Below, piece after piece: positions 1 through 64,000 of a stretch of 64,000 nucleotides of DNA (positions are counted from its first letter, which is position 1; each line of letters begins with the position of its first letter). A program made the position numbers and the translations under genes. Under the pieces are notes generated by a model that was not told the DNA's origin, did no database searches, and saw only the letters and a list, made by a program, of their open reading frames with translations. The DNA is from Verrucomicrobiia bacterium. GTDB lineage: Bacteria > Verrucomicrobiota > Verrucomicrobiia > Palsa-1439. The DNA is taken from the NCBI GenBank assembly GCA_022072455.1, contig JAJVHY010000008.1, forward strand, positions 1-64,000, in the 5' to 3' direction.

Positions 1-2
1 TG

Positions 3-140
3 TTGGGCAACGCCCAGATCCATCAACTCAACTCCCTGACCGAAACGCTCTCAGTGATCCCCGAACCCAACGTGCTGGTGCTCTGGCTCAGCGGCTTCCT
101 CACCTTCGCCGCCGCCAGACGCCGCGCGCGCCGCAAATAG
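3..140 (+). CDS. PEP-CTERM sorting-domain protein, C-terminal end only
   Basis: An open frame enters from the left edge and stops with TAG at 138-140, giving 45 residues. It ends with a PEP-CTERM layout: a P-E-P triplet (in VIPEPN), a hydrophobic helix (VLVLWLSGFLTFAAA), then a basic tail (RRRARRK). In known systems this tail sends exported proteins to the exosortase machinery, which handles surface or exopolysaccharide-associated proteins in Gram-negative bacteria. The tail is common in Verrucomicrobia and Planctomycetes. The mature domain lies outside the window, so its function cannot be stated. Confidence 0.8.
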   Translation: MGNAQIHQLNSLTETLSVIPEPNVLVLWLSGFLTFAAARRRARRK

Positions 141-141
141 G

Positions 142-170
142 TTGCCGCATCCAGTTGCTGCCGGTAGTAT
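142..170 (+). promoter_or_regulatory. possible sigma70-type promoter for proS
   Basis: TTGCCG (142-147) and TAGTAT (165-170) are 17 nt apart, 9 nt before the proS ATG. Both boxes match consensus at four of six bases. Initiation about 7 nt after the -10 box would leave almost no leader, and no Shine-Dalgarno sequence is visible. Weak evidence. Confidence 0.3.
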
Positions 171-179
171 CCGCGCTCT

Positions 180-1874
180 ATGAAATGGTCCCAAGCGCTG
201 ATTCCAACACTCCGGGAAGTTCCGAAAGACGCGGAGATTTCCTCGCACCAACTATTGCTGCGCGCCGGGTTGATCCGGCAACTGGCCGGTGGCGTGTACA
301 CATTCTTGCCGCTCGGATTACGCGTGCTGCGCAAGGTGGAGCAGATCGTCCGGGAAGAGATGGACGCGGCAGGGGCGCTGGAGGTGTTGATGCCGGCCAT
401 GCATCCGCGCGAAGTTTGGGAACAGACCGGGCGGGCGACATCGCTTAACGACATTCTGTTTAAGTTCAAAGACCGCTCGGACCGGCAATGGCTATTGGGA
501 CCGACGCACGAGGAAATTGTGACTTCCCTCGCCGCGGCGGAGATTCGGTCGTACAAACAACTCCCGAAAAACATCTATCAGATTCAGACGAAATTCCGCG
601 ACGAGCCGCGCCCGCGCTTTGGGCTGATCCGCGTCAAAGAGTTCATCATGAAGGACGCGTACAGCTTTGACGTGGATCAGGCCGGTCTCGACCGCAGTTA
701 CCAGACGATGTACGAGGCTTATAAGCGCATCTTTGCGCGGCTTGGCCTCAAGACGTTGGATGTTGAAGCGCATTCCGGAGCCATGGGCGGGAGTCATTCG
801 TACGAGTTCATGGTGGCTTCACCGGCCGGCGAGGATCGGATTGCGTTATGTCCCAAGTGCAATTATGCGGCCAATTTGGAGAAGGCGACCTCGCGGGTGG
901 CAGTCGGTCTGGCTGGTGCCGCTGGTGTGCTGGAGAAATTTGCCACGCCAGGCGTGCGGACGATTGAGGATTTGACGAAGCCGCCGTACAACTGCGCGGC
1001 GCAGAATCAAATCAAGACATTGGTATACATGCTCAACGACAAACTCACGCTAGTGTTGGTGCGGGGGTGCGATTCGTTGAACGAGGCTAAGTTGCCGGCG
1101 GTGACGGCGCGACCGGCGCATCCGGAGGAAATCAAAGCGGCGCTTGGGGCTTTGCCGGGGAGTCTCGGCGCTGTCGGCGTAACAAAATTGCCGGTGTTGG
1201 CGGATGAGACATTACGGGGGCGGACCGGGATGGTGACCGGCGCGAACGAGGATGATCATCACTTGCGCGGCGTGGACGTCGGACGTGACATCACCGTGGC
1301 ACAGTGGTTGGACGTACGCACCGTGCAGGATGGTGAGGGGTGTCCAAAATGCGATGGCGCGTTGAAGATTGACTCGGCTATCGAGGTTGGACACGTGTTC
1401 AAGCTCGGGACGAAATACAGTACAGCGCTGGGCGCCAACTATCTCGATGAAAAAGGCGAGAGCAAGGTGATGATCATGGGGTGCTACGGCATCGGCGTGT
1501 CGCGGTGCGTGGCAGCGATTGTCGAACAATGCCACGACGACAAGGGGATTGTTTGGCCGCGAGGCGTTGCGCCGTTTGAGGTGGCAGTGTTGCCGCTGAA
1601 TACCGGTCATGCCGAAACCATGAAGGTGGCCGGGGAGATTTACCGTGGCTTACAGGCCAGCGGTATCAGTGTCATTTTGGATGACCGGACGGATCGGCCG
1701 GGGGTGAAATTCAATGACGCCGATTTGGTCGGTTTTCCGGTGCGCGTGACGGTGGGCGAGAAGTCGCTGGTAAAAGGTGTGGTGGAGTTGAAGGTCCGCC
1801 GTGAGGCCGAACTCCGCACCGTCACACCGGCTGATGCGGTTGGAACGATTCGCGATCTTCTGGCACAACTGTGA
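180..1874 (+). CDS. proS: prolyl-tRNA synthetase (bacterial type)
   Basis: Class II aminoacyl-tRNA synthetase that charges tRNA-Pro with proline in the cytoplasm. The 564-residue length is usual for the bacterial type carrying an editing insertion. Visible features: the conserved N-terminus (MKWSQALIPTLREVP), motif 2 around FRDEPRPRFGLIR (about residues 140-152), a central insertion at roughly 220-400 matching the cis-editing INS domain, motif 3 GCYGIGVSR near residue 438, and a C-terminal anticodon-binding domain (from about VAVLPLNTGH). No Shine-Dalgarno is seen before ATG 180. The stop overlaps the GTG start of the next gene, so the glycosidase-like genes downstream may be co-translated. 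Confidence 0.97.
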   Translation: MKWSQALIPTLREVPKDAEISSHQLLLRAGLIRQLAGGVYTFLPLGLRVLRKVEQIVREEMDAAGALEVLMPAMHPREVWEQTGRATSLNDILFKFKDRSDRQWLLGPTHEEIVTSLAAAEIRSYKQLPKNIYQIQTKFRDEPRPRFGLIRVKEFIMKDAYSFDVDQAGLDRSYQTMYEAYKRIFARLGLKTLDVEAHSGAMGGSHSYEFMVASPAGEDRIALCPKCNYAANLEKATSRVAVGLAGAAGVLEKFATPGVRTIEDLTKPPYNCAAQNQIKTLVYMLNDKLTLVLVRGCDSLNEAKLPAVTARPAHPEEIKAALGALPGSLGAVGVTKLPVLADETLRGRTGMVTGANEDDHHLRGVDVGRDITVAQWLDVRTVQDGEGCPKCDGALKIDSAIEVGHVFKLGTKYSTALGANYLDEKGESKVMIMGCYGIGVSRCVAAIVEQCHDDKGIVWPRGVAPFEVAVLPLNTGHAETMKVAGEIYRGLQASGISVILDDRTDRPGVKFNDADLVGFPVRVTVGEKSLVKGVVELKVRREAELRTVTPADAVGTIRDLLAQL

Positions 1875-2854
1875 GCCGCTGGTCTGCCCATGCGAGGAAT
1901 CCGGTCGTTCGACCGGGCCAACTGAATCCGCCCTATGATTCCAAACTGGCGGGTGGCGCGTGTGTGATTGCGGTGGGAGACTTGCTCCGGCTGTATTACT
2001 GGGGTGGTGGTGCCGATGGCCTCAACTACATTTGCATGGCCGAAGCCGGTGCGGGGAACGATCAGCAATGGCGTGGTTTTGGCGCGGTTCTCAGCCGGCA
2101 AGCCGACAACCCGTTCAACAGCACCGGCCCCGCTGCCCCAATGGTCGTACCGGTCACGGACAAACGGTGGCTGATGTACGTCGTGGGGAAAGGCGTCATG
2201 CCGCGTCGGGGGTATTTGAATGATGTGATTCTTTGCGCGGAGTCAACTGATGCGGGTTGGACTTGGAACTATTTGGGGCGCGAACCGGTGATTCCGCGCG
2301 ACCGGCCGTATGATCAGGACGGGACTGCGAGCATGTTTGTCATGTACGAGGCCGGCCGATTCAGAATGTGGTACACCGCGTTTCAATACCGGCCGGCAGC
2401 GGAAGCTGCTTGGATGGAGCGCGTCGTTCACGGCCGACCGCCCGGTCGGATCCCGTATCTTGGAATTGCGTATGCAGAGTCAGCGGACGGGCTGACGTGG
2501 TCGAAGCCGGTTGCTCAACTCGTGGTGCGTCCGCGCGAAGACCGCGTCAAACCGGTTGAACACTGGGTGGCGAAACCATGGATCGTTCGCCTGGCGGCAG
2601 CTGATTACCGGCTGTGGGTTTGTTGTATTGGGACGACGTACCGGATTCATGCGTTGCGGAGCCGGGATGGGGTGGCGTGGAGTTGGGAGCAGCCGGCGGG
2701 TGAACCGGATTTGAATGTGGGTGCGCCGGGGGCGTTTGATGATGCAATGGTTGGCTATCCGTGTGTCCTGCGAATTGGCGACGAACTGCATTGCTGGTAT
2801 ACTGGCAACGGTTACGGCGCGGCCGGTATTGGTCATGTGGTGCGGAGCTTATGA
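1871..2854 (+). CDS. beta-propeller glycosidase-like protein (copy 1)
   Basis: 327 residues starting at GTG 1871, which overlaps the proS stop (GTGA). Repeating Trp/Tyr-rich blades (MWYTAF, HCWYTGNG) and the opening NPVVRPGQ pattern resemble the five-bladed propeller of GH43/GH130-type enzymes that act on glycosidic bonds. Acidic residues typical of such active sites recur (YDQDGTA, GAFDDAMVG). No signal peptide is seen, so a cytoplasmic location is likely. The next gene is a clear paralogue overlapping by 4 nt (ATGA). Substrate is unknown, and family membership is inferred from pattern only. Confidence 0.65.
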   Translation: MSRWSAHARNPVVRPGQLNPPYDSKLAGGACVIAVGDLLRLYYWGGGADGLNYICMAEAGAGNDQQWRGFGAVLSRQADNPFNSTGPAAPMVVPVTDKRWLMYVVGKGVMPRRGYLNDVILCAESTDAGWTWNYLGREPVIPRDRPYDQDGTASMFVMYEAGRFRMWYTAFQYRPAAEAAWMERVVHGRPPGRIPYLGIAYAESADGLTWSKPVAQLVVRPREDRVKPVEHWVAKPWIVRLAAADYRLWVCCIGTTYRIHALRSRDGVAWSWEQPAGEPDLNVGAPGAFDDAMVGYPCVLRIGDELHCWYTGNGYGAAGIGHVVRSL

Positions 2855-3849
2855 TGAAGCAGACGATTGAATGGACGTTCGAACCGCGCAACCCGGTCAT
2901 TCGTCCCCGGCAATTACACGGCGAGTGGGATTTGAACGGGACGGCGGCGGGGCATGTGTTGGATTTGGGTGACTGTTACCGGATGTATTACTGGGGGAGC
3001 AGCCGGCAGGGGAACGTGATTTTGATGGCAGAGTCGCCGAAGGACCGTCCGAACGATTGGCGACCACGCGGGGGCGTCCTATTGGGCCGGCAATTGGAAA
3101 CGGAGCACAATCATCATGGTCCCGGTTTTCCGTTTGTCTTTCCGGTGGCTGGGAATCGCTGGCACATGGTTTACTGCGGCTGGGGGAAACCACGGCCGGA
3201 TGGCGTGATTCCGAACACGACGAATCTGGCTGTCAGTGATGATGCCGGGTTGACGTGGCGGTATCAACCACCGGTGCCGATGATCCCATTAGACCAGGCG
3301 TATGACCAGTTGGTGACTGGCAGCGTGTGGGTGGTGCGCGTCGGAGACGAGTTTCGGATGTATTACACCGCGCTGGGTGAATATATCCACGCGCCGCCGG
3401 GGGTGAAAACCGGTCATGGCGAATGGATTCCACGGATCGGCATCGGTTACGCGACCAGCCACGATGGGCTGACGTGGCAGAAGCCGTTCCGGGATCATCT
3501 GATCGCGCCCCGCGGGTTTGACGCTGACCCATACGAGTACATCAATTCCAAGCCGTGCGTTATTCGCGAGGAGGACGGTTGGCGGATGTTCATCAGCACG
3601 TTTGGGCATGCGTACAGGGTGCGGAGTTTGGTGAGCGCGGACGGATTGCATTGGGAACGGGTGCCGTCGGGGCCGGCCGGTGATCTGGGGGTGGGAGCGC
3701 CGGGGGCGTTTGACGATCATCAGCGTTCGTACGCAAGTGTCATCAAGGAGGGTGACCGGTATCATCTCTGGTACACCGGCAACCGGTTCGGCGCAACCGG
3801 GATGGGGTATGCGTGCGGGCGGTGTGTCGAAGTGACAGAAAGCTTTTGA
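2851..3849 (+). CDS. beta-propeller glycosidase-like protein (copy 2)
   Basis: 332 residues from ATG 2851, chosen because it overlaps the preceding stop as ATGA; an earlier in-frame GTG at 2761 lies deep inside the upstream gene. It shares block order with its neighbour: NPVIRPRQ near the N-terminus, a YYWG blade, YDQL, FRMYYTALGE, GIGYATSHDGLTW, LGVGAPGAFDD and LWYTGNRFGATG near the end. It is therefore a tandem duplicate. Like copy 1 it lacks a signal peptide. The stop codon lies inside the -35 box proposed for tolQ, so the Tol operon begins immediately afterwards. Exact reaction unknown. Confidence 0.65.
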   Translation: MMKQTIEWTFEPRNPVIRPRQLHGEWDLNGTAAGHVLDLGDCYRMYYWGSSRQGNVILMAESPKDRPNDWRPRGGVLLGRQLETEHNHHGPGFPFVFPVAGNRWHMVYCGWGKPRPDGVIPNTTNLAVSDDAGLTWRYQPPVPMIPLDQAYDQLVTGSVWVVRVGDEFRMYYTALGEYIHAPPGVKTGHGEWIPRIGIGYATSHDGLTWQKPFRDHLIAPRGFDADPYEYINSKPCVIREEDGWRMFISTFGHAYRVRSLVSADGLHWERVPSGPAGDLGVGAPGAFDDHQRSYASVIKEGDRYHLWYTGNRFGATGMGYACGRCVEVTESF

Positions 3850-3873
3850 CCTCGTTCGAGAAAGCTGTATAAG
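3846..3873 (+). promoter_or_regulatory. sigma70-type promoter for the tol-pal operon
   Basis: TTGACC (3846-3851) and TATAAG (3868-3873), 16 nt apart, with TG just before the -10 box. The -35 box overlaps the stop codon of the upstream gene. A strong ribosome site (AAGGAGGAAG) lies 5 nt before the tolQ ATG at 3920. Confidence 0.55.
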
Positions 3874-3919
3874 TAGCGGCAGGTCGTTTCCCCACGGCCT
3901 GCACCAAGGAGGAAGTAAG

Positions 3920-4681
3920 ATGAACGTAGTGACGGCGACGAGCCTGCTTTGGGCCTTTGAACGGGCCGATTTGCAGGGGAAAGTTATTGTAATTATTTTA
4001 GCCATTGGGTCGGCATTGACGTGGACGTTGATGCTCACGAAGTGGCAACAATTCCGGCGGGCCCAACACACAGCCGCCGCGTTTCTCACGCAATTCCGCC
4101 GGGAACGCGATCCACTCCAGCTTTTCATCAACAATTACGAGATGTCGGACTGTCCGCTCTACAACATCTACAAGATGGGGGCGGAAGAAGTCTCGTCGCG
4201 TTTCGGCGCTGGCGGGACGCCAAAGCCGGTCACTGGCGGCTACAAAACTCTTGGTAACGGACCGCAGTTGCTCGAACTCGATACCGATGTCGCCACAACC
4301 GAACGCGGGGTGGTGAATCTCGAAACACTGCGCAATGCGCTGGGGCGCGCGATTGATGCTGAGGTGCTCAAACTCGAAAGTCATGTGAGCTGGCTTTCGA
4401 CCGCCGTGCAAGGCGGACCCTTTCTCGGTTTGCTCGGGAGCGCGTGGGGCGTGATGAGCGTGTTTGCCTCGATGGGTATTGAGGGCAGTGTCCGGCTCGG
4501 GATGGTCGCACCGGGAATTTCGGCGGCCTTGCTGGCGACGGTCGTCGGGTTGCTTGTCGCGGTGCCGGCGTTGTTTGCCTACAACTGGGTGGCGCAGCGC
4601 CTCCGGCAACACACGATGGAGATGGAAAATTTCGCCGACGAATTTATTGCCGCCGTCGAGCACAACTACGTGACGAACTAA
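3920..4681 (+). CDS. tolQ: TolQ/ExbB/MotA-family proton channel
   Basis: Inner-membrane subunit that, with the TolR-like protein, uses the proton motive force to drive the Tol-Pal envelope system. 253 residues. A first membrane segment lies near residues 16-34 (VIVIILAIGSALTWTLML). The diagnostic GPFLGLLGSAWGVM stretch sits near residue 167, and a final pair of helices follows (GISAALLATVVGLLVAVPALF). It is about 20 residues longer than typical TolQ, with extra sequence in the cytoplasmic loop (about 95-135). First gene of the tol operon; 3 nt precede tolR. Confidence 0.93.
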   Translation: MNVVTATSLLWAFERADLQGKVIVIILAIGSALTWTLMLTKWQQFRRAQHTAAAFLTQFRRERDPLQLFINNYEMSDCPLYNIYKMGAEEVSSRFGAGGTPKPVTGGYKTLGNGPQLLELDTDVATTERGVVNLETLRNALGRAIDAEVLKLESHVSWLSTAVQGGPFLGLLGSAWGVMSVFASMGIEGSVRLGMVAPGISAALLATVVGLLVAVPALFAYNWVAQRLRQHTMEMENFADEFIAAVEHNYVTN

Positions 4682-4684
4682 GCC

Positions 4685-5125
4685 ATGAGTTCCTTCGCTG
4701 GACGCAAACGCCGGTATGGTCACCTCCATTCGATGGGGGAGATCAACGTCATGCCCTTGGTTGATTTGCTTCTCCAATTATTCATTGCCGTCATCATCTT
4801 CTTCCCGGTTGTGGAATACGGCATGAACATCAACTTGCCGAAAGGCACGACCGACACCATCAAACGTGAGCAAACCCGCACGATCGCGGTGGACAAAGCC
4901 GGGCGGATCTTCCTCAATGACGTGCCGAAAGCGCTCCCGCAGTTGAAAGCCGATTTGATGGCGCTGGCCAACCACAATCCGCCGGTGACAGTGCTGGTCA
5001 AAGCCGATTCCGCGAACAACTACGGCGTGGTCATGGAAGTCTTGAAACAATTGCACACCGCAAAAATCACGCGCATTGCGTTGATGACCCAGGAGGAGAA
5101 CGCTCCCAAACTCTCGCGCCGATGA
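4685..5125 (+). CDS. tolR: TolR/ExbD-family biopolymer transport protein
   Basis: 146 residues. One N-terminal membrane helix follows the INVMPLVDLLLQLFIA stretch, which has the conserved membrane Asp of the TolR/ExbD family. The rest is a periplasmic domain of about 105 residues (ending LHTAKITRIALMTQE). It forms the ion-conducting stator with TolQ. The TGA stop overlaps the ATG of the next gene by 4 nt (ATGA at 5122), which points to translational coupling. Confidence 0.93.
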   Translation: MSSFAGRKRRYGHLHSMGEINVMPLVDLLLQLFIAVIIFFPVVEYGMNINLPKGTTDTIKREQTRTIAVDKAGRIFLNDVPKALPQLKADLMALANHNPPVTVLVKADSANNYGVVMEVLKQLHTAKITRIALMTQEENAPKLSRR

Positions 5126-6012
5126 GTGCCTTGGAGAAAAAGTACCGCCGGAATTTTATCGTCGCCATCGTTTTGCATGTCGCGATTGTGGGCGGGCTGG
5201 TTTGCTGGGAGGAGTTCGTCCCGGCCGGGCGCGGGCCAGAGGTGATCGCCGTGGAATGGGTGCCGGCGGCGTTGTTGGGCGAAATGCCCGAAGGCAAAGG
5301 CACCGGTAAGGGAATGTACAAAGCACCGGAGGCGACTTTTCAAGAACCCGGTTCCGCCCGCCCGAGCAATTCTGCCAGTGATGACCAGCCGGCCCCGACA
5401 AAAGTGCCGGGCGATGAGATTGCCATTCCGACCGCGAAAGCCGCGGTAAAGAAGCCAACCACGACTGCGAAGGCGACGTCAGCAGCCACGACAGCGAAAA
5501 AAACAACCAAGCCAGCAGTTTCTACGGCAAAAAAGACCGGCACCACATCCGGCAAAGGTTCGAGCGCGGATGATATTAAACGGCGATTCGCCAGTGCGTT
5601 GACGAGTTCCGCCAACGGGACCCCGTATGGCGACAACAAGCTGGCCGGGGGCGGCACTGCCAAGGGTGGGCGGATTGGTTCGCCCGATGGTTCGGTTGAT
5701 GGTGTCCCGGAAGGGATTGGGCAGGGGACGCCGGGGTGGCAATATTACCGGCACATTCACGATGTGCTCTACAATGCGTGGGATCAAGCCGATGGATCGC
5801 TGGACCGAAAACTGGTAGCGACCGTCACGTTGCGAATCGCTCGCGATGGCTCGGTGGCCGATGCAGCATTGCGGGTTGGTTCGGGGAATCGAGTCATGGA
5901 TGAGTCTGTCATGACCGCAGTTCGTAAAGTTCCACGGCTGGACCCGCCGCCGGATATGTTGGTGCGGGGCGCGTACGCCATCATCAACGTCAATTTCTCA
6001 GCGGAAGGATAA
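5122..6012 (+). CDS. tolA: TolA/TonB-like energy transducer
   Basis: 296 residues with TolA/TonB architecture: a short cytoplasmic N-terminus, one membrane helix (IVAIVLHVAIVGGLVCW, about 11-27), a long periplasmic Ala/Lys/Thr/Pro-rich linker (about 85-150), and a C-terminal TonB-like domain (about 215-296) with VATVTLRIARDGSV and a VMTAVRKVPRLDPPP stretch. It should link the TolQR motor to the outer-membrane partners TolB and Pal. The low-complexity linker makes close homology hard to judge; the assignment to tolA rather than tonB comes from position between tolR and tolB. Confidence 0.85.
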   Translation: MSALEKKYRRNFIVAIVLHVAIVGGLVCWEEFVPAGRGPEVIAVEWVPAALLGEMPEGKGTGKGMYKAPEATFQEPGSARPSNSASDDQPAPTKVPGDEIAIPTAKAAVKKPTTTAKATSAATTAKKTTKPAVSTAKKTGTTSGKGSSADDIKRRFASALTSSANGTPYGDNKLAGGGTAKGGRIGSPDGSVDGVPEGIGQGTPGWQYYRHIHDVLYNAWDQADGSLDRKLVATVTLRIARDGSVADAALRVGSGNRVMDESVMTAVRKVPRLDPPPDMLVRGAYAIINVNFSAEG

Positions 6013-6015
6013 CCA

Positions 6016-7170
6016 ATGATGAAGTGGATCTGTTTTCTGTTGTTGGCCACCAGTGTTTGGGGACAGGTGGATATTCGAAAAAATTTCATCAAGAAATCCA
6101 TCGCCGTCACCGGTGAGGCGGCGGTAGTTGAAGTCCTCAAAAACGATTTGCGACTTTCCGGCGCGTTCGAAGTAAAATCGGCCGATGAGGCAGAACTTCT
6201 CGCGCAGGTGACCGCCGGCAGTTGTCTCGTCATACAGACAGCCACGAAAACCTCGTTGATGTCGAAAGCCTATCAAACCGCCGGCACGCGCGCCCTCGCG
6301 CACGCGATGGCGGATGACATTGTGCTGACGGTTACCGGCCAGCGCGGGATTGCACAGACGCGGATCGCCTTCATTTACTCCCGGAAACCGGGCGTCAAGG
6401 AGTTGGCGGTCATGGATTATGACGGGCACAACATTCGGGTCGTGACAAGTGACGGGAAAATCAGCGGACATCCGCGTTGGTCACCGGATGGTCAAAAAAT
6501 TGCCTACACGAGTTACTGGAAATATTATCCGGATGTTCTCGAAGCCAATCTGGAGACGAAGGAACGGCGGGTCTTGGCGAACTTCAAGGGGGTCAATACC
6601 GGCGCGGACTACACACCGGACGGCGGAACGTTGGCGTTGACGTTGAGCAAGGACGGCAACCCGGAGTTATACACGGCAAGCGCCAGTGGCGGCCGGTTCC
6701 GGCGGCTCACCAATACCGATTCCATTGAATCCTCGCCGGTGTGGTCGCCAGACGGGGAAAGCATCGCGTATGTCAGCAACGCCAGCGGCACCCCGCAAAT
6801 CTGGCTCATCGGCCGAAACGGCGGCGAACCGCGGCGGCTGACGGTGTCGCCATCGCATAACACAGAGCCGGCTTGGTCGCGGCCGCCAGCAGGCTCGGAT
6901 ATGAAATCGATGATTGCCGTGACCTCCATGGTGGGGGGGCGGTTCCAGATTGGAATTTATGACGGCAACCAGATGGTGACGCCGGTGGTAGCCGACGGCG
7001 CGGACAATGCGGATCCGACATGGGCGCCGAATGGCCGGCATTTGGTGTTCGCGAAGACACGGAATTTCCGGTCGCGCCTCTATCTCCTTGACGTGCGGAC
7101 AAAAGAGCAGCTAGAGTTGCCGGCCATTGAAGGAGATGCCTCAGAACCAGCGTGGGGACCTTGGCGCTGA
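6016..7170 (+). CDS. tolB: TolB periplasmic beta-propeller protein
   Basis: 384 residues with a signal peptide (MMKWICFLLLATSVWGQV) and cleavage probably after residue 16. The N-terminal domain (about 17-130) is followed by a beta-propeller made of WD40-like PD40 repeats: GHPRWSPDGQKIAYTS, ADYTPDGGTLAL, SSPVWSPDGESIAYVS, EPAWS and DPTWAPNGRHLVF. TolB works in the periplasm with Pal and TolA in outer-membrane constriction during division. 3 nt after the TolA-like gene and 39 nt before pal, consistent with one operon. Confidence 0.95.
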   Translation: MMKWICFLLLATSVWGQVDIRKNFIKKSIAVTGEAAVVEVLKNDLRLSGAFEVKSADEAELLAQVTAGSCLVIQTATKTSLMSKAYQTAGTRALAHAMADDIVLTVTGQRGIAQTRIAFIYSRKPGVKELAVMDYDGHNIRVVTSDGKISGHPRWSPDGQKIAYTSYWKYYPDVLEANLETKERRVLANFKGVNTGADYTPDGGTLALTLSKDGNPELYTASASGGRFRRLTNTDSIESSPVWSPDGESIAYVSNASGTPQIWLIGRNGGEPRRLTVSPSHNTEPAWSRPPAGSDMKSMIAVTSMVGGRFQIGIYDGNQMVTPVVADGADNADPTWAPNGRHLVFAKTRNFRSRLYLLDVRTKEQLELPAIEGDASEPAWGPWR

Positions 7171-7209
7171 GGTTGTAACGAAGAACAATTGACGAGGAGG
7201 AAATTGGTT

Positions 7210-7737
7210 ATGCGGATTAAACTTTTGGCTCAAACACTCATTCTGACCATTGCGGTCAGCACCTTGACCGGCTGCGCTTGGTGGAATAAGCACATCTTGC
7301 GCAAGAAACCGGCGACGGTGACCGGTAGCGGGCCGGGCGGTTTGACCGGGAGCGATGTGACACTGGGTGAACGTCCGTTGTTGACCAGTGACACGGCCGG
7401 TCGTGGCGAATACACGCCCATCTTTTTTGATTACGACAGCAGCCGGATCAAGCCCACTGAGTATGGAAAACTTGAAACCGTCGCCAGCGCGCTCAAAGGT
7501 AACAGCAAGAAACTTGTTGTTGAAGGCCACACGGATGAACGCGGTACCGCCGAATACAATCGCGCCCTCGGCGAAAAACGCGCCCAGTCTGCCCGGCAAT
7601 CACTCGTGAGTCTGGGGATTGACGGCTCGCGCATCACGACGATCAGCTTTGGCAAAGATCGACCGTTGGATCCGTCCCACGGTGATACCGCGTGGTCGCG
7701 TAATCGCCGCTGTGAGTTTATTGTCGTAAGTCAATAG
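7210..7737 (+). CDS. pal: peptidoglycan-associated lipoprotein Pal (OmpA-like)
   Basis: 175 residues from ATG 7210, which has the site GAGGAGGAAA 5-14 nt upstream; the in-frame TTG at 7189 precedes that site and is rejected. A lipoprotein signal ends in the lipobox LTGC (Cys near residue 18). An OmpA-like peptidoglycan-binding domain fills about 70-175, with FFDYDSSRI, VVEGHTDERGTAEYN and LGEKRA. Pal anchors the outer membrane to peptidoglycan and completes the Tol-Pal set. Confidence 0.95.
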   Translation: MRIKLLAQTLILTIAVSTLTGCAWWNKHILRKKPATVTGSGPGGLTGSDVTLGERPLLTSDTAGRGEYTPIFFDYDSSRIKPTEYGKLETVASALKGNSKKLVVEGHTDERGTAEYNRALGEKRAQSARQSLVSLGIDGSRITTISFGKDRPLDPSHGDTAWSRNRRCEFIVVSQ

Positions 7738-7754
7738 CCGCATATTGGGCTGCA

Positions 7755-7783
7755 TTGACACCCGCTAGGGCGGGGCGTAGACT
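7755..7783 (+). promoter_or_regulatory. promoter for tatAC with a palindrome in the spacer
   Basis: TTGACA (7755-7760) and TAGACT (7778-7783) are 17 nt apart, upstream of tatA. The spacer holds the perfect inverted repeat CCCGC-TAGG-GCGGG (7761-7774). It could be an operator, or a small hairpin ending pal transcription, although no T run follows it. Confidence 0.55.
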
Positions 7784-7806
7784 GGCTTGCAACAAAGGAA
7801 ACACGT

Positions 7807-8034
7807 ATGAACCTTGGCTGGCCGGAAATCTTGTTGATTGTCTTTGTGGTCTTGATTCTCTTCGGGGCGAAACGCATCCCGGAGATGATGAAGTCCATGG
7901 GACAAGGCGTGAAGGAATTCAAGAAAGCTGCCACCGACCTGACCAACGACAACCCGACTTCGCCGACCGTCGACACCAAGCCCACCGCTTCGACCGAAAC
8001 GAAGCCCAGCAGCGATAACGGCAAGACTGCCTGA
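7807..8034 (+). CDS. tatA: twin-arginine translocase subunit TatA/E
   Basis: 75 residues. A single N-terminal membrane helix ([18 protein letters not shown]) is followed by the family hinge [20 protein letters not shown], an amphipathic helix, and a charged, Thr/Ser-rich tail. TatA oligomers form the passage through which folded proteins cross the inner membrane. An AAAGGAAA site precedes ATG 7807. tatC follows after 12 nt. No tatB is present in the window, so a TatA-TatC type system is possible. Confidence 0.95.
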
Positions 8035-8046
8035 CCGGCGGCTGCC

Positions 8047-8826
8047 ATGCCGGACGCGACCGAGCCTGAATTGCTGCCGCCTGCGGACGAAACGCCAGTG
8101 GGTGGCGAAACCAAGTCGTTTCTCGACCACCTCGAAGACTTGCGGTGGATGCTCATCAAGATGGCGGCCACCTTGGCCATCGCGATGTTGGGATGCTTCC
8201 TATTCGCGCCGGCATTGATGAAGTTCTTTACCCACCCGCTGGCAACTGTTGCCGGCGATGTCACGCCGTTTCTGCGAACGCAGCAGGTTACCGGTGGATT
8301 CATGCTGGCGATCAAGTTGGCGTTGTATGCCGGGCTGGTCGTTTCCAGTCCAATCTTGCTCTACTTTCTCACGCAGTTTGTCTTGCCGGCGTTGACGCGG
8401 CAGGAAAAACGCATGGTGACGCCGGTATTGCTCGCGGGCGTGGGTTTGTTTTTGTGCGGAATCACATTGTGTTACTTCGGAGTTTTACCGGCCGCGCTGC
8501 GGTTTTTTTTGGAGTACAACAAAACCCTCGATATCCGATCAGACTGGTTGATCGAGAATTACATCGGCTTCGTGTCCCAGATGATGTTGGCGTTCGGGAT
8601 CTGTTTTGAGTTGCCGTTGGTGGTGCTGGCGTTGGCGAAGATCGGGATTGTGACTGCGGAATTCCTCCGGCAGAAGCGGCCCTACGCCATCGTGTTGATC
8701 TTCATTGTCGCAGCGGTGATCACCCCGACGCCCGACATGCTGACGCAGTGTTTGCTCGCGATCCCGATGTGCGGACTTTACGAAGCGTGCGTTTGGATCG
8801 CGTGGTGGATGGAACGTCGGCGCTAG
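8047..8826 (+). CDS. tatC: twin-arginine translocase subunit TatC
   Basis: 259 residues with about six membrane helices. The conserved N-terminal segment SFLDHLEDLRWMLIKM (about 21-36) carries the hallmark Glu needed to receive the twin-arginine signal. Later helices include ISPxPDM-like VAAVITPTPDMLTQCLLAIP. TatC recognises folded precursors with RR signal peptides, then recruits TatA. It forms one unit with tatA and meets the minus-strand ligase gene tail to tail with a 4-nt overlap. Confidence 0.95.
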   Translation: MPDATEPELLPPADETPVGGETKSFLDHLEDLRWMLIKMAATLAIAMLGCFLFAPALMKFFTHPLATVAGDVTPFLRTQQVTGGFMLAIKLALYAGLVVSSPILLYFLTQFVLPALTRQEKRMVTPVLLAGVGLFLCGITLCYFGVLPAALRFFLEYNKTLDIRSDWLIENYIGFVSQMMLAFGICFELPLVVLALAKIGIVTAEFLRQKRPYAIVLIFIVAAVITPTPDMLTQCLLAIPMCGLYEACVWIAWWMERRR

Positions 8827-10688
8827 CTGGCTTGCCGGATAGCGTCGAGTGCCGTGCGATTTTCCAAGGCCGACGTGTCCTTCAGTTCTTCGCCGAGATA
8901 AGCGGCACGCACCAAGCGGCGCATGATTTTGGCGTTCCTTGTCTTGGGGATGTCGCGAGTGAACTTCAGGTCTTTTGGCTGGAGCGGCTTGCCGAGGCTG
9001 GCCACGAGCAGATTCTTCAATTCGTCGCGGAGCGCCGCACTGGCAGGGTGACCGGGTTTGAGGACACAGAAACAGACGAGAACCTCGCCCTTCAATTCGT
9101 CGGGTGCACCAATCGCCGCCGCTTCGCTGACGGCGGGGTGGGCGACCAGGATTGACTCCACTTCGGCGGGCCCGAGGCGTTTTCCGGCAACTTTGATGGT
9201 GTCGTCGCTGCGACCAAGGATGTACCATTGCCCGTCGGCATCCACCGCCGCCCAATCGCCGTGAACCCAGACGTCCGGCCAGCGCGACCAGTAGGTGTCG
9301 AGGTAGCGTTGCCGGTCGTTCCAGAAACCGCGCGTCATTCCAATCCAGGGTTGTCGGATGACCAACTCGCCGACTTCCCCACGAACAGACTCGCCGCGTT
9401 CGTTGACAACATCTGCCGCCATGCCGACGACGGGGCCGGCAAAGGCGCACGGCTTGAGCGGGGAGAGCACGTTGCCCATCACGATGCCGCCGGAAGTTTC
9501 GGTGCCGCCGGAGTAGTTGATGATCGGCAACTTGCCGCCGCCGACAACTTGGAACAACCAAAGCCACGGCGCCGGATTCCATGGTTCACCGGTCGAGCCA
9601 AACTTTCTCAATGCTGACAAATCATGCTTCCGCACTGGCTCGTCACCAAGCCGGGCCAAGGCGCGAATCAACGTCGGCGAGACGCCGAGTGTGGTGACTT
9701 GGTGCCGGTCGCAGAGCGCCCAGAGCCGGTCGTCGTCGAGTGCGCCATCGTATATCATCATCGTGCCGCCGAGGAGCAGGGTGCCGAAGATCAGCCACGG
9801 GCCCATCATCCAGCCGATGTCGGTGACCCAGAACAATGTTTCATCCGGATGCAGATCGAGGCCGTGGAGCATGTCTTGGGCGGCTTTGATGGGGAACCCG
9901 CAATGGGTGTGGACAGCGCCTTTTGGTTTGCCGGTGGTCCCGGAGGTGTAGATCAACATCATCGGTTCATCCGCGCCGGTGGGTTCGGTGACGGCTTCGG
10001 CCGGTTGGTCTTGCCAGTCCGGCAAGATGACGTTGGGCGTTGCTTCCCGGGCGATGGCTTCCATGTTCACGAACTGTCCCCGCCGGTAAGTGCCGGTGAC
10101 GGTGATGAGCGCTTTTGCGCCAGCATCATGGAGCCGGGAGGCGATGGCTTGCGCGCCGAAGCCGGAGAACAAGGGGAGGAAGATGCCGCCGATTTTGATG
10201 ATGGCGAGCATGGCGACAACGCAGTCGGCCGTCAGCGGCATGAAGACGCCGACGACATCACCGCGGCCAAGGCCGCGCAGGCGGAGGAAGGTGGCGGCGC
10301 GATTTACTTCGGCGCGTAATTCGTCATAGGTGAGTGTGCCGGATTGGCCGTTTTCGCGTTCCCAGCGCACGGCGACCTTCGGACCGCTGCGTTTATCGAG
10401 GAGATTGTGGACGATGTTCATCTCGCCATCCACACACCACGCTGGCAGGGCGATGCTGTTGGCGAGATCAACGACTTTCGAGTAGGGCCGGGAGAACTGA
10501 ACGTCGAGTTCTTTGAGGACGGCATCCCAAAACCACGCCACGTCGGTGCTGGCGCGGTGGAGAAGTTCGTCGTAGGAGGCGAGCCCGTGCCGGGTAATAA
10601 AGTGCTGGAGATTGCTCTGGGCGATCAACTCGGGCGTGGGACGCCAGACGATGTCGCCGCCGTAGTCGAATGTGCCGGGCGCGCTCAG
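8823..10688 (-). CDS. AMP-dependent acyl-CoA synthetase (acetyl-CoA synthetase-like)
   Basis: Adenylate-forming ligase that activates a small carboxylic acid to its CoA thioester through an acyl-AMP. Visible motifs: P-loop YTSGTTGKPKGAVHTH, NYSGGTETSGGIVMGN, the hinge region WYILGRSDDTIKVAGKRLGP, and the C-terminal catalytic Lys in KTRNAKIMRR. The family-typical N-terminus DYGGDIVWRPTPELIAQSN continues upstream of the first TTG (10628) without an ATG or GTG. The start given is CTG 10688, whose TG overlaps the TGA of the upstream DUF1844 gene; this start is an inference. Acetate, propionate or acetoacetate are possible substrates. Confidence 0.88.
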   Translation of the reverse strand: MSAPGTFDYGGDIVWRPTPELIAQSNLQHFITRHGLASYDELLHRASTDVAWFWDAVLKELDVQFSRPYSKVVDLANSIALPAWCVDGEMNIVHNLLDKRSGPKVAVRWERENGQSGTLTYDELRAEVNRAATFLRLRGLGRGDVVGVFMPLTADCVVAMLAIIKIGGIFLPLFSGFGAQAIASRLHDAGAKALITVTGTYRRGQFVNMEAIAREATPNVILPDWQDQPAEAVTEPTGADEPMMLIYTSGTTGKPKGAVHTHCGFPIKAAQDMLHGLDLHPDETLFWVTDIGWMMGPWLIFGTLLLGGTMMIYDGALDDDRLWALCDRHQVTTLGVSPTLIRALARLGDEPVRKHDLSALRKFGSTGEPWNPAPWLWLFQVVGGGKLPIINYSGGTETSGGIVMGNVLSPLKPCAFAGPVVGMAADVVNERGESVRGEVGELVIRQPWIGMTRGFWNDRQRYLDTYWSRWPDVWVHGDWAAVDADGQWYILGRSDDTIKVAGKRLGPAEVESILVAHPAVSEAAAIGAPDELKGEVLVCFCVLKPGHPASAALRDELKNLLVASLGKPLQPKDLKFTRDIPKTRNAKIMRRLVRAAYLGEELKDTSALENRTALDAIRQAS

Positions 10689-11077
10689 GCTTCGCCGTAG
10701 CTTTTGTGGAACTTCACCTTTGAGTCGTCCGCCTTCGCTGCTGCTTCGGCGGACACGTCGGGTTTCGGTTCTTCGACTTTTGCCGGCGCGGCGGGTGATT
10801 TCGATTCTTCGACGAACATGAGTCGGAGGTCAGCCAGCGAGGATTGCAGGACTTTGGCTTCGTCAGCGGTCAAGTTGCCGCGGGTCTTCTTTTCGATCAT
10901 CTCGAGCATGTCGATGAACAGCCGGGCGGCATCGAGGTTTTTCTCGGCTTTACCGGTCATCGGGTTGGCGAGTTTGCCGAGAGCCATCATCGCCTGACTG
11001 CCGAAGAGGCTGACCATGTCGAGGAACCGGAGTGTGTCTTCGCGTGAACCAATTTGGTCTTTTTGGATTTCTGCCAT
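10685..11077 (-). CDS. DUF1844 domain protein
   Basis: 130 residues. The middle (about 15-95) matches the DUF1844 pattern: FLDMVSLFGSQAMMALG, then a helical stretch LFIDMLEMIEKKTRGNL and ADLRLMFVEE. The C-terminal third is Ala/Lys/Glu-rich linker. Function unknown; the family is widespread in PVC and Proteobacteria. It lies 1 nt downstream of the M16 peptidase gene and runs into the acyl-CoA ligase, so these three probably share a transcript. Confidence 0.85.
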   Translation of the reverse strand: MAEIQKDQIGSREDTLRFLDMVSLFGSQAMMALGKLANPMTGKAEKNLDAARLFIDMLEMIEKKTRGNLTADEAKVLQSSLADLRLMFVEESKSPAAPAKVEEPKPDVSAEAAAKADDSKVKFHKSYGEA

Positions 11078-11078
11078 G

Positions 11079-13673
11079 TTAGTTTCCCTTCGTGGCCGGT
11101 CGCACCACTGCTACGCCGCTGGGCTTGCCGGCGAAATAGGCGTTGGCGATCCGTTTAATTTCGTCGAGTGTCACGGCGCGGTATTTCGCTTCAACCGTCC
11201 GAAAGTTTTCATAGCCGAGTCCGTACAATTCGTCCAGTCCGACGGTCATCGCGAGTTGGCCGTTGTCCTGCATCTGGACTTTGCGCTGGCCGATGAGGCT
11301 GGCTTTGGCGCGGTCGAGTTCTTCGTCGGTGAGGCCGGTGGTTTTGAGTTTTTCGACTTCGGCGAAAATTTCCTTTTCGCACAACTCCACTTTGTCGGGG
11401 GTGGTGCCGACATAGAAGGCGAAGAAGCCGGGTTCGAGACCGAGCAGTTGAAATGCGCCGGTGTAGTAACAGAGGCTCAGTTCATCCCGCAACCGGATGA
11501 AGAGGCGGGAGCCGAGGCCGGAGTAGACTTCGTTCAACAGATCGAGCGCGTAGCGGTCCGGGCTGAAGATGTCGGCGCTGCTATAGCCAATGAGGAGGAC
11601 GGCTTGCTCCTTATTTTTCTCCGCTACTTTTCGGGCAGCGGCGGTGAGGCGTTCGGCGCCGCCGGTATTGAATTCAGGCTGGCCGGGTTTGAGGGCGCCG
11701 AATTTGGATTCGAGTTTCTTGCGGATGTCGGCAGCTTTCACGTTGCCGAATACAGCGATGACAATGTTGTTGGGGACGGCGTACCGGCGGTGGAAGTCAG
11801 CGAGGTCGGTGCGGGTGAGTTTCGCCAAGGTTGCCGGTGTGCCGAGGGCGTTGAATCGGTAAGGATGTTTCGTGTACATCGTCTCGCGGAGGAGTTGTTG
11901 GCAGGAGCGGAGGACCTGGTCTTGCTCGGCTTTCAACTCGGAGAGTTGCACGGATCGTTCGCGGGTGAGTTTGTCGTCCGGGAAAATCGGATTGATCAAG
12001 ACGTCGGCGAAGAGATCGAGAATCTGGTCGAGGTCTTCGGTCATCGCCCGGGCGGAGACGCCGAAGCTGTTGTTGCCGGCGAAGCCGTTGAGATCGGCGC
12101 CGAGGGATTCGACGGTTTCGGCAATTTGGTCGGCGGTGCGGGTTTTGGTGCCCTTGACGAGTATCCGGGCAGTCAGTTTGGTGACGCCATTGTTGGCCGG
12201 GGTTTCGGCGATGACGCCGCCTTTGCAGAGTGCCTGAATGTCAACGAGCGGCAGTTTGGGGTCTTCGCGGACAAGGATGCGCAGGCCGTTGGGGAGGTCG
12301 AACTTTTGGATGGTGAGCTCGGATTTGCCGGCAGTGGCTGAGTCCTTTTTCGGGTTGGTGCCGGTCGGGCTGAGGGCGGTGATGGTGAGGTTGTCGTCGG
12401 TCAGGTATTTTCGGGCAATGGTGAGGACATCGGCCGGGGTGACTTTGCGGACGGCGGCAAGGTAGGTTTCAGAGAAGTTCGGGTCGCCAACGAGGAATTC
12501 ATTGTGACCGATGTCAGCCGCTTGGCCTTCGACGGTTTTGAGTTTTTCGTAATGGTCGCTAACGAAGTTCTTGATGGCCTTGGCGCATTCAGCGGGTGTG
12601 ATCGGTTCAGCGAGGAGTTTTTTCACTTCTTGCCGGATGGCGGTAATGGCGTCGTCGCGTTTGTCGGCGTCAGCTTTGGCGGAGACGACGAAGAGGCCGG
12701 GGTGACCGGGCGTATAGGCGCCGGAACTAATGGAATGGACGAGGCCGAGTTTTTGTTGAACTTCCCGGTAGAGGCGGGAGCTGCGGCCTTGGCCGGCGAC
12801 AAGGCCGAGAACGTCGAGCGCCGGTACGTCGGCGTGCGTGACGGCCGGGATGTGCCAGGCGAGGTTGATGTTGCTGAGTTGGACGGGGGCTTCCTCGTAG
12901 CGCTCCCGGAGGGAAACTTGGGGCGGTTCGACCGGAATGGTGGCCGGTTCGACGGTGTTCATCTTGAAATCTTTGGTGAGCTCTTTGAGGCGCGCGACCA
13001 CGGCGTCGTTTTGCACGGCGCCGACGATGATGAAGATGAGGTTGTTGGGGACGTACATCTTTTTGTAGTACGCCACCACGTCGTCGCGGGTGATGCGATT
13101 GTAGATGTCAGGGTAGCCGATGACGGGGAACCGGTAGGGGTGGGTGAGGTAGGCGGCGTTCCACATGAGTTTGTTGGATCGCCGGCCGGGGTCGTCCACG
13201 CCCATCGCCATTTCGCGGAGGATGACTTCTTTTTCCTTGAGCAATTCCTCGTCGGGAATGGTCGCGTTCATCATGCAGTCGGCGAGGATGTCGGTGGCGG
13301 TCTGCCAGTTTTCGGAGGGCAGACTGATATAGTAAACGGTTTGCTCGAAGGAAGTGTAGGCGTTCATGTAGCCGCCCTTGCGCTGAATCTCTTGCGGGAT
13401 TTCGGCAACGCCGCGGGTGGTCGTGCCTTTGAAGAGCATGTGTTCGAGGACGTGGGAGATGCCGGCGCCGAGGTATTTGCCTTCAGTGATGCTGCCGGCG
13501 CGACACCAGGCTTGGGCGGTGACGACCGGGGCGCTGTGGTCTTCGCGGACGAGAATGGTCAAGCCGTTGTCGAGAACGGTTTTGTGAACGGGTAATTGAG
13601 CGTTGGTCATGGAAACGATTCCTAACAAAGCAACGGCGACGACCCAGCCGCGCCCGGCAGTGATGGTACGCAT
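11079..13673 (-). CDS. M16 family zinc metallopeptidase, two fused M16 halves
   Basis: 864 residues with a signal peptide (GWVVAVALLGIVSMTNA, about 9-25), so periplasmic or secreted. The first half carries the inverted zinc motif HVLEH (near residue 75) with the downstream Glu region KEVILREMAMG. The second half (from about 450, FDLPNGLRILVREDPKLP) has the M16 fold pattern but lacks HxxEH, as in proteins where only one half is catalytic. Length agrees with two-domain pitrilysin-like peptidases that degrade peptides. It lies between the Minf_1886 gene (14 nt upstream) and the DUF1844 gene. Confidence 0.93.
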   Translation of the reverse strand: MRTITAGRGWVVAVALLGIVSMTNAQLPVHKTVLDNGLTILVREDHSAPVVTAQAWCRAGSITEGKYLGAGISHVLEHMLFKGTTTRGVAEIPQEIQRKGGYMNAYTSFEQTVYYISLPSENWQTATDILADCMMNATIPDEELLKEKEVILREMAMGVDDPGRRSNKLMWNAAYLTHPYRFPVIGYPDIYNRITRDDVVAYYKKMYVPNNLIFIIVGAVQNDAVVARLKELTKDFKMNTVEPATIPVEPPQVSLRERYEEAPVQLSNINLAWHIPAVTHADVPALDVLGLVAGQGRSSRLYREVQQKLGLVHSISSGAYTPGHPGLFVVSAKADADKRDDAITAIRQEVKKLLAEPITPAECAKAIKNFVSDHYEKLKTVEGQAADIGHNEFLVGDPNFSETYLAAVRKVTPADVLTIARKYLTDDNLTITALSPTGTNPKKDSATAGKSELTIQKFDLPNGLRILVREDPKLPLVDIQALCKGGVIAETPANNGVTKLTARILVKGTKTRTADQIAETVESLGADLNGFAGNNSFGVSARAMTEDLDQILDLFADVLINPIFPDDKLTRERSVQLSELKAEQDQVLRSCQQLLRETMYTKHPYRFNALGTPATLAKLTRTDLADFHRRYAVPNNIVIAVFGNVKAADIRKKLESKFGALKPGQPEFNTGGAERLTAAARKVAEKNKEQAVLLIGYSSADIFSPDRYALDLLNEVYSGLGSRLFIRLRDELSLCYYTGAFQLLGLEPGFFAFYVGTTPDKVELCEKEIFAEVEKLKTTGLTDEELDRAKASLIGQRKVQMQDNGQLAMTVGLDELYGLGYENFRTVEAKYRAVTLDEIKRIANAYFAGKPSGVAVVRPATKGN

Positions 13674-13687
13674 GGGAAATCTGACAG

Positions 13688-14185
13688 CTAGTTTGAGCCG
13701 CTGCTCAATTTCTTTGAGTCAGTGGCGCGGGAGTTGTCGCGGGTGGGTTCGGCCGGGGTCACGCGCCGGGCGTGCGACTCGCTGCGACGCGGTTGGCGCG
13801 TCGGTTGGAAGGGCCGGACGAAGGCTTCGTTGAAATCGAACCCACCACGGAAATCTTCCCGACTGTCCTGTTCGGTTTTGCCGAGAATGCCTTTCTCGAC
13901 CATGTTGAAGACCAGTTCGCCGAAATCTTCGCATTTGCGAATACCCCAGTAGTCGAGAACGGTCTTGGCCATCGGGCCAAATTGGTCAAGGGCGAACTGG
14001 CGGATTCCATCGAGCAATTCCTGACCACTGACGTGACGTTGGACGGGGTTGGTGTGGGTGTTTTTCTTGAGCAACTTCAGGGTGAAATCGAGACCCTCGC
14101 GGACGAAGAGGTAGGCGTCACGGTCGTAGCGGTTGTCCTGTTTGATGATTTCGTCAACGGCCTCGGCGAAGTTTTGTTTGTGCAT
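13688..14185 (-). CDS. Minf_1886-family conserved protein (TIGR04138)
   Basis: 165 residues. The first about 125 residues match the Verrucomicrobia/Planctomycetes-restricted family I know as TIGR04138: DRYDRDAYLFVREGLDFT, HVSGQELLDGIRQFALDQFG, and YWGIRKCEDFGELVFNMVE. The tail is rich in Arg, Pro and Thr and looks disordered. Function unknown. It starts 1 nt after the stop of the small membrane protein and runs toward the M16 peptidase. The family call is from memory of the pattern. It is one of the better taxonomic clues in the window. Confidence 0.85.
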   Translation of the reverse strand: MHKQNFAEAVDEIIKQDNRYDRDAYLFVREGLDFTLKLLKKNTHTNPVQRHVSGQELLDGIRQFALDQFGPMAKTVLDYWGIRKCEDFGELVFNMVEKGILGKTEQDSREDFRGGFDFNEAFVRPFQPTRQPRRSESHARRVTPAEPTRDNSRATDSKKLSSGSN

Positions 14186-14186
14186 A

Positions 14187-14330
14187 TTAGTTTCGCGGTC
14201 CCCGCGTCTCCACGCGCTCGGCTGAATTCGGCTGGTGGGTCGCGCGCCAGTATTTGACCGCCGTTCCGAGCAGCAGGATGCTGACTAGGAAGGCCACGAC
14301 TTTTTGTTCCTCAATGGTCAACTTGAACAT
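14187..14330 (-). CDS. small single-helix membrane protein
   Basis: 47 residues from ATG 14330. The N-terminus (MFKLTIEEQKVVAFLV) leads into one hydrophobic helix (VVAFLVSILLLGTAVKYW, about 11-28) and a polar tail. The opening resembles the N-terminal membrane anchor of ComEA-like DNA-uptake proteins, but no helix-hairpin-helix domain follows, so it could be an anchor alone or a remnant. It sits between leuS and the Minf_1886 gene in the same direction, with one base before the latter. Function unknown. Confidence 0.65.
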   Translation of the reverse strand: MFKLTIEEQKVVAFLVSILLLGTAVKYWRATHQPNSAERVETRGPRN

Positions 14331-14392
14331 CGCGTTTCCCGATTCACGACGCGCGAATATGTACCAAGATACCGGACACGACAACCACTTTT

Positions 14393-16801
14393 TCAGCCGG
14401 CCGCAATATTCACCAGCTTGCCGGGGACGATGATGACTTTTTTGATCTGCTTGCCGGCGACGGACTCTTTTACCTTCTCGTTCGTGAGCGCGAGCTTCTC
14501 CAGGTCTTCCTTCGGGATGTCCACCGGGACGTCGAGCCGGTCGCGGACTTTTCCGTTGACCTGCACGACGATTTGCACGGTGCTCTCTTTGAGTAATGCT
14601 TCGAGGTACTGCGGCCACGGCATGTAGGCCAACGACGGCTTGTGGCCGAGGCGTTCCCAAAGTTCTTCGGCCAAATGCGGCGCATAGGGGGCCAGCAGCA
14701 AGACGAACGGTTCGAGTAACGCCCGCGATCGGGTTTCTTGTCCGGTTACCTCGTTGACGAAAATCATCATCTGCGCGATGGCGGTGTTGAACGCGAGCAC
14801 TTCGGTGTCGTCGGTGACTTTCTTGATTGTTTGGTGCAAGACTTTCATCAGCGCTGCCGTCGGCGTGGAATCATCCACGAGTAACTTGCCGTCTTCATCG
14901 CAGAACAACCGCCAGACGCGTCCCAGAAACCGGTAGAGTCCTTCCAACCCCTGGGTGTTCCACGGCTTGGTCGCTTCCAGCGGACCCATGAACATCTCAT
15001 ACATGCGGAACGCATCCGCGCCGAACTCGCGCACCACGTCGTCGGGGTTGATCACGTTGCCCCACGACTTGCTCATCTTCCGGCTATCCTCGCCGAGAAT
15101 CATGCCTTGGTTGATGAGCCGCATGAACGGCTCCGGTGTCGAGACGTGACCGAGGTCAAACAACACCTTGTGCCAGAATCGCGAGTAGAGCAGGTGCAAC
15201 ACCGCGTGTTCTGCACCGCCGACATAGAGGTCAACGGACATCCAATATTTTTCTTTGGCCTTCGCGACAAACGCGCCGGCATTCTGCGGATCAATGTAGC
15301 GGAGGTAGTACCAACAACTCCCGGCCCACTGCGGCATCGTGTTTGTCTCACGCTTGCCGGGGCCGCCGCACTGCGGACATTTACAGTTCACCCAGTCGGT
15401 TGCTTTCGCTAACGGCGGCTCGGCGTTGCCGGAGGGCGAGTAATCTTTCATCTCCGGCAGGCACAGCGGCAATTCGTTCTCGGGGACTGGTACCGTGCCG
15501 CACTTGGCGCAGTGCACAATCGGAATAGGCTCGCCCCAGTAGCGTTGCCGGGAGAAGAGCCAATCGCGCAATTTGTAGTTCACGGTCGCCTTGCCGAGTT
15601 TTTGCGCTTCGAGCCACGCGGTAATCTTCTTTTTCGCCTCCGGCGTCGGCAGTCCGGTGATCAGCCCGGAGTTGATGGCGGTACCTTCGCCAATGAACGG
15701 CAAATCGCCACCCTCGACAACCGGCCGGATCTCCAAACCAAACTTTGTCGCAAACTCGAAGTCACGCGTGTCATGTGCCGGGACGGCCATGATCGCGCCG
15801 GTGCCGTAGCCCATCATCACGTAATCGGCGACCCAGATCGGAATTTTCTCGTTGTTGACCGGGTTGATGGCGTACGCGCCGGTAAAGACGCCGGTCTTTT
15901 CTTTTTCAAGCTGAGTTCGTTCCAACTCGCTCTTCTTCGCGGCGGCGGTCCGGTAAGCTTCAACTGCCGGGTTCTTGAATTTCTCGACGAGCGGATGTTC
16001 GGGTGCGAGCACCATGTACGTCGCGCCAAAGAGTGTATCGGGACGCGTCGTGAAAACGCGGAGGGTCGCGCCGTCTTCTGTCTTGAAATCCACTTCCGCA
16101 CCTTCGCTGCGGCCGATCCAGTTGCGTTGTTGTTCCTTGATCGATTCCGGCCAGTTGACTTGGTCGAGGTCGGCTAACAGGCGTTCGGCGTATTTTGTGA
16201 TGCGGAGAATCCATTGCCGGAGTGGACGCCGGTAAACTTCTTTGTGGCCTTTGCGGTCGCAGGTGCCGTCGGCGTTGACTTCTTCGTTGGCGAGCACAGC
16301 CTTGCAGCCGTCGCACCACCAAACCGGGATTTCAGCTTCGTAGGCGAGCCCCTTTTTGTAGAGCTGGAGAAAAATCCACTGCGTCCATTTGAAGTACTCG
16401 GGGTCGGTTGTGTCGACTTCTCGGTCCCAGTCGTAGCTGAACCCGAGGCTCTGGATTTGCCGGCGGAATGTATCAATGTTTTTGCAAGTCGTGATGGCCG
16501 GATGCGTGCCGGTATCAATGGCGTACTGCTCCGCGGGCAAGCCGAACGCGTCCCAGCCCATCGGGTGGAGGACGTTGAAGCCGCGCATGCGTTTGAATCG
16601 GCAATAAATATCCGTCGCCGTGTAGCCTTCGGGATGACCGACGTGCAACCCCGCGCCGCTCGGGTAGGGGAACATGTCGAGGACGTAGAGCTTCTGTTTG
16701 CCGGTATCTTCGCGGGCAGCGAAAGTCTTGTTGGCGAGCCAATGTTGTTGCCACTTGGGCTCGATGACGTCGAACGGATATTTCTTACGGAGTTCGGGCA
16801 T
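14393..16801 (-). CDS. leuS: leucyl-tRNA synthetase
   Basis: Class I synthetase charging tRNA-Leu. 802 residues, slightly short for the family. Visible: the HIGH-type signature HVGH (near residue 55) in [20 protein letters not shown], a zinc-like segment [11 protein letters not shown], the editing domain (about 220-390, [20 protein letters not shown]), and the KMSKS loop within [10 protein letters not shown]. It ends in VNIAAG, a common terminus. 9 nt separate it from the glgA stop upstream, so the two may be co-transcribed. Confidence 0.97.
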
Positions 16802-16810
16802 AGCCGCAAA

Positions 16811-18301
16811 CTATACGGCTGCGCCGCGTTTCTTGTCGAGTGCGTGCTGATAAACCTGGACATATTGCGCGGCGGATTTTTCCCAGGAGAAGTCTTGCGC
16901 CATCGCTTGCCGGCGGAGCTGGGCGATGTGGTGGGGGCGGTCGAACCAGGTCGAGACGGCCCAGCCGATGGTGTTGCGGAGCGCGTTCGCATCAGGGGCG
17001 ATGAATTTGAAGCCGGTCCCCGCGCCGGTTGCTTCATTATAGTTCTGCACGGAATCTTCGAGGCCGCCGGTCGCGCGGACGATCGGGAGGGTGCCGTACT
17101 TGAGCGAGTACATTTGGTTGAGGCCGCACGGTTCGTAGAGCGACGGCATGAGGAAAAAATCGCTGCCGGCTTCGATGAGGTGGCTGAGTTCGTTGCTGAA
17201 ACCGATGTGACACGCGGCGCGGCCGGGATGGGTCTGTTCAAGCCACCGAAAAAAACTTTCCGTGTCCGGATCGCCGGTGCCTAGCGCGACGACTTGCAGC
17301 GCCATGTGATTGATGGCCGGCGGCAGGGCGTCGCGGATGAGATTGAAACCTTTTTGCGGCGCGAACCGGCTGACGACGCCGAAGACCGGTAAATCAGGGC
17401 GGACTTCGAGGCGCATTTGTTGTTGGAGCGTGGCTTTGCAGGCGGCTTTGCCGGCGAGGTTACCGGGGGTGTAGTTGGCGGGGATGAGTTTGTCGGTGGC
17501 CGGATCCCATTCGGTGTAATCCACGCCGTTGAGGATGCCGAAGAAGTCGGCGCGCCGGTTGTTCAGGAAAGGCGCCAGGCCCATGCCACCCTCGGGCATG
17601 AGGATTTCGCCGGCATGCGTCGGCGAAACCGTGGTGATGGCGTCGGCGTAACTGATGCCGGCTTTGAGGAGGTTGATGCGGCCGTGGTCTTCCATGCGTT
17701 CGGGATGAAAGTGGTCGTCGCCGATGCCGATGTAGGAAAAGACGTCGGCCGGGTAGACGCCTTGGTAGCCGATGTTGTGAATGGTGAGGACGCTTGCGGT
17801 GTTCGAGAGCGGGGAGGCGATGCGGTCCCACGTTTTGAGGAACACGGCGGCCAACGCACTGGGCCAGTCATGGACATGCATGACATCAGGAATCCAGTCG
17901 CGATCTTTGCAGATTTGGAGCGCGGCTTTCGAGAGCATGGCGTACCGGAAAGAGTTATCCTGATAATGCCCGTGCGGGCCATCGTAGAGGCCGATCCGGC
18001 CAAAATAGCTTTCGTATTCGACGAACCAGACGGGTACGGTGCCGCCGAGTTGGCCTTCGTAGAGACCGATCCAGTGTTCGATTTTCGCGCCCATGTGGAT
18101 GCAGTGCGAACCGATGAGCCGGAGGCCGAATTGGTGCCGGTCAATGAATGAGTAGAGCGGCAGGAGAACACGCGCGTCGTGTCCGTCGGCGCGCAAGGCT
18201 TTCGCCAGTCCGGCCACGACGTCACCAAGTCCGCCGGTTTTTGCGAACGGGGTGCATTCCGAGGCGATGAACAGAATTTTGAGTGGCGTGCCCGTGGCCA
18301 T
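16811..18301 (-). CDS. glgA: glycogen synthase (ADP-glucose type, GT5)
   Basis: Transfers glucose from ADP-glucose to growing alpha-1,4-glucan. 496 residues from ATG 18301; an in-frame TTG at 18319 would add six residues. The N-terminal substrate-binding signature KTGGLGDVVAGLAKAL sits near residue 20. The Rossmann C-terminal half has SRFAPQKGFNLI, the family PSLYEPCGLNQMYSLKYGT block with its catalytic Glu, and VRATGGLEDSV. Glycogen genes beside leuS are not functionally linked in an obvious way. Confidence 0.96.
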   Translation of the reverse strand: MATGTPLKILFIASECTPFAKTGGLGDVVAGLAKALRADGHDARVLLPLYSFIDRHQFGLRLIGSHCIHMGAKIEHWIGLYEGQLGGTVPVWFVEYESYFGRIGLYDGPHGHYQDNSFRYAMLSKAALQICKDRDWIPDVMHVHDWPSALAAVFLKTWDRIASPLSNTASVLTIHNIGYQGVYPADVFSYIGIGDDHFHPERMEDHGRINLLKAGISYADAITTVSPTHAGEILMPEGGMGLAPFLNNRRADFFGILNGVDYTEWDPATDKLIPANYTPGNLAGKAACKATLQQQMRLEVRPDLPVFGVVSRFAPQKGFNLIRDALPPAINHMALQVVALGTGDPDTESFFRWLEQTHPGRAACHIGFSNELSHLIEAGSDFFLMPSLYEPCGLNQMYSLKYGTLPIVRATGGLEDSVQNYNEATGAGTGFKFIAPDANALRNTIGWAVSTWFDRPHHIAQLRRQAMAQDFSWEKSAAQYVQVYQHALDKKRGAAV

Positions 18302-18384
18302 GGGGTGTGACTCTAGCAACCGACAGACAGGGAGAGCAAGCAGGATGCTTGTCCTGCGGAGTTGGCCCGGTTACAACACGGGTA

Positions 18385-19347
18385 ATGAACCAAACCCGAC
18401 ACGATCCGCTCAAGCCAGTGCTCATGCTCGTGCTCGCGACGGCCGGGTGGGGCGTCAGCTTTCCGCTGATGAAAGCGCTGATGCTCGTTCAGCACCGGCT
18501 CGTGCCGGAGGCGAGCGAATGGTTCATCACGGCGCAGGGGATGACTCTGCGGTTTGGGTTGGCGGCGGCGTTGCTGGCGTTGGGTTGCCGGGGACGGTGG
18601 CAAAATGTGGGTTGGCTCGAATGGAAATTTGGAATGGGCGTCGGGTTGTTTGCCGGGATTGGCATGTTGCTGCAAATGGTTGGACTGGGGCACACCCTGG
18701 CTTCGACCTCCGCGTTTCTGACGCAAGCCTACGTCCTGATCATCCCGGTCACACTCGCGATCTGGTACCGGCGCTGGCCCGCGTGGCCGGTGGTGGTGGG
18801 GTGTTTGCTCGTGGTCATCGGGATGGCGGTGCTCTGCGGGGTGGATTGGCGCGATTTGCGGTTGGGACGCGGCGAAACGCTCACGTTGCTGTGTTCGCTG
18901 GTGTTTGTCGGGGATATTCTGTGGCTTGACCGGAAGGAGTTTGCGCGGATTGATAAACTGACCGGCTCGGTGATCATGTTTGGGGTCATTGCCGTGGTCG
19001 GCATGCCAGTGACGTGGTGGATGCGGCCTGCGACCGGGTTGACGTGGGCGACGTATGGCGACGTAAGTGTGTGGATCATTTCCTTGGTTTTGGTGCTGGT
19101 GCCGACGTTGTTCTCGTTCACCATGATGAACCTTTGGCAGCCGGCCATCTCGCCGACGCATGCCAGCTTGATCTATTGCGCGGAGCCGGTCTTTGCGAGT
19201 CTGTTTGCGTTGTGGTTGCCGGCGTGGCTGGCGGCGGTGGGCGAGGTTAGTTACGGCAACGAAACGCTCACGGCGAATCTCTGGATTGGCGGGAGCCTGA
19301 TCACGGCGGCCAACATCCTCGTCCAGCGCCGGGACACGACGAAGTGA
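18385..19347 (+). CDS. EamA/DMT-family transporter
   Basis: 320 residues from ATG 18385. Ten hydrophobic segments are expected from two EamA repeats. The first repeat begins LVLATAGWGVSFPLMKAL and contains FLTQAYVLIIPVTLAIW; the second ends AEPVFASLFALWLP. Members export small metabolites such as amino acids or nucleotide precursors; the substrate cannot be read from sequence. It is transcribed divergently from glgA across an 83-nt gap that should hold both promoters. Confidence 0.9.
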   Translation: MNQTRHDPLKPVLMLVLATAGWGVSFPLMKALMLVQHRLVPEASEWFITAQGMTLRFGLAAALLALGCRGRWQNVGWLEWKFGMGVGLFAGIGMLLQMVGLGHTLASTSAFLTQAYVLIIPVTLAIWYRRWPAWPVVVGCLLVVIGMAVLCGVDWRDLRLGRGETLTLLCSLVFVGDILWLDRKEFARIDKLTGSVIMFGVIAVVGMPVTWWMRPATGLTWATYGDVSVWIISLVLVLVPTLFSFTMMNLWQPAISPTHASLIYCAEPVFASLFALWLPAWLAAVGEVSYGNETLTANLWIGGSLITAANILVQRRDTTK

Positions 19348-19392
19348 ATTGCATTCCGCGGATGTTTTGAGTTTACTCCGCCGACGGATTTT

Positions 19393-19965
19393 ATGGCGAT
19401 TCGCGGCGTTATTTTTGACATGGACGGCACCATCACGGCGCCGTACTTGGACTTTCTGCGCATCAAGGAAGAGGCCGGGATTGGCGACGTGGACATGCTT
19501 GAGTACCTGCGCAACGCGACCGGCGCGGAGTACGAACGTGTTCACACAATCCTCATGCGTTTTGAGGAAGGCGGCGTGGCCAATGCGAAACTCCAACGCG
19601 GGGCGCGCACCTTGCTCCGGTACCTGGCCCGGCAACGCAACCCCACCGCGTTGCTCACGCGGAACTCGCGCAAGTCCGTGGACGGCGTCTGCCGGAAACT
19701 TAAACTCCGCTTCGACATCACGGTTACCCGGGAAGATGGGCCGCATAAACCCGCGCCCGAACCGATCTGGCGGATTGCGAAACAGTGGAAACTGTCACAC
19801 CAGGAAGTCCTGATGGTAGGCGACTACAAATGGGACGTGCTCTGCGCAAAGAACGCCGGCATCCCCTGCGCATTGCTATTGAACGGCGAGCCGTTACCGG
19901 ACTGGGCGGCGTTGGCGCAGTATCGCGTGCGCCGGTTGACCGAGTTGATGGAGATCATTCCATGA
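19393..19965 (+). CDS. HAD-superfamily hydrolase (phosphatase-like)
   Basis: 190 residues. Motif I is FDMDGTITAP (near residue 9) with the nucleophilic Asp. Motif II is LLTRNSRKS, motif III uses the Lys in DGPHKPAPEP, and motif IV is VLMVGDYKWDVLCAKNAG. The small helical cap places it near phosphoglycolate phosphatase-type enzymes. Substrate unknown. The stop overlaps the ATG of the CutA-fusion gene (ATGA at 19962), so the two are translationally coupled. Confidence 0.9.
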   Translation: MAIRGVIFDMDGTITAPYLDFLRIKEEAGIGDVDMLEYLRNATGAEYERVHTILMRFEEGGVANAKLQRGARTLLRYLARQRNPTALLTRNSRKSVDGVCRKLKLRFDITVTREDGPHKPAPEPIWRIAKQWKLSHQEVLMVGDYKWDVLCAKNAGIPCALLLNGEPLPDWAALAQYRVRRLTELMEIIP

Positions 19966-21431
19966 GCCGGTATGTGATCGGCTTCGTGACTTGCTCGTCA
20001 CGGGCGGAGGCGCGGAGGTTGGCGCGGGCGGTATTGAACGCGAAACTCGCGGCGTGCGTCAACATCCTCAGTGGCATCGAATCGCGTTATTGGTGGCAGG
20101 GGAAGCTTGAGCGGGGCGAAGAATTTCTGTTGCTGATCAAAACTACCCGCGACCAGACAAAAGCCATTATGCAAATCATTAAAGCCAATCACAGCTATGA
20201 CGTGCCGGAGATTATTTTCACACCCATCGCGGTCGGCGAGCGTCGGTATTTGAAATGGCTCGCCAGTTCGGTCGCGGCGTTGCTCTTGGCGGTCGTGCCG
20301 TGCCGGGGCGATGGGTTTGACACGCTGGTGAAACAACTCGGTAGCACCAACGACGCCACCCGCGCGGATGCCGCGGAGAAAATCGCCCGGGTCGGCGGGC
20401 CGCGCGCGGAAAAACAGTTTCGCACGATGCTCGAAGCCACCAGCCCGGAACGGCGGCAAATGGCGGTCGTCGGTTTGCTCCAGGTGAGTGACGCACCGGA
20501 AGATCTCGAACGCGTGCGCGCCCGGCTGAAGGACGAGAGTTCGATTGTGCGCTGGTCGGCAGCGGTGGCGTTGGGGCAGAGCGGGCAGAGCGAAGCGGTG
20601 CCGTGGTTGCAGGAGGTCGCGCAGAACGACGCGAACGAGGAAGTCCGCGAAGCGGCCATGGAAGCGGCGACCCGGTTGCAGTCCACGATCCAGTGGCAGC
20701 GCACCTTGCCGCGCACTTCGACGAAGCCGATGCTGGTGTATTTCTTTGTGCGAGGTTCGGATTTGTGTGACCGGTTTGAAGAGGGTGTGCTGACGGATCG
20801 CCAGGTGGCGGAAGCAAGCCGGGCGTTCGTGTGTGTCCGTCTTGATGTTGTGAAGGAAGAGGGGCAAGCCCGCCGGTTTGACGTGCGCGGAGCACCGACG
20901 GTATTACTTCTCGACGAGCGGAGCCAGGAGATTGGGCGCGCGAGTGGTCAGGTCGAGAAGGAAAAATTACTCACGACACTGGCCGACGCGCAGCAGAACA
21001 AAATGACGATCCGCGAAGCCCGCCGGCTGGCGCAAGCCAACCCGCGTGACGTTGCGGCCAATTGGCGCGTGGCCTCCACGTACCTCGACGAAGGCCGGGA
21101 AGATTTGGCGGACCGCTATCTGCGTAACGTCATCGATGCCGACGAAGCAAATCAGCATGGCCACACGGACGAGGCGATGTTTGCGCTGGGCTTTGCGTTT
21201 GGGCGAGCCGGTAAGCACGCGCAGGCTGTGTATTGCATGGAGCAAGTGTTGACGCGGTTTCCGCAGTTCAAGGATCGGGACAAGGCGATGTACTGTCTGG
21301 CATTGAGCCAATTGGGACTGGGGCAGAAAGAGCAAGGGCGGGCGACGTTGGCAAAACTCGTCGGTGAGTTCCCAGACAGCGCCGCCGGTAAGGCAGGGAA
21401 ACAGACATTGGGCAAATTGGGAGATAAATGA
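19962..21431 (+). CDS. CutA domain fused to HEAT, thioredoxin-fold and TPR regions
   Basis: 489 residues in one frame. Residues 1-98 are a near-complete CutA domain (VIGFVTCSSRAEARRLAR, KLAACVNIL, YWWQGKLE, YDVPEII). Residues 97-116 form a hydrophobic stretch with signal-peptide features (LKWLASSVAALLLAVVPCRG), beginning at an internal TTG (20250). HEAT-like repeats follow (about 120-245), then a thioredoxin fold (about 255-342) with one Cys where CxxC is expected (GSDLCDRF), then TPR repeats to the end. Either a membrane-anchored fusion, or a CutA gene overlapping in frame with a secreted protein started at TTG. The stop overlaps the next TPR gene (ATGA). Confidence 0.75.
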   Translation: MSRYVIGFVTCSSRAEARRLARAVLNAKLAACVNILSGIESRYWWQGKLERGEEFLLLIKTTRDQTKAIMQIIKANHSYDVPEIIFTPIAVGERRYLKWLASSVAALLLAVVPCRGDGFDTLVKQLGSTNDATRADAAEKIARVGGPRAEKQFRTMLEATSPERRQMAVVGLLQVSDAPEDLERVRARLKDESSIVRWSAAVALGQSGQSEAVPWLQEVAQNDANEEVREAAMEAATRLQSTIQWQRTLPRTSTKPMLVYFFVRGSDLCDRFEEGVLTDRQVAEASRAFVCVRLDVVKEEGQARRFDVRGAPTVLLLDERSQEIGRASGQVEKEKLLTTLADAQQNKMTIREARRLAQANPRDVAANWRVASTYLDEGREDLADRYLRNVIDADEANQHGHTDEAMFALGFAFGRAGKHAQAVYCMEQVLTRFPQFKDRDKAMYCLALSQLGLGQKEQGRATLAKLVGEFPDSAAGKAGKQTLGKLGDK

Positions 21432-22390
21432 AACGGATCGTTCTGATTTTCTGGTGCACACTGACACTGGCCGGCGCGGCGGAGTTGCCGGAGGTGGACA
21501 AGAAGGCTGTTGAGCTCTGGCAGCGTGGCAATGAGTTTCAGCAAAAAAAATCATTGTCCCGCGCCAAAGCGGAATACCAGAAGGCATTGCGGATTTCGCC
21601 GCGGTACCTCGACGCGCTCTACAATCTCGCGGTCGTGTCCGAACAGCTGGGAGAAAATACCGAAGCCATCGACTCCTATAAGAAGTACCTCGAAATCAGA
21701 CCCAACGATGCCGATGTGTGGAATCAACTTGGCGTCCGGTACGACGAGGCCGACAAAAAAGCCGAGGCGCAGGCGGCGTATGAAAAAGCACTGGCAATCG
21801 ATCCGAAGTTTGGGCTGGCGCACCACAATCTCGGCGTGATGATGAAAGAGCAAGGCAAGCTCGACATCGCGCAGAAGCATTTTGAGCAGTTCGTGCAACT
21901 CGAAGAGGCAGCCGGTCGGCAGACCGGCGATGCGTATTACAGCCTCGGCGCACTTCTGTTGCAACGCGGCCGGGTCAAAGACGCGAAGCTCCTCATCCAG
22001 AAGGCGCTCGATACCGATCCAACCACTTCCTATTACAACAATGCGATGGGCGACGTGTATTTGGCAAGCAGCGAGAAAGAATTGGCGCTCTCGGCTTACC
22101 GGCGGGCGTTGGAGAAGGATGCGAAGTATGCGCCGGCTTATAGCGGGTTGGGGGACGCGTACCGGCTGGCGGGGGATCGCGAGAAGGCGGCGGAGGCGTA
22201 CCGGAAAGCGCTGGAGTTGCGGGCGGATTATAGCTTGGTGCATTACAAGCTTGGGTTGCTCTGGGAGAAGACCCAGCCGGCGGAAGCGATAAAATCGTTT
22301 GAAAAATACCTGACCTCTGCTAAAAACCCCGAGTTCCAGAACGAGGCGAAGGCCAAAATCGAGCAGCTCAAACAGGCAAAAACAGAGTAG
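21428..22390 (+). CDS. TPR-repeat periplasmic protein
   Basis: 320 residues. A signal peptide is likely (MKRIVLIFWCTLTLAGAAE, about 1-18). From about residue 30 on it consists of tetratricopeptide repeats such as YLDALYNLAVVSEQLGENTE, ADVWNQLGVRYDEADKKAEA and YAPAYSGLGDAYRLAGDREK. TPR arrays serve as protein-binding scaffolds; the partner is unknown. It is translationally coupled to the CutA/HEAT/TPR fusion gene, so the two may act in the same envelope complex. Confidence 0.88.
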   Translation: MKRIVLIFWCTLTLAGAAELPEVDKKAVELWQRGNEFQQKKSLSRAKAEYQKALRISPRYLDALYNLAVVSEQLGENTEAIDSYKKYLEIRPNDADVWNQLGVRYDEADKKAEAQAAYEKALAIDPKFGLAHHNLGVMMKEQGKLDIAQKHFEQFVQLEEAAGRQTGDAYYSLGALLLQRGRVKDAKLLIQKALDTDPTTSYYNNAMGDVYLASSEKELALSAYRRALEKDAKYAPAYSGLGDAYRLAGDREKAAEAYRKALELRADYSLVHYKLGLLWEKTQPAEAIKSFEKYLTSAKNPEFQNEAKAKIEQLKQAKTE

Positions 22391-22399
22391 GTTTCACCC

Positions 22400-22552
22400 A
22401 TGTCACAACATCGCAGTCTCAAAGGTTCCACGAAAATTCAGGCGAAACGCAATGTCATGAAGCGGTTCGAGCGCGTCGAAGTCCTCAAGCGGCAAGGTCG
22501 CTGGAAGGATGGCCAGCGCGTCTTTGGTTTGCCCAAGACCAAACCCGAGTAG
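22400..22552 (+). CDS. small basic protein of the Chlamydiae/Verrucomicrobia type (TIGR04137)
   Basis: 50 residues, very rich in Lys and Arg: opening MSQHRSLKGSTKIQAKRNVM, then RFERVEVLKRQGRWKDG and GLPKTKPE. The pattern matches the short basic protein conserved in Chlamydiae, Verrucomicrobia and relatives, thought to be ribosome-associated. The stop codon shares its last base with the GTG of the downstream rRNA pseudouridine synthase, which fits a ribosomal role. Family assignment is from recollection of the pattern. Confidence 0.85.
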   Translation: MSQHRSLKGSTKIQAKRNVMKRFERVEVLKRQGRWKDGQRVFGLPKTKPE

Positions 22553-23253
22553 TGCTCGTTCGTCTCCAGAAGTTTCTGGCAGAAGCCGGCCTCGGCTCGC
22601 GCCGGCATTGCGAAACGCTCATCAGCGCCGGGCAGGTCACCGTCAACGGACAGCCGGTCACCACACTCGGCACCAAGATCGAACCCGGCACGGATCAAGT
22701 CAGCGTGGCCGGACAGCCGGTGCGGGTGGAACGCAAGGTTTACATCGCGCTCAACAAACCGACCGGCTACCTCTGCACCAGTCGCGATACCCATGACCGG
22801 CCAACCGTCTTCGATCTCTTGCCGGCGGAGTTGCCGCGATTGTTCACGGTGGGCCGGTTGGATTACGACACGGCGGGGTTGTTGTTGCTGACCAATGACG
22901 GCACTTTTAGCTTGCGGCTCACGCACCCGCGTTACAAGATGCCCAAGACGTATCGCGTGGAAGTGGAGGGGGAATTGACTCCCGCCCAAGGCCAGCAATT
23001 GTTGCATGGTGTGTTAAGCGATGGCGAGAAGTTGCGCGCCGAAAAAGTTTTTGACGTGCGCGGTTCACGGCTGAAGTTGGTTTTGCGCGAGGGAAAAAAA
23101 CGACAAGTCCGCCGGATGCTGGCGGCGGTCGGCCACCCGGTCACCAAACTCACGCGGGAGTCGATCGGTTCAATTACGTTGGGGAATTTAAAACCAGGTC
23201 AATGGAGATATCTGACAAATGAAGAAGTTCGCCAGTTGGTTGGTGCTCAGTAG
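22552..23253 (+). CDS. rRNA pseudouridine synthase (RsuA/RluB family)
   Basis: 233 residues from GTG 22552. An N-terminal S4 RNA-binding domain (about 1-60, VRLQKFLAEAGLGSRRHCE) is followed by the catalytic domain with the signature FTVGRLDYDTAGLLLLTNDG, whose Asp attacks the target uridine. The C-terminal block EGKKRQVRRMLAAVGHPV is typical. It isomerises uridines in ribosomal RNA; RluB (23S) is most likely, RsuA or RluE/F less so. The next gene starts inside its 3' end, with a 35-nt overlap. Confidence 0.93.
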   Translation: MLVRLQKFLAEAGLGSRRHCETLISAGQVTVNGQPVTTLGTKIEPGTDQVSVAGQPVRVERKVYIALNKPTGYLCTSRDTHDRPTVFDLLPAELPRLFTVGRLDYDTAGLLLLTNDGTFSLRLTHPRYKMPKTYRVEVEGELTPAQGQQLLHGVLSDGEKLRAEKVFDVRGSRLKLVLREGKKRQVRRMLAAVGHPVTKLTRESIGSITLGNLKPGQWRYLTNEEVRQLVGAQ

Positions 23254-24040
23254 CGTGCTTGCGGCCGGAGTCGCGCATGCCGATTCAATGAAAGTCGCCG
23301 AAGCGCCTGTCGCCGCGCCTGTCATTACCGGCGGCAAAGGCACGGTGCTCAAAAACAATGTCAACGTCCGCGCGCGCGCCGACAAAAACGCCGAAGTCAT
23401 CGCCCAGTTGCAGAAGGGTGATACCGTGGACGTGCGTGAACGCAAAGGCGAATGGCTCCGCATCACGGCCCCGCCGCAAACCAAATGCTATGTGGCTAGC
23501 AAATTCGTGCAAAACGGCGCAGTGACTGGCGACGCGATCAATGTTCGCTGCGGCCCCGGGACGAATTTCCGCGACATCGGCAAGCTCGCCAAAGGGGAAC
23601 AGGTTGCGGTCGTCGAAACCAAAGGCGAGTGGACGCAAATCAAGCCGACCGCGTCCTGCACCGGCTGGGTGGCGGCGGAGTTGATTGAAATTGCCGAGCC
23701 GACTCCGACCCCAGCGCCGATCCAGGTTTCCGAAGCGCCGCTGCCGACCCCGGTCGCGCCGCCCGTTCAAGTTGTGGATGAATCCGCTGACGTTCACACC
23801 CAATACGTCGTCAAGGACGGGATTTTGTCGGTAGTCAAAGATGCGAATGCGCCGGGGCCGTATGCCTTGTTGACGCCCGACCTGATGGGCCGGCAATACA
23901 TCATGGCCTATCTCGAAAGCGGTCAGTCCAATCTCAGCCGGTACGACGGCAAACACGTCCGCATCACCGGCAACCAACGTTGGAAACGCGGCGACCGGTA
24001 CCCGGTCATCGTGCTCGAACGCTGCGACATGGTGTGGTAG
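23219..24040 (+). CDS. secreted SH3-domain protein
   Basis: 273 residues with a signal peptide (FASWLVLSSVLAAGVAHA, about 4-21). Two bacterial SH3 domains follow: VLKNNVNVRARADKNAEV (from about 42) and DAINVRCGPGTNFRDIGKLA (from about 104). A Pro-rich linker (about 160-185) leads to a C-terminal domain of about 80 residues with HVRITGNQRWKRGDRYPV. SH3 domains of this type often bind cell-wall peptides, so a wall-associated role is likely. It overlaps the pseudouridine synthase gene by 35 nt; a GGAG site lies 15 nt before its ATG. Confidence 0.85.
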   Translation: MKKFASWLVLSSVLAAGVAHADSMKVAEAPVAAPVITGGKGTVLKNNVNVRARADKNAEVIAQLQKGDTVDVRERKGEWLRITAPPQTKCYVASKFVQNGAVTGDAINVRCGPGTNFRDIGKLAKGEQVAVVETKGEWTQIKPTASCTGWVAAELIEIAEPTPTPAPIQVSEAPLPTPVAPPVQVVDESADVHTQYVVKDGILSVVKDANAPGPYALLTPDLMGRQYIMAYLESGQSNLSRYDGKHVRITGNQRWKRGDRYPVIVLERCDMVW

Positions 24041-24045
24041 GTGAC

Positions 24046-24939
24046 ATGCCCGCCCGGCTGATAGACGGAAAAGCCATTGCCGAGCGGATTCAGACCGAGA
24101 CCGCCAGCGAAATCGCGCGCCTCAAAGCGGAACATAATCTCACGCCCGGCCTTGCGGTTATTCTGGTCGGCGAGAACCCGGCCAGTGTGGCCTATGTCAG
24201 TTCCAAGGACAAAATGTGCACCCGACTCGGGATGCACTCGCTACGACTCAACTTGCCGGCGAGCACGACGGAAGGCGAATTGCTCGCCAAAATCAATGAT
24301 CTCAATTTCGACCGCACCATTCACGGCATCCTTGTGCAAGCCCCGTTGCCGCCGCACATTTCCGAGGATGTAATATTTGCCGGAGTCGATCCGACCAAGG
24401 ATGTCGACTGTTTTCATCCGCTCAACATCGGTAAGCTGGCGCTCGGCGATGATTCTGGCTTCTTCCCCTGCACGCCCGCCGGCATCCAGCAACTGCTCAT
24501 TCGGAGTGGGGTGCCGATCGAAGGCCGGCATGTGGTCGTCTTGGGGCGGAGTCGCATCGTTGGCCGGCCGGTGTCGTTGATCTTGTCACAGAAAGCCAAG
24601 AACGCCAACGCAACGGTGACGGTCTGCCATTCGCGAAGCGCGAACTTGGCGGAGATTTGCCGGAGCGCGGATATTTTGGTGGCCGCCATCGGCGTCGCGC
24701 ATTTTGTGAAAGCGGAAATGGTTCGGGAAGGTGCCGTTGTAATTGATGTTGGGATCAACCGCGTGGAAGACAAAACGGCGGCAAAGGGTTACCGGCTGGT
24801 GGGGGATGTGGACTTTGAGCCAGTCAGTCTGAAAGCCGGGCTGATTACGCCCGTGCCGGGTGGAGTTGGGCCGATGACGATTGCGATGTTGATGCACAAC
24901 ACAGTCCGTGCCGCGAAGCTTCGGCACGGCATCGAGTAA
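24046..24939 (+). CDS. folD: methylenetetrahydrofolate dehydrogenase/cyclohydrolase
   Basis: 297 residues from ATG 24046. FolD interconverts 5,10-methylene-THF, methenyl-THF and 10-formyl-THF in one-carbon metabolism. Motifs: the catalytic YVSSKDKM segment (Tyr and Lys), GILVQAPLPPHI, the nucleotide-binding VVLGRSRIVGRPVS, and the C-terminal PGGVGPMTIAMLMHNT. At the 3' end an 8-bp inverted repeat (CCGTGCCG, 24906-24913, with CGGCACGG, 24922-24929) and a 6-bp hairpin just after the stop (24942-24959) may help end transcription, although neither has a T run. Last core gene before the tRNA boundary. Confidence 0.97.
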   Translation: MPARLIDGKAIAERIQTETASEIARLKAEHNLTPGLAVILVGENPASVAYVSSKDKMCTRLGMHSLRLNLPASTTEGELLAKINDLNFDRTIHGILVQAPLPPHISEDVIFAGVDPTKDVDCFHPLNIGKLALGDDSGFFPCTPAGIQQLLIRSGVPIEGRHVVVLGRSRIVGRPVSLILSQKAKNANATVTVCHSRSANLAEICRSADILVAAIGVAHFVKAEMVREGAVVIDVGINRVEDKTAAKGYRLVGDVDFEPVSLKAGLITPVPGGVGPMTIAMLMHNTVRAAKLRHGIE

Positions 24940-25018
24940 TTTTCGCCGCAATTGGCGAACCTCAAAACCTTGTTGAAGTTTATCTGACGTTCGATATTGT
25001 TACGCCCGCTTCGGCGGC

Positions 25019-25056
25019 TGCCAGGGTAGCTCAGTGGTAGAGCAGGGGACTCATAA
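25019..25056 (+). tRNA. 5' half of a tRNA-Met (CAT), interrupted after the anticodon loop
   Basis: The sequence has the 5' acceptor strand (GCCAGGG), a D arm (GCTC-AGTGGTAG-AGC), the 5' anticodon strand GGGGA and the loop CTCATAA with anticodon CAT at 25052-25054. After 25056 the expected complement (TCCC..), T arm and CCCTGGC acceptor strand do not follow. No 3' half was found in the window. This is what an element leaves when it recombines in the anticodon loop. Elongator Met or Ile(CAT, lysidine-modified) cannot be told apart from half a gene. Confidence 0.75.
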
Positions 25057-25412
25057 TTCGAGAAGACGTTTTTTAGCCATTTTTGCTTTTCGTTAGCCAT
25101 CGCTATCCAGGCCCGTGTTTACAGGGGTTTGCTGCATGTCGGCGCTCATCAGGAGTCATCCCGGCACCGGCGCAAATCTCGGCGCAGGGTTACAACTTCG
25201 GGTTACAACTCGAAAAACTCGCGCAAGAAAACGCCGGTAAAAACCACTGGCTCTACTTTCGACCGGGTTACAAGTCGATTTCCCTCGGAAAATCGCATAA
25301 AAAACGCGTGGGGAGCAAGGATATGAAGGCCACCCCCAAATTCCCTGCTCTCCTTTTTCGGCTTTCTGACCCGGGATCGAGCTTCGGTTTGCCCCGCGAT
25401 GCTCGCGACCGT
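25057..25412. other. non-coding left end of the putative integrated element
   Basis: About 355 nt between the tRNA half and the first element gene. It contains TTAGCCAT twice (25073-25080 and 25093-25100, 20 nt apart) in a T-rich stretch, and three copies of GGGTTACAA. Open frames exist on both strands but show no start signal or recognisable protein, so I do not call a gene. Short repeats beside an attachment site are often where integrase arms or Xis bind. Confidence 0.5.
25187..25273 (+). repeat. three direct repeats of GGGTTACAA
   Basis: Exact 9-nt copies at 25187-25195, 25200-25208 and 25265-25273. The first two start 13 nt apart and share a longer match (GGTTACAACTC/T). Candidate arm-type recombinase or Xis sites, by position only. 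Confidence 0.55.
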
Positions 25413-25622
25413 TCACACCGTGGCGGATGTCTCGCGCAGGAATCGCTCGATCTCGGGAAGCGAAAATAACGGACGCCGCAGAGCGCGGCTCGGACGGAGC
25501 AGTCCGCGTTGGACGAGCCGATCCAGGGTGGGCACACTCACGCCCAGCGCCGCCGCCGCTTCTTCCCGGCTGAATGCCAGACGCGGGACTTCCGTTTTTT
25601 TCTCGCCCGCCATGCCGCGCAT
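25413..25622 (-). CDS. excisionase-family HTH DNA-binding protein
   Basis: 69 residues. The core LAFSREEAAAALGVSVPTLDRLVQRGLL is the MerR-like winged helix of the excisionase/AlpA (HTH_17) family, followed by a wing ending FSLPEIERFL. Such proteins bend DNA at att sites or regulate element genes. It lies at the left end of the element, facing the GGGTTACAA repeats, as expected of Xis. It is 8 nt downstream of the 215-residue gene on the same strand. A function as repressor is equally possible. Confidence 0.8.
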   Translation of the reverse strand: MRGMAGEKKTEVPRLAFSREEAAAALGVSVPTLDRLVQRGLLRPSRALRRPLFSLPEIERFLRETSATV

Positions 25623-25630
25623 TGTGCCGG

Positions 25631-26278
25631 TCAGACCCGCACGCCCTGTCCTTGTTTCTGTGCGTGGGCGATATCGAGCGGTGACTCCGAGAACCCGACG
25701 CGGGCGACGCTCTTGCAGGCGCGCGTGATCTCGTTGACGACCCGCCGCAAGTCCTGTTTCGGGAAACGCTCGGCAATGAGCAGCCGGACATCCTCGGTGA
25801 CATTGTTCACCATCAGTTCCAGAGTCTCGCGTTCGTAGCGCAGGAACTCGCGGAGCACCTGGCGCGGGTTGTCGCCAGTCCGAAGAACCTCCGTCCTGCC
25901 ATTCACCTTAGCATGGATGGAGCTGACCGGCGACTGGTCAATAACGGCGTACTCCAAGCCGTGTTCGCACACACGCCGGCACAACACCACCTCGTTCTGG
26001 TTCAGCCGCATCAGCGACGCGCAGACCTCCCACGGACTCCGATCCCCCGCCGCCTCCAGCGATTCGCCGAGAGGGGCCGGCGCTGGCACATCGAGCGGGC
26101 CGAGATTGCGCGCCGTCGTCTCGACCTCGCGCAGCTTGTCGCCAATCAGACAGAGCGTCTGGTAATGGCCTTTGATGGCCCCGAACGCCTCGAAATACGC
26201 CGCGTACTCCGTGTCGGTCATCCGCTTCAGCGTGGGCGGCTTCACGTCCTTTGGTTGTTGGCCTTTCCGCTTGATCAT
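25631..26278 (-). CDS. hypothetical element protein
   Basis: 215 residues, mostly helical by composition, without signal peptide or membrane helix. The N-terminus is basic (MIKRKGQQPKDVKPPTLKRM). A segment near the middle (MRLNQNEVVLCRRVCEHG) and a charged stretch (REFLRYERETLELMVNNVTE) give no family I recognise. It lies between two excisionase-type HTH genes on the same strand and is probably co-transcribed with the downstream one. Likely an element-maintenance or transfer accessory protein, but no function can be read. Confidence 0.65.
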   Translation of the reverse strand: MIKRKGQQPKDVKPPTLKRMTDTEYAAYFEAFGAIKGHYQTLCLIGDKLREVETTARNLGPLDVPAPAPLGESLEAAGDRSPWEVCASLMRLNQNEVVLCRRVCEHGLEYAVIDQSPVSSIHAKVNGRTEVLRTGDNPRQVLREFLRYERETLELMVNNVTEDVRLLIAERFPKQDLRRVVNEITRACKSVARVGFSESPLDIAHAQKQGQGVRV

Positions 26279-26297
26279 CGGTATCCCCGTGGTGCGC

Positions 26298-26489
26298 TCA
26301 TTCGACCTTCAAGAGTTTCAGGAGTTCCGACCGCGGCACGAGCAGTTTGCCGCGCAGGACTCGGCAGGCGCGCAGCTTCCCCCGCTGGATCATCCGATAG
26401 ACGCTGAAATAGTGGATGCCGAGGAGCTGCGCGGATTCCTCGACGGAATACGCCAGCCGCTCGGTTTGCATGAGCGCTTCCGGCAGCAT
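26298..26489 (-). CDS. second excisionase-family HTH protein
   Basis: 63 residues from ATG 26489 (an ATG at 26528 would add 13). The core LAYSVEESAQLLGIHYFSVYRMIQRG fits the HTH_17 fold, with a wing LRGKLLVPRSELLKLL. It resembles the first HTH protein of the element but is not a close duplicate. A palindrome TGTTCGC-AGGC-GCGAACA lies 74 nt upstream of ATG 26489, matching sites before the relaxase and parA operons, so it may be part of a shared regulon. Could be Xis, AlpA-like activator, or repressor. Confidence 0.75.
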   Translation of the reverse strand: MLPEALMQTERLAYSVEESAQLLGIHYFSVYRMIQRGKLRACRVLRGKLLVPRSELLKLLKVE

Positions 26490-26562
26490 GGGCGTCCTGG
26501 CAGTTGATGGTTCATTGTTTCCAGACATTCGAGTAGACTGTAGCCACTCCGTCGCTTGGCAC

Positions 26563-26580
26563 TGTTCGCAGGCGCGAACA
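26563..26580. promoter_or_regulatory. palindromic operator, site A
   Basis: TGTTCGC-AGGC-GCGAACA: 7-bp arms, 4-nt centre. It lies upstream of the minus-strand HTH gene at 26298-26489. Same arms as sites B (29919) and C (33637). Confidence 0.65.
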
Positions 26581-26707
26581 TCTTCACGCACTGCACGGTT
26601 GCTACTGCTTGCTCCCTGCATCTTGATTGTTGTCATAGGCTGCGAGGGTAGCGCCGGGGATTTCATCTTCGTTCCCGGCGGAGAACAATCAGACAAGATC
26701 ATTCATG

Positions 26708-27067
26708 TCAGCCTTGGATCTCACTGACCGTGATGGTCTTGATCCAAACGTAGTCGGCATCGGTGCGCGGAGCGGAACGAGCGGGCAGCGCTCGCACCCA
26801 GTCAACGGCACATTTGTGAAACGCCAGACCCAGTTCGCGCAGATTCGCGCCACGGATCTCGACGTCGTGCGTGCTGAGAAACACATAGACGAAGTCGCCG
26901 TCATTGCCGGGCGCGAATTTCACGTAGCCTAGGTGATCGTACGGAAACACGAAGAAACTGCCGTCGGTCATTTCGACGCGGAGCGCCTGTGCTTGCGGGT
27001 CTTTGTTCCAGCAGAGGGTGTGTCTCGTGGCGTCAGCAGGGCGAGCTTCGGGTTGACTTGTTTTCAT
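26708..27067 (-). CDS. hypothetical protein coupled to the relaxase gene
   Basis: 119 residues, no membrane helix. The central part (ALRVEMTDGSFFVFPYDHLGYVKF, then FVYVFLSTHDVEIRGANL) has a beta-rich, PilZ- or Sm-like look, but I cannot assign a family. Its ATG overlaps the stop of the MobF relaxase gene by 4 nt, so it is made with the relaxase. A role in conjugative processing or in entry to the recipient is plausible by position only. Confidence 0.7.
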   Translation of the reverse strand: MKTSQPEARPADATRHTLCWNKDPQAQALRVEMTDGSFFVFPYDHLGYVKFAPGNDGDFVYVFLSTHDVEIRGANLRELGLAFHKCAVDWVRALPARSAPRTDADYVWIKTITVSEIQG

Positions 27068-29886
27068 GCGGTGATGCGGCTGGAGAAATTCTGTTCAATG
27101 GCCCGTGGCCGGCGCGAATTGGTCGTAGCACGAATACGATTCCGGATGCCCAAGGCAAACAGCCGCATCCGCCGCATGGGACGAAGCAGCCGCTGCGATA
27201 TGCCGAGCCTGCGCCAGTACCGTGGGGCGGCGAAATCCACGGCCAATTCGCGGTCGCCGGACCGGAGAATGTTTTCGTGCAGTTGAGCCTTGTCGCTGGT
27301 GAAAATTTTGATGCCGCGCCGGCCGCGTGAGATCGTCACGTACCATTGCTGCCGGTTCGTCGCTGGTTTGATGGTGGAGTCGGAGAACAGGACGTAATCC
27401 ACGGTCTTGCCTTGAGAAGCGTAGGACGTGATCGCGAAGCCGCGCACGAATTGACGGTAGTTTCTGGCGAGCGTCCGTCCATCCCGGAGCCGTATCCGAC
27501 CATCCAGTAACACCTGTTCGACTGTGACCAACTCGCCATTGGCGACGCGCCGTCCGTCCGTGGCGGTCGCATTGGCTTTGAGTTGGAGTCGGTCGCCGGT
27601 CGCGAGCGGGAGTGTGCGCGGCTGGCAGACCGTGACCCGGTCCACGAACTTGAACGGGATCGTTCGCACAACACTCGCACGTTCCAGCACGAGGCCGGTG
27701 CGCGTGATGTCCACGAGACGCGCCGTCTGACCTTTCTTAAGTCCGCCCGCGTCGCGGTTCAGCAGGACAACGCTCTGCTCGTCGTAGAACCGCCGATCCC
27801 GTTTCTGGGCATCCGTCAGATCGACCGGCTCAAGAGCGGTCACTGTTTGTTCTGCCTCAGCCAGCAGACCGCGCGACTTCAAGGCGGAGCGCACGCTGTC
27901 ATTCACCTTGTGAATCTCCGACCATGTTTGCGAGACCACGACGACCGATTGTTTCTGGTCGGTGAGGGCAAGAAACTGTTCGGCGAGACGCTCCTGCCGG
28001 TCAATGGCCGAGCACTCCACGATTGCGCCTTGCCGGTCCAAGCGTCGAAACGAGTCGTCGAGTTTTCCTTCCGACGCCTCTTTCACCGCTTGCTTGTATT
28101 CGGTGATCCGTTTGCGCTCTGCTTCGGTCCTGCCGTGGGCTGGGTCTTGCCGGCGAATCTCTTTCAGTTCGGCCGGCTTGATCCCCGAATACTTCTCGAT
28201 GGCCCACAACGCATCCGATGCTTCGACCGGGCCATGTTGGCGGGTGTCGCCGGACAAGATGACCCGACTGCCGTTATCCTGCGCGTAATGGAGAAGCTGC
28301 TGCATTTGCTTCGCGCCGATTTGGCCGGCTTCGTCCGCGATGACGACCGCGCCGCGCGGCATCTGTCGCTTGGTGAGGAATTCGCTCACGGTTTGTGCGC
28401 CGGTCATGCCGTCGTGTTGCAGGGCGATAACCTGCTGGCGTTGTGGTGCGATGACTTGCAGCGCGTGCCCGGCGCTGCGCAGTTCATTCTGCACTTCCCC
28501 GAGTGCGTAGCTTTTGCCCGTGCCGGCGCCACCGCGAAACAACGTCACGAAATCGCGTGAACCCAAGATGTGCTCAACCGCTTGGCGCTGGTCTTGGTCG
28601 AGGCCGGGATTCCCGGTGCCGTGAAGTGAGGAGAAGGGCCGGTACTGTCGGATTCCCTCCCGCGCCGTGCTCACGATGTCCCATTCCCGGTCCAGCACCG
28701 TCTGTGTAGTGACTCCATACGGGCTGGCAGGGTTGCGAACGTAATCCCGTTGGCGAGTGACTTTCTGAATGTCAGTAAGCGATACCTTGCCGCCCCGCAC
28801 GTGCTCCAGCGCGTGTCGCCACAGTTCATATTCCGGGACAACCGACCGACGGTCGAATAGATGATCCTCAGCCCACGTGACAGCAGCTACCGCATCGCCG
28901 GTCACCGACTCCGCGTGTGCGGACGGCGGACTACTTTTTGCGGCTGAGATAGACCGTTCATCGGCGGGAGAGAGTTGCTGCCGCCAATGCTCTCGCAGTT
29001 CGTTTTCGCCAATGCCCTTGATCTTCCGTGACCGTTCGTTGTGCGCCACGGTTTCCCGAACGTCTTTGATGTTCGCCCTGGCAAGGTCAGTCTTTCTGGC
29101 GAGCAACTCTTGCGTCTTCTCGTCAATCTCCTGATGCCGCTTCGAGAACTGCTGGCACAGTTCCTTGGAAATGCCTCTGATTTCAAAATCGCCGCGCGGC
29201 TGATTTACCAAATCGTACCCGAACCCGCGCAGGTCGCGCGCCAGTTCGTGGTAGTACACGTTCTCGACGAATTTCTGCGCGCGCAGCATGTCGAAGTTCT
29301 GTAGCGCCTTCCAGCGGGCTTCGACAGCATCATGTGTCGCGTTGAACACGATGCAGTGGCTGTGCAGGTGCGGATCAAGCGCGCGGGACGTATGGTGTTG
29401 GAACACCGCGCAGACGACGTTTCCCGTCTGCCGGTCGGCGTAGTTGTGTCGAACGCGTACCCGTGTCGCCGCGAATCGCTCCAGTTCCCGCAAGGCGACC
29501 GTCACGGCGCGGTCGTGAGCCTCGACGATGCGCGTGTCGTTGCCGATGAAGGCCGCAATCGAGACTGACTTGGGTGGTGAAAACGTGAAGTCGTAGAATA
29601 CCCGGCGATTGGCCACCGTGCTGGACTCTCCATCATTGCGTGCCTCGGCGCGCGTGGTCTTGAGCCGTTGAGTCAGCAGTTCGCCAGTGCTCGGATTGAG
29701 GTTTTCGCACAGGCTCAGGAATTCGTCGCGTTTGACCTTCCCGGAGAGTCGCAGGCGCTTCGCACCTTCGCCGAGCCACTGCCCGGCAACGGTCTGCTCT
29801 TCACTGTAGTAATCGCCGGCGCAGAGGTGCTCCTCGAAATACTCCTTCGCGTTGCGCAGGTTGTATTGCGTGTTCGGCGAGAGCAT
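27064..29886 (-). CDS. MobF-family conjugative relaxase-helicase (TrwC/TraI type)
   Basis: 940 residues from ATG 29886 (TTG 29892, 6 nt after GGAG, is an alternative). The N-terminal relaxase domain (about 1-300) has the catalytic Tyr pair in CAGDYYSEEQ (near 26-27) and the three-His metal site DPHLHSH (near 173-177). The C-terminal half is a RecD-like superfamily 1 helicase with Walker A FRGGAGTGKS and DEAGQ. It nicks oriT, stays linked to the DNA strand and unwinds it for transfer. oriT should lie nearby but was not found. Palindromic site B lies 33 nt upstream. Confidence 0.95.
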   Translation of the reverse strand: MLSPNTQYNLRNAKEYFEEHLCAGDYYSEEQTVAGQWLGEGAKRLRLSGKVKRDEFLSLCENLNPSTGELLTQRLKTTRAEARNDGESSTVANRRVFYDFTFSPPKSVSIAAFIGNDTRIVEAHDRAVTVALRELERFAATRVRVRHNYADRQTGNVVCAVFQHHTSRALDPHLHSHCIVFNATHDAVEARWKALQNFDMLRAQKFVENVYYHELARDLRGFGYDLVNQPRGDFEIRGISKELCQQFSKRHQEIDEKTQELLARKTDLARANIKDVRETVAHNERSRKIKGIGENELREHWRQQLSPADERSISAAKSSPPSAHAESVTGDAVAAVTWAEDHLFDRRSVVPEYELWRHALEHVRGGKVSLTDIQKVTRQRDYVRNPASPYGVTTQTVLDREWDIVSTAREGIRQYRPFSSLHGTGNPGLDQDQRQAVEHILGSRDFVTLFRGGAGTGKSYALGEVQNELRSAGHALQVIAPQRQQVIALQHDGMTGAQTVSEFLTKRQMPRGAVVIADEAGQIGAKQMQQLLHYAQDNGSRVILSGDTRQHGPVEASDALWAIEKYSGIKPAELKEIRRQDPAHGRTEAERKRITEYKQAVKEASEGKLDDSFRRLDRQGAIVECSAIDRQERLAEQFLALTDQKQSVVVVSQTWSEIHKVNDSVRSALKSRGLLAEAEQTVTALEPVDLTDAQKRDRRFYDEQSVVLLNRDAGGLKKGQTARLVDITRTGLVLERASVVRTIPFKFVDRVTVCQPRTLPLATGDRLQLKANATATDGRRVANGELVTVEQVLLDGRIRLRDGRTLARNYRQFVRGFAITSYASQGKTVDYVLFSDSTIKPATNRQQWYVTISRGRRGIKIFTSDKAQLHENILRSGDRELAVDFAAPRYWRRLGISQRLLRPMRRMRLFALGIRNRIRATTNSRRPRAIEQNFSSRITA

Positions 29887-29918
29887 CGGCAACGTTTACT
29901 CCGGTACGCGGCGGTTTT

Positions 29919-29938
29919 GTGTTCGCGGACGCGAACAC
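29919..29938. promoter_or_regulatory. palindromic operator, site B
   Basis: Perfect 9-bp inverted repeat GTGTTCGCG-GA-CGCGAACAC upstream of the relaxase gene, followed by CAGTTCTT as in site C. A half-site (TTGTTCGCG) lies at about 29989-29996. Likely operator for the mobF operon. Confidence 0.7.
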
Positions 29939-30023
29939 AGTTCTTTCTCATCAAGAAAGGCGGTTACTTGAAGCCCGGCGGGATTCTTGTTCGCGCCGAA
30001 AGAAGTGTTACAATTCGGGTGAT

Positions 30024-30230
30024 ATGAAAACAAAACGACTTGCGTGCCTCGTTCCGTTGCTGACGATCATTGTGGCGCTTTCTGTGTCGCAGGCGCAAAC
30101 CAACGCGCCCGCCGTGATCGTGGACAAAGTCATCGCGCATCCCGAAAAGTTCAAAGGCAAGATTGATGTGGCCGGTCGCATCGCGAAGATCGACAGCGAC
30201 AAAAAGCTTTTTGGCGCTGTGAATACTTAG
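30024..30230 (+). pseudogene. truncated copy of the small OB-like exported protein
   Basis: 68 residues with a signal peptide (LACLVPLLTIIVALSVSQA). The stretch VIAHPEKFKGKIDVAGRIA aligns with VVEHPEKFGGPIGVVGRVA in the 120-residue protein at 31630-31992, but this copy stops about 50 residues earlier, right before the arsR promoter. It is therefore probably the 5' remnant of a paralogue cut when the arsR cargo joined. It has diverged well beyond a recent duplication. Could still be expressed as a short exported peptide. Confidence 0.6.
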
Positions 30231-30232
30231 AG

Positions 30233-30270
30233 TTGACCCGCTAGAACGTATGCTGTAATCTGCATACGTT
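30233..30270 (+). promoter_or_regulatory. arsR promoter and overlapping ArsR operator
   Basis: TTGACC (30233-30238) and TAATCT (30256-30261) with a 17-nt spacer. The inverted repeat AACGTATGC-N8-GCATACGTT (30245-30270) overlaps the -10 box and touches the arsR ATG at 30271. Predicted start of transcription falls at about 30268-30271, so the mRNA would be leaderless or nearly so. Binding of ArsR here would block RNA polymerase. Confidence 0.7.
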
Positions 30271-30663
30271 ATGGACGTCTATGCAGCAACATTTCAAGCG
30301 TTGAGTGATCCCACCCGGTTGCGGATCGTGGCGCTGTTGTCACATGCCGGCAAGGAGTTGTGCGTGTGTGAGTTGGTGGATTCGCTGGAAGAGCCGCAAT
30401 ACCACGTCTCGCGCAGTCTTGCCCGGTTGAAGAAGGCGGGGCTTGTGAGCGAGCGCCCCGAAGGCAAATGGGTGTATTACTCGCTGCCCAATCATGATTC
30501 CGAGTTCCGCACGTTATTGATGAAAACAGTGGCCGCGATTCCCGAAGCAGCGTTGAGGAAGGATCAGCGCGAGTTGGTGAAACGCCTGAAGCTGCGCACC
30601 GGCGGCAAGTGCCTCACCGGGCCGCGGAAAACACACCTGTTAAGCCGGCGAGGAGAGCAATGA
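30271..30663 (+). CDS. arsR: ArsR/SmtB-family metal(loid)-sensing repressor
   Basis: 130 residues. The winged helix begins FQALSDPTRLRIVALL. The ELCVCELVDSL stretch holds the Cys pair of the alpha-3 arsenite/antimonite-type site, and the recognition helix follows (YHVSRSLARLKKAGLVSERPEGKWVYY, split across the wing). The metal-free dimer represses; metalloid binding releases DNA. An operator overlaps its own promoter. The stop overlaps the permease ATG (ATGA at 30660), so it autoregulates the four-gene cargo. The inducing metal is inferred as arsenite-like from the Cys motif. Confidence 0.92.
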   Translation: MDVYAATFQALSDPTRLRIVALLSHAGKELCVCELVDSLEEPQYHVSRSLARLKKAGLVSERPEGKWVYYSLPNHDSEFRTLLMKTVAAIPEAALRKDQRELVKRLKLRTGGKCLTGPRKTHLLSRRGEQ

Positions 30664-31613
30664 TGTCGCGTGCGTTCGACCTCGCCGGAACATACCTCGG
30701 CGCATTGTGGAGTCTGTTGGCGGATTTGTGGTTGTATTTTCTCATCGGCTTCTTGATCGCCGGCGCGATTGCGGAGTTTGTGCCCACGAAAACCCTGCTG
30801 CGGCATTTCGGACGGAACAGCGCCGCGACGTATCTGCGCGCGATGCTGGCCGGCATGTTGGCGTCGTTGTGCTCGTGCGGGGCGATTCCGATTGCGGCGA
30901 CGTTGCGGGCGCGCGGCGTGTCGCGGGCGGCGGCGCTGACGTTCATGCTGGCCGCGCCTTGGGCGGGTTTCATGCAACTGCTGGTCTTCTACAGATTTTT
31001 GGGCTTCGGCGGCACGGCGGTCGTGTTCGTGGGTGCGCTCATGATTGCGTTTCTGACCGGCACAGTTCTCGGCTGGCTGGAAGATCGGGGTTGGTTAAAT
31101 GAAGCCGCAGACAGCGCTCGCGTGTCGAACGGGCCGGTCACAGCCGGTTGCGAAGGAGGTAGCTGTGACTGTGACGCGAGCGTAGCGCCGAGCTTTGCCC
31201 GCCGTCTTTTGCGTGCGGGCACGGAGGCGTGGGAAGCCTTTCTGGCGCTCTGGAAATATCTCGCGTTCGGTTTGCTGCTGGCCGGTACGCTGAAAGCCTT
31301 CGTGCCGGTCGAGTGGGTCGGGCGGTTTCTCGGACCGCAAGCCACGTTCAATCCAGTGTTGACCGCAGTGCCGCTGGCAGCGGCAGTTGAGCTTTGTTCG
31401 GAAGGATTCTCGATCTTCGCGGGACAACTGCATCAAATGGGCGCGACGTTGGCGGTGGTTTTTGTCGTGGTGTTGGTCGGCGTGACGACCGATTTCACCG
31501 AACTCTCGGTGATTTGGGGGAAGTTTGGCAAGCGCTCCGCCGCTGCTCACCTGCTCACAGCCACGACGCTGACGTTGGTGTTTGGGCTGATCATTCAACA
31601 GGTCTTTCGATAA
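30660..31613 (+). CDS. permease of the ArsP/SO_0444 type
   Basis: 317 residues from ATG 30660, with GAGGAGAG just upstream. About eight membrane helices in two repeats: LIGFLIAGAIAEFVP and the signature LCSCGAIPIAATLRARG (about 75-91), then the second half with LAFGLLLAGTLKAFVP and CSEGFSIF. A Cys/Asp-rich loop (GCEGGSCDCDAS, about 163-174) lies between halves and could bind metal. The family includes organoarsenical and Cu/Zn efflux permeases. Coupled to arsR, so induced by the sensed metal(loid). Confidence 0.85.
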   Translation: MMSRAFDLAGTYLGALWSLLADLWLYFLIGFLIAGAIAEFVPTKTLLRHFGRNSAATYLRAMLAGMLASLCSCGAIPIAATLRARGVSRAAALTFMLAAPWAGFMQLLVFYRFLGFGGTAVVFVGALMIAFLTGTVLGWLEDRGWLNEAADSARVSNGPVTAGCEGGSCDCDASVAPSFARRLLRAGTEAWEAFLALWKYLAFGLLLAGTLKAFVPVEWVGRFLGPQATFNPVLTAVPLAAAVELCSEGFSIFAGQLHQMGATLAVVFVVVLVGVTTDFTELSVIWGKFGKRSAAAHLLTATTLTLVFGLIIQQVFR

Positions 31614-31629
31614 ACGAGAGGAGACAAGT

Positions 31630-31992
31630 ATGCAGGCAAAGATTGTTCGCGGTCTCGCACGGGCAGCTTGCGCGTGCACGTTGGCGCTGGTGACCGATGG
31701 CTGCGGCGATAGTCATTCGCAGCGACCGGGTCAACCGCTGAGTGTAGATGCCGTAGTTGAGCACCCGGAAAAATTCGGTGGGCCGATTGGTGTCGTGGGT
31801 CGCGTTGCAAACGTCGAACCGGCCAGCGGCGCATTTGCGTTGGGCTGTGAGGATGCTTGCGTCGCGATGCCGGTAAAATTTTCCGGTACGATGCCCAAGG
31901 CCGGTAGCGACGTGATCGTGCGCGGCCAAATCAAGAAAGAATCCGATGGCCGGTATATCTTCAATGCCGAGAGCGTGACCGCAAAGAAATGA
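31630..31992 (+). CDS. small exported OB-fold-like protein
   Basis: 120 residues. An N-terminal hydrophobic segment (LARAACACTLALVTDGC) suggests export, possibly as a lipoprotein at Cys 25, though the lipobox is imperfect. The rest resembles a small OB-fold such as the CcmE-like group: VVEHPEKFGGPIGVVGRVA, two Cys in GCEDACVAM, then SDVIVRGQIKKESDGRYIFNA. A truncated relative lies at 30024. Within the arsR cargo; it ends 4 nt inside the next gene. Role unknown; a periplasmic binding or delivery protein is plausible. Confidence 0.7.
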   Translation: MQAKIVRGLARAACACTLALVTDGCGDSHSQRPGQPLSVDAVVEHPEKFGGPIGVVGRVANVEPASGAFALGCEDACVAMPVKFSGTMPKAGSDVIVRGQIKKESDGRYIFNAESVTAKK

Positions 31993-33539
31993 AACGACGC
32001 GCCGCACTCATTCTTCTGGCAGCCGCCGCCGTGTTCGTGCTCCACGCGGGCTTCTTGCTCTGGCGCGGTGAACGCATCGCCGCGCAATGGGTGGACGTGG
32101 ACGGCGAATCGGCGCTCTCTCGTTACATTTCTCAACGCGATTATCTTTTGAGTTTCTCGTATGCGGTCGTGGCCGGCTTCACCGCGTATGCGTGGCAGTC
32201 TACGCGTGAACGACGCCGCGCGGGCGTGGTCGGCGGAATCACTTTGGCCGGCATTTTGTTTTGGGGCGGCTGTTGGCTCGTGGGTTGTTGCGGCTCGCCC
32301 CTGTTGCCGATTTACTTGAGCTTCTTTGGCGCGTCCTTTCTCGGATTCACCAAACCGTTGATTCTCGTGTCCACGCTCGCATCGGTGGCACTCGGCGTGT
32401 GGTGGATGAAGCGCAAAGAAAAACGCGGGTGCGGCTGCCACGATCCGCAATGCAAGACCGAGACGACCGCGACCGATGGAAACCCGGTCGAAAAGATTCG
32501 CGCCGAAATTGCCGAAGGCATGAACCTGCCGAAGTGCCAGCAGTGCGGTTGCATGAAAGACGCGCTCACGCAGCTTGCAACTCCATTACCGGCAATGGCC
32601 GGCGACATTGCCAAGTGGCAGCAGCAGATGAAGCCGATCAAGTACGCGTGTCTCGGCTGCGAGTATTGCTACCCGGCCGTGGCGATGAACGTCTTGCACA
32701 AAGCGTTTCCCGAAACCGAAGCGACGGCGTCGCTGAGTTGCGAGTTTGAAGTCCGCCCCGATATTTGGCCGCCGGTGCCCGGCGAGTATCACGAATTCTG
32801 CGAAGGCGACAGTTGCCCGGTCGCCGTCTCGACACTCGCCAGCACCGAACTGGCTGACCAACTCGCCGCCAACCGCACGCGCGAATTGTGCATTGTCGGC
32901 AAAACCGAAACCGAAAACATCGGCATCGACAAGCTCATCAAGAACACCATCACCAATCGCAGCATACGGTATCTCGTCGTGGCGGGCCGCGAGCCGCAAG
33001 GCCACGAGTCCGGCAAGACTCTCGTGGCGTTGGCGACGAATGGCGTGGACGACTCCATGCGTGTGATTGGCTCGCCCGGCAAGCGTCCGATTCTGCGCAA
33101 CGTCACCCGCGATGAAGTGGAAACCTTCCGCCGGCAAGTGCAAGTCGTGGACATGATCGGCTGCGAAGATACCGGCCAAATCGCGGCGAAACTCAATGAG
33201 CTTTCCGCCGCGCCGTTACCAGCGGCAGAGCCGCCGGCAGCGGTCGCCTCCGCACCGGTCGTCAAAGCCGAACCGCCGACGCGCGTGGAAATGGACAAGG
33301 CCGGTTACTTTGTCATCCTTCCGCAAGCCGGCAAAGGCGTGATTCTGACGGAGCACTACGATTATGAGAACCGGCTGCTACGCGTGATCGAAGGAAAAGA
33401 CGCCCGCAGCATCTACGCGACGATTCTGCGCAACGGCTGGGTCACGCAACTCAGCCACGCCGCCTACCTCGGCAAAGAATTGACGCGCGCCGAAGCTTCG
33501 CTGCGCGACGGCAGCAAGTTCGTCCAAGACGGCGCGTGA
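31989..33539 (+). CDS. membrane protein with Cys clusters, MtrA-like corrinoid domain and DUF4346
   Basis: 516 residues. N-terminal membrane region with about four helices (5-25, 53-70, 80-100, 108-139). Then Cys clusters GCGCHDPQC (147-155), CQQCGC (183-188) and CLGCEYC (221-227). Residues about 259-405 match the corrinoid domain of methyltransferase subunit MtrA: WPPVPGEY, SPVAV-like SCPVAVSTLAS, TENIGIDKLIKN, and PQGHESGKTLVAL, where His339 aligns with the MtrA cobalt-ligand His. Residues 436-516 match DUF4346 (EHYDYENRLLRVIEGKDARS, QLSHAAYLGKELTRAE). Coupled to the OB-like gene. I infer a membrane corrinoid methyl-transfer protein acting on the metalloid; this is unproven. Confidence 0.75.
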   Translation: MKRRAALILLAAAAVFVLHAGFLLWRGERIAAQWVDVDGESALSRYISQRDYLLSFSYAVVAGFTAYAWQSTRERRRAGVVGGITLAGILFWGGCWLVGCCGSPLLPIYLSFFGASFLGFTKPLILVSTLASVALGVWWMKRKEKRGCGCHDPQCKTETTATDGNPVEKIRAEIAEGMNLPKCQQCGCMKDALTQLATPLPAMAGDIAKWQQQMKPIKYACLGCEYCYPAVAMNVLHKAFPETEATASLSCEFEVRPDIWPPVPGEYHEFCEGDSCPVAVSTLASTELADQLAANRTRELCIVGKTETENIGIDKLIKNTITNRSIRYLVVAGREPQGHESGKTLVALATNGVDDSMRVIGSPGKRPILRNVTRDEVETFRRQVQVVDMIGCEDTGQIAAKLNELSAAPLPAAEPPAAVASAPVVKAEPPTRVEMDKAGYFVILPQAGKGVILTEHYDYENRLLRVIEGKDARSIYATILRNGWVTQLSHAAYLGKELTRAEASLRDGSKFVQDGA

Positions 33540-33553
33540 GTCGCCGGCGACTC
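33538..33553. other. perfect 16-bp palindrome at the cargo end
   Basis: GAGTCGCC-GGCGACTC overlaps the stop codon of the preceding gene. It can form an 8-bp stem only with no loop, and no T run follows on the plus strand, so terminator activity is doubtful. It may be a protein-binding site or cargo-end mark. Confidence 0.4.
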
Positions 33554-33636
33554 TGCCCGCAAAAAATCGCCGCTCAGTGTCGCGTGACGCCACTTGGCAG
33601 CATACACGATGCACTACTCTGAATGGCTGCGAATCA

Positions 33637-33654
33637 TGTTCGCGAGCGCGAACA
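33637..33654. promoter_or_regulatory. palindromic operator, site C
   Basis: TGTTCGCG-AG-CGCGAACA, followed by CAGTTCTT exactly as at site B. It lies about 105 nt upstream of the HTH/parA operon starting at 33761. Confidence 0.7.
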
Positions 33655-33710
33655 CAGTTCTTGCGAAGGTGCGCTTAACTGGCGCGCATGTTGATATTGG
33701 ACGCCCTACC

Positions 33711-33726
33711 CCTAGCTCACGCTAGG
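33711..33726. promoter_or_regulatory. second palindrome before the parA operon
   Basis: CCTAGC-TCAC-GCTAGG: 6-bp perfect arms, 4-nt centre, 34 nt before ATG 33761. Likely operator or leader hairpin; unlike sites A-C in sequence. Confidence 0.45.
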
Positions 33727-33760
33727 ATTTTGCCACGCAACGGCTACTGACCGCTTACGC

Positions 33761-34117
33761 ATGAATCACGCAGCCGTCACGGAGGTGTCACGCAACGACT
33801 TCGCAACCGCAGTGCGGGACTTCACGCCGCCCTTGCCGGCGAAGTTGCGGATGCTGATGCCCATAAAGGAGGGCATTGCCGAATTGCGGTGCAAAGGCGC
33901 GTCCTACGAAACCATTGCCGACATCCTACGCAACATTCACGTAACCGTGTCGCACGATACCGTGGCGCGGTTCTGCCAGAAGATGCTGGGGGTCTCACCG
34001 GTCCCGCGCAGAAAGCAGAAGCGGACGGTCGCGCAACGGCCCAGCCGGTCGCAGAGAATCGGTAGTCCCCAACCCACCGCGCGAGGTCCGCGTGTCGCTG
34101 ACCCGAACAACGTCTGA
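33761..34117 (+). CDS. small HTH protein, first gene of the parA/coupling-protein operon
   Basis: 118 residues. The middle (about 45-85) reads as a helix-turn-helix: IAELRCKGASYETIADILRN, then a second helix VSHDTVARFCQKM. The C-terminal third is Arg/Gln/Pro-rich and probably disordered. Small HTH proteins with such resolvase-like or MobC-like helices are often relaxosome accessory proteins or plasmid regulators. Its position right after operator site C and before the ParA-like gene makes it a candidate binder of the TGTTCGCG palindrome. Not assignable to a named family. Confidence 0.65.
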   Translation: MNHAAVTEVSRNDFATAVRDFTPPLPAKLRMLMPIKEGIAELRCKGASYETIADILRNIHVTVSHDTVARFCQKMLGVSPVPRRKQKRTVAQRPSRSQRIGSPQPTARGPRVADPNNV

Positions 34118-34120
34118 ACC

Positions 34121-34819
34121 ATGCAACGGCAACTCAACTTGATCTTGAACGGCAAGGGCGGCGTCGGGAAGAGCTTCTTCGCCACGAATTTCGTTCAGTT
34201 CCTCAAGGACCAGAAGCTGGCCCATGTCGCCATCGACACCGACAATGAGAACTCGACCCTGAAACGCTTCCACCCGGATGCGCGGTTCGTAAATCTGGCC
34301 GACACCCGGGAACTCGACGCGCTGATTGCGGCCATCGAGAGCGACCGGCTGGTTGTCGTTGACTGTCGCGCCGCCTCAACAGACGTGTTCCTCGCGTACT
34401 TCACCGAGTTGGGCGTGTTCGATCTATTGAGCAGCTTGGGCGCAGCTCTCACGGTGGTGTCACCGGTCAATCACGACCTCGACAGCGTCGAACAGGTGCG
34501 GATCATCTCCAAGGCGTTCGACAGCCGGTGCCGGTATCTGGTGGTGAAGAATCAGGCGCTCACGGAGCAGTTCACCATTTACGATGCCAGCAAGACGCGG
34601 AAACGGTTGCTGAACGAACTGGATGCCAGAGAAATCACCATGCCCAAGCTACACGATTGGCTGGTTGCGTCGTTACATCAGGTCAACTTGCCGGTCGGGC
34701 AAGCGATTCAACACGAGAAATTCACCCTCATGGACCGCCAACGGCTCAAGAACTGGCAACGGCAGTTCCACGAGCAGATCAACGCCGTCCGCGAGTTCCT
34801 CGTGCCGGGTGACGCATGA
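34121..34819 (+). CDS. ParA/StbB-like P-loop ATPase
   Basis: 232 residues. The deviant Walker A LNGKGGVGKSFFATN is at about residues 6-20, followed by VAIDTDNENSTL (Walker A' and switch region) and LVVVDCRAASTD (Walker B). The fold is that of ParA/MinD partition ATPases; versions next to coupling proteins (StbB in IncW plasmids, TraL in IncP) help stabilise or position conjugative DNA. Three nt after the HTH gene, and its stop overlaps the next ATG (ATGA). Confidence 0.85.
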   Translation: MQRQLNLILNGKGGVGKSFFATNFVQFLKDQKLAHVAIDTDNENSTLKRFHPDARFVNLADTRELDALIAAIESDRLVVVDCRAASTDVFLAYFTELGVFDLLSSLGAALTVVSPVNHDLDSVEQVRIISKAFDSRCRYLVVKNQALTEQFTIYDASKTRKRLLNELDAREITMPKLHDWLVASLHQVNLPVGQAIQHEKFTLMDRQRLKNWQRQFHEQINAVREFLVPGDA

Positions 34820-35178
34820 GTAGCGACGACCCCAAGCTGGTATTGAAGAACGCCATTCTGGAATGGCGGAAGAAGTACGGCGTGCAGGATGGCGATCCAA
34901 TGCTGGCTGCCGTGGAGCTTTGGGAAATCTACTTCAGCCATGTCCAGCTTGCCGGCACGCAGGAACGGCTGCCGTCATTCGAGGAATTCAGGAACACGAT
35001 GGAGCAATGCGAACGGTTGAGCGGCGACCTTGCCGGACGAGCCGCCGAGATCATCCAAGAACTGCGTGCTGTTCCGAAGATCAGAACCGACCTGAATCGT
35101 TTCCCGGTGTTTGCCTTGGTGTTCACCGCCGTGCTGGCGTTGTTGGCCGGTATCCTCATCGGGAGATTCGTCCTGTGA
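34816..35178 (+). CDS. small membrane-anchored transfer-associated protein
   Basis: 120 residues. The N-terminal about 90 residues are helical and charged (AILEWRKKYGVQDGDPM, FRNTMEQCERLSGDL). One C-terminal membrane helix ends the protein (FALVFTAVLALLAGILIGRF). This layout resembles TraM/TraK-type proteins of IncP-like transfer regions encoded between the ParA-like protein and the coupling protein. Both ends overlap neighbours (ATGA at 34816, GTGA at 35175), so it is made stoichiometrically with them. No specific family identified. Confidence 0.7.
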   Translation: MSSDDPKLVLKNAILEWRKKYGVQDGDPMLAAVELWEIYFSHVQLAGTQERLPSFEEFRNTMEQCERLSGDLAGRAAEIIQELRAVPKIRTDLNRFPVFALVFTAVLALLAGILIGRFVL

Positions 35179-36665
35179 AGGGTGCGCGGCAGATCGCCAT
35201 TGCTACAGCCGTGCTGTCGGTCGCATCAGCCGTGTCCTTCGTGCTATTCGTGCCGGTTCCGGTTTCATGGATTGCTGCCGGGGTGTTTGTTGCGTTTGGC
35301 GGGTACGCGGCTTCGACAATTGCCCCGACGCGACGCCGTCCGATTGTTCGGCTCAAGGGAATGGTTTGGAGGCGCGACGATTTCTGTCGCGGCTGGCTGA
35401 TCACGGGCGACACCGGCTCCGGCAAGACGCGGTCCGGCATCACGCCGTTGTTGTACCAGGTGTTCCAGAACGAGCCGAACTGGGGCGGCGTGTGCATTGA
35501 CGACAAAGGCATCTACTGGGAGACGCTCTCGGAGATGGCCCGGCACTTCAACCGGCAGAACGATTTGGTGTTGCTCCAGGTGCGACCCGACAACCCGCCA
35601 TTGGAATGGCAGCCGGTTCACACATACAATCTCACGTCGAATCCCGCCATCCCGCATAGCACCTACGCGAAATTCGTAGTGGACACTGCCACGAGCCTCG
35701 GCCAGCAGGGCGACAAAAGCTTCTTCAAAAGCCAAGCGCAGACGCACATCGCCCATGCGTTGGAAGCGCTGTACGAGATTCAGGCCGACGTGACCTTGGA
35801 GAACGCCCACGAACTCCTGTTGAACGAAGATGAACTCGACGACGCCATCGAGGAGTTGGCGGAAGGCTACCCGACGGAGCGCCGGCGCGCGCTCGTGGAG
35901 CATTTCCGCCACCGATACTTGAACCAGCCGCCTGAGCAAATGGGCGGCGTCAAGGAAACTATCGCCAACTACCTGCACAATTTCCTGACGCCCGACATCG
36001 CCCAAGTGTTCTGTCCGAGCAAAAACACGTTCGATTTCGCCGACATCGACCGGGGCAAGATTATCTGCGTGGCGATGCCGCAGAAATACCAGACCGAACG
36101 CCGGTACGTGAACACGTTCCTGAAAATGTTGTTCTACACGCACGTCTTGCGACGGTTCGACCGACCGAAAACCGTTCGTGAGCAGAACAACCTGCTGATC
36201 CTCTGGGCCGACGAGGCGCAGCGGTTCATGACCGCCAACGAGGACGGCATGAGCGACTACAACTCAATTGACGTGATTCGCGAGGCCAACGCGACGGTTG
36301 TCGCCGCCGCCCAGTCATCCACGTCGTTTCTGCCGGCGCTGGGCAGAGAGAAGTCGAAGGTGCTCGTGCTCAATCTGCGCAACCGGATCATCTTCAAAGC
36401 CGCCGACGAGGAAGGCGCGCAGGAGAGCGCCGATTTCCTCGGTAAAAAGCGCGTGATCAAAAGGACATGGGGTTTCTCTGCCGGCCAGCGCAATCGCAGT
36501 TACACCGAGCAGGAGGAGCACAAGATCAAACCCCACATCCTTCGCGCCCTGCCCAAACACACCGCCGTCCTTGTTCACTGCGAACGGGGTTTCAAGCGTA
36601 CCCTGTTGCCCCCCATCGAACCAAATGGCCGGGTCTCACCGTGGTTCCGGAGACGCTGGTGGTGA
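35175..36665 (+). CDS. type IV secretion coupling protein (TrwB/TraD/VirD4 type)
   Basis: 496 residues from GTG 35175, which overlaps the preceding stop; longer in-frame readings run through the upstream gene and are rejected. Two N-terminal membrane helices (about 6-45). Walker A ITGDTGSGKTRS lies near residue 76 and Walker B LLILWADEAQRF near 338, then a sensor-like AAAQSSTSF. It is a hexameric ATPase that brings the relaxase-DNA complex to the secretion channel. No VirB/Trw channel genes are present within the window. Confidence 0.92.
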   Translation: MKGARQIAIATAVLSVASAVSFVLFVPVPVSWIAAGVFVAFGGYAASTIAPTRRRPIVRLKGMVWRRDDFCRGWLITGDTGSGKTRSGITPLLYQVFQNEPNWGGVCIDDKGIYWETLSEMARHFNRQNDLVLLQVRPDNPPLEWQPVHTYNLTSNPAIPHSTYAKFVVDTATSLGQQGDKSFFKSQAQTHIAHALEALYEIQADVTLENAHELLLNEDELDDAIEELAEGYPTERRRALVEHFRHRYLNQPPEQMGGVKETIANYLHNFLTPDIAQVFCPSKNTFDFADIDRGKIICVAMPQKYQTERRYVNTFLKMLFYTHVLRRFDRPKTVREQNNLLILWADEAQRFMTANEDGMSDYNSIDVIREANATVVAAAQSSTSFLPALGREKSKVLVLNLRNRIIFKAADEEGAQESADFLGKKRVIKRTWGFSAGQRNRSYTEQEEHKIKPHILRALPKHTAVLVHCERGFKRTLLPPIEPNGRVSPWFRRRWW

Positions 36666-36699
36666 CGCGCAGCCCTTTACTTGCCTCGGCGCTTGTGGT

Positions 36700-36732
36700 A
36701 TTACGCAAATCGCGTAACGCAACGTGCGTAAT
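36700..36732. repeat. 33-bp motif array, left copy
   Basis: Three modules, ATTACGC, GCGTAACGC and GCGTAAT, separated by two 5-nt spacers. A hairpin with 6-bp stem (TTACGC/GCGTAA) and 5-nt loop forms at 36701-36717. The array ends at the ATG of the ATPase gene. The modules match the right copy at 37887-37919 while the spacers differ. Confidence 0.7.
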
Positions 36733-37867
36733 GAAAAACCCCTTTGAATACGGCGGTGTGGTCAGCGGAAATGCCTTCTGCAATCGGGAGAAGGAAGTCG
36801 CCGACCTGCTGCGGGCGATGGAAAACAACGAGAAGTTGTTCGTTTTCTCGGAGCGGCGCTATGGCAAGACTTCGCTGGTGCGCACCGCCCTCGGCAAGTT
36901 GCCGAAGAAGGGTTACGTCTGCGCCTACGTGGATTTGTGGCCGACCGACAGCGAGGCCACGTTCGTTACTGCCGTGGCCAAGGCCATCGCCGAGTCCATG
37001 AGCACGTCAGTGGACAAGCTGTTGGAGACGGCCAGGAAGTTCTTCGGCAGTCTCGCCCCCAGCGTGACCATGGACGAGGAGGGCAAGCCGGAATTGACGT
37101 TCGGCATCAGCAAACACGCGCGGCCCGGTCCGGCATTGGATGAAGTGCTGGAAACACCGGCCAAGATTGCCGGTAAGGGTGAACAGAACGTCGTGATCGT
37201 GTTCGACGAGTTTCAACAGATTCTCGAATACGGCAACGACCAAGTGGAGCGAAAGGTCCGCAGCGTGATCCAGAATCATCGCAAGGTGGGCTACATCTTT
37301 CTCGGCAGCCGGAAGCATCTCATCGAAAAAATGTTCATGGATCGCGCCCGGCCCCTGTATCGGGCCGGTGGGCATTATCCACTTGGGCCGATTGCCGAGG
37401 AGCACTGGCAGCCGTTCGTCAGCAAGAGATTTGCCGATGCCGGCAAGACCATCGGCAAGGAACGCATTCATGACGTGTGCGAATTGACTCAGGGCCATCC
37501 GTTTTACACGCAGCACCTCTGCCATGTGCTTTGGGAGTTGTGCGAACCCAAGGCCGAGGTGACCGAGAAGATGATCCAGACGGCCGTGCAGGTATTGTTG
37601 GAACGGGAGAACTACGCCTACACGACGCTGTGGGAGTCGCTGACCGTTCCGCAGAAGCGGTTCTTGAAAGGGTTGGCGACTGATGTGGCGGGGGTGAAGG
37701 TCTTTGCCGGCGAATTCGTCCGTCGCTCTGGGCTTCGCTCCGCGTCAAACGTGCAACGGGTGGTGGACGTGTTGTTGGCGAAAGATATTATTGATCGGGA
37801 CAACGGCTCGTTCCTCATCACTGACCGGTTCTTTCGGTTGTGGCTTCATTCAGCGCAGACGCGCTGA
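36731..37867 (+). CDS. ATPase_2-family P-loop ATPase
   Basis: 378 residues from ATG 36731. The opening NPFEYGGVVSGNAFCNREKE, the P-loop FSERRYGKTSLVRTAL and Walker B NVVIVFDEFQQI fit the ATPase_2 (PF01637) STAND-like family common in archaea and mobile bacterial DNA. A winged-helix-like C-terminal part (KRFLKGLATDVAGVKVFAGEF, split) is likely DNA-binding. Function of such proteins is poorly known; roles in element maintenance or defence are proposed. No ribosome site precedes the ATG, which sits inside a motif array; a matching array follows the stop by 19 nt. Confidence 0.85.
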   Translation: MKNPFEYGGVVSGNAFCNREKEVADLLRAMENNEKLFVFSERRYGKTSLVRTALGKLPKKGYVCAYVDLWPTDSEATFVTAVAKAIAESMSTSVDKLLETARKFFGSLAPSVTMDEEGKPELTFGISKHARPGPALDEVLETPAKIAGKGEQNVVIVFDEFQQILEYGNDQVERKVRSVIQNHRKVGYIFLGSRKHLIEKMFMDRARPLYRAGGHYPLGPIAEEHWQPFVSKRFADAGKTIGKERIHDVCELTQGHPFYTQHLCHVLWELCEPKAEVTEKMIQTAVQVLLERENYAYTTLWESLTVPQKRFLKGLATDVAGVKVFAGEFVRRSGLRSASNVQRVVDVLLAKDIIDRDNGSFLITDRFFRLWLHSAQTR

Positions 37868-37886
37868 GACGCGCCGCTCGATTCTG

Positions 37887-37919
37887 ATTACGCGCCCTGC
37901 GTTACGCTGGCTGCGTAAC
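37887..37919. repeat. 33-bp motif array, right copy
   Basis: ATTACGC, GCGTTACGC and GCGTAAC with two 5-nt spacers, 19 nt after the ATPase stop. A hairpin TTACGC/GCGTAA with 5-nt loop forms at 37902-37918. Module identity with the left copy is high (only the middle A/T and the last base differ), while all spacer bases but one differ. Confidence 0.7.
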
Positions 37920-37976
37920 CGTTGAATCGCCACCGCCGGTGCCTTCCTGCTCTGACACTCCGTACGGCTGAGGTTT

Positions 37977-38054
37977 TCAACCGCGTGGGTGCGTTCTACG
38001 TGGTGGAGCGAGAATGGCAACGCTCCGAAGGAAGGACATTATGAACGCGGTTGA
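37977..38054 (+). ncRNA. candidate structured leader RNA with a 6-codon peptide
   Basis: A 9-bp outer stem (TCAACCGCG, 37977-37985, with CGCGGTTGA, 38046-38054) encloses a 6-bp inner hairpin (GGAGCG, 38005-38010, with CGCTCC, 38021-38026). Inside lies GAAGGAAGGA followed by ATG 38041 and an ORF of six codons (MNAVDG, stop 38059-38061). This could be a leader-peptide attenuator, a small RNA, or a DNA-level recombination hairpin. Not matched to any known family. Confidence 0.35.
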
Positions 38055-38142
38055 TGGCTAACTTCTGGAACTTCATGCGGAGCAGTCGTCAGGCGGAGTG
38101 TCATATTCGACCGATACGTTCGTTGCTCGTCTGGACTGCGCG

Positions 38143-38168
38143 GCGAGGGTTTTGCCGGAGCGCGGCGT
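38143..38168 (+). promoter_or_regulatory. proposed ECF-sigma promoter R1
   Basis: GCGAGGGTTTTGC starts at 38143 and GCGT at 38165, an offset of 22 nt. The same bipartite pattern is at R2 (38863) and R3 (59499). It precedes the first small Cys protein (ATG 38224). Confidence 0.55.
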
Positions 38169-38223
38169 TTTATTCAGTGGAACGATGAGAATACCTCATC
38201 ACAACAGGAAAGGACGGAGGATC

Positions 38224-38472
38224 ATGAAAAGGTTCATCATTACGATGGTTGTGCTGGGAGCAACTGTGGCGACCAATTCGGCGCTGGCTGGCAAACTGCC
38301 CAAAGACCCAACGAAATACGACTGCCGTGTCACGGTGCGCATCGAACGCTATCACCAACCTGGCTCGAAAGTGCCCGGCGTCCGCTTCGTCAAGGAATGC
38401 CCGCACAAGGACAAAATGGCCGCCGGCCAGTGCGAAACTCATTGGCTGTTCGGCATGCGCTGCAAGAGCTGA
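38224..38472 (+). CDS. small exported Cys/His protein (copy 1)
   Basis: 82 residues from ATG 38224, after the site GGACGGAGG. A signal peptide is clear (MKRFIITMVVLGATVATNSALA, split at about 22). The mature part holds TKYDCRVTVRIER and a C-terminal block ECPHKDKMAAGQCETHW with FGMRC, giving four Cys and two His. I know no named family. The block is kept almost unchanged in the next gene. Upstream ECF-type promoter and downstream Cus operon suggest a periplasmic metal-binding or metal-stress protein. Confidence 0.7.
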   Translation: MKRFIITMVVLGATVATNSALAGKLPKDPTKYDCRVTVRIERYHQPGSKVPGVRFVKECPHKDKMAAGQCETHWLFGMRCKS

Positions 38473-38532
38473 TGCGCTTGGGGCAATCGCGCTGGATTGA
38501 GTAACCAGAAGTCGTCGAAAGGAGCGTTCAGG

Positions 38533-38820
38533 ATGAAAGCGCAAACCAATACATGGCTGATGCTCGTGGCGCTGCCGCTGTTGGCTCTGAGCGTACCGGT
38601 GGCGGCTCGCCCGCCGACCGGTCCAACGACCAAACCGCTCGGTCCGATCCCGGCAGACCCGACGAAGTACGACTGCCGGGTCACCGTTGAGGTTCGCACC
38701 GTCAAGGCGAAAGGCCGCACGATCAAGCTCTGGGAGCGCAAAGAGTGCCCCCACAAGGACAAAATGGCGGCGGGCCAGTGCGAGACCCATTGGCTTTTCG
38801 GCATGCGCTGCAAGGAGTAA
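38533..38820 (+). CDS. small exported Cys/His protein (copy 2)
   Basis: 95 residues from ATG 38533. Signal peptide (WLMLVALPLLALSVPVAA), then a Pro/Thr-rich stretch and the same core as copy 1: TKYDCRVTVEVR and ECPHKDKMAAGQCETHW, FGMRC. The final about 65 nt are close to identical with copy 1 apart from third-base changes, so this is a recent tandem duplication under selection. All four Cys are kept. Probably metal-binding in the periplasm; biochemical role unknown. Confidence 0.7.
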   Translation: MKAQTNTWLMLVALPLLALSVPVAARPPTGPTTKPLGPIPADPTKYDCRVTVEVRTVKAKGRTIKLWERKECPHKDKMAAGQCETHWLFGMRCKE

Positions 38821-38862
38821 GGCAGGCTGATTGATGCCACGCAGGAGAATTGGAAAAAATCT

Positions 38863-38888
38863 GCGAGGGTTTTGCAGGCGTGGGGCGT
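38863..38888 (+). promoter_or_regulatory. proposed ECF-sigma promoter R2
   Basis: GCGAGGGTTTTGC at 38863 and GCGT at 38885 (offset 22 nt), 25 nt before ATG 38914 of the anti-sigma-like gene that opens the Cus operon. Confidence 0.6.
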
Positions 38889-38913
38889 CTTACTGTATGG
38901 CAGAAGGTGAACT

Positions 38914-39252
38914 ATGAGTCAAAATAGCCAAACTGACGAAAAACTGAAAGCGTTGCTCCAGCAATGGCGGGACATCGAGCCGCCGGCCAATTTTGAGGCC
39001 AATGTCTGGCGGCGAATTCGGCTGGCGCAAGCGGGACAAGCCGCGCGGATTACCATTGCCGAATGGCTCCGGCGGTTGGTCTGGCAACCGGCATTCTCTG
39101 TCGGCGTGGCCGTGGCTGTGGTGATTGGCACATTGGGCGGGATGCATTCCGCGCCGCCGTCCACAGCGACGCACTATGCCGAAGTGGGCTTCCTGTCACC
39201 CGGTACGCTGGCCGGCAGCTATGCCCGGCTGGCGGGAGGGGAGTCACGATGA
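38914..39252 (+). CDS. anti-sigma-like membrane protein (CnrY-type role)
   Basis: 112 residues. The cytoplasmic N-terminus (LKALLQQWRDIEPPANFEANVWRRI) has the pattern of short anti-sigma domains, with no zinc motif. One membrane helix follows (FSVGVAVAVVIGTLGGM, about 68-84), then a periplasmic tail. Its stop overlaps the CnrX-like gene (ATGA). In Cnr-type systems CnrY holds the ECF factor until CnrX senses metal; a matching ECF gene lies at 48689. The role is inferred from layout. Confidence 0.65.
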   Translation: MSQNSQTDEKLKALLQQWRDIEPPANFEANVWRRIRLAQAGQAARITIAEWLRRLVWQPAFSVGVAVAVVIGTLGGMHSAPPSTATHYAEVGFLSPGTLAGSYARLAGGESR

Positions 39253-39707
39253 AGACCACTCTGCTCGCCATCGCGGTTGCCGCTTTGGTTGCCACCGGGC
39301 TGTCTTTTGGTACAGCCCGGTGGTTTACCGGCCGGCAGAAGACACATGCGGCCATGCCAACGGTGAATGACGTTGAATGGTTGAAGCGGGAACTGCGGTT
39401 GAATGACGCTCAAGTCGGCGAACTCAAGAAGTATGAAGCCGAGTTTCAGCAGAAATTCAACGCGCTTTGCACGGCCCACTGCGACGCGCGGCTGGCGCTC
39501 GGCAATGAACTGGCCAAATCATCGCCTGATCCCCAACAAGCCCGCGTCTGCGTTGATCGGATGAACACAGCCCAAGGCGAGGTCGAGCGGGCAACGTTGG
39601 AACACATTCTGAAAGTGCGGGCGGTGCTCACCGAGGAACAAGCGCAACGATACGGCAAACTGGTGCGCGACCAGGTCTGTTCGATGCTGCCGGCGGGGAT
39701 GCTATAG
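39249..39707 (+). CDS. CnrX/Spy-like periplasmic metal-sensing protein
   Basis: 152 residues. An N-terminal membrane anchor (LLAIAVAALVATGLSFGTARW) is followed by a helical periplasmic domain. Features: VEWLKRELRLNDAQVGELK and a later helix LTEEQAQRYGKLVRDQ, as in CnrX, ZraP and Spy/CpxP proteins. Cys and His in LCTAHCDARLALG and Met/Cys at the end may bind copper or silver. Translated with the anti-sigma-like protein; likely the metal sensor feeding the ECF pathway. Confidence 0.75.
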   Translation: MKTTLLAIAVAALVATGLSFGTARWFTGRQKTHAAMPTVNDVEWLKRELRLNDAQVGELKKYEAEFQQKFNALCTAHCDARLALGNELAKSSPDPQQARVCVDRMNTAQGEVERATLEHILKVRAVLTEEQAQRYGKLVRDQVCSMLPAGML

Positions 39708-39724
39708 CCGGCCGGAAAATCCCC

Positions 39725-41029
39725 ATGAATGATCAAATTTACCAGCGAGTGAGAATTGTTGTCCTGAGCGGGCTGTTGGCCGGGGCCGGAGCAGCGTGGG
39801 CTGAGCCAAAGGAAATCGCGTCCAGCCTGACGCTGGACCAGATGGTGAGCGCGGCGCTTACCGAAAATGCACAATTGCACTCCATGCGCGCCAAGTGGGA
39901 GGCGATGCGGGAGCGGCCTGTGCAGGCGACCACGTTGCCGAATCCGATGTTCAAGTACGGCGGGATGGACATGACCGATGGCGGCACTTGGCCGAACACT
40001 AACGAGAAACGGTTCATGGTCGAGCAGGAATTCCCGTGGGCCGGGAAGCTGGGACTGCGCGGGAAAGTCGCCACCAAGGAAGCCGAGGCGATGCAGCGCG
40101 AGTATGAGGCGATGGTGCGAGAAGTCATCATGATGGTGAAGGAAAACTACTTTGACCTCTACGCCGTGCAACGTTCGCTCTCCATCACGCGCACCGAAGA
40201 AGACGTGCTCAAGCGCATGGAGCAAATCGCCCAGACCAAGTATGGCGTCGGCGAAGTCACGCAGCAGGACGTGCTGAAGGCACAGGCGGAAATCTCGATG
40301 CTCAAGCAGCAGCTCTACGAGTTGGAGCAGCAGGAAGTCGTGCTGAAAGCCAAGCTCAATCAACTCCTAAATCGCCGCGCCGATTCGTCGTTGGGACTGG
40401 CCGTCACCGAACCGCAACGCGAGCTGCAGTTCAAGGCGGAAGAACTGTTCGGCTTGGCGGAGAAGATGCGCCCGGAAATCAAGAAGGCGCAGGCCGACAT
40501 CCAGCGCAACCAGTACGACCGCGACCTGATGAAGAAGGAGTTTTTCCCCGACTACCGGCTCGGCGTGGAGTACCGGAACTTTGGCGACAGCCCCAACATG
40601 GTGATGTTCACCGTCGGGTTTGACCTGCCGATCTGGCAGAAAAAATACAAGGCCGGCGTGCGCCAAGCCGAAAAGATGATCGAATCCAGCAAGGCCGGCT
40701 TGGAAGCGGTCCAAAAGCAAACTTCCTTCGATGTGCAGGACGCTTACTTCAAGCTGGCGACCGCCCGGCGCACACTGGACTTGTATAAGACCGCGTTGAT
40801 TCCGCAGGCGGAGGCGCGCTACAAAGCGAGCGAGGCCGGCTACCGGACCGGCAAGGTGGACTTCATGGATTTGCTGGAAAGCCAGCGCTTCCTGCTCAAC
40901 GCCCGCGTCATGGCTGCGATGGCCGAAGGCAATGTCGGCATGCAACTGGGCCGGCTGGAGCGCGCGGTCGGCACGGATTTGAAACCGGTTGAACAACCTG
41001 TTCAGCCGTTACCCCAAACGAAGGAATAG
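39725..41029 (+). CDS. cusC: TolC-family outer-membrane efflux protein (CusC-like)
   Basis: 434 residues with a signal peptide (VVLSGLLAGAGAAWA). Two outer-membrane efflux repeats of long helices are present: MVSAALTENAQLHSMRAKWEA and the second half FGLAEKMRPEIKKAQADI; the strand NPMFKYGG fits the barrel. It forms the exit duct of the tripartite HME-RND pump with the adaptor at 41034 and the pump at 42444. Overlap or short gaps show one operon. Symbol by context. Confidence 0.88.
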   Translation: MNDQIYQRVRIVVLSGLLAGAGAAWAEPKEIASSLTLDQMVSAALTENAQLHSMRAKWEAMRERPVQATTLPNPMFKYGGMDMTDGGTWPNTNEKRFMVEQEFPWAGKLGLRGKVATKEAEAMQREYEAMVREVIMMVKENYFDLYAVQRSLSITRTEEDVLKRMEQIAQTKYGVGEVTQQDVLKAQAEISMLKQQLYELEQQEVVLKAKLNQLLNRRADSSLGLAVTEPQRELQFKAEELFGLAEKMRPEIKKAQADIQRNQYDRDLMKKEFFPDYRLGVEYRNFGDSPNMVMFTVGFDLPIWQKKYKAGVRQAEKMIESSKAGLEAVQKQTSFDVQDAYFKLATARRTLDLYKTALIPQAEARYKASEAGYRTGKVDFMDLLESQRFLLNARVMAAMAEGNVGMQLGRLERAVGTDLKPVEQPVQPLPQTKE

Positions 41030-41033
41030 TACC

Positions 41034-42431
41034 ATGCGCAAAATCACCCTGATCATTCTCGTCCTCCTGGCCGTGGCCGGCGCGTACTTCGCGGGGCGCG
41101 GTTCACTACCGTTCCTCGGCGGCGCGGCCGGTGCCGGCAAGAAGACGCAGTATCACTGCCCGATGCACCCAACCATCGTGCAGGACAAGAAGGGCACATG
41201 CCCGGTTTGCTTCATGGATCTCGTGCCGGTCGGCGGTGACGAAAAGATGGCCGCCCCGGCCGCGGCCCAGCCCGCGCAATACCATTGCCCGATGCACCCG
41301 CAGATTGTGGCGGACAAACCCGGCAGTTGCCCGATTTGCGGCATGGACCTTGTGCCGATGAAATCCGAACACGACGCCCACGCCTCGACCGTGCCGGGCT
41401 TGGCGACCGTTTCGATCTCGCCCGATACCCGGCAGCGGATGGGGCTAACGATGGACACGATTGAAAAGCGTGCCTTGAGCCGCGAAGTCCGCACCTCGGC
41501 GCGCATCGTGGCCGATGAGACGCGTCTGTTCAAAGTCACCACCAAGATCGAGGGCTGGGTGGACAAACTGTTCGTCAACGTCACCGGCCAGGAGGTCAAA
41601 AAGGGCGACCCGCTGCTGACGATCTACAGCCCCGAATTGGTCTCGGCGCAGGAGGAGTACCTGATTGCCACGCGCACACCGGCCGAAGGAGACGCGTTGA
41701 AGAATGCCGCCCGTCGCCGGCTCGAACTCTGGGACATCTCTGACGCGCAGATTGAGCAACTGGAGAAAACCGGCAAGGTGGAGAAGCACCTGACGCTCTA
41801 CGCGCCGGCGAATGGGATCGTGGCCGAGAAGAACATCCTTGCCGGCCAAAAAATCATGCTCGGCGATTCGTTGCTGGTCATTGCCGACCTGACGAAGGTT
41901 TGGGCCGATGCCGATGTGTACGCATCCGACTTGCCATACGTGAAAGTCGGCCAGCCGGTCGAGGTCACACTCCCGTACTGGCCGGACAAGGTCTTTACCG
42001 GATCCGTCACGTTTGTCACGCCGACGCTTGATCCCGGTACACGGACAATCCAAGCCCGGTTGGAGGTGGAGAATCCTGAGTTGCTGCTCAAACCCGGGAT
42101 GTACGGCAACGCGCGGCTGGCCTATCCACTGGGTGAGTCCCTCGTCATCCCGGAATCGGCGGTGATGCGCACCGGGGAGCGCACCTACGCCTTCAAAGAT
42201 GGTGGCGACGGCAAACTGATCCCGGTCGCGATCAAGATCGGCCCGCGCAGCAAAGATTCCTTCCAGTTGCTCGAAGGACTCGCCGAGGGCGAGAAGGTCG
42301 TCACCAGCGCCAACTTTCTCGTGGACAGCGAATCGAGCCTGAAGGCCGCGCTGGCGGCGATGAGCGGGCCGAAAACGGGCGGCGGGCAGGCGCAAGAAGC
42401 GGCCGATCCGCATGCTGGTCACCGGCGTTAA
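41034..42431 (+). CDS. cusB: CusB-type periplasmic adaptor with two metal-binding YHCPMHP domains
   Basis: 465 residues from ATG 41034. N-terminal anchor (LIILVLLAVAGAYFAGRG), then two tandem heavy-metal-binding domains: YHCPMHPTIVQDKKGTCPVC (about 40) and YHCPMHPQIVADKPGSCPIC (about 83). The adaptor fold follows with a barrel-sandwich hybrid (ENILAGQKIMLGDSLLVIADL) and beta-barrel. Such domains bind Cu(I)/Ag(I) and pass it to the pump. The doubled domain is unusual but known. Operon partner of CusC and CusA. Confidence 0.93.
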   Translation: MRKITLIILVLLAVAGAYFAGRGSLPFLGGAAGAGKKTQYHCPMHPTIVQDKKGTCPVCFMDLVPVGGDEKMAAPAAAQPAQYHCPMHPQIVADKPGSCPICGMDLVPMKSEHDAHASTVPGLATVSISPDTRQRMGLTMDTIEKRALSREVRTSARIVADETRLFKVTTKIEGWVDKLFVNVTGQEVKKGDPLLTIYSPELVSAQEEYLIATRTPAEGDALKNAARRRLELWDISDAQIEQLEKTGKVEKHLTLYAPANGIVAEKNILAGQKIMLGDSLLVIADLTKVWADADVYASDLPYVKVGQPVEVTLPYWPDKVFTGSVTFVTPTLDPGTRTIQARLEVENPELLLKPGMYGNARLAYPLGESLVIPESAVMRTGERTYAFKDGGDGKLIPVAIKIGPRSKDSFQLLEGLAEGEKVVTSANFLVDSESSLKAALAAMSGPKTGGGQAQEAADPHAGHRR

Positions 42432-42443
42432 GGAGAGCACCCG

Positions 42444-45400
42444 ATGATGCCCACCCATTCCGAAGGTTCGGCGGCCAAACACGGTTTCGTCCAGAAGATC
42501 ATCTCCTTCTGCGCGCATAACCGCATCCTCGTCATCGCGGTCGTCGCCGCGCTGACCGCCTATGCGTTCTACATCATGAAGTCCATCCGGCTGGATGCGA
42601 TTCCGGACCTCTCGGACACGCAGGTGATCGTGTACACCAAGTGGGACCGGTCACCGGATATTCTCGAAGACCAGGTCACGTACCCAATCATCACCGCCTT
42701 GCTCGGCGCGCCGAAGGTGAAGGCCATTCGCGGCTTCAGCGATTTCGGGTTCAGCTACGTCTATGTGATCTTCCAAGACGGCACGGACATCTATTGGGCG
42801 CGGTCGCGCGTGGTCGAGTACATGCAGAAGATCCAGGGCAGTCTGCCGCCCGGCGTCACCCCTGCCATCGGCCCGGACGCTACCGGCGTCGGGTGGGTGT
42901 ACCAGTACGCGTTGGTGGACAAGTCCGGCAAACACAACCTCGCCGAGTTGCGCACCTATCAGGACTGGGTGCTCCGGTATGCCTTGCAGAGCGTGCCGGG
43001 CGTTGCCGAGGTGGCCGGCATTGGCGGATTCCAGAAACAGTATCAAGTCACGATTGATCCCAACCGGCTCCAGAGCTACGGCCTCTCGATCATGGAAGTG
43101 GTCGAGGCCATCCGCGACTCCAACAACGAAGTTGGCGGCCGGCTCATCGAGTGGACCGGCCGCGAGTACATGGTGCGAGCGCGCGGTTATATCCAAGACA
43201 CTGAACCGCTCGGCAAGGTCGTGGTCAAGACCAGCGCCACCGGCACGCCGGTCCGACTCGCCGACGTGGCCGACATCGCACTCGGCGGCCAGATGCGGCG
43301 CGGCATCTCCGATTTCAACGGCGACGGCGACACGGTCGGCGCAATCGTCGTGATGCGCCACGGCGAGAACGCGCTCAACGTCATCCAACGCGTCAAAACC
43401 AAGCTGGAGGAGATGAAACCCTCCTTGCCGGAGGGCGTCGAGATCGTCAGCACCTACGACCGGTCGGAGTTGATCAACGAGTCCATCGCCAACCTCAAAC
43501 ACGAGTTGACGCTCACGATGATCGTCGTGAGCCTGGTGATTTTGTTCTTCCTCTGGCACATCCCGTCGGCACTTGTGCCGATCATCACCATCCCGATCTC
43601 GGTGCTGCTGGCGTTCATTCCGATGTACCTGCTCGGCATCACCTCGAACATCATGTCGCTGGCCGGCATCATCATTTCCATCGGCGTGCTGGTGGACGGC
43701 GCGATTGTGGAGGTCGAGAATGCCTACAAGAAAATCGAGCGCTGGCAGGAGGAAGGCCGGCCCGGCAGCTTTCACGCCGTGCGGTTGCACGCGTTGATGG
43801 AAGTCGGCCCGAGCATCTTCTTTTCGCTGGCGGTGATCGCGGTGGCGTTCCTGCCGGTGTTTACGCTGGTCGACCAGGAAGGCCGGTTGTTCTCGCCGCT
43901 GGCGTGGACGAAGAACCTGACGATGCTGCTGGCCGCATTTCTGGCCATCACGCTCGACCCGGCGGTGCGGATGCTGTTCGCCCGCATTGAGCCGTTCAAG
44001 TTCAAGCCGAAGCTGCTCGCCAAGATCGCCACGGGCGCGTTCGTGGGCCGGTATTATCCAGAGGAAAAGCATCCGATCAGCCGGACGCTGTTCTGGTTGT
44101 ACGACCGGCCTTGCCGGTTTGTGCTCCGGCATCCGTGGGCGACGATCGTCACCGCGGCGCTCATCGTGGCCAGTGCCGTGCCGGTGTATTTGAAACTGGG
44201 CCGCGAGTTCATGCCGCCGCTTTATGAAGGCACGATCCTCTACATGCCGACCACGCTCCCCGGCATGTCCGTGACCCAGGCCCAGCAGTTGATGCAACTG
44301 GAAGACCGCATCATCAAATCTTTCCCGGAAGTCGAGACCGTCTTCGGCAAAGCCGGCCGTGCCGACACCTCGACCGACCCGGCGCCGTTCTCGATGATGG
44401 AAACGACCGTTGTGCTCAAGCCCAAGTCGCAGTGGCGCTTCAAGGAACGCTGGTACTCGGACTGGGCGCCGGGCTGGCTCAAGAAGCCGTTCGGTCAAGT
44501 CTGGCCTGAGCACATTTCGCACGAAGAACTCATTGCCGAGATGGACCGCGCCCTCCAGATTCCCGGCAACGTCAACGCCTGGACGATGCCGATCAAGGGC
44601 CGCATTGACATGCTTTCCACGGGCGTCCGCACTCCCATCGGCATCAAAGTCCTCGGCGCGGACCTCAACGAGATTCAGAAGATCGGCGAACATCTCGAAG
44701 GCATCCTCCGCAACGTGGCCGGCACCCGCAGCATCTTCGCCGAACGCGCCGCCGGCGGCTTCTTCGTGGACTTCATCCCCGACCGCGACGCGCTCGCCCG
44801 GTATGGGCTGACGATCAAGGATCTCCAGATGGTCATCATGTCGGCCGTCGGCGGCGAGGACATTTCCACCACCATCGAAGGCCGCGAACGCTACTCGATC
44901 AACGTCCGTTACCCGCGCGATCTCCGGTACGACCTCGATCAACTCCGCCGCGTGCTGGTCACCGCGCGCACGCCCGGCACGAGTGCCGGCAGCACCACCG
45001 GCATGAGCGCCATGGGCGCGACGGAGAACAAGGGTGACGGCGTTGTCCAAGTTCCCATTGGCGAACTGGCCGAGATCAAACTGGTCAATGGCCCGTCCAT
45101 GATCCGCAACGAGAACGGCATGGTGGCCGGGTACGTGTTCGTGGACGTGGCCGGTCGCGACATTGGCAGCTACGTTACCGATGCGAAGCAGGCCGTCGCC
45201 AAGGAACTCAAGTTGCCAACCGGCTACACGGTGGTCTGGAGCGGTCAATACGAGAACATGCAGCGCGTGACCGAACGCTTGAAAATGATCATGCCGGTTA
45301 CGGTGCTGCTGATTTTCTTTCTGCTCTACATGAACACCAAGAGTGTGTTCAAAACCTTCGTGGTCATGCTGGCCGTGCCGTTCAGTGTGGTCGGCGCGGT

Positions 45401-45830
45401 CTGGTTCATGTGGTTGCTCGACTTCAACATCTCCATCGCCGCGTGGGTCGGCATGATTGCGCTCATGGGTCTCGACGCCGAGACCGGCGTGTTCATGCTG
45501 ATGTTCCTCGATCTCGCGTACGACGAAGCCAAAGCCAAGGGCCGGTTGCGCAACAAAGCCGAACTGGTCGAAGCGATCATCCACGGCGCAGTGAAGCGGA
45601 TTCGCCCGAAGATGATGACCGTCGGCACGACCTTCATCGGCTTGATGCCCGTAATGTGGAGTGTCGGCACAGGGGCTGACATGATGAAGCGCGTCACCGC
45701 CCCACTAGCCGGCGGCCTTGCCACCAGTTTCATCATGGAACTGCTCGTCTATCCCGCCATCTACCTGCTCTGGAAATGGCACACCGAGGTCAAACACAAC
45801 GCCGCCAAGGAGTCGGCGTCCGCGTCATGA
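42444..45830 (+). CDS. cusA: CusA-type HME-RND copper/silver efflux pump
   Basis: 1128 residues, about 80 longer than E. coli CusA. Twelve membrane helices in two sets (IRLDAIPDLSDTQVIVYTKW near the N-terminus). Monovalent-metal marks are present: GVGWVYQYALVD and MGLDAETGVFMLMFLDLAYDE in the second membrane set. The proton-relay helix has GVLVDGAIVEVENAYKKIE. It expels Cu(I)/Ag(I) across the envelope using the proton gradient. Overlaps the NosL-like lipoprotein gene by 4 nt (ATGA). Confidence 0.95.
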   Translation: MMPTHSEGSAAKHGFVQKIISFCAHNRILVIAVVAALTAYAFYIMKSIRLDAIPDLSDTQVIVYTKWDRSPDILEDQVTYPIITALLGAPKVKAIRGFSDFGFSYVYVIFQDGTDIYWARSRVVEYMQKIQGSLPPGVTPAIGPDATGVGWVYQYALVDKSGKHNLAELRTYQDWVLRYALQSVPGVAEVAGIGGFQKQYQVTIDPNRLQSYGLSIMEVVEAIRDSNNEVGGRLIEWTGREYMVRARGYIQDTEPLGKVVVKTSATGTPVRLADVADIALGGQMRRGISDFNGDGDTVGAIVVMRHGENALNVIQRVKTKLEEMKPSLPEGVEIVSTYDRSELINESIANLKHELTLTMIVVSLVILFFLWHIPSALVPIITIPISVLLAFIPMYLLGITSNIMSLAGIIISIGVLVDGAIVEVENAYKKIERWQEEGRPGSFHAVRLHALMEVGPSIFFSLAVIAVAFLPVFTLVDQEGRLFSPLAWTKNLTMLLAAFLAITLDPAVRMLFARIEPFKFKPKLLAKIATGAFVGRYYPEEKHPISRTLFWLYDRPCRFVLRHPWATIVTAALIVASAVPVYLKLGREFMPPLYEGTILYMPTTLPGMSVTQAQQLMQLEDRIIKSFPEVETVFGKAGRADTSTDPAPFSMMETTVVLKPKSQWRFKERWYSDWAPGWLKKPFGQVWPEHISHEELIAEMDRALQIPGNVNAWTMPIKGRIDMLSTGVRTPIGIKVLGADLNEIQKIGEHLEGILRNVAGTRSIFAERAAGGFFVDFIPDRDALARYGLTIKDLQMVIMSAVGGEDISTTIEGRERYSINVRYPRDLRYDLDQLRRVLVTARTPGTSAGSTTGMSAMGATENKGDGVVQVPIGELAEIKLVNGPSMIRNENGMVAGYVFVDVAGRDIGSYVTDAKQAVAKELKLPTGYTVVWSGQYENMQRVTERLKMIMPVTVLLIFFLLYMNTKSVFKTFVVMLAVPFSVVGAVWFMWLLDFNISIAAWVGMIALMGLDAETGVFMLMFLDLAYDEAKAKGRLRNKAELVEAIIHGAVKRIRPKMMTVGTTFIGLMPVMWSVGTGADMMKRVTAPLAGGLATSFIMELLVYPAIYLLWKWHTEVKHNAAKESASAS

Positions 45831-46291
45831 GAATTACGTCTCTGCTTCTCCTCGCGCTCGCCCTGGCTGGTTGCAGCCGCGAACCCCGGTCGTGCGCCGT
45901 CTGCCAACGCGCCGAGTGCAAGGGCTTGGCCTTCCGCGTCACGCTCACCACCGGCAAGACCGTCGAAACCTGCTGTCCGCGATGCGGGCTGCATTACCTG
46001 GAAACGACCCAGCAGCAGGCGCGCTCGCTCCAAGTCACCGACCTGGCCACCGGCCAGTGGCTCGACGCGTCCCAAGCTGTGTTCGTGGCCGGCAGCGAGG
46101 TGTCGCCGTGTGCGCCTTCCAAGGAAGCCGTGCGCGATACCCACGGCTGCTGCGCGGTCAAAGGTTTTGACCGCTGCAATCCCAGCCTAATCGCCTTCGC
46201 GTCCGCAGACTCCGCGCGTGCGTTCCAGAAACAGCACGGCGGCGAACTGCTGACGTGGCAACAGATGAACCCCAAACCACCAACCAACTAA
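45827..46291 (+). CDS. NosL-like copper-binding lipoprotein
   Basis: 154 residues. Lipoprotein signal with lipobox LAGC (Cys 16). The mature part has SCAVCQRAECKG, a CCPRCGLHY motif near residue 50 and a second Cys group GCCAVKG. The order and the sequence FRVTLTTGKTVETCCPRCG resemble NosL/copper-chaperone lipoproteins. Likely outer-face or periplasmic Cu(I) binding that serves the Cus pump. The family call rests on Cys spacing and operon context. Confidence 0.7.
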   Translation: MRITSLLLLALALAGCSREPRSCAVCQRAECKGLAFRVTLTTGKTVETCCPRCGLHYLETTQQQARSLQVTDLATGQWLDASQAVFVAGSEVSPCAPSKEAVRDTHGCCAVKGFDRCNPSLIAFASADSARAFQKQHGGELLTWQQMNPKPPTN

Positions 46292-46301
46292 CGGAGGAAA
46301 C

Positions 46302-46844
46302 ATGAAGAAAACACTCATCATCATCGCCGCCGCCGCCCTGACCGGAGGCGCGGCTTGGGCTAGTAATTGTTGTCCAAGCCACGCGGCCAAGCCTGCCGGT
46401 GACGCCCTGGCCGCGGCGGAACCGGGCCACGATCATTCGGCCCAGAGCAAGCCCGGCAACACACCGCCTACCGACCGGCAGGTCTACGGTCATTACCTGC
46501 TCATTCAAAACGCGCTGGCCGGTGATACACTCAAAGGCGTTCCTGAAGCCGCCGCCACGGTCGCGAAGTTGTCGCGCGAATCGAAGCTGCCGGCCGGTAT
46601 CGCGGATGCCGCCGACAAAGTCAGCAAAGCCAGCGACATCGAGGCGGCGCGCGCTGCGTTCAAGGAATTGAGCGACGCGCTCATCGCCCACCGGAAAACG
46701 AACAAAGCGTTGGCCGAGCAATTCTACGTCGTCCACTGCTCGATGGCCTTCAACGACAAGGGCGCAGACTGGCTGCAAGCCACCAAGACCGTCAGCAACC
46801 CGTACTTCGGCGCAAGCATGCTCCGCTGCGGGGTGATCCGATGA
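46302..46844 (+). CDS. DUF3347-like periplasmic protein
   Basis: 180 residues with a signal peptide (LIIIAAAALTGGAAWA). CCPSH at the mature start and an acidic/His stretch (GHDHS) are metal-binding in look. The body matches DUF3347, a helical domain of copper-resistance proteins: VYGHYLLIQNALAGDTLKGV, then LADQFYVVHC-like LAEQFYVVHCSMAF and PYFGASMLRCG. An AACGGAGGAA site precedes ATG. Overlaps the small lipoprotein gene by 4 nt. Probable periplasmic copper carrier. Confidence 0.8.
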   Translation: MKKTLIIIAAAALTGGAAWASNCCPSHAAKPAGDALAAAEPGHDHSAQSKPGNTPPTDRQVYGHYLLIQNALAGDTLKGVPEAAATVAKLSRESKLPAGIADAADKVSKASDIEAARAAFKELSDALIAHRKTNKALAEQFYVVHCSMAFNDKGADWLQATKTVSNPYFGASMLRCGVIR

Positions 46845-46972
46845 AACCCCTGCATTGGCTCACACTCGCACTCACGCTGGCCGTGTTGGTCACCGGCTGC
46901 GCCTACAACGACTACGAGTCCGGCTCGGGCGAGCCATACCGCCAACCGGCCCATACCGGCCATCACCACTAG
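46841..46972 (+). CDS. small His-tailed lipoprotein
   Basis: 43 residues, starting at ATG 46841 inside the preceding stop (ATGA). Signal MKPLHWLTLALTLAVLVTGC ends in a lipobox (LVTGC, Cys 20). The mature part is only 24 residues with Tyr, Gly and a C-terminal HTGHHH that could bind copper or nickel. No family known. Coupling to the DUF3347 gene and a 7-nt gap before the reductase gene support real translation. Confidence 0.65.
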   Translation: MKPLHWLTLALTLAVLVTGCAYNDYESGSGEPYRQPAHTGHHH

Positions 46973-46979
46973 AAATCAA

Positions 46980-48656
46980 ATGCCCGAACACGAATGGACA
47001 ACTCTGACCGAAGTCATCCGGCAGGAGACTGAAACCGGCCCGACTGACGAGACCAAACATCTTCGCGTTCGTTGCGGCATCTACTCGATGCGCAACCAGT
47101 CTGGCCGCTACACGATCCGCATCCGGTTGCCGGCAGGCGCTCTGTTGCCGGAGCAACTGGCAGTTGTGGCCGAGATCGTGGAACGCGACAGTCGGATGGG
47201 CGTCGCGCATCTCACCACCCGGCAGGGCATCGAAATCTCCGACGTGCCGGGCGAACGGGTCGCCGCCATCGCGCGACAACTGGAGGCCGCCGGCCTGACC
47301 ACGCGTCGCACCGGCGGCAACGTCGTGCGCGGCATCGTTTCCTGTCCGTGGGCGGGCGTGGCCAGCGACGAGGTCTTTGACGTGACGCCGTACGCGTTGG
47401 CTGTCGACCAGCACCTCCGTGACCACCCGGCATTTCAGCGAATGCCACGCAAAATCAAGATCTCCTTCGAGAGTTGCCAGCATGACCACGTCCGCACGGC
47501 GGTGGCGGACATCGGCCTGCGCGCCACAGTGCGCGACGGCCAGCCGGGGTTTCGCATCACGGTTGGCGGCGGCTTGGGCGCTGTCCCAAAGTTGGCGCAA
47601 CCGCTCGAAGACTTTACGCCCGTCGCAGCAATGCTGCCGTCGCTGGATGCAATCCTGCGGGTGTTTGATGCGCACGGCAACCGGCAGAGTCGCGCGCGCG
47701 CCCGACTCAAATGGCTGCTGACCGATTGGGGGATTGAACGCTTCCGCGACGCCGTGTTCGCCGAACGCGCCAGCGGTCAGGTCGCGCCTGTGAGCGTACC
47801 GGACGTGCTTGAAACTCCGCCTGCCGACTGGCCGAGCATTGCCCGCAGCATCATTGTGAATGGATTTGCCGAATGGCGCGCCGGCAATGTGCGTCCGCAG
47901 AAGCAGGCCGGCTACGTGGCGGTGCTGGTGCGTTGCCCGCTCGGTGAGCTCTCGCCCGCGCAACTGCGCCGGCTCGCAGCGGCGGCCCGCATGTTCAGCG
48001 GCGGCATCCGCACCACCATCGAACAGGATGTGTTGTTGCGCTGGGTGCCGGCGCCGGCGTTGCCGGACCTGTACGAGTTTCTTCGCCCGGAAGGTTTGGC
48101 GACCTGTTGCGCCGAGCAAATCATGGACATCACCCGTTGCGCCGGCGCGGAACGGTGTCTGTCCGCCATCACCAACTCCAAGGCCGCTGCCAAGGCCATC
48201 GCCACGGTCGGGGCTAACGGCCTGTCCCACGAACCGGCGGTGCGTTCGCTGCGCATCCGCGTCTCCGGCTGCCCAAACGCGTGCAGTCATCATCATGCAG
48301 CGGACATTGGCCTGTTTGGCGTCTCGAAAAAGGCGCATGGCCGGCCCGCGCCGCACTACGCGCTGCTGCTTGGCGGCGCAACCACCGGCCACACGTTCGC
48401 CCAACGGATCGCTGACGTGCCGGCCTGCCGCGTCCCCGAGGCTGTCCAGCGCGTGTTGAAGCTGTACCTGGCCACGCGGACGAGTGACGAACCTTTCCCG
48501 GCATTCGTGCAACGCATCGGCGCGCCAGCTTTGCGCACCGCGCTGGCCAGCCTGACGCCGGTGCCGCCGCCGAGTACAGGCCCGGAGTATTTCCGCGATC
48601 TCGATGCCACAGCCGATTTCGCGGTCGAGGCGAAGGAGGGTGAATGCCACTTCTGA
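46980..48656 (+). CDS. nitrite/sulfite reductase-like sirohaem protein
   Basis: 558 residues with the duplicated ferredoxin-like and sirohaem-binding halves of NirA/CysI-type reductases. The first half carries MGVAHLTTRQGIEI. The [4Fe-4S]-sirohaem ligands are visible: CAGAERC (about 386-392) and SGCPNACSHHH (about 424). Cytoplasmic six-electron reduction of nitrite or sulfite is the family reaction. The C-terminal tail ends GECHF. Its place between copper-binding proteins and the ECF sigma gene is unusual; it might supply sulfide or detoxify. Substrate not decidable. Confidence 0.85.
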   Translation: MPEHEWTTLTEVIRQETETGPTDETKHLRVRCGIYSMRNQSGRYTIRIRLPAGALLPEQLAVVAEIVERDSRMGVAHLTTRQGIEISDVPGERVAAIARQLEAAGLTTRRTGGNVVRGIVSCPWAGVASDEVFDVTPYALAVDQHLRDHPAFQRMPRKIKISFESCQHDHVRTAVADIGLRATVRDGQPGFRITVGGGLGAVPKLAQPLEDFTPVAAMLPSLDAILRVFDAHGNRQSRARARLKWLLTDWGIERFRDAVFAERASGQVAPVSVPDVLETPPADWPSIARSIIVNGFAEWRAGNVRPQKQAGYVAVLVRCPLGELSPAQLRRLAAAARMFSGGIRTTIEQDVLLRWVPAPALPDLYEFLRPEGLATCCAEQIMDITRCAGAERCLSAITNSKAAAKAIATVGANGLSHEPAVRSLRIRVSGCPNACSHHHAADIGLFGVSKKAHGRPAPHYALLLGGATTGHTFAQRIADVPACRVPEAVQRVLKLYLATRTSDEPFPAFVQRIGAPALRTALASLTPVPPPSTGPEYFRDLDATADFAVEAKEGECHF

Positions 48657-48688
48657 CCAACTCGGGGGAGGAATAGGCGAGGTGTGCC

Positions 48689-49486
48689 GTGCGCTCCTGT
48701 CCACTGGCCAACCGTTGCGGGCAGGATGAGTGCGTCCGCCCGACGGCACGGGAAAACCCGCCGGAATTGGAGACGCGGCTCTACTGCCTGACCGGCGATT
48801 GCGACCATTGCCCGCTGCTGGCCGAAATCAACCTGCTCGCCGGTGGAACGTTCCCTGAAGCAGAGCGGGCACACAACGGGCATCTCCCCGCCGTTCCCCG
48901 GACCGCGAAACGAACAGCCGACGAATCTGACTTGGCTCTCATCGCCAGAGCGCAGGCCGGTGACGATGCCGCTTACGAGGAGTTGATGGCCCGCTACCAG
49001 CACGTCGTATGGCAGTGCGCATACCGCGTCCTCGGCGATGTCGAGGAGGCGCATGATACCACGCAGCAAGTCTTCGTCCGCGTGTACCGCAAGCTCGACG
49101 CGTTCGACGCCGCGAAAGCGCCGCCCGACGCGCAGAATCCTTTTGCCGGCTGGCTGCTCACCGTCGCCCACCACGCTGCGTATGATCGCCGCCGTTGGCT
49201 CAACCGTCGTCCCACTGAGCCGTTGTCGGCGCTGCTGACCTCTCCACCGGTGGCGGCGGACGACGTGGTCACGGAGGTGACCGCGCACGAAATCGGCGAG
49301 CGCCTCGCCGAGGCATTGGCCGAGATACCGGTGCAGCAGAAAACGGCGCTGGAGTTGTGCGAAGTTCACGGCTTGTCCTACGCCGAGGCTGCCAGCGTCA
49401 TGCACTGCACGACCAAATCCGTCGAGGCCCGGCTGTATCGTGGCAAACATCTCCTGCGGAAGCGGCTGCGCCTGCTATGGGACTGA
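48689..49486 (+). CDS. ECF sigma factor with a Cys-rich N-terminal extension
   Basis: 265 residues from GTG 48689 (GAGG 6 nt upstream). The first about 45 residues carry seven Cys (MRSCPLANRCGQDEC, LYCLTGDCDHCPLL). Region 2 begins near residue 74 (DLALIARAQAGDDAAYEELM, DTTQQVFVRVYRKLDAF) and region 4 ends the protein (LCEVHGLSYAEAASVMHCTTKSVEARLYRGK). It should direct RNA polymerase to the GCGAGGG...GCGT promoters. The Cys extension could bind metal or an iron-sulfur cluster, giving direct sensing. Its likely anti-sigma partner is 9 kb away at 38914. Confidence 0.88.
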   Translation: MRSCPLANRCGQDECVRPTARENPPELETRLYCLTGDCDHCPLLAEINLLAGGTFPEAERAHNGHLPAVPRTAKRTADESDLALIARAQAGDDAAYEELMARYQHVVWQCAYRVLGDVEEAHDTTQQVFVRVYRKLDAFDAAKAPPDAQNPFAGWLLTVAHHAAYDRRRWLNRRPTEPLSALLTSPPVAADDVVTEVTAHEIGERLAEALAEIPVQQKTALELCEVHGLSYAEAASVMHCTTKSVEARLYRGKHLLRKRLRLLWD

Positions 49487-49529
49487 CACCGCTGGCGTGT
49501 CCCGCATTCTTCTGGTAGGAGAACCAGCG

Positions 49530-50873
49530 ATGAACCACGAAAAACCGTTACGCACGTTGCTGAAAAAAGTCTTACAGGCTGGCCCGCCTGACCAGACGCA
49601 AATCAGCGCGTTTTCGTCCATGATGGCCGGCGTTGTACCGGAAGATTTGTGGTCGGAGGAAATGAAGACCACGCAACGCGCCACGGTGATGCTCTGGGGC
49701 GAGACGCAGCGCGCGTATGAAGATGCGCTCCGCCAGTTGCGCGCGGATAAGACCACGGAGTACCTCAGTGACAAGGAACTCAAGGACCGGCTGTGGCGCT
49801 TGGTGTGCGAAATAGCAATCAAGGAAGATGAGTTCACGCACGACCAGAAGCTCCAAGGCAAGATTTGCGAGTTCCAACAGGACATCTGCAAACCGCTGGA
49901 AAACTGCGAAGTCTTGATTCGCGTGGAACATCTGGATGCCGGCAGCGAGGTCATCAACTTGGGCGACTGCACTGTTTCAAAGTTCAGCCGCGACCAACTC
50001 GCGGCATGGGGACTGAATCCGGCGATTCCCGAGTTAGCCAAGCGTTTGGAAGAATTTGCCGGTGCGACACTGATCGCCGTCCCAGAGTCTGGGAATAATC
50101 CCGGCTTAATCCTCGACCGCGCCCGTGAGAAGGCTGCGCAACGGTTGCGCATCTTGCAGGCCACGCTGAGCCGTCATCGCCTGCTGCAGGACGAGAATCT
50201 GCTGTTCGCCATTTCCGAAGCGGCGGCTATCAGACGGTTGAACGATCCCGGCTCAGCAACCTGGGGGTGGAGGTCCAAGCGGCGATCCGTCGGACTCAAG
50301 TGGGACGCCACACTCACGACGGCATTATCCCAGATGCACAACGAACTCCGCGCGATGGGGAACGCCCCCAAGATTCGCGGCGTGATTGACCGCGCAATGC
50401 ACTGGATCGGTGAAGCCATTTACGAGGAGTTGCCGGACAAGAAGGTTCTGGCCCTTTGCTCCGCGTTGGAAGCACTTCTCACCTCCATCTCCGACGGACG
50501 AAAAGGCGAGGCGATTGCCTACCGGATCATGCTGCTGAATTCCGTTCTCAATCAGGGATTTCTCGACCCGAGCCGGATTCTGTGGATTTACGAGTTGCGG
50601 TCGAAGGTCACGCACGGCAGCAGCCTCGATGAAGCGACCCTGTCCGACTATTACACGTTGCGCATGGCGGCGACGGACACACTGGTCAGCGTGCTGCGCC
50701 TTGTGGCTCAGAAAAACGTTACCAAACAATCGCAACTGATCGCCGTGCTAGAGGAGTCGGAGTTTACGACGCCGTGCCTCGACTGGTTACAGGCGCGAGC
50801 GGACAAGGGTTCACAGAGCATCCTGAAGGCATTGGAGGAAGCTCTGGGGGCCCGGCAACTACGGACGGGATGA
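49530..50873 (+). CDS. large HEPN-domain protein (ApeA-like)
   Basis: 447 residues from ATG 49530. No signal or membrane helix. The N-terminal about 250 residues are unrecognised and helical. The C-terminal part (about 300-400) has HEPN features: ALCSALEALLTSISDG and the RX4H motif in ELRSKVTHGSS, the RNase active site of HEPN proteins. Such Apea-like proteins act in abortive-infection defence by cleaving RNA. It ends 3 nt from a minus-strand protease gene, tail to tail. Defence is inferred from family and neighbours. Confidence 0.7.
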   Translation: MNHEKPLRTLLKKVLQAGPPDQTQISAFSSMMAGVVPEDLWSEEMKTTQRATVMLWGETQRAYEDALRQLRADKTTEYLSDKELKDRLWRLVCEIAIKEDEFTHDQKLQGKICEFQQDICKPLENCEVLIRVEHLDAGSEVINLGDCTVSKFSRDQLAAWGLNPAIPELAKRLEEFAGATLIAVPESGNNPGLILDRAREKAAQRLRILQATLSRHRLLQDENLLFAISEAAAIRRLNDPGSATWGWRSKRRSVGLKWDATLTTALSQMHNELRAMGNAPKIRGVIDRAMHWIGEAIYEELPDKKVLALCSALEALLTSISDGRKGEAIAYRIMLLNSVLNQGFLDPSRILWIYELRSKVTHGSSLDEATLSDYYTLRMAATDTLVSVLRLVAQKNVTKQSQLIAVLEESEFTTPCLDWLQARADKGSQSILKALEEALGARQLRTG

Positions 50874-50876
50874 TCG

Positions 50877-51719
50877 TCAGCCGGCCACACGATCAACAGA
50901 GACGTTCACCCGCAACGTGTGGCACTTGGGAATCTCGTTGGCCAAACCCGGAAACCTTGCCCGGATGGCTTCGAGAAAAAGACTGATTCTCGTGGCGACG
51001 ATGACATTCTCCTGTGCGTCGTACTCCATCGCAATCCCAACGAGCCAACCCGTCTGGAGTAAATCATCGCCCTGACTGTCCAATCGGCGCTTCCATACGC
51101 CGCCGCCGCTCATGCCGTGGGGCAATGGCGCGGTGAAGCGTTGACCGGTCTCGTTGAATGAGTTTTTCCGTTCAAATCGGAGCAACAGATGTGATCGTGG
51201 GCCAACGTGCAGCGCGGCGTACCGGCTCGTCCCCGCCGGGCTGGCCAAATACGAAAATGGTCCGGGCCGAACCTTCTTGGTTGTGGGATTGCGCTTCGAG
51301 CGTGTCTCCGGATAGCCGCGCAATTCGTAAATGCTGCTGGGGCGGACCGCCTCATTCGGTTGGAGATGGCAGACATTGAGAAACCGATGGCCGTGGCTCA
51401 AATGCGCGGCGATGCGGGGTTTGAGTTCCATAAAGCCCACGTCGTTCCTGTCCTCGTCGCGCGAAGTCCCGTCCGACAGCCCGCTCTTGTGCGCGACACC
51501 TTCCAGTACCTGCAATGGGCCGCCGACTCCGTAGTACAGCGTGCTTCTCGCATTCGTGTCGAGCACATGGGCCGCGGTCAGGAGAAAATGCGCGTCCGCA
51601 ATTTGCAGCAAGACGGCTGAGCCGATCAGCAGTGGATTGCCCCGGTCATCCACTCCATAGAGCGGACAGACCGGTTGCGGCGGCAACTCCGTGGAAGTTG
51701 ACAGAGCAGGCGCGTCCAT
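50877..51719 (-). CDS. trypsin-like serine peptidase
   Basis: 280 residues from ATG 51719. The chymotrypsin-fold triad is visible in order: His in FLLTAAHVLD (about 50), Asp in RNDVGFMELK, and Ser in PHGMSGGGVW (about 200). No signal peptide, so it is cytoplasmic, unlike most secreted trypsins. Cytoplasmic trypsin-like peptidases appear as effectors or activators in bacterial defence systems. It is 7 nt downstream of the nuclease gene on the same strand, implying one operon. Confidence 0.8.
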   Translation of the reverse strand: MDAPALSTSTELPPQPVCPLYGVDDRGNPLLIGSAVLLQIADAHFLLTAAHVLDTNARSTLYYGVGGPLQVLEGVAHKSGLSDGTSRDEDRNDVGFMELKPRIAAHLSHGHRFLNVCHLQPNEAVRPSSIYELRGYPETRSKRNPTTKKVRPGPFSYLASPAGTSRYAALHVGPRSHLLLRFERKNSFNETGQRFTAPLPHGMSGGGVWKRRLDSQGDDLLQTGWLVGIAMEYDAQENVIVATRISLFLEAIRARFPGLANEIPKCHTLRVNVSVDRVAG

Positions 51720-51726
51720 CGTTGCC

Positions 51727-52992
51727 CTACGCCGGTATGGTTCTGGCAATCTTGCGCAGGATGGCGCGGTCGTCGCCGAATTTGCAGAGGGCGTCGCAGT
51801 GTTGGTGGAGATCGCCGAACAGGATGAAGGCGACCGGGGTGTCTTTCAGCGCGGCTCGGATGATGGGGCGCGTCAGTTCGGCTTCGACTTCTTTCTGCCG
51901 GGAATCAGGCGCGACTAGATACAGCCAGCAGGTGCAGGCCGGGATGGATTTGGCCAAGTCGCCCATTCGCAGGATGCCGGAATAGATGGAGGTGCTTTTC
52001 TCGATCTCGAACGCGGCGACAATTTCACCATTGCCCGGTTTGAGCCAGATCACGTCAATCAACCCCACGGTGTCCATTACCTCTGTCGGCCAGCCGAGCG
52101 TCGGCAGGTCTGACACGGTCAGCATCGCAAACGGCTGGCCATCACAAGAACGATGGCGGTCGTTGCGGGCGACGAACACATCGTACTTGAGCGCCCGGCC
52201 AATCTTGATGAGTAGGTATTGGATGCGAGTGTGCTCGGAGTCTTCCGCTTGCTCCGCCAGGACGGCGGAATGCCGGGCGCGGGCCGCTTTCTCGTGTTTC
52301 TGTTGCTCGGCTTTCAAGACGGCGTCGGCGTTCCCCCTGATGAGCAGCCGACCGGAGCCGATCTCGAACAGCAGCCCGGCAAAAGCGCCGAGGTCATTGG
52401 AAAGTTGGTTGCGCACGATCTCGTTGGTGCGCACGATGGTCTCGCGCATGGCGAGGTAGCTATCCCATGACCCCAGCTTCTTTTTATCGCCGAACAGCGC
52501 ATTGAAGCCGTTCAGAATCGCGGTGTTGAACGGCGGGATGAACGTCGGGTGCAGGAAATAGACGATGCTGGCCACGGCCGGGCCGACGCCCTTGATTTGC
52601 GCGGCGGCCAGTTTACTCATCTCAATCAACACCTGCTCCTCGCGCGTGGCGGTCAGGCAGGCTTGGAGGAACGCGCCGAACTTCTGTTTGTTCGCCTCGT
52701 TCTCGTAGATGTCCGGGATGCGCAGTTTCGGTTTCCAGTAGAACGGATGGGCCGCGCCCTCGAAGACCTGTTTCTGCTCGGTGATCGCCTCCAACACGAA
52801 CTCCAGCGGCGAGCCTTTGAAATCGTTGCCGAACGTGCCGGCAGCAATGGCATCCACTGTCTCGCGCACGCCACGGCGGATGGTGCGGAACGCCTTCATC
52901 CGTTCCTCGCCGCTGACAAACCACGTGTTATAGACCGACTCCAGATCGGCCTTGTAACGCTGGACAACTTCAAGCAGGGCGGCGTGTTCCAT
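51727..52992 (-). CDS. HhH plus PD-(D/E)xK nuclease-like protein
   Basis: 421 residues from ATG 52992. A helix-hairpin-helix stretch (IKGVGPAVASIVYFLHP, about 153-169) resembles the EndoIII/AlkA DNA-binding element. The C-terminal half has a PD-(D/E)xK pattern: Asp in GLIDVIWLK, then AAFEIEKST (ExEK), and Gln/Asp farther on. Together these suggest a restriction-like or damage-processing endonuclease. First gene of a minus-strand pair with the peptidase. Nuclease assignment is from motif only. Confidence 0.65.
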   Translation of the reverse strand: MEHAALLEVVQRYKADLESVYNTWFVSGEERMKAFRTIRRGVRETVDAIAAGTFGNDFKGSPLEFVLEAITEQKQVFEGAAHPFYWKPKLRIPDIYENEANKQKFGAFLQACLTATREEQVLIEMSKLAAAQIKGVGPAVASIVYFLHPTFIPPFNTAILNGFNALFGDKKKLGSWDSYLAMRETIVRTNEIVRNQLSNDLGAFAGLLFEIGSGRLLIRGNADAVLKAEQQKHEKAARARHSAVLAEQAEDSEHTRIQYLLIKIGRALKYDVFVARNDRHRSCDGQPFAMLTVSDLPTLGWPTEVMDTVGLIDVIWLKPGNGEIVAAFEIEKSTSIYSGILRMGDLAKSIPACTCWLYLVAPDSRQKEVEAELTRPIIRAALKDTPVAFILFGDLHQHCDALCKFGDDRAILRKIARTIPA

Positions 52993-53079
52993 GACGGCGG
53001 AGAGAGTATCACGACGCCTGTCACCCCGGCAAACACACGCGCAATTGACAACCTTCTCCGGCCCGCCTACAGTCCGCTC

Positions 53080-53337
53080 GTGATTCGCATCGGACTCTTC
53101 GCGCTGTGGCTTCTGGCGTTCGCTGGGATAACCAGCGAATTGGCCTGCGTTGCCGGCGATCCGGGCGACGATTGCTGTCAGGTGACGCAATGTCCGATGT
53201 GCACGCAGGGCGTGATTTGTGATGTGCAAACGCCGGCCGTGGCGGTCGCCTCGACCGTCAGCGCGGTGATTCCTTCAAAAATTGCTCAACCGGATTCTCC
53301 CGACTTGGGCCGCCTTAATCCTCCCCCAAGAGCCTGA
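53080..53337 (+). CDS. small exported Cys-rich protein before the second efflux system
   Basis: 85 residues from GTG 53080, no clear ribosome site. N-terminal helix (IGLFALWLLAFAGITSELA) suggests export. Then CCQVTQCPMCTQGVICD packs five Cys in 17 residues, a possible metal-binding site, followed by a Pro/Ser-rich tail. It is divergent from the nuclease gene and 106 nt before the TolC-like gene. May be a metal-binding accessory of the czc-type operon. Real coding is likely, not certain. Confidence 0.55.
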   Translation: MIRIGLFALWLLAFAGITSELACVAGDPGDDCCQVTQCPMCTQGVICDVQTPAVAVASTVSAVIPSKIAQPDSPDLGRLNPPPRA

Positions 53338-53443
53338 TCCCGCCTCGACGGGTGTGGTGTGCCCATCTCCCTGAGTCGTGCCCTGCGGTGGAACTGTCGT
53401 GTCCGCCGCCGGGTCTTGGTGAAACAGTAAATCAGTATCCAAC

Positions 53444-54712
53444 ATGAAAATTTTGAATCTCTATCTCCTTGGCGGCGTCCTGCTGTACCTGTCGCCGTCA
53501 GTCGCGCGGGCGGACGCTCTCACGGCAGAACAAGCCGTCCAGACAGCGTTGGCGCAGAATCCCGAACTGTTGGCAGCTCGACAGCAAATCGAGGCCGCCA
53601 CAGGCCGGGCCGTGCAGGCGCGATTGTGGCCCAATCCGGAACTGGAGCTTTCTTCCGAAGAATTTCCGCCGCGCGGCGGCGGGTTCTCGTCGGCTCAGAA
53701 CCTGGTGGGCGTGGCGCAGACCGTGCCGTTCCCCGGCAAGAAACCACTCGATGCGCGGATTGGCCGCCAAGCGGTGACCGTCGCGGAGTGGGAGTATCTG
53801 GGACGCGAGATTGAACTGGTCCGCGAGGTGAAGACGGCTTTCACGACGGCGCTGGCAGCCGAAAAGAAAGTCACCGTCTCCGCGCAACTGCTGGAACTGG
53901 CGCGGTCGCTGGCCGATGCCGCCGCGAAGCGCGTCGCAGCCGGCGCAGCGACGGATCAGGAACGGTTGCGCGCGGAAATCGAACTCGACCGGGCGACAGT
54001 CGAGTTGACAGCGGCGCGACGGGAGTTGGTCGAGGCGCAAACGACGCTGGCCACCTTGATGGGCCGGGCGCGTGAGCCGGTTGGGCCGTTGCATGGCGAA
54101 TTGCGCGAAACGGCCGACTTGCCGGCACTGGAACAAGCGCGCGAGCAGATGCTCGCCCGGCATCCGAACATCCGTGCGGCGGCAGCCGGCAAGGAACGGG
54201 CCGAACTGGAATTGCGCCGCGCCAAAATCGAGCCGCTGCCGGACGTGACCGTCGGCGTGGCCGGTGGGCGCGACTTTGGCGAGAAGGAAACGATTATGGA
54301 GTTTCGGGTCTCGCTGCCCCTACCGATATTTGACCGCGCCCAAGGCCGCAAACGCGAGGCCCGCGCCGAAGCGGAGATTGCCCGCTTCGACCTGACCGCC
54401 ACCGAGCAACGGCTGATCCGCGAACTGAGCGTCGTGGACGCCCGGCTCCGGGCGGTTGCCGAGCAAGTCGAGGCGTACCGGAAACGCATCCTGCCGAAAG
54501 CCGAGGAGGCATTGCAGTTGGTGCGCGGTGGCTTCGAGGCCGGCAAGTTCGGTTTTCTCGATCTGGTGGACACGCAGCGCACCCTCGCTGAAAGCCGGCT
54601 CGCCTATTACGAGAAGTTGTCCGAACTCAACGCTGCCCAAGCCGAATTGGAGGCGCTCGTGCTCAAAGACCAGCACGCGCCGCCAGCCGGGCAGCCGCAA
54701 CCCAAACCCTAA
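53444..54712 (+). CDS. czcC: TolC-family outer-membrane efflux protein (CzcC-like)
   Basis: 422 residues, signal peptide LYLLGGVLLYLSPSVARA. Two TolC-type repeats: LTAEQAVQTALAQNPELLAA with LWPNPELELSSEEFPP, then MEFRVSLPLPIFDRAQGRK and the LVRGGFEAGKFGFLDLVDTQ end block. It provides the outer-membrane exit of a second tripartite pump; adaptor and RND genes follow with short gaps (16 and 3 nt). It is not a close copy of the first system's CusC-like protein. Symbol assigned by operon context. Confidence 0.85.
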   Translation: MKILNLYLLGGVLLYLSPSVARADALTAEQAVQTALAQNPELLAARQQIEAATGRAVQARLWPNPELELSSEEFPPRGGGFSSAQNLVGVAQTVPFPGKKPLDARIGRQAVTVAEWEYLGREIELVREVKTAFTTALAAEKKVTVSAQLLELARSLADAAAKRVAAGAATDQERLRAEIELDRATVELTAARRELVEAQTTLATLMGRAREPVGPLHGELRETADLPALEQAREQMLARHPNIRAAAAGKERAELELRRAKIEPLPDVTVGVAGGRDFGEKETIMEFRVSLPLPIFDRAQGRKREARAEAEIARFDLTATEQRLIRELSVVDARLRAVAEQVEAYRKRILPKAEEALQLVRGGFEAGKFGFLDLVDTQRTLAESRLAYYEKLSELNAAQAELEALVLKDQHAPPAGQPQPKP

Positions 54713-54728
54713 ACAAAGGAGTAAGACC

Positions 54729-56402
54729 ATGAAGATGACGTTGACGAGACTGTGGCCGGTGATGGCGCTGCTGGCAGCGCTGTCCCTGCCGGCCACGACA
54801 ATGGCGGACGCCAAGTGTCCGCACGATGCGCCCAAGGAGTTGTGTTTCATCTGCGACCCGGCATTGCGGGAGAAAGGCCGGCTCTGGTGCAAGGAACACA
54901 ACCGCTACGAAGACCGCTGCTGGGAATGCCACGCGGAGTTGCAGGACAAAGCCCGCGCGTTCTGCACGAAACACAATCTCTACGTGGACGAATGTTTCCT
55001 CTGCAAACCCGAACTGAAAAAGGCCAAGGCTGCCGCCGCCCCCAGTGAGAAGTGCATGGCCCACGGCGCGCCGAAGGAACTGTGCTTCATCTGTGACGCA
55101 TCGCTGCGCGAGAAGGGCCGACTGTGGTGTAAGGAGCACGACCGGTATGAGGATCGTTGCTGGGAGTGTCATCCCGACCTGCGCGATGCCAAACGCGCGT
55201 TCTGCGAGAAGCATGCTCTGTATGCGGACGAATGCTTCCTCTGCAAACCCGAACTGAAAGCGAAACCTAAAACCGGGGCGCAAGCCCCGTCCGCCGGGCC
55301 GCGCCTGATGTGCAAGGAACATAATGTCGCCGAAGACGAATGCGGCATCTGCCACCCCGACCTGGCCGGCAAGCCCGGATTGAAGGTGCGCTTCCCTTCG
55401 GCGCAGGCCGCAGCCAAAGCCGGCATCGTGACCGCGCCGCCGCAAATCGGGCCGATGGCCGATGGGATCGAGTGCTACGCCGAGATTCAGTTCAACCAGA
55501 ACCAGCTCGCGCAGATTGCCGCGCCGGTCGGCGGCATCATCCAGGCGGTCGAGGCCGACCTCGGCGACAAGGTCGAAACGGGCCAGATGGTCGCCCGCAT
55601 CTGGTCCTCAACCATCGGCGAGGCGGTCGCGAAGGCGGTGCTCACCCAGCAGACCGTCGCGCGCGAACGCAAATTGCACGCGGAGCGGATCAGTTCGGAG
55701 AAAGACCTGCAAGAGGCGGAGGCCGCCTACCGGGCCGCGCGCCAGCAACTCAAGACTCTGGGCTTCGACGAGAAGCAGATCGAGGCGCTCGCCGCGCAAT
55801 CGGTCGAGACGGCGCTGCTGGAACTGCGCGCCCCCTTTGCCGGCGAGATCGTTGAGCGCAACGCCGTGCGCGGCGCGTTGGTCGAGGCCGGCAAGTCGTT
55901 GTTCACGCTCGTTGACCGCTCGACAATGTGGGCGATGCTCAACATTCCGGAGAGACACCTCGCCGGCGCCCGCGTCGGCCAGAAGGTCGAGTTCCGCGTG
56001 GACGCGTTGCCGGACCAGACCTTTACCGGCACGCTCACCTGGATCGCCGCCAAGGTGGACGACCGCACCCGGATGGCGCAAGCCCGCGCCGAAGTGCCGG
56101 ACCCCGCCGGCGTGTTGCGCGCTCAGATGTTTGCCAAGGTACGCATTCTGACCGGCAACACCGACAAGGCCGTGATCGTGCCGGCCGCGGCGATTCAGTG
56201 CATTGAAAAGAGGGACTTCGTATTCATCAAAGTGGCCGATGATCTCTACGAAGCGCGGCTGGTGCGCATCGGCGCGAAACTCAACGGCAACGTTGCCATT
56301 GCCGAAGGTCTCCGCGCCGAGGACCTCGTCGTCGTGGAAGGCGGTTTCATCGCCAAATCGCAATTCCTCATCTCCAAACTCGGCGCGGGATGTGTGGACT
56401 AG
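54729..56402 (+). CDS. czcB: CzcB-type adaptor with seven Cys/His modules
   Basis: 557 residues from ATG 54729. Signal peptide about 1-26. Residues 30-213 hold seven repeats of C-x(1-2)-H-x6-C-x2-C, grouped 3+3+1: for example CKEHNRYEDRCWEC, CTKHNLYVDECFLC, CMAHGAPKELCFIC, CKEHNVAEDECGIC. The two groups of three are near copies of each other. From about 215 on lies an ordinary membrane-fusion adaptor (QIAAPVGGIIQAVEADLGDKVETG, ELRAPFAGEIVERNAVRGALV). The repeats probably bind zinc, copper or a related metal and feed the pump. Confidence 0.88.
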   Translation: MKMTLTRLWPVMALLAALSLPATTMADAKCPHDAPKELCFICDPALREKGRLWCKEHNRYEDRCWECHAELQDKARAFCTKHNLYVDECFLCKPELKKAKAAAAPSEKCMAHGAPKELCFICDASLREKGRLWCKEHDRYEDRCWECHPDLRDAKRAFCEKHALYADECFLCKPELKAKPKTGAQAPSAGPRLMCKEHNVAEDECGICHPDLAGKPGLKVRFPSAQAAAKAGIVTAPPQIGPMADGIECYAEIQFNQNQLAQIAAPVGGIIQAVEADLGDKVETGQMVARIWSSTIGEAVAKAVLTQQTVARERKLHAERISSEKDLQEAEAAYRAARQQLKTLGFDEKQIEALAAQSVETALLELRAPFAGEIVERNAVRGALVEAGKSLFTLVDRSTMWAMLNIPERHLAGARVGQKVEFRVDALPDQTFTGTLTWIAAKVDDRTRMAQARAEVPDPAGVLRAQMFAKVRILTGNTDKAVIVPAAAIQCIEKRDFVFIKVADDLYEARLVRIGAKLNGNVAIAEGLRAEDLVVVEGGFIAKSQFLISKLGAGCVD

Positions 56403-56405
56403 GCC

Positions 56406-59400
56406 ATGTTGAACTGGATCATCAACTTTTCGCTGCGCAACCGGCTGCTGGTCTGTCTGCTGTCGGCGGTGCTCATCCCGGTCGGGGTATGGTCGTTGAC
56501 GCGGTTGTCGGTGGACGCCTTTCCCGATACGACGCCGGTGCAGGTGCAAATCAACACGGTCGCCGCCGCACTGAATCCGCTGGAGGTCGAGGCGCAGATC
56601 ACGCTGCCCCTCGAATTGGAAATCAGCGGGCTGCCGGGGTTGATCAATGTCCGCTCGATCTCGAAGTTCGGGTTGTCGCAAGTGGTCGCGACGTTTGCCG
56701 ACCGCACGCCGATTACGCTGGCCCGGCAACTGGTGAGCGAGCGGTTGCAGGGCGTGGAGTTGCCGGTAGGCATCGAGCGGCCGAAACTCGGGCCAATTTC
56801 GACCGGGTTGGGCGAGGTGTTTCACTACGTGGTGCGCTCCGAGACCGGGAAGCACTCGCTGATGGAATTGCGCGAGCTGCACGATTGGGTTATCAAACCG
56901 GAACTGCGCCGCGTGGCCGGGGTGGCGGAAGTCAACTCCTGGGGTGGATTCGAGAAGCAGTACCACGTCGTCGTCGAACCGGAGCGGTTGATCAAACACA
57001 AGCTCACCTTCGCGGCACTGACCGAGGCGTTGGAGGCCAATAACCAGAATGTCGGCGGCGGGATTGTGGTGCGCGGCGGCGAGGCGTTGCTGCTGCACGG
57101 CGTCGGACTGGTCACCAACACCGAGCAGATCGGTAACATCGTGATCGAGTCGCACGACGGCACGCCGGTCCGCGTGGGCGACGTGGCCGAGGTCCAGATC
57201 GGTCACGAGATTCGGCGCGGCGCGGTCACTGCCGACGGCAAGGGCGAGGCGGTGCTGGGGTTGGGCTTCATGCTCATGGGCGAGAACAGCCACGTCGTCA
57301 CGCGCAAGCTGAAGGCGGCACTGGCCGAGGCGCAAAAGGCGTTGCCGGCGGACGTGAAGGCGGAAGTGGTCTATGACCGGACTGAATTGGTGGACAAGGT
57401 CATCAACACCGTCGAGCACAACCTGCTGGCGGGCGCGCTGCTGGTGATCGCGGTGCTGTTCCTGTTCCTCGGCAACCTGCGCGCCGGCTTGATCGTCGCC
57501 TCCGCCATTCCGCTGGCGATGCTGTTTGCCGGCAATTTCATGTTGCAGGCCGGTATCGCCGCCAGCCTGCTGAGCCTCGGTGCGATTGATTTCGGGCTGA
57601 TCGTGGACAGCTCGGTCATCATGGTGGAAAACTGCGTCCGGCACGTCGCCCATCGCAAGGACAAGCCGTGGCTGGACACGATTCGGGATGCCGCCATCCA
57701 GGTGCGGAAGCCAACGATGTTCGGCGAACTAATCATCATGATCGTATTCTTGCCGGTGCTGACACTGGAAGGCATCGAAGGAAAACTGTTCCGGCCCATG
57801 GCGCTGACGATGATCTTCGCGCTGGCCGGCTCGCTGATCTTGTCGCTGACGTTGATGCCGGTGCTGGCCAGCCTGTTTTTGCCGAAGCACATTCAGGAAC
57901 GCGAGCCGTGGCTGGTGCGCTTGGCCAAGCGCGCGTATGCGCCGGTATTGCGCACGGTGCTGCGGTGGCGCTGGGTGACATTGGGGGTGGCGGTGGCGCT
58001 GGTGGTCATGGGGGGCGTGCTGGCGCTGCGGCGGGGTGGCGAGTTCATGCCGAAACTGAAAGAGGGCGCGATTGTGCTCAACGTCATCCGGTTGGCCGGT
58101 GTTTCGGTGGAACAAGCGGTCGCATCCAACTCACGAATCGAGCAGTTGCTGCTGGAGAATTTTCCCGATGAAATCGCGCGCGTGTGGAGCCGGATCGGCA
58201 CGGCGGAAGTCGCCACCGACCCGATGGGAATCGAATTGAGTGACGTGTTCATCGCGCTCAAACCGCGCGTGCAGTGGAAGAAGGCCCGCACGCAGCAGCA
58301 ACTCGCCGAGCAGATGCACGAATCGTTGCGCGACCAGCCGGGTTTGAACCTGGTGCTCACGCAGCCCATCGAGATGCGGATGAACGAGATGATTGCCGGC
58401 ATCCGCTCCGACATCGGCATCAAAGTCTATGGCGACGACTTCGACACGTTGACGAAAATCTCTGACGACATCCAGAAAGTGCTGACCCAGATTCGCGGCG
58501 TCGGCGATGTGTCCGGCGAACAGATCACCGGCCAGCCGGTATTGCAGGTGACGGTTGACCCGGAAGCCATCGCCCGACTCGGCGTACCGACCCGCGATGT
58601 GCTCGCCATGGTCGAAGCCGTCGCCGGCAAGAGAGTCGGCGAAATCCGCGAAGGCCAACGCCGGTTTCCGCTGGCCGCCCGGTTGCCTGAACGCCAGCGC
58701 ACCGACCCCGATGCGCTCGCCACCACGCTCATTCCGACCGCCGCCGGGCCGGTATTGCCGCTGGAACGCGTCGCGCACGTCGGCGAAACCGAAGGGCCGA
58801 CCACCATCAACCGCGAATGGGGACGCCGCCGCATCGCCGTCCAGTGCAACGTTCGTGACCGCGACGTCGCCAGTTTCGTCGCCGAAGCGCAGCAGAAAAT
58901 CGCCGCCACCGTGAAACTGCCGGAAGGTTACACCATCGAGTGGGGCGGCCAGTTCGAGAACCTCCAACGCGCCCGCACCCGGCTGGCGATTGTCGTGCCG
59001 GTCGCACTCGTGCTGATCTTCGTGTTGCTGTACGTGACATACGGACGGATGCTCGATGCCGTCCGGGTGTTCACGGGCGTGCCGTTTGCGGCGGTGGGCG
59101 GTGTGCTGGCGTTGTGGCTGCGTGACATGCCGTTCTCGGTCTCGGCCGGTATCGGCTTCATCGCGTTGTCCGGCGTGTCAGTGCTCGGTGACATGGTGCT
59201 GGTGTCCTACGTCCGGCAATTGCGCGATCAGGGACGCGACCTCGCGCAAGCCGTGGAGGAAGCGGCGCTGACGCGCTTGCGTCCGGTGCTGATGACCGCC
59301 TTGGTGGCCGCCCTGGGTTTCCTGCCGATGGCGCTGAACACCGGCGTCGGCGCGGAAGTGCAACGTCCGCTGGCTACCGTGCTGATCGGCGGCGTTGTCA

Positions 59401-59486
59401 GTAGCCTGATGCTCACCCTGCTGGTATTGCCCGTTCTCTACTTGGTTTTCGGCGCGCCGGTAACCAAACCAGAGGAACGACAGTAA
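56406..59486 (+). CDS. czcA: CzcA-type HME-RND metal efflux pump
   Basis: 1026 residues, typical CzcA length. Starts INFSLRNRLLVCLLSAVLIP. The first membrane set holds GAIDFGLIVDSSVIMVENCVRH, with the Asp of the proton relay as in divalent-cation HME pumps. The second set ends LITALVAALGF-like MTALVAALGFLPMALNTG. It likely exports Zn, Co, Cd or Ni ions, whereas the pump at 42444 carries monovalent-ion marks. Ends the second efflux operon. Confidence 0.9.
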   Translation: MLNWIINFSLRNRLLVCLLSAVLIPVGVWSLTRLSVDAFPDTTPVQVQINTVAAALNPLEVEAQITLPLELEISGLPGLINVRSISKFGLSQVVATFADRTPITLARQLVSERLQGVELPVGIERPKLGPISTGLGEVFHYVVRSETGKHSLMELRELHDWVIKPELRRVAGVAEVNSWGGFEKQYHVVVEPERLIKHKLTFAALTEALEANNQNVGGGIVVRGGEALLLHGVGLVTNTEQIGNIVIESHDGTPVRVGDVAEVQIGHEIRRGAVTADGKGEAVLGLGFMLMGENSHVVTRKLKAALAEAQKALPADVKAEVVYDRTELVDKVINTVEHNLLAGALLVIAVLFLFLGNLRAGLIVASAIPLAMLFAGNFMLQAGIAASLLSLGAIDFGLIVDSSVIMVENCVRHVAHRKDKPWLDTIRDAAIQVRKPTMFGELIIMIVFLPVLTLEGIEGKLFRPMALTMIFALAGSLILSLTLMPVLASLFLPKHIQEREPWLVRLAKRAYAPVLRTVLRWRWVTLGVAVALVVMGGVLALRRGGEFMPKLKEGAIVLNVIRLAGVSVEQAVASNSRIEQLLLENFPDEIARVWSRIGTAEVATDPMGIELSDVFIALKPRVQWKKARTQQQLAEQMHESLRDQPGLNLVLTQPIEMRMNEMIAGIRSDIGIKVYGDDFDTLTKISDDIQKVLTQIRGVGDVSGEQITGQPVLQVTVDPEAIARLGVPTRDVLAMVEAVAGKRVGEIREGQRRFPLAARLPERQRTDPDALATTLIPTAAGPVLPLERVAHVGETEGPTTINREWGRRRIAVQCNVRDRDVASFVAEAQQKIAATVKLPEGYTIEWGGQFENLQRARTRLAIVVPVALVLIFVLLYVTYGRMLDAVRVFTGVPFAAVGGVLALWLRDMPFSVSAGIGFIALSGVSVLGDMVLVSYVRQLRDQGRDLAQAVEEAALTRLRPVLMTALVAALGFLPMALNTGVGAEVQRPLATVLIGGVVSSLMLTLLVLPVLYLVFGAPVTKPEERQ

Positions 59487-59498
59487 AGTGGCACGCCA

Positions 59499-59524
59499 GC
59501 GAGGGTTTGCAGGCGGGGGTGCGT
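59499..59524 (+). promoter_or_regulatory. proposed ECF-sigma promoter R3
   Basis: GCGAGGGTTTGC at 59499 and GCGT at 59521 (offset 22 nt), 24 nt before ATG 59549. Same layout as R2. Confidence 0.55.
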
Positions 59525-59548
59525 TTGATTGGGTGGAGGACATAGAAC

Positions 59549-59698
59549 ATGACACCGTTCTGCTACATCGCGATAGGGATGGCCGTCGGGGCGCTGGGGT
59601 TGGCGGCCTACCCATACTTGCACGCGTTTTGGGAACATCATAGCCGACGTGCCCGGTTTCACCGGCGTGTCGAGATGGTCAAACACGCGGAATTCTGA
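59549..59698 (+). CDS. small single-helix membrane protein
   Basis: 49 residues from ATG 59549, with GGTGGAGGA 9 nt upstream. One hydrophobic helix (YIAIGMAVGALGLAAYPYLHA) is followed by a basic tail rich in His and Arg (FWEHHSRRARFHRRVE). No family known. The ECF-type promoter R3 lies directly upstream, so it should be induced with the Cus region. A role in metal stress is inferred from that promoter. Confidence 0.6.
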   Translation: MTPFCYIAIGMAVGALGLAAYPYLHAFWEHHSRRARFHRRVEMVKHAEF

Positions 59699-59715
59699 CC
59701 GGAAAGTGTGACGCC

Positions 59716-61068
59716 ATGATCGCTGTCGCAACAGATGTCCGGCAGCCCGAAACGCCGGCAGCGGTAGATCGGTCTGACGAGTTCACGCCGTCGTTCGTCG
59801 AGACGCTCGACGAGCTGGATGTCAGCCCGGAATTTCTTGCTGACTTGGCGCTGAAAACCGTCTCACGCGAGGCGGAGTCCACCACGCGCAGCGTGGCGAC
59901 GCGGCTCCGGTTGGGAATCATGGTGACCGACGCGCTGCTCGACCGGCTCGTGAACGAAAAGTTCATCGAGAAGAAAGGCGTGGTCGGGCTGCACAACTAC
60001 CGGTTCGGTATGTTGGAACGTGGCTGGACGAAAGTGGATCGGCTCTTGGCTCAGTCCAGTTACGTCGGTGCGGCGCCGGTATCGCTCGCCACATACACCG
60101 AGATGATCGTCGGGCAGGTGCGTAATCGGTCCGGTGTCAGTCAAGCCGCGTTGGAAGAGGCGATGGCGGCGCTCGTGCTGTCCGACGCCACGAAGAAAAC
60201 GCTGCGACTCGTCGCCAGTTCGGGACGCAGCCTGTTCTTGAGCGGGCCGCCCGGCAACGGCAAGACGGCGATGGCGCGGGCGTTGGTCACGGCGATCCCC
60301 GGCACACTCTGGATACCCTATGCCATCGAGATTGATGGTCAAGTGATTCAAGTGTTCGACCGCCACAATCACCGGTCCGTCGAGCACGGCAATGATGATT
60401 TCGACCATCGCTGGGTGAAGATACGTCCGCCCTTGGTGGTCGCCGGTGGGGAACTGACGATTCAGAACCTCGACCTGACAGCCACGAACCTGCCGGGCCG
60501 CTACGACGCGCCGTTCCAGATAAAAGCCAACGGCGGAGTGCTGGTAATTGACGACCTCGGCCGGCAACGTTGCTCCGCGAAGGAACTGCTCAACCGTTGG
60601 ATCGTTCCGCTGGAAGACCGGGTGGACTACCTGACGCTCGACACCGGCAAGAAAGTGCAGTTCCCGTTCGAATCCATCGTCGTGTTTGCCACGAACCTGA
60701 CCGGCGGTGATTTGGAAGACGAAGCGTTCCTGCGCCGGATGGGCTGTCGGCTCGCGGTCCGGCCTCCGCCGCCGGATGTGTATGGCGACATCTTCCACCG
60801 GTACGCCGAGTCGTGCGGGCTGACGTACGATCCGCACTTGGTCGCGCATCTGTGGGAGCGTTACCGTCTCGAAGACCGTGAACCGAAATGCTGCGAACCG
60901 CGCGACCTGATCGAATTGGTCATTGACCTGTGCCACCTGCACGATAGGCCGGCCGAGTTGACCGAGGAGGTCCTCGATCTGGCGTGGGACAGCTATTTCG
61001 GACTCGCCAACCGTCGCCCAACTTCGGGCGGAAGAATGTCCCACGAATTCCGGCCCGGCGCGGCATGA
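59716..61068 (+). CDS. AAA+ ATPase with N-terminal winged helix-like region
   Basis: 450 residues. A probable wHTH lies at about 45-110 (IMVTDALLDRLVNEKFIEKKG). The AAA core has Walker A LSGPPGNGKTAMA (about 175-187), Walker B GVLVIDDLGR (about 275) and a sensor FATNLTGGDLEDEAFLRRMG with arginine residues after it. The family resembles MoxR-like or helicase-loader ATPases, but I cannot name it. Its 3' end overlaps the minus-strand zinc-ribbon gene by 76 nt. Role unknown. Confidence 0.75.
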   Translation: MIAVATDVRQPETPAAVDRSDEFTPSFVETLDELDVSPEFLADLALKTVSREAESTTRSVATRLRLGIMVTDALLDRLVNEKFIEKKGVVGLHNYRFGMLERGWTKVDRLLAQSSYVGAAPVSLATYTEMIVGQVRNRSGVSQAALEEAMAALVLSDATKKTLRLVASSGRSLFLSGPPGNGKTAMARALVTAIPGTLWIPYAIEIDGQVIQVFDRHNHRSVEHGNDDFDHRWVKIRPPLVVAGGELTIQNLDLTATNLPGRYDAPFQIKANGGVLVIDDLGRQRCSAKELLNRWIVPLEDRVDYLTLDTGKKVQFPFESIVVFATNLTGGDLEDEAFLRRMGCRLAVRPPPPDVYGDIFHRYAESCGLTYDPHLVAHLWERYRLEDREPKCCEPRDLIELVIDLCHLHDRPAELTEEVLDLAWDSYFGLANRRPTSGGRMSHEFRPGAA

Positions 61069-61781
61069 TCGGTCTGCAGCATGTTGATCACCGGCTGGCC
61101 GGTGCTGTCAATTTCCACACTGAACCCCAAGCCCAATCCGCCGCCCATGTCCAAGCACCACCGGCAAAAGCCGTTCTTCTCCGCATCCGGATAACCATAC
61201 AGGCAGGTCGTCAACCGTCCGCACTGCGGGCATTCAAACAGCGACATCGCCTTGCCGGTTTTGCGCAGCGAAAGCCGCAATTCGTTCAGGCCGCCGAGCA
61301 TGTTGCCCGGTGCCCAGGCCGGCAGCCCGAGCAACACCGCCCACAGGATCAACCCGGCTTCGTACAGCAGATTCCCAGTTTGTACTTTGCACGCTCCCGG
61401 CCACGCGGTGAAATACCGGTCGGGCGACCGTGGCCCGGCCGGAAGGCTGCATACCGGGCAATCCGTGTTCAACTGCCACGTTCGGTCATTCAGTGCCGGT
61501 AATTCGGAGGCGTAGCGCAACGGAGGATCAAATGGCAAGGCGTCGAGATTCCGAAACACCCGGTCACATGCTTGCGCGAACTTCTTGGTGAGCCAGCGCG
61601 ATTGGCCCGTTTGCACCTCGCGGAGTGCGCCGCCAAACATTCCCAGCGTCTGCCACACCCGTTCCGGACTCGCGGTGCTCCAGCCACGCAAGTAATCACG
61701 CAACAACACCCGCTCCGGCGATCCGCCGCACAACGGACAGCGAAAATGAAACATCCAGATTGGAAACGTCTCCGTGCTCAT
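60993..61781 (-). CDS. zinc-ribbon-rich hypothetical protein
   Basis: 262 residues from ATG 61781 (ATG 61796 possible). Four CxxC knuckles are spaced along it: RCPLCGG near the N-terminus, DCPVCSLP in the middle, ECPQCGRL and FCRWCLDM near the end. They look like zinc ribbons. A hydrophobic stretch (LILWAVLLGLPAWA) lies between the second and third. No family recognised. It converges on the AAA+ gene with a 76-nt overlap of coding ends. Confidence 0.65.
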   Translation of the reverse strand: MSTETFPIWMFHFRCPLCGGSPERVLLRDYLRGWSTASPERVWQTLGMFGGALREVQTGQSRWLTKKFAQACDRVFRNLDALPFDPPLRYASELPALNDRTWQLNTDCPVCSLPAGPRSPDRYFTAWPGACKVQTGNLLYEAGLILWAVLLGLPAWAPGNMLGGLNELRLSLRKTGKAMSLFECPQCGRLTTCLYGYPDAEKNGFCRWCLDMGGGLGLGFSVEIDSTGQPVINMLQTDHAAPGRNSWDILPPEVGRRLASPK

Positions 61782-61871
61782 CCTCAGCGACGCCATCAAT
61801 AGCAGGAGCGCTGTTACCGGACAAGCCAAGGGTTTCCGACCCGCTGACCGTTGCATCCGGTAGAGGATATG

Positions 61872-62300
61872 ATGAAGGCCCGCATTGCCAAACGACAGGT
61901 CTTATTGATGGACGACGATCCACAACGCGCCGAAAGCATTGCCCGTCACTTGGTCCGTCACGGTTGTCGCGTGACGCTGGCGACCAGTGTCGAGGAGGCA
62001 TTGCGCAACCTGGCCGGCCAGACCTTCGATGTTCTATTCAGCCCCTTGGAAATGCGGCGAACAACCGGCTGGATACTCATGGCCCGGTGCCGGCAACGCC
62101 AAGTGCGAGTGCCGGTGGTTCTGCTGACCGTTGCCTTCGACGCCGGCAAGTGGGCGTCGGCGCTCGTCTGGGGCGCACAGGCGCTTTTGCGAGTTCCGCT
62201 GCAAGACGACGAACTCGCCAACATCCTCGCGCTGGTTGCGCCCGCTCCTGCTCCGGACGTCGAAGTGGTCGAAGAGGCTGTCCACACTATTGCCGCCTAG
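61872..62300 (+). CDS. receiver-domain protein lacking the phosphorylatable Asp
   Basis: 142 residues from ATG 61872, with AGAGG 5 nt upstream. The fold is that of a response-regulator receiver: VLLMDDDPQRAESIARHL with the acidic pocket, then VPVVLLTVAFD and a final helix. Where the acceptor Asp is expected, the sequence reads VLFSPLEM, with Ser. No output domain follows. It may be a pseudo-receiver that signals by binding rather than phosphorylation. Partner unknown. Confidence 0.75.
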   Translation: MKARIAKRQVLLMDDDPQRAESIARHLVRHGCRVTLATSVEEALRNLAGQTFDVLFSPLEMRRTTGWILMARCRQRQVRVPVVLLTVAFDAGKWASALVWGAQALLRVPLQDDELANILALVAPAPAPDVEVVEEAVHTIAA

Positions 62301-62374
62301 CGTTTCGCTGGTTCGCAACCCCGCTTCTGTGCTATCACTTCGAGCCAGCCGCTGGCACAGGCCAGAGGCGCAGC

Positions 62375-64000
62375 ATGAACGACAGTCACCGCATACTGGA
62401 GTTGTTGCGATGCAAACCCGGTCTGAAGGCGCGCGATATTGCGGCGCAGTTGGGTTTGGATCGCTCACTTGTGAACTCCGTTCTCTACGGCGCTCTCCGC
62501 GGTCAGGCGGTGCAAGATAAGTCGTACCGTTGGTGGCCCAAGGATGGGACAAACGTGGACGCCCGCAAGTCGGATCGTGCGGAGAAGCTCGACACCCCGT
62601 TGGCCAGGCTCTGCCGGTACTATCTCGATTGCCTCAATTACGACGACCAAGGCGGCGTCGGTGTGTTTGCGTCATCGTTCAACGATCCTAGCTACGTTGA
62701 ACTGGACGCGATGCCATTGATGACCGGAAACTCCGATCTGGTCTTTGAACAGGCTGCCGTTCGCGAATTCGTCAATCGGACTCGGCGAGACCGTAACCGG
62801 CTGACGATTTTGTTGGGCTACCCGATTTGTCTCAACCGGTTCACATCAAAGAAGGGCGCTGACTGTCGCATGATCGAACCGGTATTCCTCTTCGGGTTGG
62901 AAGAAGACCCGGAGAACCGGTACGTGATGCCCCGGTTTGCTGACGACTTGCCGCAGGTCAATTTCAAAGCCATCCGCAGCCTAACCGCGTCCGACAATCC
63001 CGGTATCGTGGAGGAAGTCGTGCAACTGGTGGAGGAGCTTGGATTGGCCGGCACGGGCGAGATGCCAGACTTGGATGAGCTGATCTCCCGACTCCGCTCC
63101 ATCCGCCCGGATTGGAGCTGGCGCGAAGAACCTGACCCATTCGCGGTGAAGCAAGTGCCGCCACTTGCCGGTATGACCGAGGCCGGCATTTACAATCGCG
63201 CTGTCCTACTCGCCACAGAGCGCTCGCCCTACACCAAGGGACTGGAAACGGAATTGAGCCAGCTCCAATCTGTGCCCGAAGATCAGTATCGCGGAACAGC
63301 GCTGGGCGCGTGGCTCAGAGGCGAGATCTCTCCAGCTCCCACGCCGGAGTCCCGTCCGCTTTTGGAAGTCTTGCCTCTCAATACCGAACAGCGGCAGGCT
63401 GTGCTCCAAGGATTATCAAACCCGCTCACGGCGATTACCGGGCCGCCCGGCACCGGCAAATCCCAAGTCGTCACGTCGCTGCTCGTCAACGCCGCGTGGC
63501 TGGGCAAAACAGTGCTGTTTGCCAGCAAGAACAACAAGGCCGTTGATGTGGTGGAGACTCGCGTCAATGCACTTGGGCCGCGTCCGATATTGCTCCGACT
63601 CGGCGCGAGTCAGCAGCGCAACTTCCAGCAAGAATTAGCGGAGTACCTGGTGTCGCTATTGGCGGGTGCGGTGACGCCGGAGGACGAACGGGCGCATCAA
63701 GAGACTGAAGCAGCACATGAAAAGCTGAAGTCGCGGTTTGAAAGTTTAGACCGGCAACGTGACGCGACAATCAAGTTGCGCAACGAAGTGGACGCGGCAG
63801 AGCAGTCCGTCGAGCCGATTCGCAGCGAACTTGGCGATGAATGGTTTCAGTTTTTCAGAACCTTCGATGAAAGTGAACCGAATCAATGCCTGCGGTCGTT
63901 GCGTTCTGCCGTTGCCTGTGCAAACCGGGGCCGCAATTCGCTTCTGGTACGAGTTTTGTGGCCGTTTCTCAGACGCAAACGTTTCGCCGAGTTGTGGACG
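62375..64000 (+). CDS. wHTH plus superfamily 1 helicase-like ATPase, C-terminus outside window
   Basis: 542 codons read without a stop to the window end, from ATG 62375. Residues 1-60 are a winged helix (ILELLRCKPGLKARDIAAQL). A unique domain follows to about 340. Walker A AITGPPGTGKSQVV lies near 353, next to LFASKNNKAVDVVETR, as in DNA2/NAM7 (AAA_11) helicases. A coiled-coil-like insertion follows near 435-490. Helicases of this kind are common in defence islands. Motifs beyond are cut off, so activity cannot be judged. Confidence 0.75.
   Translation, partial: MNDSHRILELLRCKPGLKARDIAAQLGLDRSLVNSVLYGALRGQAVQDKSYRWWPKDGTNVDARKSDRAEKLDTPLARLCRYYLDCLNYDDQGGVGVFASSFNDPSYVELDAMPLMTGNSDLVFEQAAVREFVNRTRRDRNRLTILLGYPICLNRFTSKKGADCRMIEPVFLFGLEEDPENRYVMPRFADDLPQVNFKAIRSLTASDNPGIVEEVVQLVEELGLAGTGEMPDLDELISRLRSIRPDWSWREEPDPFAVKQVPPLAGMTEAGIYNRAVLLATERSPYTKGLETELSQLQSVPEDQYRGTALGAWLRGEISPAPTPESRPLLEVLPLNTEQRQAVLQGLSNPLTAITGPPGTGKSQVVTSLLVNAAWLGKTVLFASKNNKAVDVVETRVNALGPRPILLRLGASQQRNFQQELAEYLVSLLAGAVTPEDERAHQETEAAHEKLKSRFESLDRQRDATIKLRNEVDAAEQSVEPIRSELGDEWFQFFRTFDESEPNQCLRSLRSAVACANRGRNSLLVRVLWPFLRRKRFAELWT

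Follow-up and report, generated by a model that had tools for sequence, protein, structure and literature searches.

Why should a single bacterial ATPase gene stand between two matching arrays of short DNA motifs? The question is raised by one locus in the stretch of DNA analysed here, 64,000 nucleotides from a contig of a Verrucomicrobiia bacterium, which is called the window below. An earlier note on this DNA offered two answers. The arrays might be the recombination ends of a one-gene mobile unit, or they might be binding sites of the ATPase itself.

The locus and its protein

The features of the locus are as follows.

36700..36732, no strand assigned: left array, with modules at 36700-36706, 36712-36720 and 36726-36732; palindromic; shares two bases with the start codon
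37887..37919, no strand assigned: right array, with modules at 37887-37893, 37899-37907 and 37913-37919; starts 19 nt past the stop codon
36731..37867, plus strand: ATPase_2 gene P0001 (378 aa), an open reading frame with a PF01637 profile match and a predicted fold
36675..36699, plus strand: upstream segment (CTTTACTTGCC...TTGTGGT), probably the promoter, conserved with deltaproteobacterial and verrucomicrobial relatives
37646..37819, plus strand: C-terminal winged-helix domain (residues 306-363), from the secondary structure of the predicted model
37742..37780, plus strand: recognition helix (residues 338-350), from the predicted model; Q342-R343, encoded at 37754-37759, covary with the array

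The left array reads ATTACGC-AAATC-GCGTAACGC-AACGT-GCGTAAT and overlaps the ATG (36731-36733). The right array, beyond the TGA of the ATPase gene (37865-37867), reads ATTACGC-GCCCT-GCGTTACGC-TGGCT-GCGTAAC. Both positions were checked, and the earlier note had described the locus correctly: two 33-bp arrays bracket the ATPase_2 gene with identical module order and 5-nt spacing, the left one touching the start codon, and the right one at the distance from the stop that the note gave. Its remark that the spacers differ at nearly all positions is also borne out, as the two spacers match at 0/5 and 1/5 positions, or 1/10 overall. Each window array is a palindrome made of two 19-bp inverted repeats (RTTACGC-N5-GCGTAAY) that overlap on the central 9-mer; in relatives, the arrays extend as a 14-bp tandem repeat.

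These two arrays are the only ones in the genome. The full pattern has no third copy in its 4.8 Mb, the 21-bp subpattern is absent elsewhere in those 4.8 Mb even when one mismatch is allowed, and a reversed control pattern gave zero matches in the genome. The central 9-mer alone is unremarkable (2 in the window, where 0.74 are expected). A regulon of such arrays in the bacterium's own genome was rejected as an explanation, the genome having only the two.

The segment just upstream of the left array is probably the promoter of the ATPase gene. Alignments of the window to two related loci (L070 and L088) begin at 36674-36675; a scan with the sigma-70 consensus made no promoter call in 36675..36699. 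Downstream of the locus, at 38225-38820, lie two small genes in tandem, each with a signal-like start and both with the ending DKMAAGQCETHWLFGMRC; they look like a duplicated secreted protein.

What kind of protein do the arrays enclose? The assignment to ATPase_2 made in the earlier note holds (PF01637, E = 1.3e-11, 45.2 bits against a curated cut-off of 33.2). ATPases of this family are numerous and patchily distributed, mostly without a known job. The predicted model of P0001 (pLDDT 88.8) has an AAA+ core and a clear C-terminal winged helix. Its nearest PDB structures over the whole chain, by Foldseek, are SSO1545 (2FNA, E 2e-12) and PABY2304 (2QEN, E 6e-12), and P0001 has the AAA+ core, the winged helix after it and the fold that define an SSO1545-like ATPase. 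Further structural matches are to DNA-bound Orc1/Cdc6. This likeness is structural only, as no PDB sequence match was found at E below 0.01. The PADLOC matches, to PDC-S27 and mad8, were weak and covered only part of the protein, the ATPase domain.

Arrays and recognition helices across bacteria

An exact scan for TTACGC-N5-GCGTWACGC-N5-GCGTAA, using one genome per species, gave at least 113 loci, and two viral contigs bring the total to at least 115. The loci listed come from Bacteroidota, Verrucomicrobiota, Planctomycetes, Acidobacteria, deltaproteobacteria, Elusimicrobia, Bipolaricaulota and others. Among the matches listed, 75 of 115 have an ATPase homologue within 400 bp of the array, encoding proteins down to 26-30% identity, and the commonest place for the array is just ahead of the ATPase start codon. 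The scan used only a DNA query, so the way in which the genes were identified has no bearing on this enrichment. The spacers of the listed arrays are mostly AnnnT, and some arrays run on with a 14-bp period. At the level of sequence, then, the association between array and ATPase is real and widespread. It is also previously undescribed as far as open-licence literature goes, a search limited to such papers having found no description of these arrays.

Loci found by a pattern carry a risk of circularity, and to avoid it homologues were also sought by protein. An alignment of 14 sequences was searched against 289 genomes of the window's phylum, 33 of which were positive, with up to six copies per genome, and against 149 genomes of the Proteiniphilum order, 51 of which were positive. 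Close relatives carry TTACGC arrays; in more distant homologues, the corresponding position is taken by different arrays, palindromic or tandem. Exact inverted repeats with 7-bp arms stand upstream of 60 of 118 homologues; the comparable counts are 24 for downstream regions, 9.5 for coding windows and 14 for shuffles. Where a -10/-7-like box is visible, the array centres fall from -54 to +28 relative to it, which is the typical range for repressor sites. Most family members have one array, usually at the promoter, and paralogues within one genome carry different arrays. The cultivated Proteiniphilum sp. X52 has a single array, on the 5' side.

Another observation concerns the recognition helix. 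Next to TTACGC arrays, almost every homologue has Q342-R343, or at least R343. Among the homologues found by protein, at least two TTACGC/GCGTAA half-sites lie upstream in 7/9 of those with Q342-R343 and in 5/121 of those with other residues (p = 2.5e-7, duplicates removed). Position 343 also pairs with the edges of the spacers: R343 goes with A..T edges (224:32) and K343 with Y..R edges (0:24), the K343 counts including six delta loci that form one clade, so that a p-value for this pairing overstates independence. Outside that clade, the K343/Y..R pairing occurs at L309 (Chloroflexi), L243, L253 and L152, the edges of these four having been read by eye. Here, L309 is the well-supported sister of L117, which has R343 and A..T edges.

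Relatives with other helix sequences follow the same pattern, in that similar helices carry similar arrays. The helix SANVSIIK goes with the array TTATTAGTAATAA, ST..SALKRL with TTRCGA...TCGYAA, and PHNVxKNK with TATACC...GGTATAA. The homologues on plasmids and phages have no TTACGC arrays, which at first appeared to be counter-evidence but agrees with the differences in their helices.

In a global pairwise comparison of helices and flanks, the helix-specific signal was weak (partial rank correlation 0.07, reached in 0/500 permutations), and how alike two flanks were could be predicted from the ATPase domains at least as well as from the helices. This correlation is too weak to separate the helix from the rest of the protein, and only the tests of specific residues are therefore relied on.

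An autoregulator is expected to have a site that covaries with its recognition helix and a palindromic site that overlaps its own promoter. The first is seen for the TTACGC type, the global test being weak; the second is seen as well, the window's own promoter being a probable one. Changes in the array go along with changes in the protein, so the winged helix of the ATPase itself most likely has the array as its cognate site. Thus, the second answer of the earlier note, binding sites of the ATPase itself, gains strong support from the covariation.

One genus of the window's phylum offers a separate observation. At seven of its loci (L143, L144, L166, L169, L211, L212, L214), two very different ATPase types are interchangeable directly before the same small membrane-protein gene. 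One of these, L166, has kept the TTACGC array though its ATPase is of the other type.

Paired arrays, mobility and solo arrays

Bracketing like that in the window also occurs at L121, L102 and L110, and alignment places partial copies at the position matching the right array in L022 and L070. With different array sequences, it is found at L165, L311, L315, L324 and L250. The earlier note would have been refuted by the lack of a second pair, and these loci, with several unrelated sequences, show that such pairs recur. It also named arrays with no ATPase as a refutation; such arrays exist, and this refutation applies in part. The upstream and downstream flanks of the same locus match strongly in 9.5% of 201 loci, against 0.6% of mismatched pairs. 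About a third of these matches are other repeats, which leaves about 6% of loci truly bracketed by arrays. L128, L243 and the members of the delta clade have their sole array downstream of the ATPase gene. Simple promoter repression does not account for these members with a 3' array only, and for them bridging, a roadblock or some other role must be considered.

That the gene itself travels follows from several comparisons. The window protein groups with two deltaproteobacterial proteins inside a verrucomicrobial set (100/91 support; phyla as labelled in the records). The window and L070 share 83% nucleotide identity across phyla, and the elements of L022 and L070 are 91% identical where their flanking gene is only 67% identical. 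In the window, an intact traD precedes the ATPase, and homologous HTH-ParA-TraD modules in other genomes (L286, L287) have no ATPase after traD; their right flanks differ. Direct repeats of at least 25 bp flank 15/170 ATPase genes and 2/296 control genes, two further control matches having been set aside as ATPase loci themselves.

Do the arrays serve as the ends of what travels? If so, the ATPase or a host recombinase would join the two arrays to form a circle, and a lone array would be an empty or excised site. The mobility just described speaks for this, as do the recurrence of paired arrays with unrelated sequences, an end point inside the right array common to L022 and L070, a flanking repeat at L238 that duplicates the 3' end of an lnt-like gene, the existence of solo arrays, and a break in synteny between L030 and L085 at one of them. 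However, the second array is missing in most members, and in Kiritimatiellales, which have no right array, the ATPase stop overlaps the start of the next gene. A fixed target duplication would differ from the flanking repeats, whose lengths range from 25 to over 100 bp and which sit outside the arrays, and there is no recombinase within the unit. Between the window arrays, the ATPase is the sole gene, with no transposase or recombinase; around it, no direct repeat of at least 16 bp was found. Related modules without the ATPase are known, yet neither these traD neighbours nor the paired genomes yielded an exact empty site, their flanks differing. For these reasons the arrays are not established as recombination ends, and this answer of the earlier note, which is left with no transposase, fixed target duplication or array-linked empty site to support it, appears unlikely.

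A broader proposal makes the array-ATPase unit a new minimal mobile element. Here, the ATPase would recognise its own end arrays and recruit host DNA machinery to copy or move its gene, the arrays would diversify with the helix so that paralogues avoid cross-reaction, and solo arrays would be scars. This is distinctly unlikely. An integron gene cassette was also considered and rejected; the core sites of attC are RYYYAAC/GTTRRRY, and GCGTAAC and GTTACGC fit neither.

Three repeats were seen in passing. At L238, an exact direct repeat of 41 bp has one copy upstream of the ATPase (-116 to -75) and one downstream (+62). It duplicates the 3' end of the lnt-like gene that precedes the ATPase; as a stop codon closes each copy, the lnt-like gene is intact beside a 1.29-kb unit. 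On the Geobacter plasmid pSD, a 32-bp perfect and largely palindromic direct repeat flanks an ATPase homologue (L139:2365-2396 and 3734-3765). The genome of L070 (G325) has a dispersed repeat of ~55 bp in about 30 copies over many contigs (query part 3698-3757).

Solo arrays raise another reading, that the arrays belong to some other DNA-binding protein of the host, the ATPase simply being often found next to them. Among the matches listed, 40/115 arrays have no ATPase ORF nearby, and 21/32 of the genomes with solo arrays have no ATPase homologue at all. The covariation of array and recognition helix argues against this reading, as do the different arrays of paralogues in one genome. Several solo arrays, moreover, are visible remnants of ATPase loci: L062 and L105 have lost the middle of the gene but kept both ends, an N-terminal fragment is left at L122 and L041, and a 3' fragment at L111. 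Another host protein is a very unlikely owner of the arrays. An ATPase acting in trans on solo arrays was rejected on the same 21/32 genomes.

Two of the solo arrays deserve description. At L105 (array on the minus strand, 2301-2331), an in-frame internal deletion has cut the ATPase to 27 codons. The array survives, and the stop codon still overlaps the start of the following gene, which begins like ThiS. At L030:4175-4205 and L085:6246-6276, two Bacteroidales that are 91% identical over 4.2 kb split abruptly at the right edge of the solo array, with different genes beyond.

That the arrays work as hairpins, in RNA or in a single strand (a 5'/3' UTR structure or a terminator), and not as protein sites is barely credible: judged from its sequence, each inverted repeat could form a hairpin with a stem of 7 bp and a loop of 5 nt, but a terminator-like tail is absent, the modules are invariant in sequence and not compensating, and the position of the array relative to promoter and start varies widely. 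Hairpin terminators were looked for, and that candidate was rejected when none was found.

A proposed self-addressed ATPase and known systems

The reading preferred here, that the arrays are cognate winged-helix sites of the ATPase they flank, that the ATPase regulates itself through them, and that the unit is transferred horizontally, is quite probable on the comparative evidence. The recognition helix of an Orc/SSO1545-like AAA+/STAND ATPase would read the half-site TTACGC/GCGTAA, and two or more overlapping inverted repeats would allow several subunits to bind side by side. Autoregulation is suggested because the array usually overlaps the promoter or the start codon. In the window, the left array lies over the probable promoter and the start codon, and the ATPase most likely represses its own transcription; its ATP state probably sets its affinity for the array. 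The right array would be a second cognate site, kept in a minority of relatives, which would let the two ends of the gene be bridged or read-through be blocked. The gene, its promoter and the array move jointly between distant bacteria as one unit.

If this is so, each PF01637 protein with its own co-changing sites would have a specific DNA ligand. The site could then be predicted from the helix, and the base preference of R343 versus K343 can be tested. It also raises the question of why some copies keep a site past the stop codon.

How does this compare with known systems? The archaeal AAA+ proteins SSO1545 (2FNA) and PABY2304 (2QEN), also ATPase_2, are like P0001 in whole-protein fold, C-terminal winged helix and Pfam domain; a search of open-licence literature turned up no account of cognate DNA arrays for either. 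The mycobacterial IniR is a DNA-binding transcriptional regulator whose ATPase domain has been modelled on SSO1545 (PMC5760070). It has 818 aa, with an SdiA-like C-terminal DNA-binding domain, and activates iniBAC (PMC5760070). Thus, IniR and P0001 have an SSO1545-like ATPase domain in common; the DNA-binding domain of IniR is different, and the accessible text of that paper describes no flanking arrays (PMC5760070). The TnsC-type transposition ATPases have a structurally similar AAA+ core (8GLW, 7MBW), and the window unit differs from them in having no transposase partner.

Orc1/Cdc6 initiators, which act at repeated origin boxes, share with P0001 the AAA+ core, the winged helix and palindromic or repeated sites beside the gene. 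Their structural match to the model (DNA-bound 2QBY, 2V1U) has a TM-score of only about 0.5, and the window family, unlike them, has multiple dispensable paralogues per genome, no sequence match and no sign of an origin. Autoregulated repressors, such as antitoxins and LacI/TetR paralogues, likewise have a palindromic site at their own promoter, and their site and recognition helix likewise change together. Unlike those repressors, the putative regulator here is an ATPase, its sites overlap in an array, and some loci carry a second array, or their only one, after the stop codon.
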